From Streptomyces sp. TG1A-60 (GTDB taxonomy: Bacteria > Actinomycetota > Actinomycetes > Streptomycetales > Streptomycetaceae): a DNA stretch of 64,000 nt. The notes beneath the pieces are model-generated. The model had not been told where the DNA came from. It did no database searches and saw nothing but the letters and a program-made list of their open reading frames with translations. This document shows positions 1 to 64,000 of this stretch, piece after piece. The stretch is taken from the NCBI RefSeq assembly GCF_037201975.1, contig NZ_CP147520.1:434001-498000 (forward strand), read 5' to 3'. The position numbers and the translations under genes were made by a program. Position 1 is the stretch's first letter, and every line of letters begins with the position of its first letter.

Positions 1-959
1 GGGATTCGAGCCGACGGCGCCGCCCAGCACGATCAGGCCGGGGTCCAGGACGGCGGTCGCCGCGGCGGCCAGCCGGCCCACGTCGGCGGCCTGGCGGCCG
101 ACGACGGCGCACGCCGTGGCATGTCCGCCGTCCACGAGCGCGAACAGTGCCTCCACGGTGTCAGGGCACGGGCCGTCCGCTCCCTGCCAGGCGTCCGCCG
201 CCCGCCGCAGCAGGGAGCCCGCGCCGATGTGCTCCTCCAGGCCCTCGTGACGTGGTTCACGGTCGGCGTCCCACGGGTAGGGCAGCCGGGCAACCTCTCC
301 GGCGGCGCCGTTCGCGCCGCGCAGCACCTGGCCGCCGATGACGACACCGAGGCCGATGCCCACGCCGATCCGCAGGTAGCCGAAGGTGTCCCGGCCACGG
401 GCGGCGCCTTCGTGCAGCTCGGCCAGCGCCGCGCAGTTCACGTTGTTCTCGACGTGGACGGGCACGCCCGGGGGAGCGCGACGGCCAGGGCGTCGAAGAT
501 GGGGCCGGCCTTGGCGGTCGCCGGGCGCACGGCCCTGCCCTCCCGGCTCTGCGTGGTGACGTCGCCGACGGCAACCACGATCGCGCGCAGCGGCGCACCG
601 GCCGAGAGCCGCGTCAGGGCGTCCGCGACCACGCCGGTGGTGTCGGCCCGCACGCCGGTTCCCTCGGCGAGCAGGGTGCCGTCCAGGGCGCAGACCCGCA
701 CCCGGGTGACGCTGGGGCCGAGGTCGACGGCGAGTACCGCGCCCGCCGTCGGCCCCAGATCGTATACGGCCGCCGACCTGCCGGTACCGCCGGAGAGCGT
801 GCCGGAGCGGGCGGCGAGACCGGCGGCCTCCAGCTCGGCCACGGCGGAGGAGACGGTCGGCTTGGAAAGGCGCGCACCGGTGGCCAGTTGGGGGCGCGTC
901 GCGGTGCGCGACGCGGCCAGTACGGCGAACACAGCGCGGGCGCTCTCGCTCAGGTGCAT
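1..959 (-). pseudogene. ROK-family transcriptional regulator, frameshifted and cut by window edge
   Basis: The start ATG at 959 opens a winged-helix DNA-binding domain (residues about 1-70, RPQLATGARLSKPTVS) followed by the ROK ASKHA fold, whose first phosphate loop is seen as AVDLGPSVTRV. The frame stops at about 438. One extra base in the G run at 470-474 would restore a continuous ROK reading: VHVENNVNCAALAE, then GIGLGVVIGGQVLRGANGAAGE, ending at the window edge with LDPGLIVLGGAVG. ROK repressors usually control sugar uptake or amino-sugar use and bind a palindrome near their own promoter; one lies at 1036-1059. The break is either a true inactivating mutation or a base-calling error. The family call is secure, the sugar ligand unknown. 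Confidence 0.85.
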
Positions 960-1035
960 GCTCTCCCCAGTCGTGCCGCAGCATCCGGCCGCACGGTCGT
1001 GCGGTATCCGGGTCCGAACCCTTGACGCACCCTTA

Positions 1036-1059
1036 TTCGTTAGTTAATTTCCTAACGAA
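1036..1059. promoter_or_regulatory. Candidate ROK operator, inverted repeat
   Basis: A perfect 8-base inverted repeat, TTCGTTAG and CTAACGAA, is separated by 8 bases and lies about 77 bases upstream of the ROK start. A TTGACG at 1022-1027 and TAATTT at 1045-1050, 17 bases apart, form a possible plus-strand sigma-70 promoter overlapping the repeat. XylR/NagC-type ROK operators are also AT-rich repeats of this size, so autoregulation and control of a rightward gene are inferred. Confidence 0.55.
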
Positions 1060-1201
1060 GTCAAGCGGTACTCGCCTGCCGCGCCAGTAGAGGCCCGTCC
1101 CGGGGCTTCCCGAGCACCCCCCAGACCTGTGTGTCCAGGCACGGTTTCGCCCAGCCGTCGCTGCGCCAACGCAACGCAACGATGAAAGAGGCCTCCGTGC
1201 A

Positions 1202-1315
1202 GCCGCGCCCGTGGTGTTCGAGGCCGCCGAGGAGGGTTCTCCTCTCGCCCGGCAGGTGATCGCCGAAGGGGGCCGCGCCCTCGCCCCGCTCGTGGCGCGG
1301 CTCGCCGCGCGGGGT
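1202..1315 (+). pseudogene. Remnant of a BadF/BadG/NagK-like kinase C-terminus
   Basis: The plus-strand frame reads AAPVVFEAAEEGSPLARQV and continues through GGRALAPLVARLAARG, a pattern like the C-terminal helix pair of N-acetylglucosamine kinase-like ASKHA proteins (VVFEAAxxGDxxA). It then runs into a GGGC repeat and loses protein character. No start codon or N-terminal domain can be seen. Its position beside a ROK regulator and operator suggests a lost regulated sugar kinase. The call rests on one short motif and is tentative. Confidence 0.3.
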
Positions 1316-1336
1316 CGCCGCCGACGTGGTGGCGGC

Positions 1337-1364
1337 GGGCGGGCGGGCGGGCGGGCGGGCGGGC
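1337..1364 (+). repeat. Seven tandem GGGC tetranucleotides
   Basis: Seven consecutive GGGC units form a run of seven G triplets. This could fold as a G-quadruplex on the plus strand and is prone to slippage. It lies just after the kinase-like remnant. Confidence 0.9.
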
Positions 1365-1624
1365 GGAGCGATCCTGTCCCGGGCCCGCGCCGTACTCCGC
1401 ATTCGCCGAAGCGCTCGTTGATGCCGTACCGTCCGCGCGACCGCACATACTTCAAGTGCCGCCGGTCGAAGGGGCGTTGACACTCGCACGAACTCTCCCA
1501 CGAACTCCCCTGAGAGCGGCCACCCGTTGATCACCGTCCGGTCGCCGACCGGTCATCCACCGGTCACACATCAACTCCACGCTCAGCCCGCACGATCATC
1601 ACACCGCGAAAGGAGCGGCGCTCC

Positions 1625-3535
1625 ATGCCGTCATCTGCCGGGCACCACACGCTCAACCGCCGCGTCTTCCTCAGAAACTCCCTCGGCGTGTCGGCCGGCC
1701 TGGTCGCCGCTCCGACCGTGGCGACGCTGTGGCAGGCTTCCGACGCCAAGGCCGCCACCGCGTTCGCCGCGTTCGTCGACGACTACACCACCAACACCAC
1801 GGCGAACCTCACCGCCGAGACCAACGCCGTGGTCCGCGCCCTCGGCGGCTTCGCCGAGATCTGGAAGACCGGAGGCGCCTGGAACACCGGCGCCCCGCTC
1901 ATGCCCGACGTGCTGCGCGCCAACATGCGGTATTCCGCGCGGGTCACCGCCCGGCGTACCGAGGCGCAGGCGCGCCAGGCGTTCATCACCGACCGGCAGC
2001 ACCAGAGTTACTCGGTGATCGCCGGTCTCGGCCCGCTCGCGGAGCTGTACAAGGCGGGCGCCATGGCGGTCACGTCGATCACCTCCGCCCCGGAGGGCAC
2101 CCCGCCGGGCAAGATCAGTGACTCCGTCCCGGCCGACGCTCCCGCCGGGTCCGCGAACGGCGCCGGATCCACCGCCTCCGAGCTCGGGAAGGTGGCCGAG
2201 CTCGTCAACACCGTGCGCGGGCCGTTCGCGTCGAGCAACCCCTCCAAGTTCTCCTACCAGTACCCGCGCCCCTGGCGGATGAACGAGAACAGCGAGGTCG
2301 TCGACACCGGCGAGACCGACGTGTTCGGGTTTCCGGTGTACGACTCCGACGTGATCGTCGCCCCGCAGCTGCTGCGGCAGCGCGGTGAGGACGCGGCCAG
2401 GGACGGCGGCTTCCCCAGCGGGCACACCAACGCCCTCCACCTGGCGGCTCTGGCCTACGCCTACGCCGTACCGGAGCGCTTCCAGGAGATGGTGACCCGC
2501 GCCTTCGAGGCGAGCCACGACAGGATCGTCTCGGGCATGCACACCGCGGTCGACGTCATCGGCGGCCGGGTCATGGCCACCGCACTGGCCGCCGCCGCGC
2601 TCGCCGACCCGAAGAACGCCGCCCTCAAAGCCGCCGCGCGCGAGCAGGCCGCCGAGTACTTCCAGGCCAAGACGGGAACGACGGCCGACACGCTGTTCGC
2701 CTACGCGCACTCGGCCGGCACCGACACCGACCCCTACGCCGACCGGCGGGCCAACGCCCGGGTGGTCGAGCCGAAGCTGACGTACGTGCTGACCCGGCGT
2801 GGACGGTCCCAGGACCTGACCGTGCCCAAGGGCGCCGAGGTCCTGCTGGAGACGCGGCTGCCCTACCTCGACGCGGCGCAGCGGCGCGAGGTGCTGCGCA
2901 CCACCGCGCTGCCGTCCGGGTATGTGCTGCTGGACGGCTGGGAGCAGTGGGGCCGGCTCGACCTGTTCGCGGCGGCGGACGGTTACGGCGCCTTCGACGC
3001 GAAGGTGACCGTCACGCTGGACGCGGCGCTCGGCGGCTTCCACGGGGCCGACACCTGGCGCAACGACATCTGCGGCCCGGGCGGCCTCGTCAAGCGGGGC
3101 AGCGGTGCGCTGACGCTGACCGGTGCCAACCGGTACACGGGCGGCACCGTCGTCGAGGCCGGTGTCCTCGCGGCGGGCTCGAAGGAGGCCTTCGGCCGCG
3201 GGGACGTCCGGGTGAAGGGCGGCACGCTGGCCACCGGCGACCACACGGTCCGGGTGCGCGGCGGGTACGCGCAGGCCGGTGTCCTCGACGTGACGCTGGA
3301 CCGGGGCACCGACCCGGCCCTCGTGGTGGACGGGCGCGCTGTCCTGGAGCGGGGCAGCACGCTGGTGGTCCGCTTCGACGCCGAACAGCCGCCGCGATCC
3401 GGCAGCACGGTCGCGGTCATCGGCGCGCGGTACCTGCGGGGCCGGTTCGCCGAGGTCTCCGTGGCCGTCGAGGGCTGGACGGCCGAGCAGGTCTGCACGA
3501 CGCACGGTGTGTCGGTGCGCCTGCGGAAGAAGTAA
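1625..3535 (+). CDS. Secreted PAP2-family phosphatase with PATR repeat
   Basis: The 636-residue product starts with a Tat-type signal (NRRVFLRNS at residues 11-19, then a hydrophobic stretch and AKA cleavage region). The PAP2/class A acid phosphatase signature is complete: K208-x6-R215-P, PSGHT at 264-268 with the catalytic His, and S297..R300..H306..D310. After the phosphatase domain a region near 489-519 (GSGALTLTGANRYTGGT) matches the passenger-associated transport repeat of autotransporters, followed by a beta-rich tail to the end. It probably dephosphorylates extracellular phosphomonoesters. The ATG is preceded by AAAGGAG. Vanadium haloperoxidases share the fold, so the substrate is open. 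Confidence 0.85.
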   Translation: MPSSAGHHTLNRRVFLRNSLGVSAGLVAAPTVATLWQASDAKAATAFAAFVDDYTTNTTANLTAETNAVVRALGGFAEIWKTGGAWNTGAPLMPDVLRANMRYSARVTARRTEAQARQAFITDRQHQSYSVIAGLGPLAELYKAGAMAVTSITSAPEGTPPGKISDSVPADAPAGSANGAGSTASELGKVAELVNTVRGPFASSNPSKFSYQYPRPWRMNENSEVVDTGETDVFGFPVYDSDVIVAPQLLRQRGEDAARDGGFPSGHTNALHLAALAYAYAVPERFQEMVTRAFEASHDRIVSGMHTAVDVIGGRVMATALAAAALADPKNAALKAAAREQAAEYFQAKTGTTADTLFAYAHSAGTDTDPYADRRANARVVEPKLTYVLTRRGRSQDLTVPKGAEVLLETRLPYLDAAQRREVLRTTALPSGYVLLDGWEQWGRLDLFAAADGYGAFDAKVTVTLDAALGGFHGADTWRNDICGPGGLVKRGSGALTLTGANRYTGGTVVEAGVLAAGSKEAFGRGDVRVKGGTLATGDHTVRVRGGYAQAGVLDVTLDRGTDPALVVDGRAVLERGSTLVVRFDAEQPPRSGSTVAVIGARYLRGRFAEVSVAVEGWTAEQVCTTHGVSVRLRKK

Positions 3536-3565
3536 CCTCCTTCGCCGGTGAGCCGGTGAGGCTGT

Positions 3566-3592
3566 CGGGGGGTGGCGGTGCGCCACCCCCCG
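3566..3592. terminator. Bidirectional hairpin terminator
   Basis: GGGGGGTGGC and GCCACCCCCC form a perfect 10-base stem around a 5-base loop, closed by a further C-G pair, between the convergent phosphatase and SpoIIE genes. There is no U tract, as is usual in Streptomyces. Confidence 0.7.
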
Positions 3593-3601
3593 GACACGCT
3601 T

Positions 3602-5992
3602 TCACAGGGGCGGCGGCAGGGCCTGCTCGGCCCAGATGGTCTTGCCCGCGCCACTGGGCCGGCTGCCCCAGCGGTCGGTGAGCTGGGCGACGAGGAGCAG
3701 GCCCCGGCCACCCTCGTCGAAGGTGCGGGCCCGGCGCAGATGGGGTGAGGTGCTGCTCGCGTCGGAGACCTCGCAGATGAGGGTGCGGTCACGGATGAGG
3801 CGCAGCTGGATGGGGGCGCCGCCGTAGCGGATGGCGTTGGTGACGAGTTCGCTGACGACGAGTTCGGTGACGAACGCGGATTCCTCCAGGCCCCAGCGGG
3901 TGAGCTGTTCGGTGGCGAGCTTGCGCGCGTTGGAAACGAGAGCGGGGTCGTCGGAAAAGTTCCAGACGGCCACCTGTTCCGCGTCGAGGGCGCGGGTCCG
4001 GGCGAGCAGCAGGGCCACGTCGTCGGCCGGGGTGTCGGGCAACAGCCCCTTGAGTACGGCGTCACAGACGCTCTCCAGACTGCCGACCGGCCCTTCCAAC
4101 ACGGTGCACAGGGCGGTGGTGCCCGTGTCGAGGTCACGGTCCCGGGCCTCGACCAGGCCGTCGGTGTAGAGGGCGAGGACCGAGCCCTCCGGCAACTCCA
4201 GCTCCGTCGCCTCGAACGGCAGCCCGCCGACACCGAGCATCGGTCCCGCGACCACCTCGACGACCTGGACACTGCCGTCGGGGCGGACCACCACGGGCGG
4301 CACATGGCCTGCCGAGGCGATCGAGCAACTGCGGTCCACCGGGTCGTAGACCGCGTACAGGCAGGTCGCGCCGATCTCCCCGTTGCCCGTGCCGTCGCCG
4401 GCCGCCAGGTGTTCGACCAGGTCGTCGAGGTGGGTGAGCAGTTCGTCGGGCGGCAGGTCGACGTCGGCGAGCGCCCACACGGCCGTGCGCAGCCGGCCCA
4501 TGGTGACGGAGGCGTGGATGCCGTGGCCGACGACGTCCCCGACGACCAGCGCCACCCGGGTGCCGGACAGCGGGATCACGTCGAACCAGTCGCCGCCCAC
4601 TCCTGCCTGCGACAACGCGGGCAGATAGCGGGAGGCGAACTCGACGGCCGCCTGCCCCGCCACCGTCTTGGGCAGCAGGCTCCGCTGGAGCGCCAGGGCT
4701 GTCGTGCGTTCCCGGGTGTAGCGGCGGGCGTTGTCGACGCAGACGGCGGCCCGGCTGGACAGCTCCTCCGCGAGGGACACGTCGTCCTGGTCGAAGGCGT
4801 CGGGGTGCTCGGGGGTCAGGATGCGCACGAAGACCGCCACGCCGAGGGTCGTGCCGCGCGCCACCAGGGGTACGGCCATCAGGGACAGGTCGTGGTCCTC
4901 GGCCTCCCTCAGCTTGGCGGCGCGTGCGTCGTGCCGGGCGAACCAGGAGTCCAGATCGCTGTCGCCGGTGCGGGCGAGCACGGGCGCGCCGGTGAGCAGG
5001 GCCCGCGCGGGCGGGGAGGAGGGCGGGTAGACGTCGGCGGAGCCGAGGGAGATCGCCGCCTCCGGGACGCCCGGCGTGCGGGAGTGGTGGGCGGCCCGGC
5101 GTAGTTCCACGCCGCCGTCCAACGGGCCCATCTCGGGTTCCTCGCCCTGGAGCACCGACGCCAGGAGGTCGACGCTCACGAAGTCGGTGAGCCGGGGCAC
5201 GACCAGTTCGGCGAGTTCGCGGGCGGTCTGGACGACGTCGAGCTTGGTGCCGATGGACCCGGCGGCCTCGTTCAGCAGGGCCAGGCGCTGGCGCGCCCAG
5301 AACTGCTCGCTGCTGTCGAACGCGGCGAGCGCCGTGCCGATCAGCTCTCCGGAGCGGCCCCGCAGCGGCCACATCTCGGAGGTCCAGGCGTGCATGCGCC
5401 GACCGGACGGCGAACGGGTCCAGCTCTCGTAGCGGACCGGCTGCCCGGTCTCCATGACCATCTCCAGATGACGCAGGAAGCCTCGGCTGTGCTCGGCGTC
5501 CTCCACGGTGTCGAGGAAGTACCGGTGCCGGAACTCCTCCTCGGGCTGCCCCATGACCTGGCACGCCCAGTCGTTCATCCGCAGATAGCGCTGTCTCATG
5601 TCGAAGATCGACATGGACATCGACGCCTGCTTGAAGGCCAGCTCGCCGAGGGCACGCTCGGCCGGGTCCGGTGAGGCGGTGACGACGAACCCGCGGCGCT
5701 CGCCGTCCGCGCCCCACAGCGGGCACATCCGCAGCGCCACCAGCTGCCGTCGCCCGTTCCGGTAGCGCAGGCCCGCCACCGTGTCACCGTGGACCAGCAG
5801 CGTCCGTCGCACCGCCGCCGCGTCCCCGTCGAGAAGGGCCGCCGCCGGCCGCCCGGTCACGTCCCCGGCGGTGTACCCCGTGAGGCGCCGGGCGCCCTCG
5901 CTCCAGCCCGCGACGAGACCGCGCGCGTCAACCACCGCCATCGCCTCACCGGCCGTGGCAGCCCGCGACGCTCCGGACGCCTTCGTCACCAT
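3602..5992 (-). CDS. PAS-PAS-GAF-SpoIIE-HATPase_c protein phosphatase
   Basis: The 796-residue protein has two PAS domains (about 20-120 and 125-240), a GAF domain (about 250-410), a PP2C/SpoIIE phosphatase domain with VGGDWFDVIPL and GDVVGHG metal-binding motifs, and a C-terminal GHKL kinase domain with ELVVSELVTNAIRYGG (N box) and GGRGLLLV (G box). This fusion joins an RsbU-like phosphatase to an anti-sigma-factor-like kinase and is common in Streptomyces, where such proteins tune anti-anti-sigma factors. There is no membrane segment, so sensing is probably cytoplasmic. The chosen ATG lacks a strong ribosome binding site; a downstream ATG at MAVVDARG is possible. Confidence 0.9.
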   Translation of the reverse strand: MVTKASGASRAATAGEAMAVVDARGLVAGWSEGARRLTGYTAGDVTGRPAAALLDGDAAAVRRTLLVHGDTVAGLRYRNGRRQLVALRMCPLWGADGERRGFVVTASPDPAERALGELAFKQASMSMSIFDMRQRYLRMNDWACQVMGQPEEEFRHRYFLDTVEDAEHSRGFLRHLEMVMETGQPVRYESWTRSPSGRRMHAWTSEMWPLRGRSGELIGTALAAFDSSEQFWARQRLALLNEAAGSIGTKLDVVQTARELAELVVPRLTDFVSVDLLASVLQGEEPEMGPLDGGVELRRAAHHSRTPGVPEAAISLGSADVYPPSSPPARALLTGAPVLARTGDSDLDSWFARHDARAAKLREAEDHDLSLMAVPLVARGTTLGVAVFVRILTPEHPDAFDQDDVSLAEELSSRAAVCVDNARRYTRERTTALALQRSLLPKTVAGQAAVEFASRYLPALSQAGVGGDWFDVIPLSGTRVALVVGDVVGHGIHASVTMGRLRTAVWALADVDLPPDELLTHLDDLVEHLAAGDGTGNGEIGATCLYAVYDPVDRSCSIASAGHVPPVVVRPDGSVQVVEVVAGPMLGVGGLPFEATELELPEGSVLALYTDGLVEARDRDLDTGTTALCTVLEGPVGSLESVCDAVLKGLLPDTPADDVALLLARTRALDAEQVAVWNFSDDPALVSNARKLATEQLTRWGLEESAFVTELVVSELVTNAIRYGGAPIQLRLIRDRTLICEVSDASSTSPHLRRARTFDEGGRGLLLVAQLTDRWGSRPSGAGKTIWAEQALPPPL

Positions 5993-6063
5993 ATGGCAAG
6001 GATGGTCCGTTCGAGGCGGGGCAACAACCCGGATACGCCCGAGGCGCGGCGGGGGCCGCGAGA

Positions 6064-6833
6064 CTACAGGGGGGTGCGGGATTCGAGGTCCCGGCGGGTG
6101 TCGTCGCCGTAGACGCCCGTCTCGTCCCCCGGATGCCGTACCAGAGCTGGAAGCGGGCCACGGCCTGCTTCAGTACGGTGTCGTACTGACCTGAGGTGGC
6201 GCCGTTGTCGTACACATTCGGGATGCGGCGCAGCCGCTGCTGGAGTTCGGAGACCTCGGGGCCGCTGTCGCCCTCGCGGAGCGTGCCGGGGCCATCCGGG
6301 TCGACGCCGTCGTTCCGGTCCGGGGCCGAGGGCGCGGGGGCGGACGGGGCGGGGGCTGACGGGGCGGGGGCGGAGGGGGCCGGGGTGGTGGTCCGGGCCT
6401 CCTTCTCCGTGTCGCCGCCGGGCAGGAGGAGCGCGGCGCCGAAGCCGATCAGGGCCGCCGTGCCGACGCCGACGACCACCGCGGCGCGCTTCAGGCCGGA
6501 CGCGCTGCCGGGTGCCGGGCGCCGCCGCTGCCGCCGCTCACCGCGCGGGGCCGTGCCGGAGCCGAAGTCCTCGCCGGACATGACCGGGGGCAGTTCCTCG
6601 GTCTCGCACTCCGTCCGGGGCAGGATCCGCTCGGGAGCGGGTGCCGGTGCCGGTGCCGGTGCCGGTGGGACGGCAACGGTTTCGTACACGTCGTCCGGGG
6701 CGGTCGTCCCCTTGTACAGCTCGAACTCACGCAGCAGCTCCGCCAGTGCCTCGGTCCGGCGTCGCCGTACGACATAAGTGGGCTCGATCGTGGGACGCTT
6801 CGTCGTCCGGCCCGGTTCGGGCGGTTTCGACAC
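6064..6833 (-). pseudogene. Membrane-anchored peptidoglycan-binding-domain protein, frameshifted
   Basis: GTG at 6833 follows GGAAGGAG by a few bases. The product has a charged cytoplasmic N-terminus, one membrane helix (RAAVVVGVGTAALIGFGAAL), a low-complexity APAPSAP repeat linker, and a PG_binding_1 domain (LREGDSGPEVSELQQRL ... YDTVLKQAVARFQLWYGI). The frame is lost at the C run 6126-6130. Adding one base restores GDETGVYGDDTRRDLESR and a TAG at 6064-6066, a normal end for this domain. Uncorrected, the frame would run on into the neighbouring SpoIIE gene. The DNA also carries four GGTGCC units at 6640-6663. It probably tethers to cell-wall peptidoglycan. Confidence 0.8.
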
Positions 6834-6949
6834 GCTGATCTCCTTCCGTGCACGCGGTCTCCCGCCATCCCCGTGAGGAGATACGGGAAGTCCACCCCAG
6901 AAGTTCAGCTCGCCCGGTGCCCGCGGGGGCGGCCGGATGCGGGGCGACG

Positions 6950-7232
6950 GCCTCCCAGCCGGGTCCGTCCTCGCGCGGGCGGGCCCGGAACGGCCGCCGC
7001 CCCGGTCGGTCTTCGGCAGGCGGGCGCCGCCCCGGCCGTCGTCGCGTGCGGAGGCGTCCAGACCGTCGTGGGCGTGCCGGCCGACGTTCGTCGGGGACTC
7101 ACGCACCACACGGAAGGCGGCGGCCCGCACCTCGTGCGGCGGATCGGCGGGGAGGGGCGGGGTCACGGCGCAGCGCGGCCATGTGTCCGCCGACGCCGGG
7201 GAGGCCGCGCACGGGTTCGCCGGTGCCCGCGC
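6950..7232 (-). pseudogene. Decayed NarL-type sensor histidine kinase fragment
   Basis: On the minus strand, one frame reads EVRAAAFRVVRESPTNVGRHA, the typical HATPase entry of HisKA_3 kinases (AAFRVVQEALTNVxRHA), followed by DDGRGG resembling the G1 box. The preceding segment, GEPVRGLPGVGGHMAALRRD, is readable only in another frame (about 7160-7232), so at least one frameshift is present. The dimerisation domain with its phosphorylated His and the membrane part are not recognisable. An intact response regulator begins divergently at 7556, so this is probably the remnant of its former partner. The rest of 6834-7555 shows no gene. Confidence 0.45.
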
Positions 7233-7555
7233 GACCGGTCGCCGGCCCCCGCCTCGCCGGCGGTACGGCGGCGACCGGAGGTCCACACCGCGACACGGGG
7301 CGACGGGGTGCTCCCCCTGGAGCCGGACGCGTCGGACGCCCGCGCGGCTCTCCCGCCGCGTCGGCCTCGGCACGGTCACCGTGTTCGCGGCGCTCGCAGG
7401 GAGGGGCGGTGCGGAAGGTGACGGGCCCCCGGACGCGAGCCCCGGCCGACGGGGCACCCGAAGCCGACCCCGGACCGCACCTCCACTCCCCGCTCCCGCT
7501 CCCCCCAGGATGCCCCGCTCCCCCACTCCCCTCCCCCCTCAGGCATGATGCGCCC

Positions 7556-8239
7556 ATGAACGACCGCAGCCCGATCCATGTCCTGATCGCCGACGACCAG
7601 GACATGGTCCGTACCGGTTTCCGCTTCTTCCTCGACGCGCAGCCGGACATCACGGTGGTCGCCGAGGCCGCCGACGGCGAGACGGCCGTGCGGCTGGCCC
7701 GCGAGGTACGGCCCGATGTGTGTCTGCTGGACATCCGTATGCCGAAGCTGGACGGCCTGGAGGCGACCCGGCTGCTGGCGGGTCCGGGCGTGCCCGATCC
7801 GCTGCGGGTGGTCGTGGTGACCACGTTCGACCTCGACGAGTACGTCTACGGGGCGTTGCGCGGCGGTGCCTGCGGGTTCCTACTGAAGGACTCCGGGCCG
7901 ACCCTGCTCGCCGAGGCCGTACGGGCGGCGGCGGCGGGCGACTCTCTGGTGTCGCCCTCGGTCACGGTGCGGCTCCTGAAGCACGTCACGGCGGAGGCGG
8001 CCACCACCCCCGGCCCCGAGGCTCCGCGTCCTCAGGAGCCGCTGACCGACCGTGAACTGGACGTCGTACGCCTGGTGGCCCTCGGGCACACGAACGCCGA
8101 GATCGCCACGTCGATGTTCGTCTCCCTCTCCACGGTCAAGACCCACCTCGGCAGCATCCAACTCAAGCTCGCCGCCCGGAACCGGGTGGAGATCGCCGCG
8201 TGGGCGTGGCGGACGGGGCACGCGGGCGACGGTTCGTGA
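7556..8239 (+). CDS. NarL/LuxR-family response regulator
   Basis: The 227-residue protein has a receiver domain with acidic pair D13-D14, phospho-acceptor D59 (LLDIRMPK), conserved T89-T90 and K111, then a linker and a LuxR-type helix-turn-helix (about 160-220: LTDRELDVVRLVALGHTNAEIA and STVKTHL). It should bind DNA when phosphorylated. No intact histidine kinase is adjacent; only a degraded fragment lies upstream on the opposite strand, so it may be an orphan or answer to a distant kinase. The ATG is immediately preceded by C-rich DNA with no clear ribosome binding site, so the start is chosen by fit to the receiver fold. Confidence 0.9.
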   Translation: MNDRSPIHVLIADDQDMVRTGFRFFLDAQPDITVVAEAADGETAVRLAREVRPDVCLLDIRMPKLDGLEATRLLAGPGVPDPLRVVVVTTFDLDEYVYGALRGGACGFLLKDSGPTLLAEAVRAAAAGDSLVSPSVTVRLLKHVTAEAATTPGPEAPRPQEPLTDRELDVVRLVALGHTNAEIATSMFVSLSTVKTHLGSIQLKLAARNRVEIAAWAWRTGHAGDGS

Positions 8240-8241
8240 TC

Positions 8242-8257
8242 CCGCCGCCCACGGCGG
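8242..8257. terminator. Small hairpin between convergent genes
   Basis: CCGCCG and CGGCGG form a 6-base stem around a 4-base loop just after the response regulator stop, between two convergent genes. It is a weak terminator candidate. Confidence 0.35.
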
Positions 8258-8266
8258 CCGCGCGCC

Positions 8267-8656
8267 TCACGGAGTGAGCGTGATGCGGACGCCCGTCGTC
8301 CCGTCGGTGCCCCGGCGCAGCCGGCTGCCGAGGAGGGTGAGGCGGCCGAACAGGCCGTACTTGCGGGCGACGAGCCGACGGTAGGCGGCGGTGCCGGCCG
8401 CGTCGAGGATCTCGGCGCGGGCGGGAACGGAGGCGCCCGTGGGGTTGCCGCGCACGTCGCAGGGGCCGACTAGGACATCGGCGCGGTTCCGGATGCGTTT
8501 GACCTTCCAGGAGTCCGTTGCGGTCCAGATGCCGAGCGCGTCCTCGTCCCGCACCACCCAGACCGGGGTCGGGACCGGGGTGCCGTTCTTGCGGTAGGTG
8601 GTGATCAGCAGGTACTTGCCCGCGCCGAGGGCGTCGAGCGAGGTGTCGTCGGCCAT
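8267..8656 (-). CDS. PPOX-class F420-dependent oxidoreductase
   Basis: This 129-residue protein fits the pyridoxamine-5'-phosphate-oxidase-like split-barrel family, in particular the small actinobacterial F420-dependent subgroup. Typical features are the N-terminal LGAGKYLLITTYRKNGTPV strand with PVWVV, then WKVKRIRNRADVLVGPCDVRG, where family members bind the cofactor phosphate. The substrate is unknown; such proteins reduce a range of conjugated compounds or bind haem or biliverdin. It stands alone between a response regulator (convergent) and a secreted phosphatase on the same strand. Confidence 0.85.
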   Translation of the reverse strand: MADDTSLDALGAGKYLLITTYRKNGTPVPTPVWVVRDEDALGIWTATDSWKVKRIRNRADVLVGPCDVRGNPTGASVPARAEILDAAGTAAYRRLVARKYGLFGRLTLLGSRLRRGTDGTTGVRITLTP

Positions 8657-8750
8657 GGCGGGAGTCTAGGGGCTTTCGAAGCGGCGCCTGGGGGTACGGC
8701 CGTCGGCGGGAACCGAGGCCGTACCCCCGCAAACGAAGGGCGCGGGGCAG

Positions 8751-9377
8751 TCAGTCGAGCAGGCCGTCGTAGTCCGGCAGCTTGAAGGTGCGCTCGGCGT
8801 GGCCGCCGACGAGGTCGGTGGTGTTGTTGCCGACGTTGGCGATGATCTTGTAGCCGTCGGACTCGATGTCGGCGCGTGAGGCGGTCTTGTAGGCGGAGAC
8901 CTCGGCGAACAGGTCGGGCAGGTCGCGCACGTAGAGGCCGTCGACGGGGTAGCCGACGGTCTCCAGGTTCCATTCGGTGACGCTCTCGATGATGCCCGGC
9001 CGGGCGGTGACGAAGAAGACGTCGACCCCACGGGACTTGGCGTACTGGGCCAGCGTCAGGGAGGGCTTCAGCGCCGGGGTGGGCAGCTTGTACCAGGGCG
9101 TGTAGTGCGTCTCCAGCGTGGTGTTGTCGATGTCGAAGACGATGGCGAGCTTCTGGCCGGAGGAGTTGGCGGTGCGCTGCTGTATGTAGGGGGTGGCCGT
9201 GTCGATCACGGCCTTGACGTCCGCCTGCCAGGTCGCGTGGTCCGCCTCGGTGACCGCGACGGCGGCCTCGCCCGGCGCCGCGATCGCCGGAGCCGCCGCG
9301 GTCACCGAGGCCCCCAGGCCCAGTACGGCCACGGCGGCGACCGTCCTGATGCGGCGTGCCGCACCGCTTGCTGTCAT
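8751..9377 (-). CDS. Secreted HAD-superfamily class IIIB acid phosphatase
   Basis: The 208-residue product has a Sec signal (residues 1-33, ending APAIAA). HAD motif I is FDIDNTT with nucleophile D82 and general acid D84; motif II is FFVTARP at 121-127; the acidic motif IV is NVGNNTTDLVGG, where the usual GD pair is replaced by Asn residues and D188 may supply the metal ligand. It resembles plant vegetative storage protein/acid phosphatase class B-like enzymes of Streptomyces. AAGGGGA precedes the ATG. Likely role: release of phosphate from extracellular organophosphates. Confidence 0.85.
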   Translation of the reverse strand: MTASGAARRIRTVAAVAVLGLGASVTAAAPAIAAPGEAAVAVTEADHATWQADVKAVIDTATPYIQQRTANSSGQKLAIVFDIDNTTLETHYTPWYKLPTPALKPSLTLAQYAKSRGVDVFFVTARPGIIESVTEWNLETVGYPVDGLYVRDLPDLFAEVSAYKTASRADIESDGYKIIANVGNNTTDLVGGHAERTFKLPDYDGLLD

Positions 9378-9572
9378 GTTCGTCCCCTTTTCTCATGTGA
9401 GTGCGGCGAGGTCGGATGGAACCGTCGCCGCACTCGTCATGGTCATGCCCATTGGTGGCCGGGAGACTACACAAGAGTTACTGATTAGTAGAGGGGTCTC
9501 GACGATCGTTCACCGCCTCCTCGCGACCGCCCTGCGCGATGATGTCCGCGGGACTACGAGGCAGGGGGCAGC

Positions 9573-10574
9573 GTGGTGATCCGCAGTCGTACGGATCCGG
9601 TGGAAGCGGTCACGGACGGCTCGGCCGTGGAGGTGTGCTGCGACGAGTCGGGCTCGGACGGCGAGAATCTCACCACCGGCAACACCGATGTGTTCGCGCA
9701 CGGCAGCGTCCATCTGCCGATGGAGGTGGCCGCCGCGCAGCTGCGGGAGGTGCGCGACCGCATCCGCTCCCCGGCGGAGGAGTACAAGGCGAACATCCTC
9801 CTGCGCGAGAAACACCGCGCGGTGCTGGAGTGGCTCCTCGGGACCTCCGGGCCGATCCACGGGCACGCGCATGTCCACCTCACGGAGAAACCGTTCTTCG
9901 TGGTGGACCGGGTCGTGGCCCTCCTCACCGACCGGGGCCCGGACACCGCCCTCACCCTTCACCGCGAGGGCCGGAAGCCCTTCGGGAACGAGCGGTGGAG
10001 AGAGTTTCTGGAGACCGGCAACAATCTGCTGCGCACCCGGAAGAACAGCGAGGACGCCCAGTCCCCCGTCGCCCCCTTCTTCCGTACGGTGGACGCGCTG
10101 CTGCGCCTGCCCGCCCCGGAACCGGTGGGCGAGATCCTCGCCCTGCTCGCGCGGGCCCGGCCCCGCGCCGACGCCTACCGCGCGCGCATCCATGCCAGTC
10201 CCGAACTGTTCCCCGTGCTCAATCCGCTGATGCCGGCCATCGTGCACACCTCCGCGTACTGGCGCCGCGCAGGGCGGCCGGTCACGCTGGTGCACGACCG
10301 ACAGAACCTGCTGACCGACGAACGCGTCGCCTGGATCGAGAAGCGGGCGCGACTGGCCGGGTTCCGGCTGGTGGTGGCGCGTGAGGACCCACGGATCCTG
10401 CTCGCCGACTTCCTCGCCGGCACGGCGCGCAAGATCGCCTCCGACGAGCTCAACGGGCAGGGCGATCCACGCCTGACCGCGCTGTTGCGGCCGTACGTCG
10501 GCGCCTCGTCCGTATGGGGCGACGCACGTAGCTGGGCGGCGCTCGGGGACACCGGTCGAACTCGACCCCCGTGA
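9573..10574 (+). CDS. DUF3800-like protein
   Basis: The 333-residue protein starts with GTG after a purine-rich stretch. Near the N-terminus it has CDESGSDGENL (D24, E25, S26, G27) and near the C-terminus DPRILLADFLAGTARKI, the two hallmark acidic motifs of the DUF3800 family, which is thought to have an RNase H-like fold. The middle is alpha-helical with an HGHAHVHL stretch. There is no signal peptide or membrane segment. Some DUF3800 proteins are linked to mobile elements or defence, but nothing here shows that. Function unknown; a nucleic-acid role is inference from the fold. Confidence 0.65.
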   Translation: MVIRSRTDPVEAVTDGSAVEVCCDESGSDGENLTTGNTDVFAHGSVHLPMEVAAAQLREVRDRIRSPAEEYKANILLREKHRAVLEWLLGTSGPIHGHAHVHLTEKPFFVVDRVVALLTDRGPDTALTLHREGRKPFGNERWREFLETGNNLLRTRKNSEDAQSPVAPFFRTVDALLRLPAPEPVGEILALLARARPRADAYRARIHASPELFPVLNPLMPAIVHTSAYWRRAGRPVTLVHDRQNLLTDERVAWIEKRARLAGFRLVVAREDPRILLADFLAGTARKIASDELNGQGDPRLTALLRPYVGASSVWGDARSWAALGDTGRTRPP

Positions 10575-10617
10575 AGATCGCAGAAGTGTCAGCATCGGCC
10601 AACTACCGGGTCTACAT

Positions 10618-10671
10618 TGCCCGTTGAAACAAGCACCTCACGACTGCCCGTTGAACGAAGCACCTTCACGA
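10618..10671 (+). repeat. Imperfect 27-base tandem direct repeat
   Basis: Two near-identical units occur back to back, 10618-10643 and 10645-10671, both beginning TGCCCGTTGAA and ending TCACGA. They end about 20 bases before the GTG of the methyltransferase gene. They could be tandem sites for a regulator of that operon. Confidence 0.7.
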
Positions 10672-10691
10672 AGGATCCAGGAGCTGATGCC

Positions 10692-11531
10692 GTGACGGAC
10701 AACCCGGCAGCCTCGGACTTCCCCTCCTCGCCGCTGAACAGCCGCATCGTCACCGCGCGGCCGCACACGGCGCGGATCTGGAACTACTGGCTCGGCGGCG
10801 GGGACTACTACGAGGTCGACCGGGAGGCCGGGGACGAGATACGCCGACTGCATCCGCGCATCGGCGAATACGCCCGCGCGGACCGGCTCTTCCTCGGGCG
10901 GGCCGTCCGGCACCTGGTCGCCGAGGCGGGCATCCGGCAGTTCCTGGACATCGGCACCGGGCTGCCGACGGCGGAGAACACCCACGAGGTGGCACAGCGG
11001 CTCGCGCCGGAGTCACGCATCGTCTACGTCGACAACGATCCGCTGGTCCTGGTGCACGCCCGCGCCCTGCTGACGAGCACCCCCGAGGGCCGTACGGACC
11101 ACGTCGACGAGGATCTGCGCAATGTCGACTCGATCCTCGAACACGCCGCCAGGACCCTGGACCTCTCCCGGCCGGTCGCGCTGATGCTGCTCGGTGTGGT
11201 GATCTTCATCGAGGACGACGAGGACCCGTACGGCATCGTGCGCCGGCTCGTGGACGCCCTGCCCGCCGGCAGCCATCTGGCGCTCTCGCACACCATCACC
11301 GGTCCGGCCCTGCCCGATGTGGACGCCGCCGTCGAGTGGTGGAACGCGCACGGCACCCCGCGGATCACCCAGCGCACACCGGCGGCGGTCGCCCGCTTCT
11401 TCGACGGGCTGGAGCTGCTCGACCCCGGTGTGGTCTCGTGCTCCCGCTGGCGCCCGGACTTCTCCGTAGTCTGCCCTTCCGGGGAACCGGCGGAAGTGGC
11501 CATGTACTGCGGAGTGGGAGGCAAGCGCTGA
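10692..11531 (+). CDS. SAV2177-family SAM-dependent methyltransferase
   Basis: The 279-residue protein belongs to the S-adenosyl methyltransferase family PF04672, abundant in Streptomyces. Diagnostic stretches are ARIWNYWLGGGDYYEVD (29-44) and the SAM-binding FLDIGTGLPT (84-93), followed by VYVDNDPLVL. The start is taken as the GTG at 10692, preceded by CCAGGAG; an upstream in-frame GTG would place the start in the direct repeats. Its stop overlaps the ATG of the next gene by one base, so the two are translationally coupled. The substrate is unknown; relatives sit in many regulatory and biosynthetic loci. Confidence 0.88.
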   Translation: MTDNPAASDFPSSPLNSRIVTARPHTARIWNYWLGGGDYYEVDREAGDEIRRLHPRIGEYARADRLFLGRAVRHLVAEAGIRQFLDIGTGLPTAENTHEVAQRLAPESRIVYVDNDPLVLVHARALLTSTPEGRTDHVDEDLRNVDSILEHAARTLDLSRPVALMLLGVVIFIEDDEDPYGIVRRLVDALPAGSHLALSHTITGPALPDVDAAVEWWNAHGTPRITQRTPAAVARFFDGLELLDPGVVSCSRWRPDFSVVCPSGEPAEVAMYCGVGGKR

Positions 11532-12051
11532 TGGCGGTCGACCTGGTCCGGCTCCAACTGGACGTCACCGACTTCGACCTGGCACGTTTCCAGCCGTACG
11601 TCGAACGGTGCCGTACGTCCGGCATCCGGCTGACGACGCTCTCCGAGCTCGGCGACACCCCGGCACACCGCCGGGAGTTGTACGAACTCAACAAGGAGTG
11701 CTCGGCGGACATCCCGGAGCGCGGCGCCTTCCACGACTTCGACGAGTACCACCGGCTCCGCTTCGAGGTGCCCGCCTACGATCCGCGCGGTGTCGTGCTG
11801 GCCGTCGACGGCGACAAGTGGATCGGCATGGCGGCGACCCCGGACCGGCGGCGGTCCGGGGTCGTGTTCAACGAGATGACCGGGTGCGGGCGCCCCACCG
11901 GGGCCGGGGCGTCTCGGTGACCATGAAGACCTTCGGTATCGGGTTCGCCGGGATCTGCGGGGTGAGCACGATCCGTACGCTCCATCACCCGGCCAACGCG
12001 AGCGCGATCGCCATGAACCGGACGTTGGGATACGTCGACGCGCACTGGTGA
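11531..12051 (+). pseudogene. GNAT acetyltransferase, frameshifted
   Basis: The gene opens with the ATG overlapping the methyltransferase stop. The first part (to about residue 117) gives the GNAT N-terminal half, ending VVLAVDGDKWIGMAATP and VVFNEMTG. The frame is then lost at the GGG of 11882-11884. Restoring one G gives VRAPHRGRGVSVTMKTFGI (the acetyl-CoA-binding motif A) and TLHHPANASAIAMNRTLGYV (motif B), ending at TGA 12049-12051 for a normal 173 residues. The acceptor is unknown. As the sequence stands the acetyl-CoA site is not made. Confidence 0.85.
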
Positions 12052-12080
12052 ACATGTGTCCGCCACCGCACGTATGGAAG

Positions 12081-12107
12081 GAGGGCGCTCAAGGACCGGA
12101 CGCCCTC
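12081..12107 (+). terminator. Candidate terminator after GNAT gene
   Basis: GAGGGCG and CGCCCTC form a 7-base stem around a 13-base loop, 30 bases after the GNAT stop. Confidence 0.4.
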
Positions 12108-12108
12108 G

Positions 12109-12122
12109 CGGTGTTGACACCG
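12109..12122. promoter_or_regulatory. 14-base palindrome upstream of protease gene
   Basis: CGGTGTTGACACCG is a palindrome containing a TTGACA box, 29 bases before the protease ATG. It may be a regulator site overlapping a promoter -35 element; no good -10 was found. Confidence 0.3.
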
Positions 12123-12150
12123 TGTCGGACGGGGTTCGGGGAGCCAGGCA

Positions 12151-13530
12151 ATGAGGCACGCACGACGACGAGTCGTGAAGCGGGTGGCGCGGCTGACGGC
12201 CGTCGGTGGACTGCTCTGCGGGGCCCTGATGGTCGCGCAGGCGGCGATGGCGACCGAACCCACCATCTCCCCGCCCGCGACCCGGAGTTCGGTGCTCGCC
12301 GCGTCCAGCACCGGCAACGGTCTGGTGAGCGAGCTCGGCTCCTCCCGCACGGCGGGCACCTGGATCGCCGAGGACGGCAGCCCGGTCGTCGCGGTCACCG
12401 ACGAGAACGCCGCCGCAGAGGTCGAACAGGCGGGTGCGCGGCCCAAGATGGTCGAGTACAGCGCGGAGGACCTGAAGTCGGCCACCGAGGCGCTGCGTTC
12501 GGCCCCCCGGGTGTCCGGCACCTCGTGGGCCGTCGACCCCGCCTCCAACGAGGTCGTGGTGCGGGCCGACAGCACGGTCTCCGACGAGGACTGGTCGAGC
12601 CTCACGGAGCTCGCCGAGGAGATCGGCGGGTCCGTCCGGATGGAGCGCACCGAGGGCGCGTACACGATGCGCCTCAACGGCGCCCAGCCGATCTTCGGCA
12701 CCGGCGGACGCTGTTCGATCGGCTTCAACGTGACCGACGGCGAGAACGAGTTCATGCTCACGGCCGGGCACTGCGGTCCGGCCGGTTCCGTCTGGTTCGC
12801 GGACAATCAGGGCCGGCAGGAGATCGGCCGGACGACCGAGACGAACTTCCCCGGCGGTGACTTCTCGCTCGTGCAGTATCTCCAGGACGCGCCGAGCAAC
12901 TCGACCAACGTCGTCGCCGTCGGCGACGGCCGTGGGGTGCGCATCACCTCGGTCGGTGACGCCGCGGTCGGCCAGCGGGTCTTCCGCAGCGGCAGCACCA
13001 CCGGCTTCCGCAACGGCGAGGTGACCGGCCTCGACGCCACGGTCAACTACCCCGAGGGCACGGTCACCGGGCTCATCGAGACCACGGTCTGCGCCGAGCC
13101 GGGCGACAGCGGCGGCCCGCTCTTCTCGGAGGGCGTGGCCCTGGGGGTGACCTCCGGCGGCAACGGCGACTGCCAGGTGGGCGGTACGACGTTCTTCCAG
13201 CCGCTGTCCGCCGCCCTGGAGGAGTTCGGCGTCGAGTTGGCGGGTCTGCCCCAGTCCGCCGCCCAGCCCACCGCTGCCGACGACGGCTCAGCGGACGACG
13301 ACTCGCAGAGCGCCGCCGCCCCTGGCGCCGCCGAACCGGGCGCCGTGGAGCCCGTCGAGTCCATCGGCGCCGCCTCCGACATCCTCGACCGCCTCGCCGA
13401 CCCCCGAAACGTGGGCCCGGGCCTCCTGGTCCTCGCCGGCAGCCTGGTGGCCCTGGCGGCCACCCGCTTCATCCGCACAGAGCAGGACAGGGCGGCCTAC
13501 CGCCGCCAGTATTCCCAGAGCTGGGGCTGA
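12151..13530 (+). CDS. Membrane-anchored streptogrisin-like serine protease (S1 family)
   Basis: The 459-residue protein has a Sec signal (about 1-35), a pro-region resembling alpha-lytic protease propeptides (about 85-180), and a chymotrypsin-fold domain with catalytic H207 (TAGHCG), D237 (GGDFSLVQY) and S320 (EPGDSGGP). Cysteine pairs C188-C208 and C314-C341 match streptogrisins. Unlike the usual secreted enzymes it adds an acidic Ala/Pro/Asp linker (370-410) and a C-terminal membrane helix (422-441) ending in a basic tail, so it probably stays on the cell surface. A second streptogrisin-like gene lies at 40819-42204 and a subtilisin-inhibitor homologue at 56614. Confidence 0.9.
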   Translation: MRHARRRVVKRVARLTAVGGLLCGALMVAQAAMATEPTISPPATRSSVLAASSTGNGLVSELGSSRTAGTWIAEDGSPVVAVTDENAAAEVEQAGARPKMVEYSAEDLKSATEALRSAPRVSGTSWAVDPASNEVVVRADSTVSDEDWSSLTELAEEIGGSVRMERTEGAYTMRLNGAQPIFGTGGRCSIGFNVTDGENEFMLTAGHCGPAGSVWFADNQGRQEIGRTTETNFPGGDFSLVQYLQDAPSNSTNVVAVGDGRGVRITSVGDAAVGQRVFRSGSTTGFRNGEVTGLDATVNYPEGTVTGLIETTVCAEPGDSGGPLFSEGVALGVTSGGNGDCQVGGTTFFQPLSAALEEFGVELAGLPQSAAQPTAADDGSADDDSQSAAAPGAAEPGAVEPVESIGAASDILDRLADPRNVGPGLLVLAGSLVALAATRFIRTEQDRAAYRRQYSQSWG

Positions 13531-13542
13531 GAGGGGGCACAC

Positions 13543-13569
13543 GCCCCGCGCCCTGACGGGGCGCGGGGC
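13543..13569. terminator. GC-rich hairpin terminator
   Basis: GCCCCGCGCCC and GGGCGCGGGGC form a perfect 11-base stem with a 5-base loop just after the protease stop, facing the small convergent gene. Confidence 0.7.
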
Positions 13570-13594
13570 CCGGCAGACGCATGTCCTCGTCGGC

Positions 13595-13783
13595 TCACTC
13601 GGCGGAGCGCGCCGCCCACTCCAAAACGAGCCGCTCGTACTCGCCGCGCTGTTCCCTGTTCAATGTCCCACCGCTCCGGAACCAGAGCGCCCGGATCTCC
13701 TCGTTGACCTCGGCGGCCGTTCTCGACGGTGTTTCCGGTCTTTCCAGGACGACGTCAGGGGGAGTGGACATGGTGTAAACCAT
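13595..13783 (-). CDS. Small conserved hypothetical protein
   Basis: This 62-residue protein contains AAEVNEEIRALWFRSGG followed by an amphipathic helix, REQRGEYERLVLEWA, a pattern seen in small Streptomyces proteins of unknown function. GAGG lies a few bases before the first ATG; a second in-frame ATG at 13771 has no clear ribosome binding site. There is no signal peptide. It is convergent with the protease gene and separated from it by a terminator. Function not recognised. Confidence 0.6.
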   Translation of the reverse strand: MVYTMSTPPDVVLERPETPSRTAAEVNEEIRALWFRSGGTLNREQRGEYERLVLEWAARSAE

Positions 13784-13926
13784 ATGTCCTCGAACGTGAA
13801 GCCGATGTGAGTAAAGGCCCCACTTCAGACATTACGGACCGTGAAGCTGATCACTCTGCGTTTACGGCTCCACGGTCCCGAGCACAAGCATCCGAATGCC
13901 GGCACGGCGGGCGCCTGGCGCCGGGA

Positions 13927-14622
13927 TCAGGTGCCCGGCTTGCGGCCGTACACGTAGACGTCGTCGCCCTTCTTCAGCAGCGACCAGTACTTCTTGGCGG
14001 CGGTCTTGGTCATGTTGACGCAGCCGCGGGAGCCGGGCGGGTTCCACATGCTGACGCCGGCGGAGTGGAAGGCCTGGCCGCCGTCGAAGAACTGACTGTA
14101 GGGCATGGGGACGTGGTAGATCGACGAGACGTGGTCGATGTTCCGCCAGTAGACCTTCTTCAGGCCGGTGCGGGTCTCGTAGCCGTCACGGCCGGTGCGG
14201 ACGGGCACCGGCCCGTACACGAGCTTCTTGCCGTCCTGGATCCAGCTCAGCTGGAGGGTGAGGTCGACGCAGGCGATCCGGCCCTTGTTGACCGGGCACT
14301 TGCCCGCCTTGTCGGGGTTCTTGCCAACGGCCTTCTGCTTGTTCATCAGGCTCATCACGCCCCAGGTGACGGGGCCCGCGTAGCCGATGTTCGGTGTGAT
14401 GCCGTGCTTGGCCTGGAAGGCCTTGATCGCCTTGCAGTCGGCGGTGGACTGCCTGCCGTCGACCGGCCGCCCGAGGAACTTCTCCACCTGCTTCTGGTAC
14501 GGGCCGGTCGCCGTCGTGCAACTCGCCGCCTGCGCGGGCGCGATGCCCAGCGCGAGCGTCAGTGGTGTCAGCAGTCCGGTGATGGTGAGTGCGACTGCGC
14601 CTCGTCTCGCTGTGTCCCCCAT
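13927..14622 (-). CDS. Secreted L,D-transpeptidase with peptidoglycan-binding domain
   Basis: The 231-residue protein has a signal peptide (1-32), a peptidoglycan-binding-like region (KQVEKFLGRPVDGRQS ... IKAFQAKHGI) and a YkuD catalytic domain ending HSAGVSMWNPPGSRGCVNM, where the Cys of SRGCVNM is the nucleophile and His/Gly residues complete the family motif HxxxxxxxxxxxSRGCVR. It makes 3-3 cross-links in peptidoglycan or attaches proteins to the wall. GAAGGG precedes the ATG. Confidence 0.9.
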   Translation of the reverse strand: MGDTARRGAVALTITGLLTPLTLALGIAPAQAASCTTATGPYQKQVEKFLGRPVDGRQSTADCKAIKAFQAKHGITPNIGYAGPVTWGVMSLMNKQKAVGKNPDKAGKCPVNKGRIACVDLTLQLSWIQDGKKLVYGPVPVRTGRDGYETRTGLKKVYWRNIDHVSSIYHVPMPYSQFFDGGQAFHSAGVSMWNPPGSRGCVNMTKTAAKKYWSLLKKGDDVYVYGRKPGT

Positions 14623-14721
14623 GGCGGGCCCTTCCCCCTTCGCGCGCTTCGCTGCTTCTGCCTGCCTAGACAGGCGATGGGGGTCGACGGTTGCAGGACG
14701 GCTCGTGTCGAGACGAAACAG

Positions 14722-14748
14722 TTACACGGCGAGTAATTCAGATATAGA
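14722..14748 (+). promoter_or_regulatory. Candidate promoter of a leaderless transcript
   Basis: TTACAC at 14722-14727 and TATAGA at 14743-14748, 15 bases apart, lie directly before the ATG at 14757. With a usual -10 to start distance, transcription would begin at or next to the ATG. No ribosome binding site is present upstream of that ATG. Confidence 0.4.
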
Positions 14749-14756
14749 GTTCTCCC

Positions 14757-15242
14757 ATGAGCAACAGCGATTCTATTTCTCGCGTGGCCCTCAAGAAAAT
14801 CACCCCCGATGTGTCCGGCGCGATGGGCTCTCTGCACGCCGCCGCAGTTTCCGCGGCGCGGGACGCGAAGGTCGAGCCGGAAATCCTCGAACTGATCAGA
14901 ATTCGCGCCTCGCAGATCAACGGCTGCGCGTTCTGCCTGGACATGCACACCAAGGACGCCCGCGCGCGGGGCGAGACCGAGCAGCGGATCTACGCGCTCA
15001 GCGCCTGGCGCGAGACCCCCTTCTTCACCGACCGCGAGCGCGCCGCCCTGGCGTTGAGCGAGGCGGTGACCCTGGTTCACGACGGCCACGTCCCTGCCGA
15101 CGTCTACGCGGCGGCCTCCAAGGTGTTCGACGAGCAGCAGGTCGCCGCGCTGATCTGGGTGGCCACCGTCATCAACGCCTACAACCGGATCGCCATCGCG
15201 ACACGGATGGTTCCGGGCGCATATCAGCCCGTTCAGACGTAG
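14757..15242 (+). CDS. AhpD-like carboxymuconolactone-decarboxylase-family protein
   Basis: The 161-residue protein has the family core LELIRIRASQINGCAFCLDMHTKDARARGE (about 45-75), with the CxxC and downstream His of alkylhydroperoxidase-like members, and the typical ERAALALSEAVTLV helix. Such proteins reduce peroxides through the vicinal cysteines; the physiological partner is unknown. It is transcribed towards the p-aminobenzoate operon and is separated from it by a strong terminator. Probably leaderless. Confidence 0.88.
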   Translation: MSNSDSISRVALKKITPDVSGAMGSLHAAAVSAARDAKVEPEILELIRIRASQINGCAFCLDMHTKDARARGETEQRIYALSAWRETPFFTDRERAALALSEAVTLVHDGHVPADVYAAASKVFDEQQVAALIWVATVINAYNRIAIATRMVPGAYQPVQT

Positions 15243-15289
15243 CTCCGAAGTCCCGGGAAGGCTTTCCCGACCATTCAGCAAAGACCTGT

Positions 15290-15322
15290 AGCGCCGGGCC
15301 GTATTCCCTTCGGCCCGGCGCT
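15290..15322. terminator. Bidirectional terminator
   Basis: AGCGCCGGGCCG and CGGCCCGGCGCT form a perfect 12-base stem with a 9-base loop between the convergent AhpD-like and PabC-like genes. Confidence 0.8.
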
Positions 15323-15349
15323 TCCGAGCGCCCGTATATCGCCGCCTTT

Positions 15350-16144
15350 TCAGTTGTTCGGCAGCGGCTCCATGATGCCGTCGAGCCATTGCCGCCATTC
15401 AGGTGCGCGTACGGCCGGGCCCGCGGTCATCGGCCGGCCGGTCCAGGCGGTGACCGGGCGGATCCCGTGCAGGGCGTTGACGAGCCACACCTCGCGGCCG
15501 TCCAGCTCCGCCAGGGAGCGCTCGCGGTGGGCGATCCGCACTCCGGTGCGGGCGGCCCGCTCCTGCACGAGCGCCAAGGTCACCCCCGCGAGGAGAGGCA
15601 GGCGGGGCGGCGGCAGACAGAGGGTGTCGCCCTCCCACCACAGGAGGCTGGAGTTGGCGGCCTCCAGCACCAGCCCGGAGGGCGCGATGAGCACGGCCTC
15701 GTCCGCGTCCGCGCCGGCCGCCCGCCGACGGACGCGGGCCAGGGCGTCCAGGTCCGGTCCCTTGCGGCGGGGCACGGTACGCGGGTCGGGCTGGCCGGCC
15801 GCCCACACCCGGACATCGGCGGTGAGGGCCGGCGCATGCCGCAGCAGGAGTCTCAGCTCCAGGGAACCGGCGGCGAGTTCCACGCGGGGGAACCACTCCC
15901 CCGTGCGCGGCAGGGCGCACGTCATGTCCCGCCAGAAGTCGACGGCCTGGCGCAGGAGCGGAGCGCCGCACTCGCCACAGGCCCTCAGGAACCTCTCGCG
16001 GTGCCGGTCGAAGCCGCGCACCCGTCCCCCGCGCAGCAGCCACGAGTCGGCGACGAGGAGGCGTCCGCCCTGTGCCGGGCCGGGGACGAGGCCGTGCTCG
16101 GGTGACCAGGTCGACAGGCCTTCCGTGATGGCGGGTTGTGTCAC
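15350..16144 (-). CDS. pabC: Class IV aminotransferase, probable 4-amino-4-deoxychorismate lyase
   Basis: GTG at 16144 follows AGGAG. The 264-residue product is a fold-type IV PLP enzyme: K128 in RRKGPDLDALARVRR is the likely PLP lysine, E161 in GLVLEAANSSLLWW matches the cofactor-ring Glu, and the C-terminus has WLVNALHGIRPVTAW. Branched-chain aminotransferases share this fold, but the gene is last in an operon that encodes an aminodeoxychorismate synthase, so conversion of aminodeoxychorismate to p-aminobenzoate and pyruvate is the best inference. Confidence 0.8.
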   Translation of the reverse strand: MTQPAITEGLSTWSPEHGLVPGPAQGGRLLVADSWLLRGGRVRGFDRHRERFLRACGECGAPLLRQAVDFWRDMTCALPRTGEWFPRVELAAGSLELRLLLRHAPALTADVRVWAAGQPDPRTVPRRKGPDLDALARVRRRAAGADADEAVLIAPSGLVLEAANSSLLWWEGDTLCLPPPRLPLLAGVTLALVQERAARTGVRIAHRERSLAELDGREVWLVNALHGIRPVTAWTGRPMTAGPAVRAPEWRQWLDGIMEPLPNN

Positions 16145-16170
16145 TCGGTGCTCCTGTGGGTCTTTCCGGT

Positions 16171-17352
16171 TCAGTACTTGCGGCCCGCGACGGCCGGGGA
16201 GCCGTGCCGGGGTCCGTAGGGCGCGTGCTCCAGCCAGGCACCACAGCGGGGCACCACGGGGGCGAGGGCCGCCGCCGCCCGTTGTCTGATGCGGACGATA
16301 CGGCGTCGGGGCCGCAGATGGTCCAGGGCGACGCCGGCGGCGACGCTGTTGAACAGACCCGCCGAGCGCCGGATCTCGGCGAAGGAGGCGACCGCCTCGG
16401 GCGTGCCGTCGGCGATCGCGCGGGCGGCGGCGGTCGCGTCCGCGATGCCGCTGTTCATCCCGCGCGCCCCGAACGGCGGGAAGAGGTGCGCCGCCTCCCC
16501 GGCGAGCAGCACCCGGTGGTGCGGGTCGGTGAAGGCGGCGGCGACCTTGCGCAGGAAGCGGTACGTGGACACCCACAGGACGCGCTCGCCGTACCCGTCG
16601 CCGACGACCTGGGGGAGCCAGCGGCGTACGGCCTCCTCGGTGCCGTACCCGTCCGCCGCGTCGTCGTCGTGGCACTGGAGGTCGAGCTGGAAGCCCCCGG
16701 TGAACGGCACCCGCATGACGCTGCGACCGTCGAGCGCCGGGTGCTCGTAGTGGAAGACCCGCTCCAGCGGCAGTTCGGCACCGGGGATGTCGGCGATGTC
16801 CGCGACGACGTGGAAACCCTCGCCGTGGGTGCCCTCCAGCGGGATGCCCAGTGCGCGCCGTACGGCCGATCGGGCTCCGTCGCCGGCCACGACGTGGGTG
16901 CCCCTCCAGGTACGGCCGTCGTCGTCCGTGAGGGTCGCTCCGGACGGATCGGTCCGTACGCCGGTGATCCGCGCCTCCCACACGAACTCCACGTCGGCGT
17001 CCTCGCAGGCGGCGAGCAGGAAGCGCTCGGTGTCGACCTGGCGGAGACTGGTGAAGGGCGGGGTGCCGGTGGGCGGCGGGAAGGTCCTGGAGTACACCTC
17101 GCGGCCCCGGTACAGGGTGCGCTTGGTGTGCCAGGTCTGCCCGTACGCGGCGATCTCGGCCGCCAGTCCCGGGCGTGCCCCTTCGAGGAGCTCCAGGGTC
17201 TCCCGGTGCACGAACAGTGCGCGGCTCCCGGGGCGTTGGCGGCCCTCGGGGTCGGCTTCGAGCACGACGACGGGAAGGTCGTGGGCGCGCAGGGCGAGGG
17301 CGGCCGACAGGCCCACGGGGCCGGCGCCCACGACGAGGACCGGGGTCGTCAT
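16171..17352 (-). CDS. FAD-dependent aromatic monooxygenase
   Basis: The 393-residue protein is a single-component group A flavin hydroxylase of the PHBH/UbiH type. It has the dinucleotide fold VLVVGAGPVGLSAALAL (5-21, G9, G11, G14), the DG motif VVAGDGARS (D158, G159) and the second FAD motif at 285 onward, written GEAAHLFPPFGARGMNSGI. The normally invariant Asp of the GDAAH motif is Glu here (E286). Its ATG overlaps the upstream ligase stop by four bases. In this operon it may hydroxylate p-aminobenzoate or its CoA ester, possibly decarboxylating it; the substrate is inferred only from context. Confidence 0.82.
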   Translation of the reverse strand: MTTPVLVVGAGPVGLSAALALRAHDLPVVVLEADPEGRQRPGSRALFVHRETLELLEGARPGLAAEIAAYGQTWHTKRTLYRGREVYSRTFPPPTGTPPFTSLRQVDTERFLLAACEDADVEFVWEARITGVRTDPSGATLTDDDGRTWRGTHVVAGDGARSAVRRALGIPLEGTHGEGFHVVADIADIPGAELPLERVFHYEHPALDGRSVMRVPFTGGFQLDLQCHDDDAADGYGTEEAVRRWLPQVVGDGYGERVLWVSTYRFLRKVAAAFTDPHHRVLLAGEAAHLFPPFGARGMNSGIADATAAARAIADGTPEAVASFAEIRRSAGLFNSVAAGVALDHLRPRRRIVRIRQRAAAALAPVVPRCGAWLEHAPYGPRHGSPAVAGRKY

Positions 17353-18977
17353 GCGTGGGCGCTCTCGGTGAGCATGCGGGTGACCTCGACCCGCTTGACC
17401 TTCCAGGTGGCGGTCATCGGCAGTTCCTCGAACCGCCATTGCCTCGGTTCCGCCATGGCCGGCAGATCCGCCGTGGCCGCCCGCCAGCGGCCCGGGTCCA
17501 GGGGCCGTTCGCCTCGCACGCAGACCACGGGGACGGGCTCGCGGTCGGCACCGGGCACGATGACGACCTCGCGCAGCTCCTCGAGACGCGACATCAGGGT
17601 GTCCTCGACCTCCAGGTTGCTGTGCATCGAGTCGATCCGGTCGATCTCGCGGTCGATGAGGTAGAGGGCGCCCCAGCGGCTCTGGTAGCCCATGTCGCCC
17701 ATCTGCCACCAGCCGCCGCCGAGTTGGCGCAGGTAGCGGTCGCGGGCGCCGAGGTAGGTGAGGATGCGGCCCCGGGTGCGGGCCTCGATGCGGCCGGGGG
17801 TGCCGGGCCGGACCCGTCGCCCGGTGTCGTCGGCGACACGGACGCGGGTGAAGCCGGGGATGCCGATACCGACCCGGCGGCCGTCGGCGCGGGCTGCGCT
17901 GCGGCGGGTGAACCACTGGAAGGCCACCGGGCCCGTCTCGCTCTGCCCGTACAGCTGGATCAGCCACGGCGAGCGTCGCCGGGACGCGTCGAGGAGCCGT
18001 TGCACGGTGCGAGGGTGGATGGCGTCGAAGGTGGAGCCGTACGAACGGACGCGGGACAGCGGGGCTCCGGGCGCGCCCGCCAACTCCTCCCACAGGACGA
18101 AGGTGTTGGGGTGGGTCTCGACGATGCCGGGGCGGTGGCGGGCCAGGAGCGGGCCCACGTTCGCCGGTTCCGGGTCGGTGATGAGGACCAGCGGGCTGCC
18201 GAAGTGCAGCAGGACGCCGAGCAGATGGTAGAAGCGCGAGTGCACGAACGACATGTGCAGGGCGGCGGTCTCACCCCGTGTGGGCCAGCCCATGACCTTC
18301 TGCGGGACGAGCCGGTTCCACATGGTGTTCGGGCAGTGCACGGCGAGTTTGGGGACGCCGGTGGTGCCCGAACTGTGGGTGATGAGCGAGGGGTCGCGGG
18401 GGTGGAGCCGGACGGCGGCCGGGGGCGCGGCGCCCGTGTGCTTCCGCAGCGGTTCGGCGCCGGGAGCGTCGTCGACGCTGAGGGTGCGCCGTACGAGGCC
18501 GGTGAGTTCTACGTCCTGGAGGGGGCCTTCGAGCTTGGCCCGGTCGGTGATCAGCCAGGGCTGGTGGAGCTGTTCGAGGAGCTGTCCGACCACCGGGCCG
18601 GCGAGGCCGGGCGACAGGAGGACGGGGACCGCGCCGATACGGGAGAGCGCGCAGGTCAGCAGCACGATGTCGACGTTGTCGCTCTTGTGGACGACCACCT
18701 CCTCAAAGGGGCGGACACCCGCTTCCCAGAGGCGGCCGGAGACCTCGTCGACGAGGGCGGCGAGGGTGGTGTAGGTGAGGTCGGTCCCGACGTCGGGGCT
18801 CACGTCGAGGGGCCGGTCCAGGGTGACGAAGACCGGTCCGTGGCGGTCCGCCGCCTCTCTGAACATCGAGCCCAGGTAGAAGCCACGGCCGGCCAGGGCG
18901 GGCTGCCGGTCGGCTCGGAGCTGGTCTCGCATGGGGCCGGGCCTTTCTGCGGGGGTGCGGGGGTCGGCCACGCTCAC
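17349..18977 (-). CDS. ANL-superfamily adenylate-forming ligase
   Basis: The 542-residue protein has the P-loop-like THSSGTTGVPKLAVH, the A5 region YGQSETGPVAFQW, a GIPGF loop and the C-terminal lysine region TATWKVKRVE. It is more divergent than the neighbouring benzoate-CoA-ligase-like enzyme and resembles acyl-CoA synthetases of specialised-metabolite clusters. The start is ambiguous between two adjacent GTG codons; the GTG at 18977 overlaps the upstream TGA. It may activate the second acid partner of a p-aminobenzoate-derived product as an adenylate or CoA thioester. No carrier protein is encoded nearby. Confidence 0.8.
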   Translation of the reverse strand: MSVADPRTPAERPGPMRDQLRADRQPALAGRGFYLGSMFREAADRHGPVFVTLDRPLDVSPDVGTDLTYTTLAALVDEVSGRLWEAGVRPFEEVVVHKSDNVDIVLLTCALSRIGAVPVLLSPGLAGPVVGQLLEQLHQPWLITDRAKLEGPLQDVELTGLVRRTLSVDDAPGAEPLRKHTGAAPPAAVRLHPRDPSLITHSSGTTGVPKLAVHCPNTMWNRLVPQKVMGWPTRGETAALHMSFVHSRFYHLLGVLLHFGSPLVLITDPEPANVGPLLARHRPGIVETHPNTFVLWEELAGAPGAPLSRVRSYGSTFDAIHPRTVQRLLDASRRRSPWLIQLYGQSETGPVAFQWFTRRSAARADGRRVGIGIPGFTRVRVADDTGRRVRPGTPGRIEARTRGRILTYLGARDRYLRQLGGGWWQMGDMGYQSRWGALYLIDREIDRIDSMHSNLEVEDTLMSRLEELREVVIVPGADREPVPVVCVRGERPLDPGRWRAATADLPAMAEPRQWRFEELPMTATWKVKRVEVTRMLTESAHA

Positions 18978-20533
18978 CACGCCCCTCGGCGGACGAGGTG
19001 CCGGCGGAGCTTGCCGGTGGCGGTGCGGGGCAGCGTGGGCACGAAGCTGACGCTGCGGGGGACCTTGAAGGGGGCGAGCCCCTCGCGGGCCATGCGGATC
19101 AGTTCGGCCTCCAGGCCCGCCCCGATGGGCGGGACCGGGATGGCGAAGGCCCGCAGCTTGCTGGCGCCGCGCTCGTCGGTGACGGCCGCGACCGCGACGT
19201 CCCGGACCCCGGGGTGGGTGCGCAGCAGGGCCTCCACCTCCAGCGGGGAGACCGTGATGCCGCCGACCATCTCCATGTCGTCGGCCCGGCCCAGATGCCG
19301 GTAGGTGCCGTCCGGTACGCGGCGGGCCCGGTCCCGGGTGTTGAGCCAGCCTCCGACGATGGCGCGCGCGGTCTCCTCGGGCCGGTTGAGGTAGCCGGGG
19401 GTCACCGTCGGGCCGCGGACCCAGAGTTCACCGGTCTCACCGTCCGGTACGAGGTTGCCCGCGCGGTCGCGGAGTTCGACCTCGAAGCCGGGTACGGGGC
19501 GGCCGACCGTGCCGGGGCGGTTGTGGTCGAAGCCGTTGGCGCAGAAGGCGTGGCCGGCCTCGGTGGAGCCGATCTGTTCCAGCACGGGGGCGCCGAGCAG
19601 TTCGGTGACCTGCCGGCCGAGTCCGTCGGGCATGCCTTCCCCGGCGGACACCGCCGCGCGCACCGAGGCGAAGCAGTCCTCGTGGCCGCCCACCAGGTCG
19701 GTGACCAGGGCCGCGTACGCCGACGGCACGGAGTAGAGGAGGGTCACCCGGTGCCGGGCGACGAGTTCGTCCACGGCGGCCGATGTGGGACGGCGGTCGG
19801 CGAGCACGGCGGAGGAGCCGGAGAAGAGCGGGAAGACGAGGGCGTTGCCGAAGCCGTAGGCGAAGTAGAGCCGGGAGACGGACAGGGTGACGTCGTCCGG
19901 GGTGATGCGCAGCAGCCTTCTGCCGATGAGGTCGTGGTACGTCCTGGGGTCGCCGTGGACGTGGACGACGCCCTTGGGGCGACCGGTCGTTCCGGAGGTG
20001 TACTGGACGTACAGGGGGCTGTGGGCGTCCACCGGGTGAGCGGTTTCCATGGGCGTGGCCGTGGTGCTCAGAGCGCTCAGCTGGTCGGCTCCGAGGCGCG
20101 GCGCCGGGACCCCCGTCGTCCCTGTGCAGGCCGGGATGTGGTGGTCGAGCCCCGGGCCGGTCACCCAGAGGACCGCCTCGGCGTCCTCCGCCATGAACTG
20201 GATTCCGGGTGGGGTGAGTTCGGGGTTGACCAGGACCGCCACCGCGCCCAGGCGGGCGAGCGCGAGGAAGGTGGTGACCCAGGTGACGGAGTCGGGCAGG
20301 GCGAGCAGGACGCGGTCGCCGGGGCGTACCCCGTGGTCGGCGAGGACAGTGGCGGCGCGGGCCGCGAGGTCGTGGATCTCGCCGTGGGAGTGGGCCCGGT
20401 GGCCCTGGTGGAAGGCCGGCCGGCCGGTCCAGCCGCGGAGCTCGACGAGGGCGGCCAGATGGGCCGCGAGGTTGCCGGGGGCGTCGGCGTCGGCCCGGAG
20501 CCGGGTGGGCTGGGGGGTCGTGGTGATCGTCAT
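18974..20533 (-). CDS. Benzoate-CoA-ligase-family enzyme
   Basis: The 519-residue protein has YVQYTSGTTGRPKGVVHVH (P-loop), IGSTEAGHAF (A5), ELWVRGPTVTPGYLNRPE, DDMEMVGGITVSPLEVE (hinge Asp and A8) and TATGKLRRHLV with the catalytic A10 lysine. The FAYGFGNALVFPL and SPLEVE patterns fit BadA/BclA-type benzoate-CoA ligases. Given the adjacent p-aminobenzoate genes, the probable substrate is p-aminobenzoate. The ATG overlaps the PabAB stop by four bases. Confidence 0.85.
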   Translation of the reverse strand: MTITTTPQPTRLRADADAPGNLAAHLAALVELRGWTGRPAFHQGHRAHSHGEIHDLAARAATVLADHGVRPGDRVLLALPDSVTWVTTFLALARLGAVAVLVNPELTPPGIQFMAEDAEAVLWVTGPGLDHHIPACTGTTGVPAPRLGADQLSALSTTATPMETAHPVDAHSPLYVQYTSGTTGRPKGVVHVHGDPRTYHDLIGRRLLRITPDDVTLSVSRLYFAYGFGNALVFPLFSGSSAVLADRRPTSAAVDELVARHRVTLLYSVPSAYAALVTDLVGGHEDCFASVRAAVSAGEGMPDGLGRQVTELLGAPVLEQIGSTEAGHAFCANGFDHNRPGTVGRPVPGFEVELRDRAGNLVPDGETGELWVRGPTVTPGYLNRPEETARAIVGGWLNTRDRARRVPDGTYRHLGRADDMEMVGGITVSPLEVEALLRTHPGVRDVAVAAVTDERGASKLRAFAIPVPPIGAGLEAELIRMAREGLAPFKVPRSVSFVPTLPRTATGKLRRHLVRRGAW

Positions 20534-22650
20534 CGCGTCGGCTCCTCGGTGGCGGCCGGGGCGGAGGCGTGTTCCCGGTGGGCCCGCATCAGTGCCGCGG
20601 TCTTCAGCAGCATCTCGTCGTACTCGGCGGCCGGATCGGAGTCGAGGACGATCGCGCCGCCCGCCCCCAGGTGCATCCGGCCGCCCTGGAACACGGCGGT
20701 ACGGATGACGATGTTGAGGTCCGCGCCGCCACTGCACCCGAGGTAGCCGAGGGCCCCGGAGTACACGCCCCGTGCCTCGGTCTCCAGCGAGTCGATGATC
20801 TCCATGGTGCGGAGCTTGGGCGCCCCGGTCATCGATCCGCCGGGGAAGCAGGCGCGGACGCAGTCCACGGCGTCGGTACCCTCGCGCAGTTCGCCCTCGA
20901 CGGTGGAGACGAGCTGGTGCACGGTGGCGTACGTCTCGGTGGTCATGAGGCGGGTGACCTTCACGGAGCCGGTGCGGGAGACCCGGCCCAGGTCGTTGCG
21001 GAGCAGGTCGACGATCATCAGGTTCTCGGCGCGCGTCTTGGCGTCGGCGGCCAGTTCGTCCCGCAACCGGTCGTCCTCCTCCGGGGTGCCGCCCCGGGGC
21101 GCGGTGCCCTTGATGGGCTTGGCCTCGGCGACGCCGTCCCGGGTGATCCGCAGGAACCGCTCGGGGGAGGACCCGGCGATGTCGAGGTCGCCGAACCTGA
21201 GGAAGGCGGCGTACGGGGCCGGGTTGACGCGGCGCAGCACCCGGTAGAAGTCGTACGGGTCGTAGGGCGCGGGTAACCGGGCCGCGTTGGTCAGACAGAC
21301 CTCGTAGCTCGTGCCCGCGTGCAGTTGCGCCTTGCAGGCCTCGATGTCGCCGAGGTAGGTGGCGCGGTCGCGGACGAGCCAGGGCTCGGCGGCGCGCGGG
21401 TAGGGCGCGGTCGACGGCCGGAGGGGAAGCGTGGCGTCCGAGGAGACGAAGGTCAGCTGGGCCAGTGCGGTGTCGAGCCAGTCGCCGGCTTCGCGGGACG
21501 CCGCCGCGGTGTCCTCGGACAGGCACACCGCGTACGTGAAGCCCTCCTCGTGGTCCACGGCGATCAGTCGGTCCGCGAACAGCCAGCAGGCATCGGGGGT
21601 CTCGGCGTTGTGCCGGTTCGCCGAGCCGGTGTCGGCCTTGAGTTCGTAGCCGAAGTAGCCGACGTAGCCGCCGGTGAAGTCGAAGGGCAGGCCTGTGGCG
21701 TCCACCCTTCGGCTCGCCAACTGCCGTTTCAGATAGTCGAAGACGCTCGCCCGGACCCGGCGGGTGGGCCGGCCCTCCCGCTCGATCTCGCACCGGCCGC
21801 CGTCGACGTCGTAGCGGACGAGCTCGGCGAGCGGACCGCTGCCGTCGCCGAAGAACGAGAACCGCGACAGGCCCGGTTCGACACGTGAGCTGTCCAGCCA
21901 GAACGCGTGCGGGGCGTCGGCGTACATGCGGGTGAAGGCGACCTCCGGGTCGACGGCGGAGGCGATCCGGCGGGTGTGCAGCCGGTAGGCGGGGCCGGGG
22001 GCCGGCCGGGGGCGGGGGATCGCGCCGGCGAGGGAGGTCACCGCGGTGTTCCCGGTACGCGGGCGGCCGGCCCGTTCCGCCGTGAGGTCGCGGAAGTTGG
22101 CCAGCAGCCGGTGGCCGTGGTCGGTGAGAATCGACTCGGGGTGGAACTGCACGCCCCACAGGGGCCGTTCACGGTGGCGCAGCCCCATGAGGACACCGTC
22201 CTCGGACCAGGCGGTGGCCTCCAGGGTCGGCGGCAGCGGCTCGCGCACGGACAGCGAGTGGTAGCGGACGACGCTGAAGTTCTGTGGCAGGCCCCGGAAC
22301 AGGTCGCGGCCGTCGTGCCGGACCGCCGACAGATGCCCGTGGCGGGGCCACGGGGCCGGCTCGACATCGGCCCGCTCCGCCACCGCGATGCCCTGATGGC
22401 CCAGGCAGACGCCCAGCACGGGGATCGTGGCCTCGTCGATCACCCGGGCGGCGATACCGAAGTCGCGTGACTCCAAGGGGTGGCCGGCACCCGGCGACAC
22501 CACCACGTTGTCGAATTCCCGCAACTCCGGAATGTCGTCGGCCGGGGCGTCGTTCAGCACCACCACCGGTTCCTCGCCGTTGACCTCGGCGATCAGTTGG
22601 AACAGGTTGTAGGTGTACGAGTCATAATTGTCGATGAGCAGGGTCTTCAC
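20530..22650 (-). CDS. pabAB: Fused aminodeoxychorismate synthase (PabA-PabB)
   Basis: The 706-residue protein joins a class I glutamine amidotransferase (1-190; nucleophile C82 in GVCLGHQG, H170 and E172 in FHPES) to a chorismate-utilising component I (about 230-690). The motif at 512-516 is PIKGT, with K514; a Lys here marks aminodeoxychorismate synthases, while anthranilate synthases have PIAGT. GGSMTGAPKLRTMEIID is the expected C-terminal active-site region. It converts chorismate and glutamine to 4-amino-4-deoxychorismate. Fused versions occur in antibiotic clusters such as those for chloramphenicol and candicidin, which suggests a dedicated p-aminobenzoate supply rather than folate synthesis. 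Confidence 0.93.
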   Translation of the reverse strand: MKTLLIDNYDSYTYNLFQLIAEVNGEEPVVVLNDAPADDIPELREFDNVVVSPGAGHPLESRDFGIAARVIDEATIPVLGVCLGHQGIAVAERADVEPAPWPRHGHLSAVRHDGRDLFRGLPQNFSVVRYHSLSVREPLPPTLEATAWSEDGVLMGLRHRERPLWGVQFHPESILTDHGHRLLANFRDLTAERAGRPRTGNTAVTSLAGAIPRPRPAPGPAYRLHTRRIASAVDPEVAFTRMYADAPHAFWLDSSRVEPGLSRFSFFGDGSGPLAELVRYDVDGGRCEIEREGRPTRRVRASVFDYLKRQLASRRVDATGLPFDFTGGYVGYFGYELKADTGSANRHNAETPDACWLFADRLIAVDHEEGFTYAVCLSEDTAAASREAGDWLDTALAQLTFVSSDATLPLRPSTAPYPRAAEPWLVRDRATYLGDIEACKAQLHAGTSYEVCLTNAARLPAPYDPYDFYRVLRRVNPAPYAAFLRFGDLDIAGSSPERFLRITRDGVAEAKPIKGTAPRGGTPEEDDRLRDELAADAKTRAENLMIVDLLRNDLGRVSRTGSVKVTRLMTTETYATVHQLVSTVEGELREGTDAVDCVRACFPGGSMTGAPKLRTMEIIDSLETEARGVYSGALGYLGCSGGADLNIVIRTAVFQGGRMHLGAGGAIVLDSDPAAEYDEMLLKTAALMRAHREHASAPAATEEPTR

Positions 22651-22680
22651 CGGCCCACCTCCCTCTGATCGTTCTCGGAA

Positions 22681-23303
22681 CTAGGCGGTCCGTCGTTTGT
22701 GCCGGCCGCGCAGCGCCTGCAGCGGCGGATACAGCCATCTCTTGAGAAAACGCTGGAGTCTCGGCATGAGAATCCAGGTGACGATGGCGGTCACGGACAG
22801 ACACAGCAGAAGCGTGCGGAACAGTGGATTGAGGTCGTCGAGATAGGGGAGTACCACAAGATTGAATAAGAGCACGGGCGGGAAGACCGCACTCATATTC
22901 ACGAGCCACAGTTTCCATTTCGGCGGCGGGCGGGGGCGGCCGGCGCCGGGTCCCCGGAGGTCTGGGAGTCGAACCAGGCCTTGGAACCCGTGACACTCCG
23001 GCGGCCGGTCTGCCGGGCCAGCCCTTCGCCGCGGGCGGACCACTGCGCCCAGACCGCGGAGTTCTCCCAGGTCCCGGCCGAATCCTCACTGTCGAAGCGA
23101 TAGACCACATGCCACTCCGCCGCTCCGTCGACAAGTACGCCACCTCCCAGAAAGCCCGGATGCCGCGCACTCGTACGCAGCACGGCCCACCCCCAGGAGT
23201 GGAAGTCGGCCTCGCGCCCCGGCACCACGTGATACGCGACGGTGACGGTGACGGAATTCCTGCTCACGCCGTCGAATACGAGAAGACCCCGGGCCCCGTT
23301 CAC
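22681..23303 (-). pseudogene. ABM-domain protein fused to membrane helices, frameshifted
   Basis: The first part (from GTG 23303) is an antibiotic-biosynthesis-monooxygenase dimeric alpha-beta barrel (VTVAYHVVPGREADFHSWGW, GSKAWFD). The second, in the next frame, is the membrane half typical of this fusion (PPKWKLWLVNMSAV, then two hydrophobic helices and MPRLQRFLKRWLYPPL) ending at TAG 22681. One extra base in the GC-rich run at about 22921-22935 joins them into a normal 207-residue protein. It is upstream of pabAB on the same strand with a 30-base gap. The start is uncertain because no good ribosome binding site is seen. Role in the pathway unknown. Confidence 0.75.
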
Positions 23304-23593
23304 ATCTCAGCGAAATTTTTCGAGGTGCCCGGATCGCGTGACTATGCGGCCTTGATCCGTCTTGCCGCCTTCTGTCGAGAAGTGCACACGGGTGATTTTC
23401 GGTAATTCCCGGAAGCGGTTGCCCGCAGAACCGATAAAGGAGCATCATGGCCCACATCGATCCGCTCGAAATACCGGAAGGAGGCGGCCCGCGTCCGGGT
23501 GCGTCCGCGTTGCGACCAGGACGTCGAGTGAGACGACGGGCGCCCGGCCCCGGAGTGATGAGAGAACGCCGACCACGCGCGCATGAGCACGGT

Positions 23594-24526
23594 TCAGCGG
23601 TATCCGGTCGTGTCCGCCGGCTTGCCCGCGTCCTGGATGTCGACGATGTAGCGCCAGGCGTCCGGCCGGCTGCCGTCGAGGTCGGTGAAGCCGTAGGTCC
23701 GGGCGAGGGAGCCGCTGGAGAGGGAGTCGCCGTTGAAGCGGGCGACCTCGGGGTCGGCGGCCAGGGCGGCGACGGCCCGGCCGACGTAGCGGGGGGTCTC
23801 GGAGATGGCGAAGTGGGGCACGCGGTCGAGGGCGTCGCGCCAGTTGTCCTCGGTGACGCCGAACGCTTCGAGCATCATCTCCGAGCGGAGCCAGCCGGGA
23901 GTGAGGGCGACCGCGGTGGCGCCGCGTGGGCCGAGCTCATGGCCGAGGGCGAACGCCATGCGCAGGACGGACGCCTTGGCGAGGTCGTAGAAGAAGGAGT
24001 TGCGGTAGGTGGCACCGTTGTACTCGGCGGTGCCGTCGGTCATCTCCACCACGAGGCCGCCGGGGTGGCGCAGCAGCAGCGGCAGGGCGAAGTGGTTGGT
24101 GATCGCGTGGGTCTCGACGGCGAGTCGTAGGAGCCGCAGGCCGTTGTCGAGGTCGTGCTCCCATACCGGGCTGTCCCACTCGAAGAGCTTCTCGCCGCCC
24201 CAGACGTCGTTCACCAGTACATCGAGCCGGCCCTGCTCCTCGGCGACACGGTCCACCAGAGCCCGGACCCGCGCCGGTTCGAGATGGTCGGTGGGTACGG
24301 CGATGCCGTGGCCGCCCGCCTCCGTGACCAGGTCGGCGGTGTCCTCCAGGGTCTCCGGGCGGTCGTACTCCGATCGTCGCTCACGCGTGGAGCGTCCGGT
24401 CACGTACACGGTGGCCCCGGCCGCCCCCAGCTCCACGGCGATCCCGCGCCCCGCCCCGCGCGAGGCCCCCGCGACCAGTGCGATCCTGCCTTCCAGCGTC
24501 TTCGTCTCCTCCGACGGCTTCGGCAT
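23594..24526 (-). CDS. SDR-family oxidoreductase
   Basis: The 310-residue protein has the NAD(P)-binding motif ALVAGASRGAGRGIA near residue 20 and LDVLVNDVWGG in place of the usual NNAG. The catalytic region is MTDGTAEYNGATYRNSFFYDLAKASVLRMA, with Y-xxx-K in the order YDLAK. A C-terminal extension beyond residue 250 is typical of this long Streptomyces subgroup. AGGAGG precedes the ATG. It lies next to the p-aminobenzoate operon but is separated from it by 290 bases, and membership in that pathway is not shown. Substrate unknown. Confidence 0.85.
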   Translation of the reverse strand: MPKPSEETKTLEGRIALVAGASRGAGRGIAVELGAAGATVYVTGRSTRERRSEYDRPETLEDTADLVTEAGGHGIAVPTDHLEPARVRALVDRVAEEQGRLDVLVNDVWGGEKLFEWDSPVWEHDLDNGLRLLRLAVETHAITNHFALPLLLRHPGGLVVEMTDGTAEYNGATYRNSFFYDLAKASVLRMAFALGHELGPRGATAVALTPGWLRSEMMLEAFGVTEDNWRDALDRVPHFAISETPRYVGRAVAALAADPEVARFNGDSLSSGSLARTYGFTDLDGSRPDAWRYIVDIQDAGKPADTTGYR

Positions 24527-24560
24527 GTCCGACCTCCTGTGCGTACGACTGCCACCTTTG

Positions 24561-24589
24561 GCGGACGCCGGGCGCGTGCCGGCGTCCGC
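24561..24589. terminator. Hairpin terminator
   Basis: GCGGACGCCGG and CCGGCGTCCGC form a perfect 11-base stem with a 7-base loop downstream of the MBL gene stop on the minus strand, before the SDR gene. Confidence 0.65.
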
Positions 24590-24713
24590 GACACGAGGGT
24601 GTCGTGGAAGCCGGACATCTTCTGTCGGGTTTTCGGTGGGCCGCCCGCGCCCTCTTGGGCGGCCCGGCTGCCATGCCTTCTCGGCAGCCCGGCCGGGTCG
24701 GGGCCCTCCACGG

Positions 24714-25343
24714 TCAGTGACCGCGGGCGATCCACTCCTGAAGGTGCGGCGCCTCGGCGCCGATCGTGGTGCTGTCGCCGTGGCCGGTGTGGACGACGGT
24801 GTCGGGCGGGAGGGCCAGCAGGCGGTCGCGGATGGAGTCGATGATCGTCGGGAAGTGGGAGTAGGAGCGGCCGGTGGCGCCCGGCCCGCCGGCGAAGAGG
24901 GTGTCGCCGGTGAAGACGGTGCCGAGGCCCGCGTCGTACAGGCAGACGGCGCCCGGCGCGTGGCCGGGGGTGTGCAGGACGGTCAGGTCGGCACCGGCGG
25001 ACTCGATGACCTGGCCGTCGGCCAGCCAGTGGTCGGGCAGGTGGTCCGGGTGGGTCTGCTTCCAGAGCGGCAGGTCGTCGGGGTGGAGCCAGATCGGCGC
25101 GCCGGTGCGCTCGGCGAGGGCGGGCGCGGCGTCGATGTGGTCGTTGTGGGCGTGGGTGCAGAGGATGGCCGACAGCGTGCGGTCACCCACCGCCTCGGCG
25201 ATGGCGTCGGCGTCGTGGGCCGCGTCGATGACGATGACCTCGCGGTCGTCGCCGACGATCCAGACGTTGTTGTCGACGTCCCAGGTGCCGCCGTCGAGCG
25301 TGAACCGGCCCGAGGTGACGAGGTGTTCGATGCGCGCGGCCAT
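24714..25343 (-). CDS. MBL-fold metallo-hydrolase
   Basis: The 209-residue glyoxalase II-like protein has the metal-binding THAHNDH near residue 83, the HTPGHAPG loop, FTGDTLF, and a C-terminal HTGHG. Its ATG overlaps the stop of the mycothiol formaldehyde dehydrogenase gene by one base. That pairing is conserved in actinobacteria, and the hydrolase probably cleaves the S-formyl-mycothiol made by its partner, or a related thioester. The coupling supports a formaldehyde-detoxification unit. Confidence 0.9.
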   Translation of the reverse strand: MAARIEHLVTSGRFTLDGGTWDVDNNVWIVGDDREVIVIDAAHDADAIAEAVGDRTLSAILCTHAHNDHIDAAPALAERTGAPIWLHPDDLPLWKQTHPDHLPDHWLADGQVIESAGADLTVLHTPGHAPGAVCLYDAGLGTVFTGDTLFAGGPGATGRSYSHFPTIIDSIRDRLLALPPDTVVHTGHGDSTTIGAEAPHLQEWIARGH

Positions 25344-26431
25344 CAGAGCGTCACCACCGAGCGCAGGACGTCGCCGCCGTGCATCCGCTCGAAGGCCTTC
25401 TCCACGTCGTCGAGTGCGATGGTCTCGGTGACGAACGCCTCCAGGTCCAGGCGGCCCTGCAGGTAGAGGTTGATCAGCATGGGGAAGTCACGGTCGGGCA
25501 GGCAGTCGCCGTACCAGGAGGACTTCAGGGCGCCGCCGCGGCCGAAGACGTCGATGAGCGGGAGGTCGAGCTTCATCTCGGGGGTGGGTACGCCGACGAG
25601 GACGACCGTGCCGGCCAGGTCGCGGGCGTAGAACGCCTGCTTGTACGTCTCCGGGCGGCCCACCGCCTCGATGACCACGTCGGCGCCGAATCCGCCGGTC
25701 AGCTCGCGGATCGCCTCGACGGGGTCGGTGTCCTCGGAGTTGACGGTGTGGGTGGCGCCGATGCTCTTGGCGGTGGTCAGTTTCCGGTCGTCGATGTCCA
25801 CGGCGATGATCTTCTCGGCGCCGGCCAGCCGGGACCCGGCGATGGCCGCGTCGCCGACGCCGCCGCAGCCGATGACGGCGACGCTGTCGCCCCGGCCCAC
25901 GTTGCCGGTGTTGATCGCGGCGCCGATGCCGGCCATCACCCCGCAGCCCAGCAGTCCGGCGACCGCCGGGGCGGCGGCGGGGTCGACCTTGGTGCACTGC
26001 CCGGCGGCGACGAGGGTCTTGTCCGCGAAGGCGCCGATGCCGAGCGCGGGCGACAGTTCCTGGCCGTTCGAGGCGAGCGTCATCTTCCGGGTGGCGTTGT
26101 GGGTGGCGAAGCAGTACCAGGGGCGTCCGCGTCGACAGGCCCGGCAAGCGCCGCACACCGCCCGCCAGTTGAGGATGACGAAGTCACCGGGGGCGACGTC
26201 CGTGACACCCGCGCCGACCGACTCCACCACACCGGCGGCCTCATGGCCGAGCAGGAAGGGGAAGTCGTCGTTGATGCCGCCCTGCTTGTAGTGCAGATCG
26301 GTGTGGCACACCCCGCACGCCTGCACCTTCACCACGGCCTCCCCCGGCCCCGGATCGGGTACGACGATCGTCTCGATCCGCACCGGTTCGTTCTTGCCCG
26401 GTGCGATCACGCCGCGTACTTCCTGCGCCAT
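25343..26431 (-). CDS. mscR: S-(hydroxymethyl)mycothiol dehydrogenase
   Basis: The 362-residue zinc alcohol dehydrogenase has the catalytic zinc motifs [14 protein letters not shown] and [12 protein letters not shown], the four-Cys structural zinc loop ([15 protein letters not shown]), and the nucleotide fold [38 protein letters not shown] and the overall pattern fit class III-like MscR/AdhE2 enzymes, which oxidise the mycothiol adduct of formaldehyde with NAD. It is first in a two-gene operon with the MBL hydrolase. Confidence 0.92.
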
Positions 26432-26527
26432 GGTGAACCCTTTCCGTCGATCCGATGGGGGCGGTCACCCGCCCATGGTCACCCTACGGACTGACCAGCG
26501 AGTAGGCCCTGGGACGGGGGGCGGACC

Positions 26528-26959
26528 ATGGAGAGAAGCTTGCGCGTAGCCTGTACGGGGCCCTGCGCGCGGGCCACCTTTTCCTGGTGCCCGGCGGACC
26601 GACGGCGGTGGCCGCGTTCACCGGCGGGGCCCCTGCCTGCACTCCGCCGCGGTGAGCGTCAGCGGGTCGCCATCGCCCGCGCGCTGCTGCGGCGCCCCCG
26701 GCTGCTGCTGCTCGACGAGGCGACCAGCCAACTGGACGCGGTGAACGAGGCGGCGCTGCGCGACACGGTCACCGACGTGGCCCGGACGACCACGGTGCTG
26801 GTCGTGGCGCACCGGCTGTCCACGGTGACGATGGCCGACCGCATCGTGGTCATGGACGCGGGCCGGGTCCGCGCCGTCGGCACCCATCGCGAACTCGTGG
26901 CCGCCGACCCGCTGTACGCGGAGTTGGCGGCCACTCAGTTCCTGGCGACGGCCGGTTAG
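26528..26959 (+). pseudogene. C-terminal remnant of an ABC exporter ATPase
   Basis: Only the last third of an ABC nucleotide-binding domain is recognisable, from about 26640: [19 protein letters not shown], then [23 protein letters not shown] and the C-terminal tail. The signature motif reads LRRGE instead of LSGGE. The membrane domain, Walker A and Q-loop are absent; upstream codons have no protein similarity. A full exporter half-transporter is about 580 residues. It is a decayed fragment and not a working transporter. Confidence 0.75.
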
Positions 26960-26983
26960 GCGGACCCCCGCGAGGCCGGGACG

Positions 26984-28444
26984 TCAGAAGGGGAAGTGCG
27001 CCTGCTGGGTGGCGATGGTCATCCAGCGGGTGTTGGAGAACGCCTCGATGCCCCAGCGACCGCCGAAGCGCCCGTAGCCGGAGGCCTTCACGCCGCCGAA
27101 GGGGGCCATCGGCTCGTCGGCCACCGACTGGTCGTTGACGTGCACGATGCCGGTGCGGACGCGGCGGGCCACGGCCAGTCCGTGGGTGGCGTTCTCGGTG
27201 ATGATGCCGCAGCTCAGGCCGTTGTCGGTATCGTTGGCGACGGCCACGGCGGTGTCGTCGTCGGCGAACGTCTGAAGGACGCAGAGCGGGCCGAAGGACT
27301 CCGTGTAGTACAGGTCGGCGTCCTTGGGGACGTCGGTGAGCACGGTCGCCGGGTGCACCGCGCCCTCGGGCTGTCCGCCGCCGGTGAGCACCGTGGCGCC
27401 CTTGGCGACCGCGTCCTTCACCAGCGCGGCGATCCGCCGGGCGGCGTCGGCGCTGACCAGCGGCCCGACCACGGTGTGCGGGTGGTTCGGGTCGCCGGCC
27501 CGGAGGGTGGCGATCTTGGCGGTGAACTTCTGCGCGAACTCCTCGGCCAGCGACTCGTGGACGAGAATCCGGTCGCCGGACATGCAGATCTGCCCGGCGT
27601 TCATGAAGACACTGAAGGTGACGGCGTCGACCGCGTAGTCCACGTCGGCGTCGTCGAGCACGATGACCGCGTTCTTGCCGCCCAGTTCCAGTACGGCGGG
27701 CTTGAGATGACGCGCCGCGTGCTCGCCGATGACGCGGCCGACGCCGGTGGAGCCGGTGAAGTTCACCGCGCGCACCCGTTCGTCGGAGATCAGCGCCTCG
27801 GCGATCTCCGCCGCGTTCTCGGGGGCGTTGGTGACGACGTTGAGCACACCGTCGGGCAGCCCGGCCTCCCGGAACACGTCCGCGACCAGCAGACCGCAGG
27901 CGATCGGCGCGTCCTCGCTGGGCTTGACGACGACGGTGTTGCCGGCGGCCAGCGGCGCCGCCACCGCGCGTACGCCGAGGATGACGGGCGCGTTCCACGG
28001 TGCGAACGCCGCGACCACGCCGAGGGGTTCGCGCACCGCGAGGCCCAGCGCGCCCTCCTTCTGGCTGCTGAGGACCTCGCCGCGCGGCGCGGTGATCGCC
28101 GCCGCCGCCTCACGCAGGATGTTGGCCGCCAGCGCCACGTTGAAGTACGCCCACGGCCGGGTACCGCCCGCCTCCCGGGCCATGATGTCCGCGACCTGGT
28201 CGCCCCTGCCCTCCAGCAGCTCGGCGGCCTTGAAGAAGATCGCACGCCGGGCGAAGGGCGCGAGCGCCGCCCACTCCTCGAACGCGGCGTCGGCGGCGTC
28301 CACGGCCCGCCGGACGTCCTCCGGTCCCGCCGCCGCGACCGTCGCGTACACCTCCCCGGTATACGGATCGAGGTCCTCGGCGGTGCGGCCGGACGTGGCG
28401 GGCACGTCCTTGCCGCCGATCAACAGGTCACGGGTTATGGCCAT
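26984..28444 (-). CDS. Aldehyde dehydrogenase (benzaldehyde/vanillin dehydrogenase-like)
   Basis: The 486-residue enzyme has VAAFAPWNAPVILGVR, the NAD-binding FTGSTGVGR, catalytic Glu in LELGGKNAVIVL and catalytic Cys in NAGQICMSGDRI. The N-terminus and C-terminal GIEAFSNTRWMTI resemble the DoxF/Vdh group that oxidises salicylaldehyde, benzaldehyde and vanillin. It may handle aromatic aldehydes linked to the nearby aromatic-acid operon, but this is inferred. The divergent region up to 28757 contains a small inverted repeat. Confidence 0.88.
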   Translation of the reverse strand: MAITRDLLIGGKDVPATSGRTAEDLDPYTGEVYATVAAAGPEDVRRAVDAADAAFEEWAALAPFARRAIFFKAAELLEGRGDQVADIMAREAGGTRPWAYFNVALAANILREAAAAITAPRGEVLSSQKEGALGLAVREPLGVVAAFAPWNAPVILGVRAVAAPLAAGNTVVVKPSEDAPIACGLLVADVFREAGLPDGVLNVVTNAPENAAEIAEALISDERVRAVNFTGSTGVGRVIGEHAARHLKPAVLELGGKNAVIVLDDADVDYAVDAVTFSVFMNAGQICMSGDRILVHESLAEEFAQKFTAKIATLRAGDPNHPHTVVGPLVSADAARRIAALVKDAVAKGATVLTGGGQPEGAVHPATVLTDVPKDADLYYTESFGPLCVLQTFADDDTAVAVANDTDNGLSCGIITENATHGLAVARRVRTGIVHVNDQSVADEPMAPFGGVKASGYGRFGGRWGIEAFSNTRWMTIATQQAHFPF

Positions 28445-28515
28445 GGTGTGGCTTCCTCGGGTGCATATCGACGACGGTACGTGATGGAGTTTGATCGCTC
28501 AGCTGCGTTCGTGCT

Positions 28516-28531
28516 GTGAAGATCTATTCAC
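28516..28531. promoter_or_regulatory. Inverted repeat between divergent genes
   Basis: GTGAA and TTCAC flank a 6-base spacer in the AT-richer part of the gap between the aldehyde dehydrogenase and the SnoaL-like gene. A regulator site is possible. The arms are short and the evidence weak. Confidence 0.3.
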
Positions 28532-28756
28532 GATATCCTCCGTGATGCTCTGCCCCCGGCCCCGGCCATGTCAAGAGCGCCGCCGCGGTGTCCGCGCGGC
28601 GGGCACGTTCGCCTCACGACGGAGGTCACCCGACAGGCGCTGAGACGCACGCCCCGGCTACGTTTGCCAGGTTCCGCATGTCGGAGGAACCTCGAAGGAG
28701 AGGCCTTTCGCGGCCCACTCTCCTGCCGGGCCGGGCCTTTCGAAGGAGGTCATCCT

Positions 28757-29122
28757 ATGGGCACCACGGCAAGCCCCGCCTTCGACACCGAAGCTCTGCG
28801 CCGGGGCACCGAGCAAGCGGACGCGACGACGCTGCTGTCTCTCTACGCGGAGGACGCCGAGATGCGCGTCGTGGACCGCAACACCCAGCCCAGCCACCCC
28901 AAGGTCATGCACGGCCGGTCCGAGATCTCCGCCATGCTGGAGGACCTCTACAGCCGGGACCTGACCCACAAGGTGGAGCAGTGCGTCATCCAGGGCGACC
29001 AGGTCTCCCTCACCGAGTCGTGCGAGTATCCCGACGGGGCCAGAGTCCTGGCCAGCTCGATGATCTCCCTGCGCGACGGCAAGATCGTCGACCACACCCT
29101 GATCCAGGCCTGGGACGAGTAG
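28757..29122 (+). CDS. SnoaL-like/NTF2-fold protein
   Basis: The 121-residue protein fits the SnoaL-like polyketide-cyclase/NTF2 fold: DATTLLSLYAEDAEMRVVD near residue 22, HGRSEISAMLEDLY, and a C-terminal DGKIVDHTLIQAWDE strand. The start is set by a perfect AAGGAGGT ribosome binding site at 28743-28750, six bases before the ATG, so high translation is expected. TTTCGAAGG-type palindromic segments lie just upstream. Members range from cyclases to stress proteins; no ligand can be assigned. Confidence 0.8.
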   Translation: MGTTASPAFDTEALRRGTEQADATTLLSLYAEDAEMRVVDRNTQPSHPKVMHGRSEISAMLEDLYSRDLTHKVEQCVIQGDQVSLTESCEYPDGARVLASSMISLRDGKIVDHTLIQAWDE

Positions 29123-29314
29123 CAGGCAGCGGGGTTTCTGGGGCAGCGTCGGTGGCGCGCCTTTCGGCTCCGCCGCCGAACGTGCGGGCCGGACCACGGT
29201 CGAACGGGCCGGTGACCACGCCGGAGCCGGGACCGCTTTCGGACAGGGGCGCTTTCCGGTCGTCACGGTCCGATCCCTCCGTCCCCACCCGGTCGCGGCG
29301 CCATACTGACGGGC

Positions 29315-30544
29315 GTGCGCGTAGCGATCATGACGGCGGGTTCCCGGGGCGACGTGGCCCCGTACACCGGGCTGGGACACGGGCTGGTGCGGGCCGGGCA
29401 CGAGGTCACGCTGGTGACGCATGCCAGGTTCGAGCCCCTGGTGGCGGAGTCGGGGGTCGCGTTCCACTCGCTGCCCGTGGATCCGCGGGCCGAGCTGGAG
29501 TCGGCGCGCGGGCAGGGGCTGCACCGCAGTTCGACGGGGGCCGGGAAGCTGTACCGGGCGGTGGAGATGGCCCGGGATCTGGTGGGGCGGATGGCAGGCG
29601 ACATCGTGTCCGCCGCCCGTGCCGGTGACGTCCTGCTGCTGGCCGGCACGCTCGCACCGCTCGGGCGCACCGTCGCCGAGGGACTGTCCATCCCGAGCAT
29701 GGGCGTGAACCTCCAACCCCTGGCGCCCACACGGGAGTTCGCACCGCCGATGACCGGGGTCCGCTCCTGGGGCCCGGTCGTCAACCGGGCTGCCGGGCAC
29801 ACGGTGAACATGGCCGTGGAGTGGATCTTCAGCGAGGAGGTGCGGAGGCTGCGCGCCGCGTACGGGCTCCCGCGCACCGGGCGGCGGGACCGGGAGCGGC
29901 AGGACTGGCCGGTGTTCCACGGCTTCAGCCCCCGGGTGGTGCCCCGCCCCGGCGACTGGCGGGCCGGCCTGGACATCACCGGTTACTGGTGGCCGTACGA
30001 CCGCGAGGACCGGCTGCCCGCCCCGCTGCTGGACTTCCTCGACGCCGGACCGCCCCCGGTCTTCGTGGGTCTGGGCAGCGCGACCGTGCCCGACCCGGAA
30101 CGGATGAGCGGCGAGGTCGTGGGGGCGCTGCGGGCGGCCGGACTGCGCGGGGTGATCCAGCGCGGCTGGGGCGAACTGCGCGGGGAGGGCGACGACATGT
30201 TCACGGTGGGAGAGGTGCCGCACTCCCTGCTCTTCCCCCGGACGGCCGCCGTCGTGCACCACGCCGGCGCGGGCACCACGGCGGCCGGCCTGCGTGCCGG
30301 TGTCCCCGCCGTTCCCGTGCCCGTGCAGTTCGACGAGGGCTTCTGGGCCGCCCGCCTCGTCGCCCTCGGGGTGTCACCCGGTGCCGTACCGCTGCGCGGC
30401 TTCACATCCGCCGGTCTGGAGGCCGGCCTGTTGCGGGCGACCGGTGACCCGTCGTACGGCCGCCGCGCACGGGCCCTGGCCGGCAAGCTGCGCACCGAAG
30501 ACGGAGTGAGGCCGGTCGTGAACGCAGTGAACCGGCTTACCTGA
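29315..30544 (+). CDS. UGT/MGT-type glycosyltransferase
   Basis: The 409-residue GT-B enzyme has the family N-terminus MRVAIMTAGSRGDVAPYTGL and the C-terminal donor-binding region VVHHAGAGTTAAGLRAGVPAVPVPVQFDEGFWA, with the His and Gly-rich loop of UDP/TDP-sugar glycosyltransferases active on sterols and macrolides. No deoxysugar genes are nearby. It is probably a stand-alone enzyme that glycosylates a small hydrophobic acceptor. A degraded partial copy of its 3' end lies directly downstream. Confidence 0.9.
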   Translation: MRVAIMTAGSRGDVAPYTGLGHGLVRAGHEVTLVTHARFEPLVAESGVAFHSLPVDPRAELESARGQGLHRSSTGAGKLYRAVEMARDLVGRMAGDIVSAARAGDVLLLAGTLAPLGRTVAEGLSIPSMGVNLQPLAPTREFAPPMTGVRSWGPVVNRAAGHTVNMAVEWIFSEEVRRLRAAYGLPRTGRRDRERQDWPVFHGFSPRVVPRPGDWRAGLDITGYWWPYDREDRLPAPLLDFLDAGPPPVFVGLGSATVPDPERMSGEVVGALRAAGLRGVIQRGWGELRGEGDDMFTVGEVPHSLLFPRTAAVVHHAGAGTTAAGLRAGVPAVPVPVQFDEGFWAARLVALGVSPGAVPLRGFTSAGLEAGLLRATGDPSYGRRARALAGKLRTEDGVRPVVNAVNRLT

Positions 30545-30603
30545 CACCGTCACCCCCACAGGCCACTCGCCCCGCAACGGCCCACGGCGAGCGACCGGCG
30601 GCA

Positions 30604-30708
30604 GCGACCGGCGACCCGTCACAGGCCACCGCGCACGGACCCTGGCCGAGGATCCGCGCGCGGAAAACGGGGTGAAGCCGGTCCTGGACGCCGTGTGCCG
30701 GCTCTGCT
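30604..30708 (+). pseudogene. Decayed duplicate of the glycosyltransferase 3' end
   Basis: This stretch aligns with the last 105 bases of the upstream gene (30437-30541), starting GCGACCGG(T/C)GACCCGTC. After one lost base it reads RTLAEDPRAENGVKPVLDAVCRL against RALAGKLRTEDGVRPVVNAVNRL. The differences are mostly conservative at the protein level, which points to a second paralogous gene that was later deleted except for its tail. Confidence 0.75.
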
Positions 30709-30793
30709 CACGGCATCGCCGCGCACGGGTCGCGGGCGGCCTCGCACCGCTTCGGGAGGTGGTGTGTCGTGGTGCACTGGGCCCCAACCGGTT

Positions 30794-31456
30794 TCAGCCC
30801 TGCTCGGGGTGCCACCCCGCCGGCCGCAGCATCCCGAGCAGCATGCGGACGAGTTCGTCGACCACCTCGTCGAGGGGCGCGTCGACCCAGCCGGCCTGCC
30901 AGTCGTGGAGCAGGCCGTTGACGCTGCCGATGAAGGCGGTGGCGGCGAGGCGGTAGTCGCGGGGGACGGCCTCACCGCGTTCGGCGGCAGCGGCGGCCTC
31001 GGCGCAGATGAAGTCGATCCACCGGGCACGGCGTTCGAGGCGCTGGCGTTCCAGGCGGGGGCTGACGCCGATGATCTCGGTGAAGGTGATGCGCAGTCGG
31101 CGCGGGTCGCCGGTGACATCGGCGGCGTAGGCACGGAACGCGGCGGTGGCGCGCTCGGCGATCGGCTGCCCGTCGGCCGTGGCGAGGCCGGTGAGCGCGG
31201 CCTCCTCGGCCCAGTCGTTGACCTGGAGGTGGAGGGCGGCGAGCACGTCCTCCAGGGTGTGGAACTCCTCGTAGAACTGACGGGTCGACAGGCCGGCGGC
31301 CTCGCTCAGTGCCGCGATGGTGGTCCCCCGGAACCCGGGGCTGTCGCCGAAGAGCCGCAGGCCCGCGTCGAGGAAGCGGCCACGGCGCTCGGCCTGGCGC
31401 TCCGCCGCGGTTCTGCCCCCGTACCGGCCGGTGGGCTGTCTGAGTCTGCCCGCCAC
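30794..31456 (-). CDS. TetR/AcrR-family transcriptional regulator
   Basis: GTG at 31456 follows GGAAGGAG. The 220-residue protein has an N-terminal TetR helix-turn-helix (AGLRLFGDSPGFRGTTIAALSEAAGLSTRQFYEEF, residues about 30-65) and an alpha-helical ligand domain. It is divergent from the YncE-like gene, and a CTTACT/AGTAAG repeat lies between them, so it probably represses itself and its neighbour. The TTIAAL..AGLSTRQFYEEF pattern is usual for this family. Ligand unknown. Confidence 0.88.
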   Translation of the reverse strand: MAGRLRQPTGRYGGRTAAERQAERRGRFLDAGLRLFGDSPGFRGTTIAALSEAAGLSTRQFYEEFHTLEDVLAALHLQVNDWAEEAALTGLATADGQPIAERATAAFRAYAADVTGDPRRLRITFTEIIGVSPRLERQRLERRARWIDFICAEAAAAAERGEAVPRDYRLAATAFIGSVNGLLHDWQAGWVDAPLDEVVDELVRMLLGMLRPAGWHPEQG

Positions 31457-31558
31457 GCTTCTCCTTCCGACGGAACGAACCTCATCCTGTTCGACGCCCG
31501 CTCGGGCCACCGGTCAATTTTGTCGTGTCCCTGGTCTTGTGGTGAAGCGCGACCGTTC

Positions 31559-31574
31559 CTTACTTTCCAGTAAG
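31559..31574. promoter_or_regulatory. Candidate TetR operator
   Basis: CTTACT and AGTAAG form a perfect 6-base inverted repeat with a 4-base spacer, placed between the divergent TetR and YncE-like genes. TTAC..GTAA half-sites are common for TetR-family repressors. Confidence 0.55.
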
Positions 31575-31674
31575 TCATCTCTGAACGCTGGTGTATTCAG
31601 ACTCCACACCTCACCACCCCACACCCGCTCCCTGAGCGCCTTGTCATGCCCCAAGCAAGCAGGAGGAACCGACC

Positions 31675-32940
31675 ATGACCGACTCCCCCGGCCCCCGCCG
31701 TCGCAGAACCCGGTACCTCTGCGCAGTCACCGCCACCCTCGCGCTGACCGCCTCCGCCGCGGCGACCGCCGGCCCGGCCGCCGCCGCGACCGATCTGCGG
31801 GAGGTGATGTTCGTGGGCAACAACTGGGAGGGAACCGCGGACGTCATCAAGTCCTCCGGCGACTTCGCGAAGATCGGCCGGATCAACGTCATCCCGGACA
31901 AGGACGAGCGGATGGCGGAGATCAACGCCAACCCGATCAGGTGGATCGCCTTCATGACGATCCGCAACAGCGTTGGCGAGGGCCACGACCAGTTCGTGGA
32001 CGACATGTACTCCACGCCGGACGGCTCCTCGATGGTCGTCTCCCGTCCGAGCTTCGCCGACGTGGTCTCCATCGACCTCACCACCGGTGCCATCAACTGG
32101 CGCTTCCCCGTGGCGGGCTACCGCTCCGACCACATGGCTGTCTCCCCCGACGGCAAGCGGGTCGCGGTCTCGGCCTCGACCTCGAACACCGTGCACGTGC
32201 TGGACATCGACACCGGTGAGCAGCTCGGTTCGTTCGCCACCGGCGACAAGCCGCACGAGAACATCTTCAGCAGTGACGGCAAGTACATCTGGAACATGGC
32301 GATCGGCGACGTGAACACCCAGACCGACGCGTCGTGGCTGGACTGGACGAAGGGCGACCGGAAGATCACGGTCGTCGACGCGAGCACCTTCCGGCAGGTG
32401 AAGGTGATCGACATGCGGGAGCGGCTGAACGCGATCGGCCTCAGCGACTACTCCGACGCGGTCCGCCCCGCCGCCTTCTCCCCCGACGAGACGAAGCTGT
32501 ACTTCCAGGTGTCGTTCTTCAACGGCTTCTTCGAGTACGACGTCGCCACCGACAAGATCACCCGCACCAAGACCCTGCCGAAGAACCCGGCCACCAGCGA
32601 CGACCGCACCTCCTTCGTCAACGACTCGCGCCACCACGGCATCACCATGAAGCCCGACGGCACCAAGCTGTGTGTCGCGGGCACGATGGACGACTACGCG
32701 ACCGTCGTGGACCGCGCGACCCTCCAGGAGGGCCCGCTCGTCACCGTCTCGAAGCCGTACTGGGCGACCGTCAGCGGTGACGGCAAGTCCTGCGTGGTCT
32801 CCGAGAGCGGCGCCGACCGGGTCACGGCGATCGACTTCGCCACCGGGAGGAAGACCGTGTCCGTCGCAGTCGGCGACCACCCGCAGCGCGTGCGCCTGGC
32901 CCACGTGCCCGCCGACTGGAGCGGACCCTCCGCTAGCTGA
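31675..32940 (+). CDS. Secreted YncE-like beta-propeller protein
   Basis: The 421-residue protein has a twin-Arg-rich signal region (RRRRTRYLCAVTATLAL ... AAA, 1-38) and repeated propeller blades of the YVTN/cytochrome D1 type, for example DHMAVSPDGKRVAVSASTSNTVHVLDIDTGEQLG and GITMKPDGTKLCVAGT. It should fold as a seven-bladed propeller outside the cell. Relatives bind DNA, polymers or partner proteins, but no enzyme activity can be assigned. It is probably controlled by the divergent TetR protein. Its stop overlaps the end of the convergent GH5 gene by 8 bases. Confidence 0.85.
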   Translation: MTDSPGPRRRRTRYLCAVTATLALTASAAATAGPAAAATDLREVMFVGNNWEGTADVIKSSGDFAKIGRINVIPDKDERMAEINANPIRWIAFMTIRNSVGEGHDQFVDDMYSTPDGSSMVVSRPSFADVVSIDLTTGAINWRFPVAGYRSDHMAVSPDGKRVAVSASTSNTVHVLDIDTGEQLGSFATGDKPHENIFSSDGKYIWNMAIGDVNTQTDASWLDWTKGDRKITVVDASTFRQVKVIDMRERLNAIGLSDYSDAVRPAAFSPDETKLYFQVSFFNGFFEYDVATDKITRTKTLPKNPATSDDRTSFVNDSRHHGITMKPDGTKLCVAGTMDDYATVVDRATLQEGPLVTVSKPYWATVSGDGKSCVVSESGADRVTAIDFATGRKTVSVAVGDHPQRVRLAHVPADWSGPSAS

Positions 32941-34798
32941 ACTTCGAGGCCAGCCACCCCGACAGCTCTGTCCGCGCAGCGCTCAGCCGCGCCGCGGACG
33001 GGGCTGTCGCGCCGTTGGTGACCAGGGCGTAGTGCAGCTTGCCCGAGTCGGCGGCGGTGAGGAGCAGTCGGCGGCTGCCGGTGCCGCCCGGTTCCCCGGC
33101 GGCGGCGATCGGCGTCGACGTGGTGTACGCCGGGGGCGCGGCCGTGACGCCGAGGTCGGACACCACCGTGGTCGACGCGGTGGGGAAGGACGCCGGGAGG
33201 TGCAGCTCGGTCGGTTCGGTGCTGCCGTCCGAGCGCCAGACCAGCAGGGCGTACTGGCCCGAGCCGACGAGCGAGGAGACGTTCGGCAGTGAGCTGGGCA
33301 CCGGGTTCCACGTCAGTGTCGTGGAACCGTCGCGCGAGCGGTCCTCGTAGGTGAAGGCGACGGCGCTGCCCGCCGTGGCGCTCGGGTAGATCCGGTCCAG
33401 CATCCGGGCGTCCTGCCGGAGCACGGCCGTACCGGAGTCGTCGAGGCGTACGGCCGACAGGTCCTCGTCGTTCCAGGCGTCGCCCTCGACCTGCACCTTG
33501 TCTGGATTGTCGTTCATCAACTCGTGGTGGCGGCCGTTGTAGATGTCCCACTGCCACTGGGAGCCGGAGAGGACCGGGCCGGAGGAGGCCGGGTCCTCCC
33601 ACCAGTTCGCGCCCTTCACCCGGGAGTCGAGCGCCTGGTACATGGCCTTGTAGACGGTGGGCGCCTTGTCCGACACCGACCCCGTGAGCGGGTGTCCGAA
33701 CTCGCTGATGATCGCCGTCGTGCCGCCCGCCGCGGCCCGGTCACGGACCTTCCCGAAGTCGTTCACGTACTGGCCGTCCTCCGCCTTGCCCCACATGAAG
33801 ATGCCGGAGATCGCCTTCTGGTCGTAGAAGTGGGTGTTGAAGACGTAGCGCGGTCCGATCGTGCCCGCGTCGAGGAGGCCGCCCTCCTGCCTCTGGAAGT
33901 CCAGGTTGGCGTTCCAGAAGAGGTTCGGCTCGACGAAGGCCGGCTTGGACTGCCAGCCCGCCGCGTCCATCCGGGCGCGGAACTTGACGTAGAACGGCCA
34001 CAGGACGTCCTTCTCCCACGTCCGGCTGGTCTGGCCCGGATCGAGGGTCCCCGGGTGCGGCTCGTTCCACGGGTTGAAGCCGACGACGCCCTGGAACTGG
34101 GCGGCCGTGAGGTTCTGCCTCACGTACGTCATCGTCTTCTGGGCGGTGGCCAGGAAGGAGTCCTGGAGCCCGTACGTGTTGTGCCAGAAGTCGTACGTCG
34201 ACTCCGTCACGGCCGCGTTGGACGTGATGTTCTGACCCCAGAACGGGCAGATCCCGCAGTATTCGTCGGGATAGTCGCCGAGGTCGACGGCCCACTTGGG
34301 GGCGCCGTCGCCGGTGTACCAGCTGTCCGGGTCGAACAGCCAGCGGGAGTAGAGGTCCTGGTGGAAGTCGGGGTAGACACGGATCCCGGCGTCCAGGAAC
34401 GCGCCCATCTGTGCGGTGGCCGCCGCCAGGTAGGCGGTGTCCACCTGCCCGCGCGCCGGTTCCGCGTACGCCCAGGACAGCAGGAAGCGGACGGAGTTGC
34501 CGCCGCCGAGCGCCCTGAGCGCTGTCGCCGACTTCCTCGCGTCGGCGACCGAGGCGAAGGGCAGACCGTTGTTCTCCTTGAGCTTCGTCTCGCCCGAGAC
34601 GTTGTAGCCGCGCAGGACGACCTCACGGCCGAGTCCGTCCTTGAAGCGGCCACCCTCGACGGTGAGGGTGGCCGCGGCCTGTGAGTCGAACCAGAGTTCG
34701 TCAGTGAGAGCGGAGGCGGGCTGGGTGGGGCCCGCCGTGGTCAGGAAGCCGGTGACGAGTACCAGGACACCGAGCAGACGAGTGCGCAATCTTGACAT
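32933..34798 (-). CDS. Secreted GH5-family hydrolase (endoglycoceramidase-like)
   Basis: The roughly 621-residue protein has a signal peptide and a GH5 barrel: VVLRGYNVSG, SVRFLLSWAYAEP, catalytic acid/base Glu in VGFNPWNEPHPG and nucleophile Glu in AIISEFGHP. The order and RVYPDFHQDLYSRWL resemble endoglycosylceramidases and related GH5 enzymes that cleave glycolipids. A beta-sandwich domain follows residue 480. Upstream in-frame ATGs at 34816 and 34867 are possible; 34798 gives the cleanest signal peptide, but its ribosome binding site is weak. Lipid or glycan substrate is inferred. Confidence 0.85.
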   Translation of the reverse strand: MSRLRTRLLGVLVLVTGFLTTAGPTQPASALTDELWFDSQAAATLTVEGGRFKDGLGREVVLRGYNVSGETKLKENNGLPFASVADARKSATALRALGGGNSVRFLLSWAYAEPARGQVDTAYLAAATAQMGAFLDAGIRVYPDFHQDLYSRWLFDPDSWYTGDGAPKWAVDLGDYPDEYCGICPFWGQNITSNAAVTESTYDFWHNTYGLQDSFLATAQKTMTYVRQNLTAAQFQGVVGFNPWNEPHPGTLDPGQTSRTWEKDVLWPFYVKFRARMDAAGWQSKPAFVEPNLFWNANLDFQRQEGGLLDAGTIGPRYVFNTHFYDQKAISGIFMWGKAEDGQYVNDFGKVRDRAAAGGTTAIISEFGHPLTGSVSDKAPTVYKAMYQALDSRVKGANWWEDPASSGPVLSGSQWQWDIYNGRHHELMNDNPDKVQVEGDAWNDEDLSAVRLDDSGTAVLRQDARMLDRIYPSATAGSAVAFTYEDRSRDGSTTLTWNPVPSSLPNVSSLVGSGQYALLVWRSDGSTEPTELHLPASFPTASTTVVSDLGVTAAPPAYTTSTPIAAAGEPGGTGSRRLLLTAADSGKLHYALVTNGATAPSAARLSAARTELSGWLASKFS

Positions 34799-34921
34799 GT
34801 CCGCCACATTCGACATGTGCACTACCGTCCCAATCGGCAGGCGGACCGTCAATACCATCTGACGCACGAGTAAGTACCCGTTTCCTCAAGGCAGTCCACC
34901 TCCAACGGGAATCCTTTGCCG

Positions 34922-35014
34922 TCACGCGCCGATCCGCCGGGGCAGGTTCAGGAAGTACTGCTTCCGGTACAGGGGGTTGAGATCGGTGCGCGGCCGGTCG
35001 GGGACGGTCGTCAT
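34922..35014 (-). CDS. Possible 30-residue ORF after the SpoIIE gene
   Basis: The peptide begins MTTVPDRPRTDLNPLYRKQ and ends FLNLPRRIGA. It is in the same frame as the preceding SpoIIE gene and follows that gene's TGA after 8 further sense codons. It has no ribosome binding site. It may be a fossil of a longer C-terminus, a readthrough extension or chance. No family recognised. Confidence 0.2.
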   Translation of the reverse strand: MTTVPDRPRTDLNPLYRKQYFLNLPRRIGA

Positions 35015-35038
35015 CAGCAGGCAAACGGGGTCAGGGTG

Positions 35039-37504
35039 TCATCCGGCGGAGGGCCCGGCGCGGTGGGGGCCGTCCGCCCCGACGGGGATCTCCGCCCACA
35101 CCTGTTTCCCGCCGCTGACGGGGAGGGTGCCCCAGGACGAGGCCGTGGACTCGACGAGGAGGATGCCGCGCCCGCCGGTGGCCTCCCAGCCGATGCTGGT
35201 GGGTTTGATCGGCGTACGGGGTGAGGAGTCGGCGACGGCGACCCGCAGACGGTCGGCCAGGAGGGTGAGGTCGAGGCGGACCTGGCCGTCGGTGTGGACG
35301 AGGGCGTTGGTGACGAGTTCGGAGACGACGAGGAGGACGGCGTCCGCCTCGGACTGGATGCCCCAGGCGCGCAGGACGCGCCGGGTGTGTCGGCGGGCCT
35401 GACCGACCGCCTGGGGCAGGCGCCACACGCTCCAGTTCTCGCGCTGCGGACGCAGGGCCATGCCGTCGTAGCGCATGAGGAGCAGGGCGACGTCGTCGTC
35501 GCGGTTGGCGCCCCGCAGCAGGGTGTCGGCGACGACGCCGAGGTGCGCGGGGTCGGCGGCGGAGAGTTCTCCCGCCAGGTGGTCGAGTCCGTCCTCGACG
35601 TCGACGTCGGAGGACTCGACGAGGCCGTCCGTGGTGAGGGCGAGCAGCGTGCCGGGGGTCAGGCGCAGCGGGCTCATCGGGAATTCGGCCTGCATGAGGA
35701 CGCCCAGCGGGGGTCCGCCCTCGGACTCGGTGATCTCGGTGGTGCCGTCCGGGTGGCGGAGCACGGGCGGCAGATGGCCGGCGCGTACGTACCAGGCGGA
35801 GCCCTCCTCCATGTCGACGTCGACGTAGCAGCAGGTGGCGAAGAGGTCGGTCTCCATGTCCACGAGGAGCCGGTTGGCGCGCGAGACGACGACGTCCGGG
35901 GGGTGTCCTTCGACGGCGTACGCGCGCAGGGCGGTGCGCATCTGGCCCATGAGGGTGGCGGCGCCGGCGTTGTGGCCCTGGACGTCGCCGATGACGAGGG
36001 CGACGTGGTTGTCGGGCAGCGGGATGACGTCGTACCAGTCGCCGCCGACCTCCAGGCCGGCGGTGGTGGGCAGGTAGCGGGCGACGGCGACAGCGCCGGG
36101 CAGTTGGGGCAGGCGGCGTGGGAGGAGGGTGCGCTGGAGCATGCCGACGAGTTCGTGCTCGGCGTCGAAGGCGTGGGCGCGCATCAGGGCCTGTCCGGCG
36201 AGACCCGCGGCGGCGGTGAGCAGGGCGCGCTCCTCGGGGCCGAAGTCGTGGGGGCTGTCCCAGCCGATCAGGCAGGCTCCGGCCATACGGCCGCCGGCGG
36301 GCAGCGGGAGGACGGCGAGGCCCCCGGGGCCGACGTCGGCGAGGGCGGGCTCCAGGGCGGTGCCGGCGGGCCAGATCGCGGCGCGTCCCTCGCGCAGGGC
36401 GGCGGCGAGGGTCGGCATGGTGCGCACCGGCGCGTCCGGCCACTCGGAGCGCCATTCGGAGCGCCACACCTCGGGCCAGTACTCCGATTGCGGTGGGTCC
36501 AGGACGGTGACGACGAGGCGGTCGCTCTCCAGCTCGGCGAGGGCGATCCGGTCGGCGTGGAGCGGTTTGCGCAGGGCGGTGACCACGGCCTGGCTGACGT
36601 CGCGGACGGTGCCGGCGGTGGCCAGCGCGGCGGCGAGCCGCTGGACGCGGGCCACGTCGCCCCGGCCGGTGCGCAGGGTGGAGGCGTCGGCGACGGTGCC
36701 CACGAGGCGGACGGGGCGGTCCGGGTCCCCCGGGCTGCCGGGCAGGAGACGCCCGCGCAGCCGCAGCCACCTCTGCTCGCCGGAGGGCTGCCGGATGCGG
36801 AACTCCAGCTCCCGGTCGCCGATGGACATGTGGTCCGCCTCCACGACGGACATCAGCGCGGGCAGGTCCTCGGGCACGGTCAGGGCCAGCAGGGTCTCGA
36901 CGCGGCCGTCGAAGTCGTCGGGGCCCATGCCGAACAGTTCCAGCAACCCGTCGGCGACCTCGATCCGCCCGGTGTCCATGGCCAGGTCGAAGGACGCGCC
37001 GGGCCCGGTGGGCGGGGCGGAGGTGAGGGGGGCTACCGCCTCGGCGAGCAGGTCGAGGCACTGCCGGTCCTCGGCGTCGAAGCCGTCCGTGCCGTCGCCG
37101 ACGGCGACCAGGCAGCCGCGCTCGCGCAGCGGCAGCACGGCCAGCGAGAAGTCCCTGGCGTGCGCGCGGCGGACGTCGGCGTCCTGGTGGAGGTCGGCGG
37201 AGCCCAGCCAGCGCGGTCGGCCCGAGCGGCAGGCCTCGGCGACGGGGGCCGTGCCGGAGGCCGGATAGCTGTCGCGGAGCCCGTACAGGGTCCTCGGGAC
37301 GCCGGCCGAGCCGACCAGCGACAGCGCGTCGCCCTCCCCGTCCGGGATGTACACGGCGGCGACGGCCGCACCCGCGAAGACGAGCACCTGTTCGAGGATG
37401 GCGTGGAGCCGCTCCTGCGGACCGAGATCGCCGGTGAGCGTTCTGAGGGCAAGGTCGGCACGCAGCGTCCTCGTTCCGCGTTCCACGTCGCCCTCACTGA
37501 CCAC
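35039..37504 (-). CDS. GAF-PAS-GAF-SpoIIE-HATPase_c protein phosphatase
   Basis: Starting at GTG 37504, the 821-residue protein has an N-terminal GAF domain (about 25-165), a PAS domain (about 175-290), a second GAF domain (about 300-440), a SpoIIE phosphatase domain (LEVGGDWYDVIPLPDN, VIGDVQGHNAGAA, LTTDGLVES, DDDVALLLMR) and a C-terminal GHKL kinase domain (LLVVSELVTNALVHT, GGRGILLV). It couples phosphatase and anti-sigma-like kinase activities, as in the gene at 3602. The start is not certain because the ribosome binding site is poor. Confidence 0.9.
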   Translation of the reverse strand: MVSEGDVERGTRTLRADLALRTLTGDLGPQERLHAILEQVLVFAGAAVAAVYIPDGEGDALSLVGSAGVPRTLYGLRDSYPASGTAPVAEACRSGRPRWLGSADLHQDADVRRAHARDFSLAVLPLRERGCLVAVGDGTDGFDAEDRQCLDLLAEAVAPLTSAPPTGPGASFDLAMDTGRIEVADGLLELFGMGPDDFDGRVETLLALTVPEDLPALMSVVEADHMSIGDRELEFRIRQPSGEQRWLRLRGRLLPGSPGDPDRPVRLVGTVADASTLRTGRGDVARVQRLAAALATAGTVRDVSQAVVTALRKPLHADRIALAELESDRLVVTVLDPPQSEYWPEVWRSEWRSEWPDAPVRTMPTLAAALREGRAAIWPAGTALEPALADVGPGGLAVLPLPAGGRMAGACLIGWDSPHDFGPEERALLTAAAGLAGQALMRAHAFDAEHELVGMLQRTLLPRRLPQLPGAVAVARYLPTTAGLEVGGDWYDVIPLPDNHVALVIGDVQGHNAGAATLMGQMRTALRAYAVEGHPPDVVVSRANRLLVDMETDLFATCCYVDVDMEEGSAWYVRAGHLPPVLRHPDGTTEITESEGGPPLGVLMQAEFPMSPLRLTPGTLLALTTDGLVESSDVDVEDGLDHLAGELSAADPAHLGVVADTLLRGANRDDDVALLLMRYDGMALRPQRENWSVWRLPQAVGQARRHTRRVLRAWGIQSEADAVLLVVSELVTNALVHTDGQVRLDLTLLADRLRVAVADSSPRTPIKPTSIGWEATGGRGILLVESTASSWGTLPVSGGKQVWAEIPVGADGPHRAGPSAG

Positions 37505-37748
37505 GTCCGCAATTACAGCGCTTCCGGCCCGACCGCGCAGCCCCTGGGACCGTTCGGCGGGGCGCGGGGGCCGTCCGCGCACCGCGGGATCGAGAGGAAC
37601 CGAACATCTCTCTACGCATGCGTTCCGCACGGTGGTCGCGTGACGGGCTTCCGGTGACAGCCGTGACCGTCGGGCGCCGAGCCGGGCTGGAAGGCTCGGC
37701 GTCACGCAGGGCCCAGGGGGCGACGGCACACGGCCCGGGGGGACTGGC

Positions 37749-38366
37749 ATGGACAGGCGGTACGAGGCGTACGCGCTCGCCGACAGACTCTTCTACGAGA
37801 CACCGGACCGGCTGTCGGCCGGTGAGCACGCAGGCACGGCGGCACCGGGCTACGAAACGGCCCGGCGGGCCGTCCCGGAGGGCTGGCGGGCCGCCCGGAT
37901 CGGGGGCCGGCTGACGCTGACCCCGGTGGACGACGGCGGGCGGCCACGTCCGAGCCCCACCCAGGGATGGAAGGTGCACGCCTCCGCCACCCGGGCGAAC
38001 GCGGACCGGATCGCGGCGATCGTGTGGGACTACTGCGTGCCCCGCCGGATCCCGTTCGAGTTCGTTCCGGGCCCGCATCTGCTGCATCTGCGCAACGCCA
38101 AGTACGCGGCCCGCGACACCAGCGGCAAGTTCGTGACGATCTACCCGGCCGACGAGGGAACCCGTGTACGACTCGCCCCGGCGCAGCGCGCCGGGGCGAG
38201 TCCGTTCCTCACGGCCCGACGTGACCAGACAGTCGTCGTGCACGAGCAGTACCCGGATCACGTTCGCCCTCCGCCTCCCGCCATCGTCTCCCTCCGCCTC
38301 AGCGCGTGCCCATGTTGGCGCCCCCGGCCACACCCGGGCGCGAAGAACCAGCCATCGGGTGCGTGA
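37749..38366 (+). CDS. Truncated class III lanthipeptide synthetase (LanKC N-terminal lyase domain fragment)
   Basis: The first 137 residues match the start of RamC/LanKC enzymes: MDRRYEAYALADRLFYETP, PTQGWKVHASATRANADRI, VWDYCVPRRIPFEF and LLHLRNAKYAARDTSGKFV. This region precedes and forms part of the phosphoSer/Thr lyase domain. The kinase and cyclase domains (a further 700 residues) are absent; after YPADEG the reading frame enters a perfect 14-base hairpin at 38171 and then lacks family similarity. No precursor or transporter gene is adjacent. It cannot make a lanthipeptide alone and is probably a deletion remnant. Confidence 0.8.
   Translation: MDRRYEAYALADRLFYETPDRLSAGEHAGTAAPGYETARRAVPEGWRAARIGGRLTLTPVDDGGRPRPSPTQGWKVHASATRANADRIAAIVWDYCVPRRIPFEFVPGPHLLHLRNAKYAARDTSGKFVTIYPADEGTRVRLAPAQRAGASPFLTARRDQTVVVHEQYPDHVRPPPPAIVSLRLSACPCWRPRPHPGAKNQPSGA
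38171..38201. terminator. Perfect 14-base hairpin
   Basis: ACTCGCCCCGGCGC and GCGCCGGGGCGAGT pair perfectly around a 3-base loop. It sits exactly where similarity to LanKC ends and before the SpoIIE gene, so it acts as a terminator or marks a deletion junction. Confidence 0.75.
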
Positions 38367-38541
38367 GGGCGCACTCACCGCGCCCGTGCGTGAGCGCGCG
38401 CATCGCCCAGAGGGCATGGCTCGGGCGAGAGGGGGGTACAGCGGTTCGTCCGCGGCGCGGCGTTCGCCGTGCGCGGGTGGGCGCCAGGGGGGAGCCTTGA
38501 CCCTGGGGACCGTCACGCGGCCGTGCGAGGAGGTGGTCGGC

Positions 38542-40683
38542 ATGCCCGACGTCCATGCGTCCCGGGAGCGGACGACCGTGGAGACGGCCCACGTCGGTCA
38601 TCCGCTGCTGTCGCTGGCGCTGGCCTCGCTGATGGACGACGTGGCTGCCCACTCCGGCGCGGTGTATCTGCTGACGCCTGACGAGCCGGTCCTGGAGATG
38701 GCGGTCATGGCGGGACTGCCGAGGGCGTTCGCCGCGCCCTGGGAGCGGGTGGGGCTGAGCGCGCCGGTCCCGGTCTCCGAGGCCGTACGGGGGCGGCGGC
38801 TGGTGTGGGTGAGCGGTGAGGAGCAGATGGCCCGCCGCTATCCCCGGCTCGCGATGGTCCTGCCCTATCCGTTCGCCATGGCCGCGCTGCCGGTGGCGAC
38901 CAGTGACACCGTCTACGGGGCCGTCTTCGTCACCTGGCCCGGCTCGCACCCGCCGGAGCTCAGCGAGCGCGAGCGGGACCAGCTGACCGCGGCCTGCGAC
39001 CGGCTCGCGATCCGGCTGCGGCGGGCGGAGGAGGAGGGCCGGCCGGTGCTGCCGGAGCCGGATCTGTCGGCGCCGTCGACGACCACGGTCGCCGGGACGC
39101 TCGGCACGGTGGAGGCGGCGCGGATGGTGGCGCGGCTGCCGTACGGGATGTGCGCGCTCGATCTGCACGGGCGGATCTCCTTCGCCAACGCGGCCACGGC
39201 CGAACTGCTGGGCATCCCGGTGAGCGGTCTGCTGGGCACCCAGCTGTGGACGTCCGTGCCGTGGCTCAACGATCCCGCGTACGAGGACCGGTACCGGGCC
39301 GCGCTGATGAGTCAGCACGTGACGTCGTTCGTGGCGCTGAGACCGCCGGGCGACTGGCTGTCGTTCCGGCTGTATCCGGGGAAGAACGGGCTGAGCGTGC
39401 GCATCGCCCGGGCTCGGGCGGTCGCCGAGGCGGAGGGCGCCGCGCGGCGGGAGGGCGACGGGCCGGGCCGCCTGGTGACCATCAACCAGGTGCTGGCGCT
39501 GACGAGCGCGCTCACCGAGGCGGTGGGGGTGCGGGACGTGGTGGAACTCGTGGGCGACGAGATCGCGCCCGCCGTCGGCAGCCAGGCTCTCGTGCTGCTC
39601 GGCTCACGCGCCGGGCGTCTGCATGTGCTCGGGCACCGCGGCTACGCCGACCCGCGTCTCGTGGAGCGCTTCGACGGCATGCCGCTCACCGCGCCGACGC
39701 CCGGGGCGCACGCCCTGACCAGCGGGGTGCCCGCCTTCTTCGAGTCCCGGCAGCAGCTGGAGCACCTCTATCCGACGGGGCAGGACGCCCCGGACGGCCT
39801 GGGCGCCTGGGCCTACCTCCCGTTGATCGCCTCCGGACGGCCGGTGGGCACGTGTGTCCTCGGGTACGCCGAAGCGCATCCGTTCCCGGCCGACGAGCGC
39901 GCGGTGCTGACCAGCCTCAGCGGCCTCATCGCGCAGGCGCTGGAGCGGGCGCTGCTGTACGACGCCAAGCATCACCTGGCGCACGGGCTGCAGGAGGCCC
40001 TGCTGCCGCACTCGCTGCCGTCGATCCCCGGTATCGAGGCGGCCTCCCGCTATCTGCCCGCCACCCGGGGCATGGAGATCGGCGGCGACTTCTTCGACCT
40101 GGTGCTCTCGCACGGGCGGGCCTCGGCCGTGATCGGCGACGTGCAGGGGCACAACGTGACGGCGGCGGGTCTGATGGGGCAGATCCGTACGGCGGTCCGG
40201 GCGTACACGACCGTCGGGCAGGCGCCCGAGGAGGTGATGAGCAGCACCAACCGGCTGTTGATCGACCTCGGTTCCGAACTGTTCGCCAGCTGTCTGTATC
40301 TGCGGCTCGACCCGGCGCACGGGACCGCCGTCATGGCGCGGGCCGGGCATCCGCCGCCGTTGCTGCGCCGGCCGGACGGGAAGGTGCGGGTGCTCGACCT
40401 GGCGGGCGGCCCGCTGCTGGGCATCGACGTGTCGGCGACGTATCCGACCACCGAGGTCGCGCTGACCGAGGGTTCGGTGCTGGCGCTCTACACCGACGGG
40501 CTGATCGAGTCGCCCGGCGTGGACATCGAGGACGCGCTGGCCGTTCTCGGGGAGCGGCTCGCGGCGGTCGGGGAGCGGCCGTTGGACGCGCTCGCCGACA
40601 GTCTCGTACGGGAGATCGAGGCGGCGGAGGAGCGGGCCGATGATGTGGCGCTGCTGCTGCTCCGGGCGGTTTCCGTGCGGTGA
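38542..40683 (+). CDS. GAF-PAS-GAF-SpoIIE protein phosphatase
   Basis: ATG at 38542 follows AGGAGG by 8 bases. The 713-residue protein has an N-terminal GAF-like domain (about 20-165), a PAS domain (about 190-300, YGMCALDLHGRISFANAA), a GAF domain (about 325-465) and a SpoIIE phosphatase domain (MEIGGDFFDLV, VIGDVQGHNVTAAG, LALYTDGLIES, ADDVALLLLR). Unlike the two other SpoIIE proteins in the window it has no C-terminal kinase domain. It should dephosphorylate a STAS-type anti-anti-sigma factor in response to an unknown ligand. Confidence 0.9.
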   Translation: MPDVHASRERTTVETAHVGHPLLSLALASLMDDVAAHSGAVYLLTPDEPVLEMAVMAGLPRAFAAPWERVGLSAPVPVSEAVRGRRLVWVSGEEQMARRYPRLAMVLPYPFAMAALPVATSDTVYGAVFVTWPGSHPPELSERERDQLTAACDRLAIRLRRAEEEGRPVLPEPDLSAPSTTTVAGTLGTVEAARMVARLPYGMCALDLHGRISFANAATAELLGIPVSGLLGTQLWTSVPWLNDPAYEDRYRAALMSQHVTSFVALRPPGDWLSFRLYPGKNGLSVRIARARAVAEAEGAARREGDGPGRLVTINQVLALTSALTEAVGVRDVVELVGDEIAPAVGSQALVLLGSRAGRLHVLGHRGYADPRLVERFDGMPLTAPTPGAHALTSGVPAFFESRQQLEHLYPTGQDAPDGLGAWAYLPLIASGRPVGTCVLGYAEAHPFPADERAVLTSLSGLIAQALERALLYDAKHHLAHGLQEALLPHSLPSIPGIEAASRYLPATRGMEIGGDFFDLVLSHGRASAVIGDVQGHNVTAAGLMGQIRTAVRAYTTVGQAPEEVMSSTNRLLIDLGSELFASCLYLRLDPAHGTAVMARAGHPPPLLRRPDGKVRVLDLAGGPLLGIDVSATYPTTEVALTEGSVLALYTDGLIESPGVDIEDALAVLGERLAAVGERPLDALADSLVREIEAAEERADDVALLLLRAVSVR

Positions 40684-40718
40684 CGCGGCGCGTGCGGCGC
40701 GTCACCGGAGACACGATT

Positions 40719-40750
40719 CGGTCCGGCCCTCCCGCCGGAGGGCCGGACCG
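40719..40750. terminator. Bidirectional terminator
   Basis: CGGTCCGGCCCTCC and GGAGGGCCGGACCG form a perfect 14-base stem with a 4-base loop between the convergent SpoIIE and protease genes. Confidence 0.85.
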
Positions 40751-40818
40751 TTCCACCTACCGGCCGGAACCGTTGCGGTGTGGCCGGTGGGCGGGTCGTG
40801 GGCTCGACGCCCCCCGTG

Positions 40819-42204
40819 TCACCGGCCGCTGGCCTCGGAGCCGTCGTCCACGCCTTGGCCGGCTCCGGATTCTTCCTGCCGGCCCGCGCCCTGGTCGCCG
40901 ATGCCCTGCTCCTGGCCCGCACCGGCCTCTTCGCCGACGCCCGCGGCGTCACCCGCACCGGCACCGGCGGCGCCCGCTGCCTCACCGGCACCGGCGGCGC
41001 CACCGGCCTCCTCGCCGACCCCCGCGGCGTCACCGGCACCGCCGACGGCCTCCTCGCCGACGCCCGCGCCGCCGTCGCCGATGGTCGCGCCGACCGCCGC
41101 GAGGGCGGTGGTGACCGGCTGGAAGAAGGTCTCGCCGCCGACCGTGCAGTCGCCGCTGCCGCCGGAGGTCAGACCGACGGCCTGACCGTCCTCGGTGAAC
41201 AGGGAGCCGCCGCTGTCGCCGGGCTCGGCGCAGACGTTGGTCTGGATGAGGCCGGTGACCGTGCCCTCGGGGTAGTTCACCGTGGCGTCGAGACCGGTGA
41301 CCTGGCCGTCGGCGAGACCGGTGGTGCTGCCCATGCGGAAGACCTGGAGGCCGACCGCCGCCTCGCCGGCCGCGTCGATGTTCAGGGTCCGGCCGTTGCC
41401 GAGGTCGACCGTGCTGGCCGCCTGGGTCGCCGCGTCGTTGTACTTGACCAGGGCGAAGTCACCGGTGCCGGGGAACGTGGCGGTCGCCGCGTCGACGGTG
41501 CCGATCGGCGCGCCGCCCTCCTCCTCGGACCACTCGGCCTCCGCGACACCGCAGTGACCGGCGGTCAGGAAGCCCGGGGTGCCGTCGGCGTTGGTGACGT
41601 TGAAGCCGGCCGAGCAGCGCGCGCCGCCGCCGAAGATGGCGTCGCCGCCTTCCAGGAAGGTCTTGAAGGTGCCGGCCGACTTCTTGATGGTCGCCATGTC
41701 CGAGCCGAGCGACTTGACCGTCGACTCGATGGTGTCCCAGTTCTCGCCCGTGACCGTGGAGTCAGCGGTGACCTGGATCTTGTTCGTGCGGGGGTCGACG
41801 GCCCAGGCGGTGCCCGGGATGGTCGCCTCCGCCTTCAGCGTCCTGGCGCCGGCTTCGAGTTCGGTGAGGCTGTTGCCGACCTCGCGTACCACCGCGCCGG
41901 CCTGCCGGGCCTGGATGATCACGTTGTTGTCGTCACCGTCGATCTCAAGCCCGTCGATGACATTGACGACGAGCTGCTTCTCGCCGGAGTCGTAATACGC
42001 GCCTGCGAACGCGTCGCCGAGAAGCGCCTCCAGTTGGGAGGCCAGGTCCGAGGCGCTGGTCGCTGCGAGTGTCTTCGCCGCGGGGGTGTTCGACTCCGTC
42101 TGCGACGCCATCGCGTTCGGCAGGATGAGGGCCGCCGCTCCGAGTGCCGCCACGCCGCCTGCCGCTATAAAGGCCTTGCGCTTGGTGGCTCGTTTGTGAC
42201 TCAA
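40819..42204 (-). CDS. Streptogrisin-like serine protease with Gly/Ala/Glu-rich tail
   Basis: The 461-residue preproprotein has a signal peptide (about 1-34), an alpha-lytic-type pro-region (about 50-185) and an S1 domain with catalytic H217 (TAGHCG), D249 (GTGDFALVKY) and S331 (AEPGDSGGS). The domain ends at FFQPVTTALAAVG (about 372), where classical streptogrisins stop. Here it continues for about 90 residues of low-complexity GAGVGEEAGGAAGAGEA-type repeats without a membrane helix. The tail may be a flexible wall-spanning or adhesive segment. The fold and triad are certain. Confidence 0.92.
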   Translation of the reverse strand: MSHKRATKRKAFIAAGGVAALGAAALILPNAMASQTESNTPAAKTLAATSASDLASQLEALLGDAFAGAYYDSGEKQLVVNVIDGLEIDGDDNNVIIQARQAGAVVREVGNSLTELEAGARTLKAEATIPGTAWAVDPRTNKIQVTADSTVTGENWDTIESTVKSLGSDMATIKKSAGTFKTFLEGGDAIFGGGARCSAGFNVTNADGTPGFLTAGHCGVAEAEWSEEEGGAPIGTVDAATATFPGTGDFALVKYNDAATQAASTVDLGNGRTLNIDAAGEAAVGLQVFRMGSTTGLADGQVTGLDATVNYPEGTVTGLIQTNVCAEPGDSGGSLFTEDGQAVGLTSGGSGDCTVGGETFFQPVTTALAAVGATIGDGGAGVGEEAVGGAGDAAGVGEEAGGAAGAGEAAGAAGAGAGDAAGVGEEAGAGQEQGIGDQGAGRQEESGAGQGVDDGSEASGR

Positions 42205-42937
42205 CTCTTGACCTCCTGGGGACGGGGTCCGTGCCGCCGTCCGGCGGGTGAACTGGGGGCGCCTGGTTGCCCGTTGGTACGGACGGTTCCGGCAGGGTGT
42301 TCAACGGCCCGCGAAAAGATGCCGACATTCTGTTTCGCGAAGTGCGCTACAGCCGCAGTTCGAACGGCATTTCACGACTTCCCGCCCGCGCCGCCGCATC
42401 CCGGCACCCGCGCGCCCCTGCCGTTCCTCTGTACGGGGCCACGAGAACGACACCCCCGCGACTCTGCCGGCCGCCGGCGGGTCCGACACATTCGGCCACC
42501 GTCCGGTAGCCGTCCGTTCATGGCGTCGGCCGGAAAACCGGCTGCGGGGAATCTCCACACCGAATGCCCAGCGAAGTCACGGCGGACAAGGGGTCCACAC
42601 AGGGATCCGGCACCCGACGCGTCTTTGAGGAGGGACTGTCCCATTCGTTTCCCGGCTGGCAATGAACGTCGTATGACGATGCCGGGTCCGGTGTGAAGAA
42701 GCTGCCACCAAGGGGTGCGCAGGCCTGCACGGTTGGACCGTCATGGTCACCAAGTGCCCTGATGGGAAGCGGTGTTGATTGGAGGTTCGCAGCGGCGATC
42801 TGCTTTGATCCATCGCACCGCGGGGGCCGCAAACCTCTCGGAGACGAGAGGTGAGGCACCCCGTACGCGGCCGTCGTTCTGTCCCCAGAAGGGGGCCGCT
42901 CCCCCTTATGAATATCCATACGAAGGGAAGTTCCCAC
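42205..42937. other. Long intergenic region upstream of bacteriocin operon
   Basis: This 733-base gap separates a protease gene (minus) and the precursor peptide gene (plus). Nothing in it has protein character. Near the right end, CCTCTCG and CGAGAGG (42834-42851) form a 7-base stem with a GAGA tetraloop about 87 bases before the precursor ATG, which could lie in its 5' leader. Both genes probably have their promoters here, and the size leaves room for a small RNA. Confidence 0.5.
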
Positions 42938-43153
42938 ATGAACTCCACCCCCCAGGTCGAGACCGCCGAGATCTCGGACGCCGCCCTCGACGCCGTCTCC
43001 GGTGGCCTGTCCGTCAACGCCGTCGGCACCGTCACCGGCGCGCTGGACGGCGTCGCCCCGGTCTCCGGCCTGGTCAACACGGCCGTCGGCACCGTCGAAG
43101 GTGTCACCGGCCTGAACACGGCCCCGGTCACCAGCCTGGTCGCCGGTCTCTGA
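42938..43153 (+). CDS. Double-glycine bacteriocin-like precursor peptide
   Basis: The 71-residue peptide has a leader of about 23 residues ending EISDAALDAVSGG, a double-glycine cleavage site at residues 22-23. The predicted core (24-71) is LSVNAVGTVTGALDGVAPVS and a similar second half; it has no Cys and few charges, and is rich in Gly, Val, Thr and Ala. Two imperfect repeats can be aligned, N27-V46 and T48-V68 (AVGTVxG ... APV(S/T)xLV). GAAGGGAAG precedes the ATG; an upstream ATG at 42908 is less likely. Three export genes follow. Some databases may label such peptides type A2 lantipeptides, but without Cys no lanthionine can form. Confidence 0.8.
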   Translation: MNSTPQVETAEISDAALDAVSGGLSVNAVGTVTGALDGVAPVSGLVNTAVGTVEGVTGLNTAPVTSLVAGL

Positions 43154-43171
43154 TCCAGCCCCGGCGCCGCT

Positions 43172-43205
43172 GAGTCCCGGAACCGCCTGACCGGTTCCGG
43201 GACTC
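43172..43205 (+). terminator. Hairpin between precursor and export genes
   Basis: GAGTCCCGGAACC and GGTTCCGGGACTC form a perfect 13-base stem with an 8-base loop. A partial terminator here would give high precursor and lower transporter expression. Confidence 0.75.
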
Positions 43206-43257
43206 TCGGGGTACCTGGAAGTCCTTTGTCTCCCGTCGCGCAGGTGAGGGAAGTCCC

Positions 43258-44064
43258 GTGCAGTTCCGCCAACAAGCCCTCGCCAAGCTGCAGTCGCCGG
43301 AGGAACTCGACCTCCCGGTGCGCTTCGCGCGCCCACAGGGCTGGCTCGTGCTGGCCGTGACGGTGGTCGCCATGGCCGGCGCGTCGGTGTGGGCCGTCAC
43401 GGGCTCCGTCGCCTCCACGGTCAGCGCGCCCGCCGTCCTCACGCACGGGCAGGGCAGTTACGTCCTGCAGAGCCCCGTCGCCGGCCAGGTCACCGCCGTC
43501 CTCGCGCAGCAGGGCGAGCGGCTGCCCGCCAAGTCCCCGGTCCTGAAGGTCGCCACCGCCGACGGCGAGAGCGTCGTACGGTCCGTCGCGGCCGGCCGCG
43601 TCTCCACGCTCGCCGCCACCGTCGGCCAGATCATCCGGACCGGCGCCGACGTGGCGGCCGTCGAGAAGGTCGCCGACCCCGACGACCCGCTGTACGCCAC
43701 GGTGTACGCCCCCGCCGAGAGCGCCGCCTCGATCCCGAAGAACGCCCAGGTGGACCTGACCGTGCAGTCGGCGCCCACCCAGCGGTACGGCGTGCTGCGC
43801 GGCCATGTGGCGAAGGTGGACCGCATCCCCCAGACCCCGCAGTCGATCGGCGCGTTCCTCGGAGACAGCCAGCTCGGCGAGCAGTTCACCAGGAAGGGCC
43901 GGCCGGTGGCCGTCACCGTACGGCTGGACCCGGAGGCGTCGACCGAGTCGGGCTACGAGTGGTCCTCGCAGGACGGGCCGCCGTTCGAGCTGACCTCCAT
44001 GACCATGGCCACGGGTTCGATCCGTATGGCCGACGAGCGTCCGATCGATTGGCTGCTCCCGTGA
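43258..44064 (+). CDS. NHLM bacteriocin system HlyD-type secretion adaptor
   Basis: GTG at 43258 follows GAGGGAAG. The 268-residue protein has a short cytoplasmic N-terminus, one membrane helix (WLVLAVTVVAMAGASVWAV, about 29-47), a biotinyl-lipoyl-like hairpin (SPVAGQVTAVLAQQGERLPAKSPVL) and a beta-barrel domain. It matches the membrane-fusion-type secretion protein of NHLM clusters, which works with the two ABC proteins downstream. In a Gram-positive it should link the exporter to the cell exterior. Its stop overlaps the next GTG. Confidence 0.85.
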   Translation: MQFRQQALAKLQSPEELDLPVRFARPQGWLVLAVTVVAMAGASVWAVTGSVASTVSAPAVLTHGQGSYVLQSPVAGQVTAVLAQQGERLPAKSPVLKVATADGESVVRSVAAGRVSTLAATVGQIIRTGADVAAVEKVADPDDPLYATVYAPAESAASIPKNAQVDLTVQSAPTQRYGVLRGHVAKVDRIPQTPQSIGAFLGDSQLGEQFTRKGRPVAVTVRLDPEASTESGYEWSSQDGPPFELTSMTMATGSIRMADERPIDWLLP

Positions 44065-46298
44065 CCCCCGCCCAGGACACCGCGCGGCAGACGACGCGCG
44101 GCAGACGCAAGACCGTCCCGCGGAAGCGCCCGGTGCCCACGGGCGGGGGGAGGGCCGTCCGAACGCCGACCGTCCTCCAGATGGAGGCCGTGGAGTGCGG
44201 CGCCGCCTCCCTCGCGATGGTCCTCGGCCACTACGGGCGGCACATCCCGCTGGAGGAGTTGCGCATCGCCTGCGGTGTCTCCCGGGACGGCTCCCGCGCG
44301 AGCAACCTCCTGAAGGCGGCCCGCAGTTACGGTCTGACCGCCAAGGGCATGCAGATGGACGTGGTCGCCCTCGCCGAGGTGAAGGCGCCGGCCATCCTCT
44401 TCTGGGAGTTCAACCACTACGTCGTCTACGACGGCACGGGGCGCCGTTTCGGCAGGCGGGGCGTCCACATCAACGACCCCGGCAAGGGCCGCCGGTTCGT
44501 GCCGATGGAGGACTTCGACTCCAGCTTCACCGGTGTCGTCCTCGTCATGGAGCCGGGCGACGACTTCCACAAGGGCGGGCGCAAACCGGGCGTGCTCGGC
44601 GCCATGCCCGCCCGGATGCGCGGCACCTCCGGGACACTGCCCGCCGCCGTCCTCGCGAGCCTTCTCCTGGTGGCGGTCGGCGCGGCGGTGCCGGCGCTGA
44701 GCCGCACCTACATCGACATGTTCCTGATCGGCGGGCAGACCTCGCTGCTGGGCGTGCTGTTCGCGTCGATGGGCGCGTGCGTCCTGCTGACGGTCCTGCT
44801 GACCTGGCTGCAACAGGCCAACCTGCTGCGCGGCCGGCTGATCTCGTCGACGCTGAGCAGTGCCCGCTTCCTGCGGCACCTCCTCCGCCTCCCGGTCACC
44901 TTCTTCGCCCAGCGCAGCCCCGCCGACCTCGTCCAGCGGCTCCAGTCCAACGACGCGGTCTCCGAGACCCTGGCCCGGGATCTCTCGGCGGCCGGGGTGG
45001 ACGCGGTCGTGGTCGTCCTCTACGCCGTACTCCTCTACACGTACGACCCGCAGCTCACCGTCGTCGGTATCGCGGTGGCGCTGCTGAACATGGTGGCGAT
45101 GCGGGTGGTGATCCGGCTGCGCGCGACCCGTACGGCGAAGCTGCGCGCCGACAACGCCCGGCTCACCAACACGGCGTACACCGGACTCCAGCTGATCGAG
45201 ACGATGAAGGCGACAGGCGGCGAGGAAGGCTACTTCCGCAAGTGGGCCGGGCAGCACGCCACCACGCTGGAGGAGCAGCAGCGGCTCGGGGTGCCGAGCG
45301 CCTGGCTGGGCATGGTCGCACCGACCCTGGCCACGCTGAACAGCGCGCTCATCCTCTGGATCGGCGGCATGCGCGCGGTCGAGGGCCACATATCCGTCGG
45401 CCTGCTGGTCGCCTTCCAGGCGCTGGTCACCCGTTTCACCGCGCCGATCACCCGGCTCAACGGTGTCGCGGGCCGCATCCAGGACTTCGCGGCCGACGTC
45501 GCCCGCCTCAAGGACGTGGAGAACTTCCGGGCGGACCCCCTCTACGCCCGCCCGGACGCCGCCGAGTCCACCCGCCGGCTGCACGGCCATGTGGAGCTGG
45601 AGAACATCACCTTCGGCTACAGCCCGCTCGACGAGCCCCTGCTCACCGGATTCGACCTCACCGTCGGTCCGGGCCGGCAGGTGGCGCTGGTCGGCGGCTC
45701 CGGCAGCGGCAAGTCGACGGTGTCCCGGCTGATCTCGGGCCTGTACTCCCCCTGGGAGGGGGTGATCCGTATCGACGGGCGGCGCCTGGAGGACATTTCC
45801 CGGGGGGCGCTCGCCGCCTCCGTCTCCTTCGTCGACCAGGAGATCTTCCTCTTCGAGGGCACGGTCCGCGACAACGTGGCCCTGTGGGACCCCTCGATTC
45901 CGGACGAGGCCGTGGAGGAGGCGCTGCGGGACGCGGCCCTGTACGACGTGGTGACCCGGCGTCCGGGCGGCATCAACAGCAGGGTCGAGCAGGACGGCCG
46001 GAACTTCTCCGGCGGCCAGCGGCAACGCCTGGAGATCGCGCGGGCGTTGGTGCGCAGGCCCAGCATCCTGGTCCTCGACGAGGTGACCAGCGCGCTCGAC
46101 GCGGAGACCGAGCTGACCGTCATGGACAACCTGCGCAAGCGCGGCTGCGCCTGCGTCGTGATCGCCCACCGGCTCAGCACGGTCCGCGACAGCGACGAGA
46201 TCGTCGTCCTGCACCACGGCACGATCGTGGAGCGCGGCCGGCACGAGGAGCTGGTGGCACGCGGCGGCGCGTACGCCCGGTTGGTCAGGGAGCGGTGA
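44061..46298 (+). CDS. NHLM bacteriocin ABC exporter with C39 peptidase domain
   Basis: GTG at 44061 overlaps the HlyD stop. The 745-residue protein has an N-terminal C39 peptidase (VLQMEAVECGAASLAMVLGHYG, nucleophile C46 with Q40; catalytic His in FNHYVVYDG, Asp in HINDPGKG), a membrane domain of about six helices, and an ATPase domain (GGSGSGKST Walker A, FSGGQRQRLEIARAL signature, ILVLDEVTSALD Walker B). It should cleave the leader after the double glycine and export the core peptide. It fits NHLM ABC subfamily 1. Confidence 0.92.
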   Translation: MTPAQDTARQTTRGRRKTVPRKRPVPTGGGRAVRTPTVLQMEAVECGAASLAMVLGHYGRHIPLEELRIACGVSRDGSRASNLLKAARSYGLTAKGMQMDVVALAEVKAPAILFWEFNHYVVYDGTGRRFGRRGVHINDPGKGRRFVPMEDFDSSFTGVVLVMEPGDDFHKGGRKPGVLGAMPARMRGTSGTLPAAVLASLLLVAVGAAVPALSRTYIDMFLIGGQTSLLGVLFASMGACVLLTVLLTWLQQANLLRGRLISSTLSSARFLRHLLRLPVTFFAQRSPADLVQRLQSNDAVSETLARDLSAAGVDAVVVVLYAVLLYTYDPQLTVVGIAVALLNMVAMRVVIRLRATRTAKLRADNARLTNTAYTGLQLIETMKATGGEEGYFRKWAGQHATTLEEQQRLGVPSAWLGMVAPTLATLNSALILWIGGMRAVEGHISVGLLVAFQALVTRFTAPITRLNGVAGRIQDFAADVARLKDVENFRADPLYARPDAAESTRRLHGHVELENITFGYSPLDEPLLTGFDLTVGPGRQVALVGGSGSGKSTVSRLISGLYSPWEGVIRIDGRRLEDISRGALAASVSFVDQEIFLFEGTVRDNVALWDPSIPDEAVEEALRDAALYDVVTRRPGGINSRVEQDGRNFSGGQRQRLEIARALVRRPSILVLDEVTSALDAETELTVMDNLRKRGCACVVIAHRLSTVRDSDEIVVLHHGTIVERGRHEELVARGGAYARLVRER

Positions 46299-46299
46299 G

Positions 46300-49122
46300 A
46301 TGACGTCCGTACCCGAGGAAGGCGACCTCGTCCTCGGCGCGCTCGGCGCCATGGGCACGCCCCTCGACCGCACCGGCCGCACCCGCCTCGACCTCGAAGG
46401 TCCCCAGACCCTGTGGCTGGTGGCCTCGGGCGCCCTGGACCTGTTCGCGGTCGACGCCGTCCAGCAGGGCCACTGGCACCACCTGGGCCGCCTCGAAGCG
46501 GGCTCACTGCTGCTCGGCCCGGTGACCGGACCCCAGCACACCCTGGTGGCCCGGCCGCTCCGCGACTGCGTGGTCCGGCGCATCGGCCTGCGCGAGCTGT
46601 ACCAGCACGCGGGCACCGAGACCTGGTCGTACGACGCATGGGGCAACCCCCAGGCGGTGCCCCCGCAGACGAGTCCGCTGGAGTACGCCCTCGCCCTGGG
46701 CGTCGGACGCGGACTGTCGATCCTCTTCCAGGCGCCCATGGCCACCGAACAGGCCGCCGCGCCGACCGACGACGACGTGTTCTGGATGCAGGTGCCACCC
46801 GGCAGCGTCCAGTACGGCTCGCTGTACGGCGCGGAGGCGGCGGCCGACCTGCTGATGGATCCCCGGGTCTGGCAGAGCATGGTCGACCAGCAGTACCGGC
46901 TGCTGGCCACGCTGGACCGCTGGATCGAGCAGGTGGAGCGCACGCACGAGGACCGTACGGCCGCGGGCGTCAAGGCCGGTGAGGCCGTTCGCGTCCAGGC
47001 CGACCGCACGCTGCTCGCCTCCATCGGCAAGTCCTCCGCGACCCGGCGGACGACGGCCGCCGACGCGGACGCCACCTACGCGGCCTGCAAGCTCGTCGCC
47101 CGGACGGCCGGAATCGCCCTCTCCGAGTCCGCGCAGAGCGGCACCGAGAGCGACCGGCTCGACCCGGTGGAACGCATCGCGCTCGCCTCCCGGGTCCGCG
47201 TCCGTGCCGTACGCCTCACCGGGAACTGGTGGCGGGAGAACGTGGGGCCGCTGGTCGGGCACCGGGCCCTGTCGGGCGCGCCCGTGGCGCTGCTGTGGCG
47301 GCGCGGCGGATATGTGGCCGTCCAGCCGTCGTCCGGCCGGGAGACACCGATCGAGAAGGCGAACGCGGCGGAGTTCGAGCCACGGGCCGTGATGTTCTAC
47401 CGCCCACTGCCCGAGCGGGTGCTGAGTCCGCTGCGCCTGATGCGGTTCAGCCTGCACGGCACCGGCGGTGACATGACGGGCCTGCTGCTCAGCGGTCTGG
47501 TGACGGTCGTGCTCGGCTCGCTGGTGCCGATCGCGACGGGCAGGATCCTCGGCGAGTACGTGCCGAAGGCGCAGGAGAACCTGATCGTGCTGCTCTGCCT
47601 GGCGATCATGCTCGCGAGCGTGGTGTCGGCCGCGTTCCTGCTGCTGCAGAACCTGACGATCCTCCGTCTGGAGGGCCGTATCGAGGCCACGCTCCAACCG
47701 GCGGTGTGGGACCGCCTGTTGCGGCTCCCCACGAAGTTCTTCACCTCCCGCTCCACCGGTGAACTGGCCAGCGCGGCCATGGGCATCAGCGCGATCCGCC
47801 GAACACTGGCGGGGGTCGGCCCGGTGCTCGCCCAGTCGGTGACCGTCGGCGCGGTGAACCTCGGTCTGCTGCTCTGGTACAGCGTCCCGATGGCGCTGGC
47901 CGCGATCGGCATGCTCGTGGTGGTGGCCGCCGTGTTCCTGGGACTCGGCCTGTGGCAGGTGCGCTGGCAGCGCCGCCTGGTGGTGTTGGGCAACAAGCTG
48001 AACAACCAGGCCTTCCAGACCCTGCGCGGCCTGCCGAAGCTGCGCGTGGCCGCCGCCGAGAACTACGCGTACGCGGCCTGGGCGGGCGAGTTCGCACGCA
48101 GCCGCGAGCTCCAGCGGAAGGTCGGGGGCATCAAGAATCTCAACACGGTGCTGGGCGCGGTGTATCTCCCTCTCTGCACCCTGCTGATCTTCATGCTGCT
48201 GGCGGGCCCGGCGCGCGGCTCGATGTCGGCGGCGGAGTTCCTGACCTTCAACACCTCGGTGACGATGCTCCTCACCTCGGTCACCCAGCTCACCGGCGCG
48301 TTCGTGTCGGCGGTCGCCGTTCTCCCGCTCTTCGAGCAGATCAAGCCGGTGCTGGAGGCGAGCCCGGAGGTCCGCACGGCGAGCACCCGCCCGGGGATCC
48401 TGTCGGGCGCGTTGGAGGCCCGCCGCCTGTCCTTCCGCTACGCCGACGACGGCCCCCTCGTCCTCGACGAGGTGTCCTTCGGCATCGAACCCGGCGAGTT
48501 CGTGGCGATCGTGGGCCCGAGCGGCTGCGGGAAGTCAACCCTGTTGCGCCTGCTCATCGGCTTCGACAAGCCGGTCTCCGGAAGCGTCCTGTACGACGGC
48601 CAGGATCTGAGCGCCCTCGACCAGTCCGCCGTACGCCGCCAGTGCGGTGTCGTCCTCCAGCACGCCCAGCCGTTCACCGGCTCCATCCTCGACGTCATCT
48701 GCGGCACCGAACCGTTCACGCCCGAGGAGGCGATGGCGGCGGCCGAGATGGCGGGTCTCGCCGAGGACATCAACCGCATGCCGATGGGCCTGCACACCAT
48801 CGTCCAGGGCAACGGAGCGATCTCCGGCGGCCAGCGCCAGCGCCTGATGATCGCCCAGGCCCTCATCCGCCGCCCCCGCATCCTCTTCTTCGACGAAGCC
48901 ACCAGCGCCCTGGACAACGAGACCCAGCGCACCGTCATCGAAAGCACCCGCGCCCTCAACGCCACCCGCGTCGTCATCGCCCACCGCCTCTCCACGGTCA
49001 TGGACGCCGACCGGGTGGTGGTCATGGAGGACGGCAAGGTCGCGGAGGTGGGCCCACCCGCCCACCTGCTCGCGGACACGGACGGACGCCTGCACGAGCT
49101 GGTACGCCGACAGATGGCGTGA
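46300..49122 (+). CDS. NHLM bacteriocin ABC transporter, second subunit
   Basis: The 940-residue protein is the long NHLM ABC type 2: an N-terminal region of about 360 residues with a cyclic-nucleotide-binding-like beta-roll (about 1-110) and no peptidase Cys, a membrane domain (about 385-650), and an ATPase with GPSGCGKST, ISGGQRQRLMIAQALIRRP and ILFFDEATSALD. It starts one base after the preceding stop. The two ABC proteins probably form a heterodimer with the HlyD adaptor. About 115 bases of empty DNA follow. Confidence 0.92.
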   Translation: MTSVPEEGDLVLGALGAMGTPLDRTGRTRLDLEGPQTLWLVASGALDLFAVDAVQQGHWHHLGRLEAGSLLLGPVTGPQHTLVARPLRDCVVRRIGLRELYQHAGTETWSYDAWGNPQAVPPQTSPLEYALALGVGRGLSILFQAPMATEQAAAPTDDDVFWMQVPPGSVQYGSLYGAEAAADLLMDPRVWQSMVDQQYRLLATLDRWIEQVERTHEDRTAAGVKAGEAVRVQADRTLLASIGKSSATRRTTAADADATYAACKLVARTAGIALSESAQSGTESDRLDPVERIALASRVRVRAVRLTGNWWRENVGPLVGHRALSGAPVALLWRRGGYVAVQPSSGRETPIEKANAAEFEPRAVMFYRPLPERVLSPLRLMRFSLHGTGGDMTGLLLSGLVTVVLGSLVPIATGRILGEYVPKAQENLIVLLCLAIMLASVVSAAFLLLQNLTILRLEGRIEATLQPAVWDRLLRLPTKFFTSRSTGELASAAMGISAIRRTLAGVGPVLAQSVTVGAVNLGLLLWYSVPMALAAIGMLVVVAAVFLGLGLWQVRWQRRLVVLGNKLNNQAFQTLRGLPKLRVAAAENYAYAAWAGEFARSRELQRKVGGIKNLNTVLGAVYLPLCTLLIFMLLAGPARGSMSAAEFLTFNTSVTMLLTSVTQLTGAFVSAVAVLPLFEQIKPVLEASPEVRTASTRPGILSGALEARRLSFRYADDGPLVLDEVSFGIEPGEFVAIVGPSGCGKSTLLRLLIGFDKPVSGSVLYDGQDLSALDQSAVRRQCGVVLQHAQPFTGSILDVICGTEPFTPEEAMAAAEMAGLAEDINRMPMGLHTIVQGNGAISGGQRQRLMIAQALIRRPRILFFDEATSALDNETQRTVIESTRALNATRVVIAHRLSTVMDADRVVVMEDGKVAEVGPPAHLLADTDGRLHELVRRQMA

Positions 49123-49236
49123 CGCGGGGAGGGCGGGTCCGGGTGGGTGCGGGCTGACGGCGCGGTTCCCCCGCGGCCGAAGGACACGGGGCGCAGCCCC
49201 TGGGGGTGGGGGCGGCAGCGCGAAAAGCTCCGCGTC

Positions 49237-50637
49237 CTACGGACGAGGAGAACGACGTGGCAGAAGCCCGATCGCGGCAACCGGCACCACCGCGAGCACC
49301 ACCCACGGCACAGTCTCCGGCACCCCCGCGTCCATCAGGGCCCCGGCCCCCGCACTGCCCACCAGCACGATCAGCCCCGACACGGACGACATCGCCCCGG
49401 TGTAGAGCCCGAGCCGCCCCTCGGCGGCAAGATCCGGCACCCACGCCCGAGCCGCCGGAGCCACCAGCATCTGCCCCAGCGTCAGCAGCACGACGAACCC
49501 GGCGGCGGGCAACAGCCCCCCGTTGCCCGTCCACCCGGCGGGCCGTGCCACGGCCACCACCGCGAACCCGGCGGCTATCAGCAGCAGCCCGGCCGACATG
49601 GAGCGCCGCAGATCGAGCCGGTCCGCCGCCCAGCGGGTGACCGCCAGCTGCGCGGTCACGACGAGCAGCGAGGACAGTCCGAACAGCCAGGCCAGCGCCG
49701 ACTGGGAGCCCGTGGTCCGCTCGACCTCGTCGGGGAGGAGGAGGTACAGCTGGTTGTAGGCCAGCAGGTACGCGCCGTACGCGCAGCACAGCGCCAGGAA
49801 CCGGCGGTTGCGCAGCAGCCCGCCCAGACCGCCCGTCACCCGGACCCGCTCGCGGCCCGGGATGTGCTGCGGCAGCAGCCGGTAGTGCCCGGCCAGGACG
49901 AGGACGAAGACGCCGGCGCCCGCGAGGCACACCACCCGGTAGTCCACGGCCAGCAGCAGCGCGCCGATGAGCGGTCCGACGAACGCCCCGGCCTGCCCTG
50001 CCACCGTGAACAGCGCGAGCACGCTCGTACGGGGGCCGCCGCCTGACTCCTCCCAGACCACCGCCTGCCGGGCGACCTCGGACTCGACGGCCGGGGAGAA
50101 CAGCGCGGCGGCGAAGCCGATCAACAGGACCGACCCGATCACGGACCAGTCGGCGTCCGCGTGGCCGAGCCACGCGAAACCGGTGATCCGCAGCACACAC
50201 CCCGCCAGCACGACCGGCCGTACGCCGTAGCGGTCGGCGAGCGCGCCGCCGACCACGAACAGGCCCTGCTGGCTGAAGGTCCGCAGCCCGAGCACGAAGC
50301 CGACCATCCAGCCGGCCATGCCGATCGCCGTGCCGAGATGCTCGGCGAGGAACGGCAGCACCGCGAAGAAACCGATGTTGAAGGCGAGTTGGGTGAGGAT
50401 CAGCAGCCGCAGGAGCGGGTTGAGCTTCGCCCAGGTGCCTCGCCGGGACGGCTCGGCCGTCTTGGTGGCGGTCGCTTCGCCCGCCGTCCGTCGCGGCGGC
50501 ACGGACGCGTCGCCCAGCGCTCGCTTGGCCGGCGCGGCGTTCGCCGCTCGCCACTCGGTCCTCTCTTTGGTCACCGGCCTCTCTTTGGTCGCTTCCCTCC
50601 GGGGCGTCGCGCTGGCTCGGCGCTGGGGCTCGGTCAT
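49237..50637 (-). CDS. MFS transporter
   Basis: The 466-residue protein has a long charged N-terminus (about 65 residues) and 12 predicted membrane helices. The motif A loop reads GGALADRYGVRPVVLAG. It belongs to the drug/metabolite exporter type of the major facilitator superfamily. Its ATG overlaps the stop of the permease gene, making it third in an operon with a solute-binding lipoprotein. The pairing of a peptide/nickel-type importer with an MFS exporter, behind a Zur-like box, resembles Cnt-type metallophore systems, in which the MFS protein exports the metallophore; that role is inferred. Confidence 0.85.
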   Translation of the reverse strand: MTEPQRRASATPRREATKERPVTKERTEWRAANAAPAKRALGDASVPPRRTAGEATATKTAEPSRRGTWAKLNPLLRLLILTQLAFNIGFFAVLPFLAEHLGTAIGMAGWMVGFVLGLRTFSQQGLFVVGGALADRYGVRPVVLAGCVLRITGFAWLGHADADWSVIGSVLLIGFAAALFSPAVESEVARQAVVWEESGGGPRTSVLALFTVAGQAGAFVGPLIGALLLAVDYRVVCLAGAGVFVLVLAGHYRLLPQHIPGRERVRVTGGLGGLLRNRRFLALCCAYGAYLLAYNQLYLLLPDEVERTTGSQSALAWLFGLSSLLVVTAQLAVTRWAADRLDLRRSMSAGLLLIAAGFAVVAVARPAGWTGNGGLLPAAGFVVLLTLGQMLVAPAARAWVPDLAAEGRLGLYTGAMSSVSGLIVLVGSAGAGALMDAGVPETVPWVVLAVVPVAAIGLLPRRSPRP

Positions 50638-52403
50638 GCGGTCTCTCCGGCAGTGATGGCGACGGCGGGCGGGGGGCGGCGGACGGCTCCGGTGAACGGG
50701 CGCGGCCACCGCACCCCGCCCGCGGCGGTCACGGCCAGCGCGCCGAGGAGGGCGAGTGCGGCGGCGGGGCCGAAGACGGCCCACGGGGCGCGTTCGGCGT
50801 ACGGCTGGTTCTCGGCGAGGAGCAGCCCCCACTCCGGGTCCGGTGGCTGGGCGCCGAGGCCGAGGAAGCCGAGGGAGGTGAGGGCGAGGGCCACGGCGGG
50901 CAGCCGGAGCAGGGCGTGGCGGGTGACGGGCGGAAGGAGGGCGGGCAGGAGTTCGCGGCGGAGCAGGTACGCCTCGCCCGCGCCGAGCCCTCTGGTGGCG
51001 GTGATGTGCGTGGTGGCCCGCTCCTGTTCGAGCAGGGCCGTGGTGTGTGCCGCGAGCGGCACCCAGGCGACGGCGGCCACGGCCAGCGCGGGTGTCGCCG
51101 CTCCACTGCCGGCGACTCCGGCGACGAGCAGGCCCGCGAGGACCGCCGGCACGGCGTTGACCGTGTCGACGAGGGGCCCGGAGAAGCGGGGAAGCAGGCC
51201 GAGCAGGACGCCTGTCACCAGTGCGGCCACACTGATCGCGACGGCCAGGGCGAGGGTGGTGAACGCTCCGTGGCCGATGCGGGCGAGCAGGTCGCGGCCG
51301 AGTGCGTCGGTGCCCAGCGGGTGGGCCCACGAAGGGGGACGGAGCCGGGCGCCGGTGTCGAGGGCGAGCGGGTCGCGGGCCAGGCCGAGGGCGACGACCA
51401 CGAGCAGGACGGTGCCGTGGAGCAGGGGGGTGCGGCGGGGCGCCGGTGGCTTCGGGCGGTGCAGGGAGTGAAGCGCGCCGTCACGCAGGGCGGGACCGAT
51501 GAGGAGGCGGGCGGCGAGCCGGGCGAGGGTGCCGGCGACGGCGGCCAGCAGCACGAGGGCGAGGGTGCCGGCCTGGAGGACGGGGAGGTCCTGGGCGATG
51601 GCGGCCTGGAGGGTGGTCCGGCCGAGGCCGGGTATGTCGAAGATCTGCTCGACGGGGACGGCCCCGCCGGTCAGGCCCACCACGAACAGGCCGATGTTCG
51701 GCAGCAGTCCGGGTATGCAGCGGCGTACGGCCTGGCGGGCGGTGACCCGCCCGGGTATGCCGCGTGCGGCGGCGGCCAGCGCCCAGGGTTCGGCGAAGGC
51801 GCCGGGCAGCAGGTCGTCGAGCATACGGCCGAGCAGCGCGCCCGCGGGCAGTCCGAGGGCGAGGGCGGGCAGCACCATCCACGGCGGCCCGTACCAGCCG
51901 AGCGCGGGCAGCCAGCCGAGGTGCACTCCGACCACGACGGCCAGCAGGGAAGCGGTGAGGAACTCCGGCAGCGCGGCCAGCATCGCGGCCGTGCTGCCGC
52001 CGCCCCGGCGGTCGTCGAGGCGGCGGTGCGCGCCCAGCCACAGCGTGCGGGCGCAGACCGCCGCGGCCGTGGCCGCCGCGACGGCGAGCGCGGCGGCCAT
52101 CAGCAGCAGGGAGACGCCGAGGGCCTGGACGACGGACGGGGTGACCTCGGCGCCGGAGATCCACGAGCGGCCCGCGTCACCGCGCGCCAGCCCGCCGAAC
52201 CACTGCCCGAGGAGCTTCCAGGAGCCCGCGTCGAGGCCGAGTTCGTCCCGTACGGCCGCCAGCACGTCCGGCGTCGGGTCGCGTTCGGCCGAGCGCGCCT
52301 TGAGGACCGTTCGCGCCGGGTCGGTGCGGGACAGCCACGGCAGCAGACCGATTCCGCACAGCAGGCCCGCGGCGAGCAGAGCCCGCCAGAGTGCCCGCCT
52401 CAG
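50634..52403 (-). CDS. Fused peptide/nickel-type ABC permease (DppB-DppC-like)
   Basis: The 589-residue protein contains two permeases in tandem. The first half is DppB-like (SWISGAEVTPSVVQALGVSL, PGLLPNIGLFVVGLTGGAVPVEQIFDIPGLG), and the second DppC-like (HPLGTDALGRDLLARI, LLEQERATTHITATRGLGAGEAYLLRRELLP, the EAA loop). Normally these are separate genes. No ATG, GTG or TTG fits the expected N-terminus; the frame-appropriate CTG at 52403 overlaps the upstream TGA as CTGA, so a CTG start is proposed. No ATPase gene for it is in the window. Confidence 0.82.
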   Translation of the reverse strand: MRRALWRALLAAGLLCGIGLLPWLSRTDPARTVLKARSAERDPTPDVLAAVRDELGLDAGSWKLLGQWFGGLARGDAGRSWISGAEVTPSVVQALGVSLLLMAAALAVAAATAAAVCARTLWLGAHRRLDDRRGGGSTAAMLAALPEFLTASLLAVVVGVHLGWLPALGWYGPPWMVLPALALGLPAGALLGRMLDDLLPGAFAEPWALAAAARGIPGRVTARQAVRRCIPGLLPNIGLFVVGLTGGAVPVEQIFDIPGLGRTTLQAAIAQDLPVLQAGTLALVLLAAVAGTLARLAARLLIGPALRDGALHSLHRPKPPAPRRTPLLHGTVLLVVVALGLARDPLALDTGARLRPPSWAHPLGTDALGRDLLARIGHGAFTTLALAVAISVAALVTGVLLGLLPRFSGPLVDTVNAVPAVLAGLLVAGVAGSGAATPALAVAAVAWVPLAAHTTALLEQERATTHITATRGLGAGEAYLLRRELLPALLPPVTRHALLRLPAVALALTSLGFLGLGAQPPDPEWGLLLAENQPYAERAPWAVFGPAAALALLGALAVTAAGGVRWPRPFTGAVRRPPPAVAITAGETA

Positions 52404-53893
52404 CGCCGGGTCCCCGTTCCGACGAGGGTGCGCTCGTACGGGTCGAGGAGCACACCCTGTACCGAGGTGCCGACGCCGGTGATGATCTGCTGGTGGACGA
52501 GCGGGACGGTCGCGTCGGTGCCCAGGATCGCCGCCTCGGCGTTCATCGCCGCCTGCTGCCGCTTGGCGGTGTCGGACTCCTTCTCGGCGGCGGCGACGGC
52601 CCGGTCGACCCTCTTGTCGCACAGCAGCGCGAGGTTGTAGCCGCCGTCGCAGGTGAAGTCGCTGGCGAGGATGGAGACGGGATCGCCGGTGTCGAGCAGG
52701 GAGTTGCGGGCGCCGACGACCGCGTCGAACGTGCCGGCGAGGGCGTCGCTCTCCAGCCGCGCGTACTCGCGGACCTCCAGCTCGACCTTGAACCCGGCCT
52801 TCTGGAGCTGCTGTTGCAGCACCTGGGCGACCTCGGGCAGTTCGGGCCGGTTGTCGTACGTGGCGATGGTCACCGCGGTGCCGTCGGGGTCGGCGGCCGT
52901 CGCGCGGCCGGTCGGTTCGACGCGCTTGCCGGCGGCCCAGGTCACGGCGGGCCCGAAGATCCCGGCACCGGCGTCGGCGTATCCCTCGTAGACGTCCTTG
53001 GCGAGGACCGAGCCGTCGACGGCCTCGCGGGCGGCGGCGCGGAGCTTCGGGTCCCTGAAGGCGCCGCGTTCTGTGTTGAGCAGGAGGCTGGTGGTGCGGG
53101 TGGTGGCCGTCTCACGTCGGGTGCCCTGGTCGAGGGTGGACGCCTGCGACACGGGGACGGCCTCGGCCATGTCGACCTGCTCGGTGCGCAGGGCGTTGGT
53201 GCGGGCGGTGCCGTCGGCTATGAACTTGGCGTCGATGCCGGAGGCCTGGGCGCGTCCGCCCCAGTACGCGTCGAAGCGGTCCAGGGTGGCCGCGGTGGTG
53301 CCGGTGACCTTGGTGACCTCGAACGGGCCGGTGGCGGTGCCGACCGGGTCGGCCCGCTTGCCGCCGTAGGCCTTGGCGGAAAGGATCGCGAGGCCGGGGC
53401 TGGTGAGCCGGAGGGGCAGAGCGGGGTCCGGGTCCTTCGTGGTGACGCGCACCTGGCGCTCGCCGCTCTTCTTCGCGGTGAGCGTGATGCCGGAGAGCGC
53501 GGCCGTGACCGGTTCCGCCTCGGCGGCACGGGTGAGGGCGGCGGCGACGGTCTCCGGGGTGACCTCGGTGCCGTCCTGGAAGGTGGCCTCACGCAGGGTG
53601 AAGAGCCAGTTCCGGTCGTCCTGCCGGGTCCATGACTCGGCGAGCGCGGGGGCCGCGGCGCCGTTGGCGTCCAGCTTGGTGAGCCCCTCGGTGACGCCGA
53701 GCCGGCTCAGGAGGGTGGCGTCGGCGCCGTACGGGGAGAAGTTCTCGGTGGGCGGGAAGGCGAACGCCACGCGCAGCCGGGCGCCGTCGGCCAAGTCGTC
53801 CTCGGTCGAGTCGCCGCCCGAGGCGAAGCAGCCGGTCAGCACGGGAGCGAGCAGCAGGCCGGCGATGACGCGACGGCCGCGGGGAGAGCGCAT
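52400..53893 (-). CDS. Peptide/nickel-type solute-binding lipoprotein (family 5)
   Basis: The 497-residue protein has a lipoprotein signal (LAPVLTGC, C22) and a family 5 extracellular solute-binding fold: TEGLTKLDANGAAAPALAESW, ATFQDGTEVTPETVAAALTRA and the C-terminal PLVHQQIITGV. Family members bind peptides, nickel-chelates or opine metallophores. It is the first gene of an operon with the fused permease and an MFS exporter. AAGGA precedes the ATG, and a Zur-like palindrome lies 60 bases upstream, so zinc-repressed expression is likely. Confidence 0.87.
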   Translation of the reverse strand: MRSPRGRRVIAGLLLAPVLTGCFASGGDSTEDDLADGARLRVAFAFPPTENFSPYGADATLLSRLGVTEGLTKLDANGAAAPALAESWTRQDDRNWLFTLREATFQDGTEVTPETVAAALTRAAEAEPVTAALSGITLTAKKSGERQVRVTTKDPDPALPLRLTSPGLAILSAKAYGGKRADPVGTATGPFEVTKVTGTTAATLDRFDAYWGGRAQASGIDAKFIADGTARTNALRTEQVDMAEAVPVSQASTLDQGTRRETATTRTTSLLLNTERGAFRDPKLRAAAREAVDGSVLAKDVYEGYADAGAGIFGPAVTWAAGKRVEPTGRATAADPDGTAVTIATYDNRPELPEVAQVLQQQLQKAGFKVELEVREYARLESDALAGTFDAVVGARNSLLDTGDPVSILASDFTCDGGYNLALLCDKRVDRAVAAAEKESDTAKRQQAAMNAEAAILGTDATVPLVHQQIITGVGTSVQGVLLDPYERTLVGTGTRR

Positions 53894-53947
53894 GATCCTT
53901 GGTTCTCTGTGGGGGACGAGGGACGGCCACGGGGAGCGCGACGCAGC

Positions 53948-54520
53948 TTACCTGACAATCATTTTCATATGACCGCCGAAGGGGCGAGTGATCGCGGGCA
54001 CCGGGACCTCGAAGTGCACGACACGCTCCCCGGTCTCCGCGCGCTCGTCGCACACGGCCGCGCCCTGCGAGTGCCAGAACTCCTCGGCACCGGGCACCGC
54101 GGGGTCCGTGTGCAGGTAGACGGAGCGGTAGCCGCCGTCGACCGCCGCGAAGTCCAGCAGCCCGGCGACCAGCCGCCGGGCGAGCCCGCGCCGCCGGTGT
54201 TCGGCGCTCACGTAGACGCGCCGCAGCTGCGCGGTCTCGCCGGAGGGGTATCGCTCGGCCAGCCAGCGGGGGTTGGGCGGATGGGCGGGACCGCGCGAGT
54301 CCAGCGCGCCGGTGGCGACGACCGTGCCGTCGCGTCCGTCGACGGCCACCAGGAGCACATGCCGGTCGGGGTCGACGTACGCGCCGTGGAGGTCGATGAT
54401 GTCGCGGTGCCAGCGCGGCACATAGCCGGTGCCGAAGTCCCGGTAGACGGTGTCCAGCATCACCGTACGGGCGCCGTCGAGGTCGTCGGGTCCTGCCACC
54501 CTGATGTCATAGCGTCGCAC
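53948..54520 (-). CDS. GNAT-family acetyltransferase
   Basis: From GTG 54520 the 190-residue protein has the GNAT acetyl-CoA motif QLRRVYVSAEHRRRGLARRLVAGLLDFA and downstream SVYLHTDPAVPGAEEFW. An in-frame ATG at 54550 is an alternative start. Its last codons (MKMIVR and stop) overlap the Zur-like box of the next gene. The acceptor is unknown. It is divergent from the Ppx/GppA gene with a GCAT/ATGC palindrome in the gap. Confidence 0.82.
   Translation of the reverse strand: MRRYDIRVAGPDDLDGARTVMLDTVYRDFGTGYVPRWHRDIIDLHGAYVDPDRHVLLVAVDGRDGTVVATGALDSRGPAHPPNPRWLAERYPSGETAQLRRVYVSAEHRRRGLARRLVAGLLDFAAVDGGYRSVYLHTDPAVPGAEEFWHSQGAAVCDERAETGERVVHFEVPVPAITRPFGGHMKMIVR
53953..53967 (-). promoter_or_regulatory. 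Candidate Zur box
   Basis: On the minus strand the site reads TGAAAATGATTGTCA, a 7-1-7 inverted repeat with one arm mismatch and one base away from the Streptomyces Zur consensus as recalled (TGAAAATGATTTTCA). It lies 60 bases before the solute-binding lipoprotein ATG and inside the end of the GNAT gene. It predicts zinc-dependent repression of the transporter operon. Confidence 0.6.
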
Positions 54521-54684
54521 CTGCGCATCATATGCAATAACTCTGATCATTCGGATCGGGGGTGCGATCGGCCCGTCGGCGGGGTGGTGTGCGGGAGCGC
54601 CAGGACGGCCGGTACACGCCTGTGCGCCACCAGCCGCCGTGCGCGGCACGCGTGCTGGGGCGGCTCGCGGGTACTTCGTCGGTC

Positions 54685-55707
54685 ATGCGGATGAGCGTGG
54701 TGGATGTGGGATCGAACACCGTACGGCTCGTGGTGGCGGACGCCGAGGGCGGTGTGCCGCTGCCGGTGCACACCGCCAAGTGGCGTCTGCGGCTGTCGGA
54801 GCAGGTGACGCCCGGCGGTGACGTGCCCGACGAGGCCGTACGACGGCTGTGCGACGCGGTCGCCGCGGCGGCGCGCACGGCTGAGCGGTGGGGGGCCTCG
54901 GCCCCGCTGGCGTTCGCGACCGCCGTGGTGCGCTCGGCACCGAACTGCCGGGACGTGCTGCGGACCGTACGAGCGGAGACCGGGGTGCGGATCTGTACCC
55001 TGCCGGGCGAGGTGGAGGCGGAGCTCACCTTCCTCGGGGCGCGGCGGTGGATGGGCTGGCGGGCGGGGCCGCTCGCACTGCTGGACATCGGGGGCGGTTC
55101 GCTGGAGGTGGCGTTCGGGCGGGGCCGGCTGCCGGACTTCGTGGCCTCGCTGCCGCTGGGCGCGGGCCGGCTGACCCATGAGTTCTTCCATGGACAGGAC
55201 CCGCCGTCGGCGGAGAGCATCAAGGCACTGCGCCGCAGGGTCCGCCATCAGCTCCGGGACGTCGCCGCACGCATCCGCTGGGAGGGGCCGCGCACCGCCG
55301 TGGCCACCTCGCGCACCTTCCAGCAGCTCTCCCGGCTGTGCGGGTCGGCCCCCGGCCGCCACGGTCCTTTCGTGGAGCGGGAGTTGCGCTGCGCGGACCT
55401 GGGGCGCGCGATCGTCAGCCTGGCCTCCCTCCCCGCGAGCGAGCGGTCGACCCTGCCGGGCATCTCCGCGCCGCGCGCGACGCAGAGCCTGGCCGGGGCG
55501 CTGGTCGGGCACACCACGATGAAGGTCACCGGTCTGCGGTCCGTGACGATCTGCCCCTGGGCGATCCGCGAGGGTGTGATGCTGCGGCACATCGAGGACG
55601 GCCCGGCGTGGTGGTCGGAGGTGACGCGCGACTTCGACGAGGAGGAGCAGGCCGGTTCGAGCACGACGGGCTCGGTGGCACTGCGCATCGCCGCGCCGGC
55701 CCGCTGA
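54685..55707 (+). CDS. Ppx/GppA-family phosphatase
   Basis: The 340-residue protein is an ASKHA-fold exopolyphosphatase/pppGpp phosphatase homologue: MSVVDVGSNTVRLVVAD (phosphate 1 loop), ATAVVRSAPN, ALLDIGGGSLEVAFG (phosphate 2 loop), and LPLGAGRLTHEFF. It is short, lacking the C-terminal HD-like domain of E. coli Ppx, which is usual for the actinobacterial Ppx1 type. It may hydrolyse polyphosphate ends. ATG at 54691 is also possible. Confidence 0.88.
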   Translation: MRMSVVDVGSNTVRLVVADAEGGVPLPVHTAKWRLRLSEQVTPGGDVPDEAVRRLCDAVAAAARTAERWGASAPLAFATAVVRSAPNCRDVLRTVRAETGVRICTLPGEVEAELTFLGARRWMGWRAGPLALLDIGGGSLEVAFGRGRLPDFVASLPLGAGRLTHEFFHGQDPPSAESIKALRRRVRHQLRDVAARIRWEGPRTAVATSRTFQQLSRLCGSAPGRHGPFVERELRCADLGRAIVSLASLPASERSTLPGISAPRATQSLAGALVGHTTMKVTGLRSVTICPWAIREGVMLRHIEDGPAWWSEVTRDFDEEEQAGSSTTGSVALRIAAPAR

Positions 55708-56245
55708 CGCGACAGCCGCCGGGTCCGGCCGGTGGACCGCCCGGAACCCGCGCAGGACCACGCGGCAGCGCGCGGGCCGGCCCGCTCCGGCAGCGGGCGG
55801 CGTCCCGGCCGGCACCCCGGGGCGGGTCCCGAACGCGCTCGTGCCGTGCAACACCCGGTACAGGACGCCGCGGTCGCCCGACTGCCGACGGACGGATTCG
55901 ACACCGCCGGCAGACACATTCGACGCGCGCGTCGAGGACGTGGCCCACCTCTCGCCCGTTCTCCGGCATCACGTCAACATGCCAGGGGCGCGGCGCGCGG
56001 GGCGCTCAAGCGCGAACTGATCGCCCGCCTGCGCACCTGGCGTGCGCTGCGGGTTCCCCGCACCCGCTCCCGACGGCGGGCGAGCGGGCTCGTCACACCC
56101 GAGGTCGTCTCGTCTCCTCCGCCGCAAGGGCCAAGTCCCAAGCAGCAGTTCAATGAAACGATTGAAGGACCCGCGGGCAGGCACACACCGTTCCGTGCCG
56201 AGAGCGGCACGGAATCCGAGCGATACAGAAGTGGAGACGCTTGAA
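55708..56245. other. Intergenic region with possible transposase remnant
   Basis: This 538-base gap has no intact gene. The only protein-like piece is a short Tn3-transposase-like stretch at about 55922-55990. The rest is GC-rich, with several overlapping repeats, before the start of the small gene at 56246. Confidence 0.4.
55922..55990 (+). pseudogene. Possible C-terminal remnant of a Tn3-family transposase
   Basis: The frame reads RVEDVAHLSPVLRHHVNMPG, similar to the last conserved block of Tn3-family TnpA proteins (EDVARLSPxxxxHINxLG). No terminal inverted repeat, resolvase or upstream catalytic region was found. The similarity is short and the call tentative. Confidence 0.3.
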
Positions 56246-56437
56246 GTGAAGTTCCTTCTCGAAGTCGACCTGGACGGCACGGACTGGGACGAGGGCACCA
56301 CCGTGCAGGAGCTGGAGCGCATACTGCGGTACTGGGGCGGCAACCTACGGCACTGCGAGATCGAACCCGGGGACGGTCAGCCCCTGTACGACTCCGGCCA
56401 CCAGGAGGTCGGCCGCTGGACCGTCACCTCCGAGTGA
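56246..56437 (+). CDS. Small conserved actinobacterial protein
   Basis: The 63-residue protein starts at GTG with GGAG 8 bases before it: VKFLLEVDLDGTDWDEGTTV, then ELERILRYWGGNL and ending QEVGRWTV. This acidic pattern is recurrent in Streptomyces small proteins of unknown function. An upstream GTG at 56231 would add five residues. No membrane segment. It is preceded by a GC-rich gap and followed by a hairpin. Confidence 0.7.
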   Translation: MKFLLEVDLDGTDWDEGTTVQELERILRYWGGNLRHCEIEPGDGQPLYDSGHQEVGRWTVTSE

Positions 56438-56466
56438 CCGGCTGAGAGTCACCGGCAGATGATGCC

Positions 56467-56506
56467 GGGGACCGGCCGGCGGCCCCACTCCGCTCGGCCG
56501 GCCCCC
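56467..56506. terminator. Hairpin between convergent genes
   Basis: GGGGACCGGCCG and CGGCCGGCCCCC pair along most of their length (7 perfect bases, one mismatch, then 4) around a 16-base loop, between the small gene and the inhibitor gene. Confidence 0.55.
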
Positions 56507-56613
56507 GGACGGGGATCGCGTGACACATCGCGACAGGGCTCGCGCTCCCCAGCCACGGGCCCTCGCTCATCACTCGCGGTGCCGCGCGACCCCGGTCTGC
56601 TACGACGCGGCGT

Positions 56614-57048
56614 CTAGAAGGCGTACAGGACGCTCGCGGCGGAATTCTTCAGGCACTCGTTGGGGAAGGTGCGCTCGTACGCGACGCGCTTGCCCTGCCA
56701 GACACCCTGGGCGGTGACGACCACCGGGTCGTACTCCTTGGTGCACATCACCCCGGCCCGGCCGGCCAGGGCGGCGAAGTCCCCGCCGACGGCGCCGAGT
56801 TCGGCACAGGCCTCGGCGGCGGCCGGGTGTGTGCCAAAGGGCCGCGGCGCGCAGGTCAGGGTGACCGCGCGCTCGGGGGTGGCGGCGGCTGCGGTCTCGC
56901 CGTGACCCGTGGTCAGGACCAGGGCAGCGGGAGCGTAGAGCCCGGCCGCGGCGGACTCGGGGGCGGCGAGCGCGGAACCCGTGAGGGGGCCGCAGACGGC
57001 GGTGGCCGCCAGGGTGAGAGTCGCTGCCCAACGCGCGGTCTTCGGCAT
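56614..57048 (-). CDS. Subtilisin-inhibitor-like (SSI family) secreted protein
   Basis: The 144-residue precursor has a signal peptide (about 1-29, ending SALA) and the SSI fold with four cysteines (C66, C81, C102, C132) and the family end [17 protein letters not shown]. The reactive loop reads [11 protein letters not shown]; by alignment with SSI (MCPMVYDP) the P1 residue is K104, which predicts trypsin-like protease inhibition. The second ATG (57048) is chosen because GGAAGG is 9 bases upstream. The upstream ATG at 57057 would sit too close to it. Confidence 0.92.
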
Positions 57049-57439
57049 TGTGTGCATCCTTCCGCTCTGCAGGAGTGCCCGGACGGCTCCGCCACATCTG
57101 TCGTGTGGACGAATCGGCCCGGACGGTGCCGGATCGGCGAGCGCGAGTCTGCCGGGTCGCCGTCCGGAACACACATCGACCCCACGGGTTTCAGTAACTT
57201 TGAGTATTGAATCAGTGGCTAGAAGTCACAGAATTCGAGCATGCAAACCCCGATTCTGAGCGGTTCCTGGTCGCCCCGTGATCATGAATGGCCGGATCTC
57301 CACGGCTGAGCAATCGGCCTGAAACATTCCGCTTCGACGGCCCGCGTGCAGCGTCCCGGCCCCGCGCAACGGTGGACGGCGTCCGCCGGGATCGCCAGGA
57401 CGCGGAGCGGTTCTCGACGGCGAGGGGCGGGGCGAACGG
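57049..57439. other. Intergenic promoter region
   Basis: This 391-base gap lies between the divergent inhibitor gene and the FMN-enzyme remnant. The part at 57190-57245 is unusually AT-rich for the window and probably holds the inhibitor promoter. No gene or clear palindrome was seen. Confidence 0.4.
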
Positions 57440-57836
57440 ATGGCGAAGCGCTGGGCGGACTTCCGGTACGAGATCCGCCTGGGCGGGATGGGCCGTGCCG
57501 CTGCCGCCCGCCGATCTGACGCGCCTGGAGGAGCCAGCCGAGCACCGGAACGGCACGGGCCCGGTCGGTTATGTGGCGGGCAGCGCGGGCGACGGCAGCA
57601 CCGCGCGTGCCGGCCGGGAGGCCCTGGAGCGCCACCGGATCGTGCCGGAGATGCCGCGGGACGTGCGTGAACGGGACCTGTCCGACGAGGTGGTGGGCCG
57701 CGCTCTGCCCGCGCCGCCGACGCTCGCTCCGGTGGGGGTGCTGTCGATCGTGCGCCCAAAGGCGGTGTGCGCGGCGGGGGCCGCCGCCGCGCAGGGAGTG
57801 CCGTACATCCTGTCCTCGGCGTCCAGCACGCCCCTC
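57440..57836 (+). pseudogene. N-terminal remnant of a lactate monooxygenase-like FMN enzyme
   Basis: ATG at 57440 gives MAKRWADFRYEIRLGGMG, the start of lactate 2-monooxygenase-like alpha-hydroxy acid oxidases. A frameshift at about 57490 moves the similarity to another frame: VPLPPADLTRLEEPAE, VGYVAGSAGDGSTARAGREA, PTLAPVGVLSIV and GVPYILSSAS. Similarity ends near 57836, before the FMN-binding Lys and catalytic His region. The gene is both frameshifted and truncated. The 140 bases to the next gene hold nothing recognisable. Confidence 0.65.
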
Positions 57837-57979
57837 ACCGCCGGAAGCGAAGAGCAAGGGGCGCAGCCTCTGCTCCTCAAGGGCTCGGGGACGCGCGGCG
57901 ACCACGCGCTCCCCGCATCCGCCCACGGACCCCCCTCACAGACCGAACCCCGGAAGAAGGTACGGGAGTTCGAGCGACG

Positions 57980-59803
57980 TCACGGACAGCACCGGATCGG
58001 CCCCGTCCCGGAGTCGGAGCCGGTCTCCGTGGTCGTGTCGTCGCGCACGGACAGGACCGAGCCGCCCGGTTCGGCCTCCGCTGAGGAACTCGGCTCCGGG
58101 GAGCCGGACTTCTTCGCTCCCGGTATCGGGAGGTCGTCGTCCTCGCCGTCCTCGCCGTCCTCGCCGTTCTGGTCCGGCTTCTCGGAGACCGGCTCGGTCT
58201 CGGGCGTGGGCGCCCCGGACCCGGAGACGGAGAACGACTCGGGACTGGCGCTCACCCCGTCCGTGAGCCAGCTCTGCGCGTCGGAGGAGTCCCGCACCTT
58301 GACGACGATGTCTGCCTTGGGATCCGTGGCCGTGGTGGCGACTGCGAGCCCCTCACCCCACCGGGGCAGCAACTCGCCCTGCACCGTGAAGTCGTACCGC
58401 ACGTCGTCGCCGCGCCCGGAGTCCTCGTCGGCGCACCTACCGAGGACGACGACACCCGCGTCGACCTGGGAGTCCAGGCACAGCTCGGGGTCGGCGACAC
58501 TGCGCAGCAGCCCGTCCTCCTCGTACGACCACTTCTGCGTCCAGTCGGAGGAACACACCGCGAGCTCGGTCGAGGCGCCCTTCTCGGCCTTGCCGCCCTG
58601 GATGTCGAGGCACAGGTCGGCGGCCTGGTTGCGCAGCCGCGTCTGCTGCGGGGCGGTGGGCCGCCCGGCCGTGGCGGGTGGTGTCGCTGAGGCGGTGTCG
58701 GCTGTCTCGCCGTCGCCGGCTTCCGGCGCCGTGGCGATGCCGCCGGTGGCGCTGGTGGAGGCCGTGGCATCGGCGCCACTGCCGTCGTCCGACAGGAACG
58801 CGGCGCCCAGGATGGCCGCGATCAGCGCGCCCGAGGAGACGCCGACGGTGAGCAGGGCTCTGGGATTGCGCGTCGCGGACGTGATCCGGCGGCGCTGTGC
58901 GGGGATCTGAGAGAGCAAACGGTGACGGCCGCCGCTCCCCGGGCGTCTTGAACTCCCCTTCTGCGGCATGCGGCCGGGACGGGAGTCGAGATAGCGTCGG
59001 GCGCCCCAGCCGAGTACCGCTTCGGCGACGACTCCTCCGAGTCCGCCCTCGAAATGGCTGAGTTGCTCGGCGGCGTAACGGCAGAACCGGCACTCCAGCA
59101 GATGCTCCTGGACATCCGGCAGCAGGGCGCCGCCGCGGCGAATCGGCACGTCCAGCAGCCGGTTGTAGAAGCGGCAGTCCTTGGACGGCGCGAGTTCACG
59201 GTGGGCACGGACGCACCCCTCACGGAATTTCTCGCGCGCCTGCTCCAGTGTGGCCGCCGCGCTGTCGATGTCCAGCCCCAGCAGACCAGTGGGTATGGTA
59301 ATCGTTTCGGCTTCCACTTCGGTGTGCCAGAGCAAGCACTGGGCGACCGCCGGGAGGGCCTGGAAAGAGCGCTCGACGAGCTTGCGATTTTCGGGCGTCA
59401 TGGACTTCGCCGCCCGCATACCGCGCCCGCCGGCGGGTTTCCTCAGGTCCGGCAGCACACCGGACACGCCCTCTTCCGCGGACCACTCCTTGACGGTGTC
59501 GCGTGCGGTCACCAGCAGTCGGGGGCGCAGGGCGACGCCGGATTCGCCCCGCATCAGGCCGTCGAGCACCCGGTGGAAGGCTGTCGCCGTCACCATCGAG
59601 GCGACGCCGGAGCCGGAGGCGAGACAGATGACCGCGTAGTCGTACGTCGGCTGCCAGTGCCGCGCCATCAACAGGGCGACGGGATCGCCGGTGCCGCCTT
59701 CCGGCCAGCCTCTCAGCCGGGCGGCGAGAGTCTCGTCGGACTCACCGGGAACCGGCCCGGGCGCGGGCGGATAGGTGGGGCGAGGAGGGTGGGGGGTGTG
59801 CAC
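57980..59803 (-). CDS. Membrane protein with sigma-like N-terminus, zinc-finger motif and RICIN domain
   Basis: From GTG 59803 (GGAAGGA upstream) the 607-residue protein has an N-terminal helical region resembling a sigma-70 fold (about 30-215), an HxxxCxxC zinc-finger-like motif (HLLECRFCRY, about 230), one membrane helix (LTVGVSSGALIAAILGAAFL, about 312), a beta-trefoil RICIN lectin domain (about 375-500, NQAADLCLDIQGGKAEKG) and an acidic/Ser-rich tail. This order suggests a regulator anchored in the membrane that senses an external glycan, as known for other Streptomyces RICIN proteins. Partner sigma factor unknown. Confidence 0.75.
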   Translation of the reverse strand: MHTPHPPRPTYPPAPGPVPGESDETLAARLRGWPEGGTGDPVALLMARHWQPTYDYAVICLASGSGVASMVTATAFHRVLDGLMRGESGVALRPRLLVTARDTVKEWSAEEGVSGVLPDLRKPAGGRGMRAAKSMTPENRKLVERSFQALPAVAQCLLWHTEVEAETITIPTGLLGLDIDSAAATLEQAREKFREGCVRAHRELAPSKDCRFYNRLLDVPIRRGGALLPDVQEHLLECRFCRYAAEQLSHFEGGLGGVVAEAVLGWGARRYLDSRPGRMPQKGSSRRPGSGGRHRLLSQIPAQRRRITSATRNPRALLTVGVSSGALIAAILGAAFLSDDGSGADATASTSATGGIATAPEAGDGETADTASATPPATAGRPTAPQQTRLRNQAADLCLDIQGGKAEKGASTELAVCSSDWTQKWSYEEDGLLRSVADPELCLDSQVDAGVVVLGRCADEDSGRGDDVRYDFTVQGELLPRWGEGLAVATTATDPKADIVVKVRDSSDAQSWLTDGVSASPESFSVSGSGAPTPETEPVSEKPDQNGEDGEDGEDDDLPIPGAKKSGSPEPSSSAEAEPGGSVLSVRDDTTTETGSDSGTGPIRCCP

Positions 59804-60239
59804 AGAGCGGGTTTCCTTCCAAGGCGCAAGATGGCACACGGAGTGATGACCGCCGAAAAGGGCCCTGGATGGTGCGTACCTCTTTGGCGGGCGCCGGGAA
59901 AGCGGCCGGGGACAGAGCCGCACGATGACCCTCCGCCTTGAGCCTTTTGGGCCCTTCGGCGACCGGAGAAGCCAAGTGGCCTTTCCGGCCGGGCCATTGC
60001 CCATGCGCAGGAAGGTCACCCTTGCACAAGTTACTCGTGGCTAACAAGGCACTTGGGCAACATCCGCATCACTAAAAGCAGGTCAGATGACCGGTACGGA
60101 GTATTCCACTTCGCAGAATGAACCCTTCCGGTTCTCCTGGAACCCAAAGTCTCAAGCACCTCATGTGGCGCGAAACAGGCCGCCGACCGCGGCACTGGCT
60201 CCTCCCGCCCTCGGTCGGCGGCCCCGGGGGCGGGTTCGC
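59804..60239. other. Intergenic region, AT-richer part
   Basis: This 436-base gap between the RICIN gene and the toxin gene includes an AT-richer stretch (about 60010-60170), probably the RICIN gene's promoter, and the terminator at 60178-60223. No gene was identified. Confidence 0.4.
60178..60223. terminator. Hairpin downstream of toxin gene
   Basis: GGCCGCCGACCG and CGGTCGGCGGCC form a perfect 12-base stem with a 22-base loop after the toxin stop on the minus strand. Confidence 0.65.
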
Positions 60240-60617
60240 TCAGATCTGCCAGGACCGGAGCCGGTCCGCCGCCCCGTAGACGTCCGTGCTCCCGGAGAGC
60301 AGGTCACGCGCGAGGTCCACGAGGGCTCCGTAGGGCGGGTCGATGCCGACGCCGCTGACGAACATGTACGCCACGGCCGTCGCGCAGGCGAAACGGGCGT
60401 TGGCTGCCGGCAGCGGCTTGAGCAGCGCGAGGGTGTGCAGCAGCGCGGCGGCCCGCCAGGCCGGGTCGGAGTCCACACCGAGGCGCGGCGGATCGACGCG
60501 ATGCCGGGCCACGGCCGCGACGAGCGCGGAGAAGTCGTTGATGGTGGGCTGCTCGGGCATGACCTCTTCGTGTCGCTGGAGCAGCCAGGGCACGTCGATG
60601 TGGATGACGGGTGCCAT
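60240..60617 (-). CDS. Fic/Doc-like toxin with degenerate active site
   Basis: The 125-residue protein lies three bases after the antitoxin stop. It aligns with the Doc type by helix pattern: AAALLHTLALLKPLPAANARFACATAVAYMFVSG. The Fic/Doc motif HxFxDxNKR is here KPLPAANAR: the catalytic His, the Asp and the Lys are missing, while N and R remain. The Streptomyces subgroup often shows this divergence. Enzymatic nucleotidyl or phosphoryl transfer is therefore doubtful, and function as a toxin rests on the partner gene. Confidence 0.65.
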   Translation of the reverse strand: MAPVIHIDVPWLLQRHEEVMPEQPTINDFSALVAAVARHRVDPPRLGVDSDPAWRAAALLHTLALLKPLPAANARFACATAVAYMFVSGVGIDPPYGALVDLARDLLSGSTDVYGAADRLRSWQI

Positions 60618-60620
60618 CGG

Positions 60621-60866
60621 TCAGACGGCCCGCCCTTCCACCTTGACGACCGGTTCGTCGTCCGGGAAGGCGGCGGCGAACTCGTCCGCGTGTGCGGTGA
60701 AGAACTCGCGGAAGGCCTCCGCGCCTTCCTTCAGCGCCCGGTGCCGCACTATGTCGGCCGCGGCCGCCTCGCGCACGAGCGCCTTCATCGACGTACCGCG
60801 CTCCTTGGCTATCTGCCGCAGATCCTCTAGCTCGCGGTCACTGAACTCCACATTCAGAGCTGGCAT
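60621..60866 (-). CDS. Ribbon-helix-helix antitoxin-like protein
   Basis: The 81-residue protein begins MPALNVEFSDRELEDLRQIA and continues GTSMKALVREA, a ribbon-helix-helix fold (strand NVEFS, two helices), followed by an acidic C-terminal tail that would wrap the toxin. It is first in the pair, 3 bases before the toxin gene, the usual antitoxin-toxin order. It probably represses its own operon. Confidence 0.75.
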   Translation of the reverse strand: MPALNVEFSDRELEDLRQIAKERGTSMKALVREAAAADIVRHRALKEGAEAFREFFTAHADEFAAAFPDDEPVVKVEGRAV

Positions 60867-60942
60867 GCGCCAACGGTACCGCGAGGGTACTTACTCGTAA
60901 ATAGCCGCAGGTCACAAGGCACGGCATGCGGTACCAAAGAGG

Positions 60943-60976
60943 GTGCGGCCGACGCCCGGTGAGGCGTCGGCCGCAC
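60943..60976. terminator. Hairpin terminator of the GH9 gene
   Basis: GTGCGGCCGACGCC and GGCGTCGGCCGCAC form a perfect 14-base stem with a 6-base loop, 17 bases after the cellulase stop on the minus strand. Confidence 0.8.
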
Positions 60977-60992
60977 GCGGCCGGTGACGGAC

Positions 60993-63236
60993 TCAGATCT
61001 GATCCGCCACGAACGACGCCATGCGGGCCAGCGCCGCGTTCCAGTTGATGGTGTGCTCGTTGGTCGACCAGGACTGGATGTCGTCGATGTAGCAGAACTG
61101 GCCGACGCAGCCCTGGAGTCTGCTCTGGGCGAAGGGGTCCTGGATGCTTGAGTTCGGGCCTCCGGCCAGCGTGCCGACGGGCGGGTTGGGGAGGTCCGGG
61201 TCGAGCTGGTGGGCGTACCACCGGCTGTGCTGGTTGCGTGCGTCCACCTCGCCGTAGCCGGTGACGTAGGAGATGTTGAGGGCGTTGCGGCCGAAGAGGT
61301 AGTCCATGCTCTGGAGCGCGCCCTCGCGGTACTTCGACGCCCCGCTGATGTCGTAGGCCGTGGCGATGACGACCGCGTTGTTGAGGATCTGGTGGTTGGA
61401 GCCCCAGTCGTAGAGGTTGTCGTCGGGTGCGTACGGCAGGCCGTACGGGTGTGCCCTCAGCGTGGCCAGGTAGCGGTCGGCGCCCTTGATCACGGACCCC
61501 CGGACCTTGTCGCGGCCGGGCAGCTTGTTCGGCACGGTCGCGAGGTCGAGCCGGCCGGCGGCGGCCGTGCGGGCCCAGTCGAAGCCGAGGCTGCCGAAGA
61601 TGTCGGCGGTGTGCACCGGGGAGCCGAGGACGTACCGCTCGAACGCCTTCTCACCGGTGGTGAGGTACAGCTGGGCCGCCGCCCAGTAGAACTCGTCGGT
61701 GACGTTGTCGTCGGAGTAGGTGCCGCCGCCGATGCCGTCGCTCTCGGAGGCGTGGATCGCCGGGTGTTCCTTTGCCGCGGCCCAGGCGGTGCGGGCCGCG
61801 TCGAGCGCCTTCGCCGCGAAGGCGCGGTCGTAGGGGCGGTACAGGCGGGCCGCCTGGGCGGCGGTGGCGGCGAGGTTCAGGGTGGCCGCGGTGCTCGGCG
61901 GGTGCAGTTCGCGCTTCTGCGGGTCGTCGGCGGGCATCAGGGGCAGGCCGGTCCACTGCTCGTCGTGGATCTTGTGGTGGGCCATGCCCGCGAGCGGCTG
62001 CCCGTCCGGCACCTGCATCCTCAGCAGGAAGTCCAGCTGCCAGCGGACCTCGTCGAGCAGGTCCGGCACCTCGTTGCCGCTCTCCGGGATGTCGAGCGAG
62101 CCGTCACCGAGCTTGCCGGTCCGCCCGGTGCGGGCGTGCAGGGAACGCTCGTAGGTGCTCAGCACCTCCCAGGTGGAGATGCCGCCGTTGACGACGTACT
62201 TGCCGTGGTCGCCGGCGTCGTACCAGCCGCCGGTGACGTCGAGCGTGTAGTCGCAGACGCCCGGCTGGCAGGGCACGTCGTGATCGCCCTTGTTGGGCGC
62301 GACGTCCAGGTGGCCGGCGGCGCGGCCGTAGCCGGGGCGCAGGTCGTCGCGGATCTCGGTGCCGCTGCGCTGGGTGTAGTAGTACTTCAGCGAGTCGAGC
62401 CGGAGGCGTTCGTAGGCGCTCGGGTCGATGTCGAAGGGGTGGCTGGTCTCGCCGTCGACGGAGAGGGTGAAGCCGGTGCCGCGCTTGCGGTACGAGCCGA
62501 AGTCGATGGAGTGGACGTTCTGTCCGGAGGAGGCGTCGACGCCGCGCGGGACGGTCCGGCCGTGCGCGACCACCGCGCCCGAGGCGTTCTTCAGCCGCCA
62601 GGGCAGCTTCGTGATGGCGTCGGTGACCAGGGTGGCGTTCTTCGGCCCTGCGGGCAGATAGGAGACCTGGTTGACGCGCACCCGGGGCCCGGTGTCGGGC
62701 TCGTACACCTCCGGCGGCACCCCGCCGAGCAGCGAGACGTCGTCCATGCAGAAGGTGAACGGGTCGGCGTTGCCGCCGAGCTGGAAGCCGACCTGGGCCT
62801 GGGCGGTGTCGACGGGTGAGGTGAAGGTGTACGTGTACGAGTCGCCCGAGACGTTCAGCTGCGGGCTCACCTCGAACCAGGTGTCGTACGGCGCGACGGA
62901 CAGGCCGACGATCGCGCGCAGGACGTTCCCCTGGGGGGTGCCGGACGCGCTGAAGCCGAACCGGTACGACTCGCCCTTGACGAGGGTGATGTCGTTCTGG
63001 CCGACGGCGGCGTCCCAGCGGTTGGCGGTACCGCCGGGGATCTCGGCGCAGAGGCGGCCGTCCGTCAGGCCCGCGGTGACGTTGCCGGACGTCCACCAGG
63101 GGGCGGTGGTGGTGTCGAAGGTGCCGTTCTTGACCTGTTCGGCCTCCTCGGCCTGGGCCGAGCCGGTGGGCAGCGCGGTGAGCGCCGCCGCGAGGAGGGC
63201 CGTTACGGCGAGCAGGGTGGTTCTGCGTCGTTTCAC
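60993..63236 (-). CDS. Secreted GH9 endoglucanase with CBM and Ig-like domain
   Basis: GTG 63236 follows GAGGAG. The 747-residue protein has a signal peptide (1-27), a CBM4/9-like carbohydrate-binding domain (about 30-170), the CelD N-terminal Ig-like domain ([12 protein letters not shown], about 185-270) and a GH9 catalytic barrel with [14 protein letters not shown] (catalytic Asp residues), [21 protein letters not shown], and C-terminal active-site Glu region [17 protein letters not shown]. It hydrolyses cellulose or related beta-glucans. A perfect CebR box upstream predicts cellobiose induction. Confidence 0.93.
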
Positions 63237-63294
63237 GTCTGGGCTCCTCGGGGAGGTGGGGCGCACAGCGGTGAGGGGTGGGGAGCGATGGGCA

Positions 63295-63308
63295 TGGGAG
63301 CGCTCCCA
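63295..63308. promoter_or_regulatory. CebR operator
   Basis: TGGGAGCGCTCCCA, a perfect 14-base palindrome identical to the known CebR binding site, lies 59 bases before the GH9 start. CebR represses cellulase and cellobiose-uptake genes until cello-oligosaccharides are present. Confidence 0.9.
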
Positions 63309-63410
63309 GGTGCGGACCTTGGCCATGCTGTTAGAGACATGACAGCCCGTCAACGGTCCGGGCGGGACTGGTTTTCCGTCCGGACCGTCGAACGGTGACT
63401 CCCCGTGCGG

Positions 63411-64000
63411 TCAGACGGCGAGGACGTCCAGTCGGCTGATCCGCACCGCGCCGCGTGCCTCGCCCGGATACCGGCTGGTCAGCGTGAGCCGGATGCGGCT
63501 GCCGCGCAGCGGGGTGAAAATGATCACCGTGGGGGCGTCGGAGGCGGTGGCCCAGTGGACTTCCGCGCCCTCGGCGGGAACGTGCCGCGTGCCGTCCCAC
63601 ACCGCGACTTCGACGGTCTCGGGAAGCGTGTGGCCTGCGTCGACGGTGAACGAGACCTCCACCCGGCCGACCGTACCGGCCCTCCCCCAGTCGACCGACA
63701 CCCAGTCCTCGGGCCGCGCCCCGCTGAACGCGGGCAGCAGGGCCGTGGCCGCCTTGAGGAAGCCGTTGGACCAGCCGGTGGCGGGGTCACCGTCGAGCAT
63801 GGCGGCGGGCAGGGTGTCGGGGCGCCCGGAGTAACTGGCGTCGGCGTGGGGGTAGGTGACGGGAGCCGGATGGTCGGGCTCGAACTCGGCGGGCGGTGTG
63901 GAGGACTTGGCGCGCGCCGGCGTGGCCCGCACGGTGACCTTTCCGGTGCGCAGGCCCTCCACCCGTGCCGTCACCTTCGTCGGTCCGGGCTCGACCCCGG
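63411..64000 (-). CDS. C-terminal part of a secreted glycoside hydrolase (partial)
   Basis: The reading frame enters from beyond the right edge and ends at 63411. The visible 195 residues contain an Ig-like end (GPTKVTARVEGLRTGKVTV) and a jelly-roll domain resembling an F5/8-type C (CBM32-like) carbohydrate-binding domain: DASYSGRPDTLPAAMLDGDP, TGWSNGF, WVSVDWGRAGTVGRVEVSF and SRIRLTLTSRYPGE. Such C-termini occur in GH2 and other large hydrolases, so the catalytic domain is outside the window. It lies upstream of the CebR box and the GH9 gene on the same strand, separated by about 100 bases from the box. Confidence 0.7.
   Translation of the reverse strand, partial: GVEPGPTKVTARVEGLRTGKVTVRATPARAKSSTPPAEFEPDHPAPVTYPHADASYSGRPDTLPAAMLDGDPATGWSNGFLKAATALLPAFSGARPEDWVSVDWGRAGTVGRVEVSFTVDAGHTLPETVEVAVWDGTRHVPAEGAEVHWATASDAPTVIIFTPLRGSRIRLTLTSRYPGEARGAVRISRLDVLAV

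Follow-up and report, generated by a model that had tools for sequence, protein, structure and literature searches.

A cysteine-free double-glycine peptide operon of Streptomyces, and genes elsewhere that share its leader and often its upstream element

The closest described counterpart of the locus analyzed here is the sco0753-0756 gene set of Streptomyces coelicolor, for which a cysteine-free hydrophobic peptide, a conserved gene order, occurrence across Streptomyces and likely co-export have already been noted (PMC6629963). According to the available parts of that article, sco0753 is the most strongly raised gene (log2 6.3) when an activated sco5282 allele causes dispersed growth, sco0754-0756 are raised 4.25-4.4, and all four genes are almost silent in the null mutant; the dispersed phenotype is itself explicable by lower matB expression. 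In Synechococcus elongatus, several small proteins with a GG motif, EbfG1-4, need a single C39 peptidase-transporter, PteB (PMC4997328, from the portion consulted), and LanT homologues that have no cluster next to them have been proposed to act on bacteriocins whose genes lie at other sites in the genome (PMC3951391, likewise).

The window, which is the whole stretch of 64,000 nucleotides that was analyzed, contains a locus with the same composition and gene order as sco0753-0756, namely a small peptide, an HlyD-like protein and two ABC proteins, and, judging by the published description and gene order, the two are probably the same locus, although sco0753 is given as 77 aa, probably from an upstream start, and the window precursor has 71 (PMC6629963). 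Because it fits the description of this published locus, the operon finding as first given is largely known. The operon nevertheless had no explanation, even though its exporter is carried by 284 of the 392 Streptomyces genomes sampled and regulation of the S. coelicolor locus is strong. What is new in the present work is the detection of leader genes away from the operon and of an upstream element that they share with it; the covered parts of PMC6629963 describe neither leader peptides elsewhere nor a shared element, and no report of unlinked, leader-sharing Streptomyces peptides was found in the open-access literature, including the accessible parts of PMC13047742 and PMC3951391. Candidate gene-number ranges for the unlinked genes of S. 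coelicolor do not appear in the main text of PMC6629963. The original prediction mentions neither the leader peptides encoded elsewhere nor the element. The features of the locus are as follows.

40819..42204, minus strand: alpha-lytic-type S1 protease, divergently transcribed neighbour (PF02983, PF00089)
42775..42782, plus strand: upstream half of the element, TTGATTGG, with [CT]TGG about 20 nt ahead of the second half
42801..42810, plus strand: downstream half of the element, TGCTTTGATC, the sole exact copy in the 7.83-Mb genome
42889..42907, plus strand: possible 5' UTR hairpin, AAGGGGG-CCGCT-CCCCCTT, upstream of the ribosome-binding site
42938..43153, plus strand: precursor peptide of 71 aa with a double-glycine leader (residues 1-23) and a core (residues 24-71)
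43172..43205, plus strand: hairpin after the precursor gene, a probable partial terminator (13-bp stem with compensatory change)
43258..44064, plus strand: HlyD-type adaptor (TIGR03794 145.9 bits, curated cut-off 156.2; PF13437 45.6 bits)
44061..46298, plus strand: C39-peptidase ABC exporter, NHLM ABC1, putative start (TIGR03796 1020.8 bits, above the curated NHLM cut-off of 853.3; PF03412 122 bits)
46300..49122, plus strand: second ABC permease/ATPase, NHLM ABC2 (TIGR03797 887.7 bits, above the curated NHLM cut-off of 709.4)

The genes predicted to form a complete set for cleavage and export were confirmed, and the operon is real and intact: the precursor, the HlyD adaptor, ABC1 and ABC2 are all present in the order described, the adaptor being a clear homologue that scores just under its curated threshold. 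ABC1 is the only PF03412 match in the genome, contains the stretches ECGAA, NHYVV and INDPG, which we take to be the C39 catalytic motifs, and matches solved peptidase-containing ABC transporters over its full length, including the C39 domain (340.3 bits to PDB 4ry2 and 294.5 bits to ComA, 8hf4). Matches to HlyD, ABC1 and ABC2 lie downstream of the precursor in all 80 of the close loci (the best 80 of 381 found) and also in 20 of 20 divergent loci. No modifying enzyme is encoded within or between the operon genes, as had been claimed, and on these points, the operon itself, its conservation and the lack of such an enzyme in it, the sequence evidence is direct.

The divergently transcribed S1 protease, which stands beside 78 of the 80 close loci, was considered as a dedicated maturation enzyme and rejected, because the next gene out is kept almost equally well (62 of 69) and only one of the 20 divergent loci has the protease, there 7 kb away; plain synteny is enough to explain its presence. 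Among the flanking genes of the window that were compared, the protease and a phosphatase-type gene alone are retained widely.

The precursor has a leader of the short GG type, MNSTPQVETAEISDAALDAVSGG, followed by a cysteine-free core of 48 aa, which is anionic (net -2) and has an average mass of 4420 Da when unmodified. NHLP precursors are defined by a nitrile-hydratase or Nif11-type leader, and no such leader family was found among NCBIfam and Pfam matches at E up to 1. The predicted absence of cysteine holds for the window core, for the 120 close homologues listed (of 614) and for all 41 sequences of a wider alignment, and the hydrophobic core carries two or more GxxxG motifs in 114 of those 120. 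Both core and leader are under purifying selection over 81 loci (dN/dS 0.49 and 0.32, respectively), the core being the more variable of the two; it is well conserved among close relatives (precursor identity at least 75% among the matches listed), whole cores measure 43-56 aa, and those of divergent members are much unlike one another. The internal repeat that had also been predicted, AVGTVxG...APVxxLV, is present in the window core and exceeds chance, its score being reached in 6 of 2000 composition shuffles, but a two-copy repeat was rejected as a family-wide trait, because in seven of eight divergent relatives the corresponding score was reached in 8 to 211 of 500 shuffles each, and in the eighth, L146, where no shuffle reached it, the repeat unit differs from that of the window. 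AlphaFold models of the operon precursor (weakly helical, pLDDT 58.6, low confidence) and of one unlinked peptide (leader helix and weak beta meander, pLDDT 56.6) are poor and therefore unsuited to fold searches.

The predicted hairpin behind the precursor gene forms, in the window, a stem of 13 bp without a mismatch, and each of the 13 pairs is retained in 78-81 of 81 aligned loci; one pair is A-T in 20 loci and G-C in 51, a compensatory change. The possible 5' UTR hairpin was considered as a switch and rejected, since it is conserved yet nearly invariant across the loci and so has no covariation to support it. A search of positions 42200-43400 against Rfam gave no match.

The distribution of the leader was mapped across the 392 Streptomyces genomes using the precursor profile at E<=1e-5, a leader-only profile of 23 residues and the ABC1 protein at E<=1e-200. 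The precursor profile and ABC1 each match 284 genomes, both being found in 279, and the leader-only profile matches the same 284 genomes as the precursor profile. The leader is thus present in 279 of the 284 genomes with an ABC1 match versus 5 of the 108 without one, a co-occurrence for which, as for the element sites below, the Fisher tests ignore shared descent. Among the five leader-bearing genomes that lack an ABC1 match, ABC1 is split into two pieces in two, and another is an assembly that is 79% complete; two nearly complete genomes, G317 and G353, have one leader gene each and no close exporter. Two or more leader hits occur in 126 genomes, 125 of which have ABC1; in the genome of the window, only the operon copy was detected. 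Inspection of 37 leader genes outside the operon revealed Gly/Ala-rich cores, with a single cysteine in 9, and neither an HlyD match nor an ABC match above 80 bits within the fetched stretches, which for 15 of the 37 extend only about 1.5 kb or less to each side; one of them, L252, lies near a contig end, where linkage to the operon cannot be judged. By sequence, then, unlinked precursors with the operon-type leader co-occur with one exporter.

The upstream element has a bipartite layout, TGG followed after about 17-18 nt by TGCTTTGATC. Exact copies of TGCTTTGATC lie upstream of 75 of 80 close operon relatives, 22 of 37 divergent operon loci and 20 of 37 unlinked leader genes, compared to none in 2747 control windows. 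At loci with an exact copy, [CT]TGG[ACT] is found at the element spacing in 62 of 75, 14 of 22 and 17 of 20 cases, respectively, against a background rate of 115 in 4160. The exact motif is missing from 17 of the 37 unlinked genes and 15 of the 37 divergent operon loci, and 8 of the unlinked genes lack it even when one mismatch is allowed. In 14 leader-bearing genomes, 22 of the 43 exact sites lie no more than 250 nt upstream of a leader gene, and an exact site precedes 22 of 41 leader genes; the other 21 sites precede none, which corresponds to 1.5 per genome, a rate similar to the 1.3 per genome in 9 genomes that have no leader gene (12 sites). Sites away from leader genes look like background. 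One such site recurs ahead of a small hydrophobic reading frame (L276, L290, L292, L293).

The source annotations read “type A2 lantipeptide”, and the locus might accordingly be a degenerate lanthipeptide locus, named correctly by descent, that has lost its synthetase and whose peptide is either modified in trans or a relic. The leader presumably resembles class II lanthipeptide leaders, which fits such a descent, but neither the core cysteine nor the LanM synthetase of a class II (type A2) lanthipeptide is found. A modifying enzyme for this precursor elsewhere in the genome, the finding that would have undone the original prediction, was sought among lanthipeptide enzymes: the sole LanC-like match is a 492-aa frame scoring 38.2 bits against a LanM cut-off of 304, located at a distance of 3.9 Mb, next to a LanB-type protein and an FxLD lanthipeptide precursor of its own, and because this only candidate belongs to a separate FxLD cluster, no such enzyme emerged for the window peptide. 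(A genome search with PF13575 was uninformative, as no control gave a match.) Since, in addition, cysteine is absent from the 120 listed and 41 family members, core and leader are under purifying selection and the exporter is kept in most sampled Streptomyces, we consider a degenerate lanthipeptide locus very improbable. The combined evidence instead supports the predicted unmodified, cysteine-free hydrophobic peptide with its own apparent cleavage and export set, and it suggests that the database name is misleading for these proteins.

Whether the peptide is a bacteriocin, as originally proposed, is a separate matter. A GG leader and a C39 exporter, as in class II GG bacteriocins, are both present, and a core that is hydrophobic, rich in GxxxG motifs and helical in a low-confidence model could kill competing actinobacteria, perhaps through GxxxG-mediated helix packing in membranes. 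However, no immunity gene could be recognised among the operon genes, which in the window run from the precursor to ABC2 with no extra gene and have the same order in all 80 close loci, though an exporter can itself protect and immunity may be encoded elsewhere; the core is anionic and, among close relatives, conserved rather than rapidly diversified; and the Pfam class IIc bacteriocin model scores 11.6 bits, far below its cut-off of 27.1. A class II bacteriocin operon of the ordinary kind, with an unmodified product, thus appears unlikely. The peptides might alternatively be extracellular developmental signals (pheromones), the unlinked genes encoding separate signals that pass through one exporter. 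In other systems, GG peptides that come with C39 exporters function as signals, and ComA is a sequence relative of ABC1 with a solved structure, but no receptor is found among the widely kept flanking genes compared in the window, and, for a diffusible signal, cores of 43-56 aa are both long and hydrophobic; we regard this as slightly less probable still than a bacteriocin, even though a two-component system regulates the S. coelicolor locus. That system affects morphology (PMC6629963, as far as its available parts go), and this published regulation, together with the conservation and the lack of a recognised immunity gene, leads us to favour a cell-surface role for the exported peptides over a bacteriocin.

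Our preferred reading, which we hold to be somewhat probable, is that the locus in the window encodes the exporter of a system by which Streptomycetaceae secrete unmodified peptides, some of them encoded in trans, that have a surface role. The C39 domain of ABC1 would cut the leader after GG, and a complex of ABC1, ABC2 and HlyD would export the core, while the hairpin may act as a partial terminator that lets the peptide outweigh the exporter. Many species would use this exporter also for peptides with the same leader encoded elsewhere on the chromosome, whose genes, in roughly one half to three quarters of the cases observed, would be switched on with the operon via the bipartite element. 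We thus read the arrangement as a single exporter together with secreted peptides that are encoded in trans and regulated jointly. The step about which we are least sure is the last, in which the exported cores might have their role on the cell surface or within the matrix of the mycelium, not as killing bacteriocins. An alternative exporter may serve the unlinked leader genes. The chances seem about even that one C39 exporter is the hub for a genus-wide, scattered set of non-lanthipeptide peptides with a shared leader and promoter element that jointly build or tune the surface of the mycelium; the operon peptide would then be the constant member of the set, and the Gly/Ala-rich peptides from unlinked genes would be its variable members. 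The link through leader and element makes the system testable, in that loss of the exporter should remove several peptides together, and the element may provide a handle on the regulator.

Compared to the relatives of ABC1 with solved structures, ComA (8hf4) and 4ry2, which we take to be PCAT1, the present system has two additional components, an HlyD adaptor and a further ABC protein, as in NHLM systems. The prochlorosins likewise combine many precursors, partly unlinked, with one leader type and one exporter, but they contain cysteine and are modified by one LanM, whereas the present system lacks a synthetase and its peptides carry few cysteines or none. The chaplins and SapB, which are compared here by character, are also small hydrophobic secreted peptides linked to Streptomyces morphology, but the chaplins are exported via the Sec route and SapB is a lanthipeptide-type peptide. 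For SapB, the comparison is drawn also in PMC6629963. The orphan LanT proposal is a general one that arose from LanT mining, and the parts of PMC3951391 consulted make no mention of the present exporter family and peptides. The EbfG1-4/PteB system is cyanobacterial and is likened here by arrangement, but it shares with the proposed system one exporter for several GG peptides, and its role lies in biofilm development, not in killing (PMC4997328, in the portion available).

The predicted gene set of a precursor, an HlyD-type protein, a C39-peptidase exporter and a second ABC protein is present, with all four genes on the forward strand, and the hairpin that had been proposed behind the precursor gene is real: an alignment of 81 loci shows it conserved, including a compensatory A-T/G-C exchange.

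Features of the operon and its upstream region (window positions)
40819-42204, divergent from the operon: S1 protease of the alpha-lytic type, whose long Gly/Ala/Glu tail is of low complexity
42801-42810: TGCTTTGATC, second half of a bipartite upstream element; its single occurrence in this genome
42938-43153, + strand: precursor, 71 aa
43172-43205: hairpin
43258-44064, + strand: HlyD-type protein, scoring just under the cut-off of the NCBIfam NHLM HlyD model
44061-46298, + strand: C39-peptidase ABC exporter, over the cut-off of NCBIfam NHLM ABC1
46300-49122, + strand: second ABC protein, over the cut-off of NCBIfam NHLM ABC2

The exporter is the sole C39 (PF03412) match of the 7.83-Mb genome. 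A further GC-rich conserved hairpin (42889-42907) lies immediately 5' of the precursor ribosome-binding site, and could pair alternatively with the preceding CCCC.

HlyD, ABC1 and ABC2 matches follow the precursor 3' at all 80 close loci (the 80 best among 381 related sites found in named genomes) and at all 20 divergent family loci, and the S1 protease is in synteny at 78 of the 80. Of 392 Streptomyces genomes, 284 were matched by a precursor profile at E<=1e-5 and likewise 284 by the ABC1 protein at E<=1e-200; 279 had both, five the precursor alone, five ABC1 alone and 103 neither. Since the genomes are related to one another, Fisher values for this co-occurrence, and for the comparison of element sites with leader genes below, overstate certainty. 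Among the genomes with ABC1 alone, three have exporters 48-55% identical, which probably form another group, and in two (G120, G320) the ABC1 gene sits at the very beginning of a contig, meaning that the precursor may lie beyond its edge.

Excerpts of PMC6629963 describe sco0753-0756 of S. coelicolor, conserved across many Streptomyces, as the gene of a 77-aa hydrophobic Cys-free peptide with three genes behind it, one for a homologue of HlyD and two for ABC proteins; the window operon is matched to it by description and gene order, and the operon finding is therefore largely in print already. The same excerpts report that sco0753 was the gene most raised of all by an activated Sco5282 allele, and that it and its exporter genes were almost silent in the null mutant. 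Passages of other papers report sco0753 raised in an aor1 mutant (PMC5733086), sco0756 raised in a ppm1 mutant (PMC5882110), and sco0752, numbered next to sco0753, as one of the SigU-regulon secreted proteases (PMC6295645).

The 48-residue core has a net charge of -2 and a hydropathy of +1.0, and both the lack of Cys and the two-copy repeat claimed for it are borne out, the repeat score being equalled in 6 of 2000 shuffles. The claimed absence of a modifying enzyme for this precursor is likewise supported, as far as lanthipeptide enzymes are concerned, by a search of this genome. Many of the best 120 of 614 homologous proteins carry the name 'type A2 lantipeptide'. A LanM would carry a LanC-like domain as well, and the search for that domain, which found no LanM, gave a single match 3.9 Mb from the operon, accompanied by a LanB-type protein and by a precursor matching the FxLD lanthipeptide model over its cut-off; that locus (C1:4350000-4368500) is a class I-type lanthipeptide cluster. 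Across the 81 loci dN/dS is 0.49 for the core and 0.32 for the leader, values that are only rough because codon bias is strong. Divergent family members keep the leader and have variable cores of 43-56 residues, none of the 20 containing Cys.

In a search of 200 family genomes some matches covered the leader alone, and 14 loci (11-12 kb each) contained small genes that share the leader but differ in their cores. A leader-only profile of 23 columns, run over the 392 genomes, matched 284, comprising 279 of the 284 with ABC1 versus 5 of the 108 without. Of those five, two have ABC1 in two pieces (G119, G180) and one is a genome 79% complete (G001); the remaining true exceptions, G317 and G353, have one leader gene apiece. 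Linked and unlinked matches together, at least two were found in 126 genomes, 125 of them with ABC1; precursor and leader profile searches detected no second leader gene in the window's own genome.

Thirty-seven leader genes outside the operon were inspected, in batches of 14, 8 and 15. The stretches around them, covering about 1.5 kb or less per side for the last 15 (with one, L252, too near the stretch end to judge), gave no match to HlyD, nor any ABC match scoring over 80 bits. Their cores are Gly/Ala-rich, 28 without Cys and nine with one. Database comparison of 23 of the peptides matched 189 proteins, and the 119 readable cores among the 120 listed had no Cys in 65 cases, one in 52 and two in 2. 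One group lies directly 3' of genes for Tad/Flp pili (shown at locus L167 by Pfam matches to T2SSF, TadE and Tad, and at L208 and L209 by similar translations), and another close to a gene for glutamine synthetase (Pfam match at L163). In genomes G233 and G389 two different leader peptides are encoded in tandem on the same strand, with starts about 0.5-0.6 kb apart (loci L243, L244).

Exact TGCTTTGATC occurs within 200 nt upstream of 75/80 close operon loci, 22/37 divergent operon loci and 20/37 unlinked genes (29/37 with at most one mismatch), compared with 0/2747 control windows from the same loci (2/2747 with one mismatch); because the leader genes were picked by leader alone, this constitutes independent evidence. 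The other half, [CT]TGG[ACT], precedes the exact sites by about 20 nt in 62/75, 14/22 and 17/20 cases respectively, against 115/4160 background windows. Exact sites were also scanned in 23 genomes. In the 14 that were compared with leader gene positions, 22 of 43 sites fall no more than 250 nt upstream of a leader gene, and 22 of the 41 leader genes have such a site in front of them; the frequency of the remaining 21 sites (1.5 per genome) is near that in the nine genomes that lack leader genes (1.3 per genome, from 12 sites). At loci L276, L290, L292 and L293, TGCTTTGATC stands in conserved context before a small hydrophobic leaderless reading frame, with the TGG half absent at the usual spacing.

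The simplest account of these sequence comparisons would be that one exporter serves several co-regulated peptides, and export of the unlinked peptides is predicted. The peptides may have a surface or matrix role, which is favoured by the conservation seen in close relatives, the lack of a recognised immunity gene and the regulation of the S. coelicolor locus by a morphology-affecting system. The nearest functional precedent known to us is that of EbfG1-4 with PteB in Synechococcus, as described in excerpts of PMC4997328.
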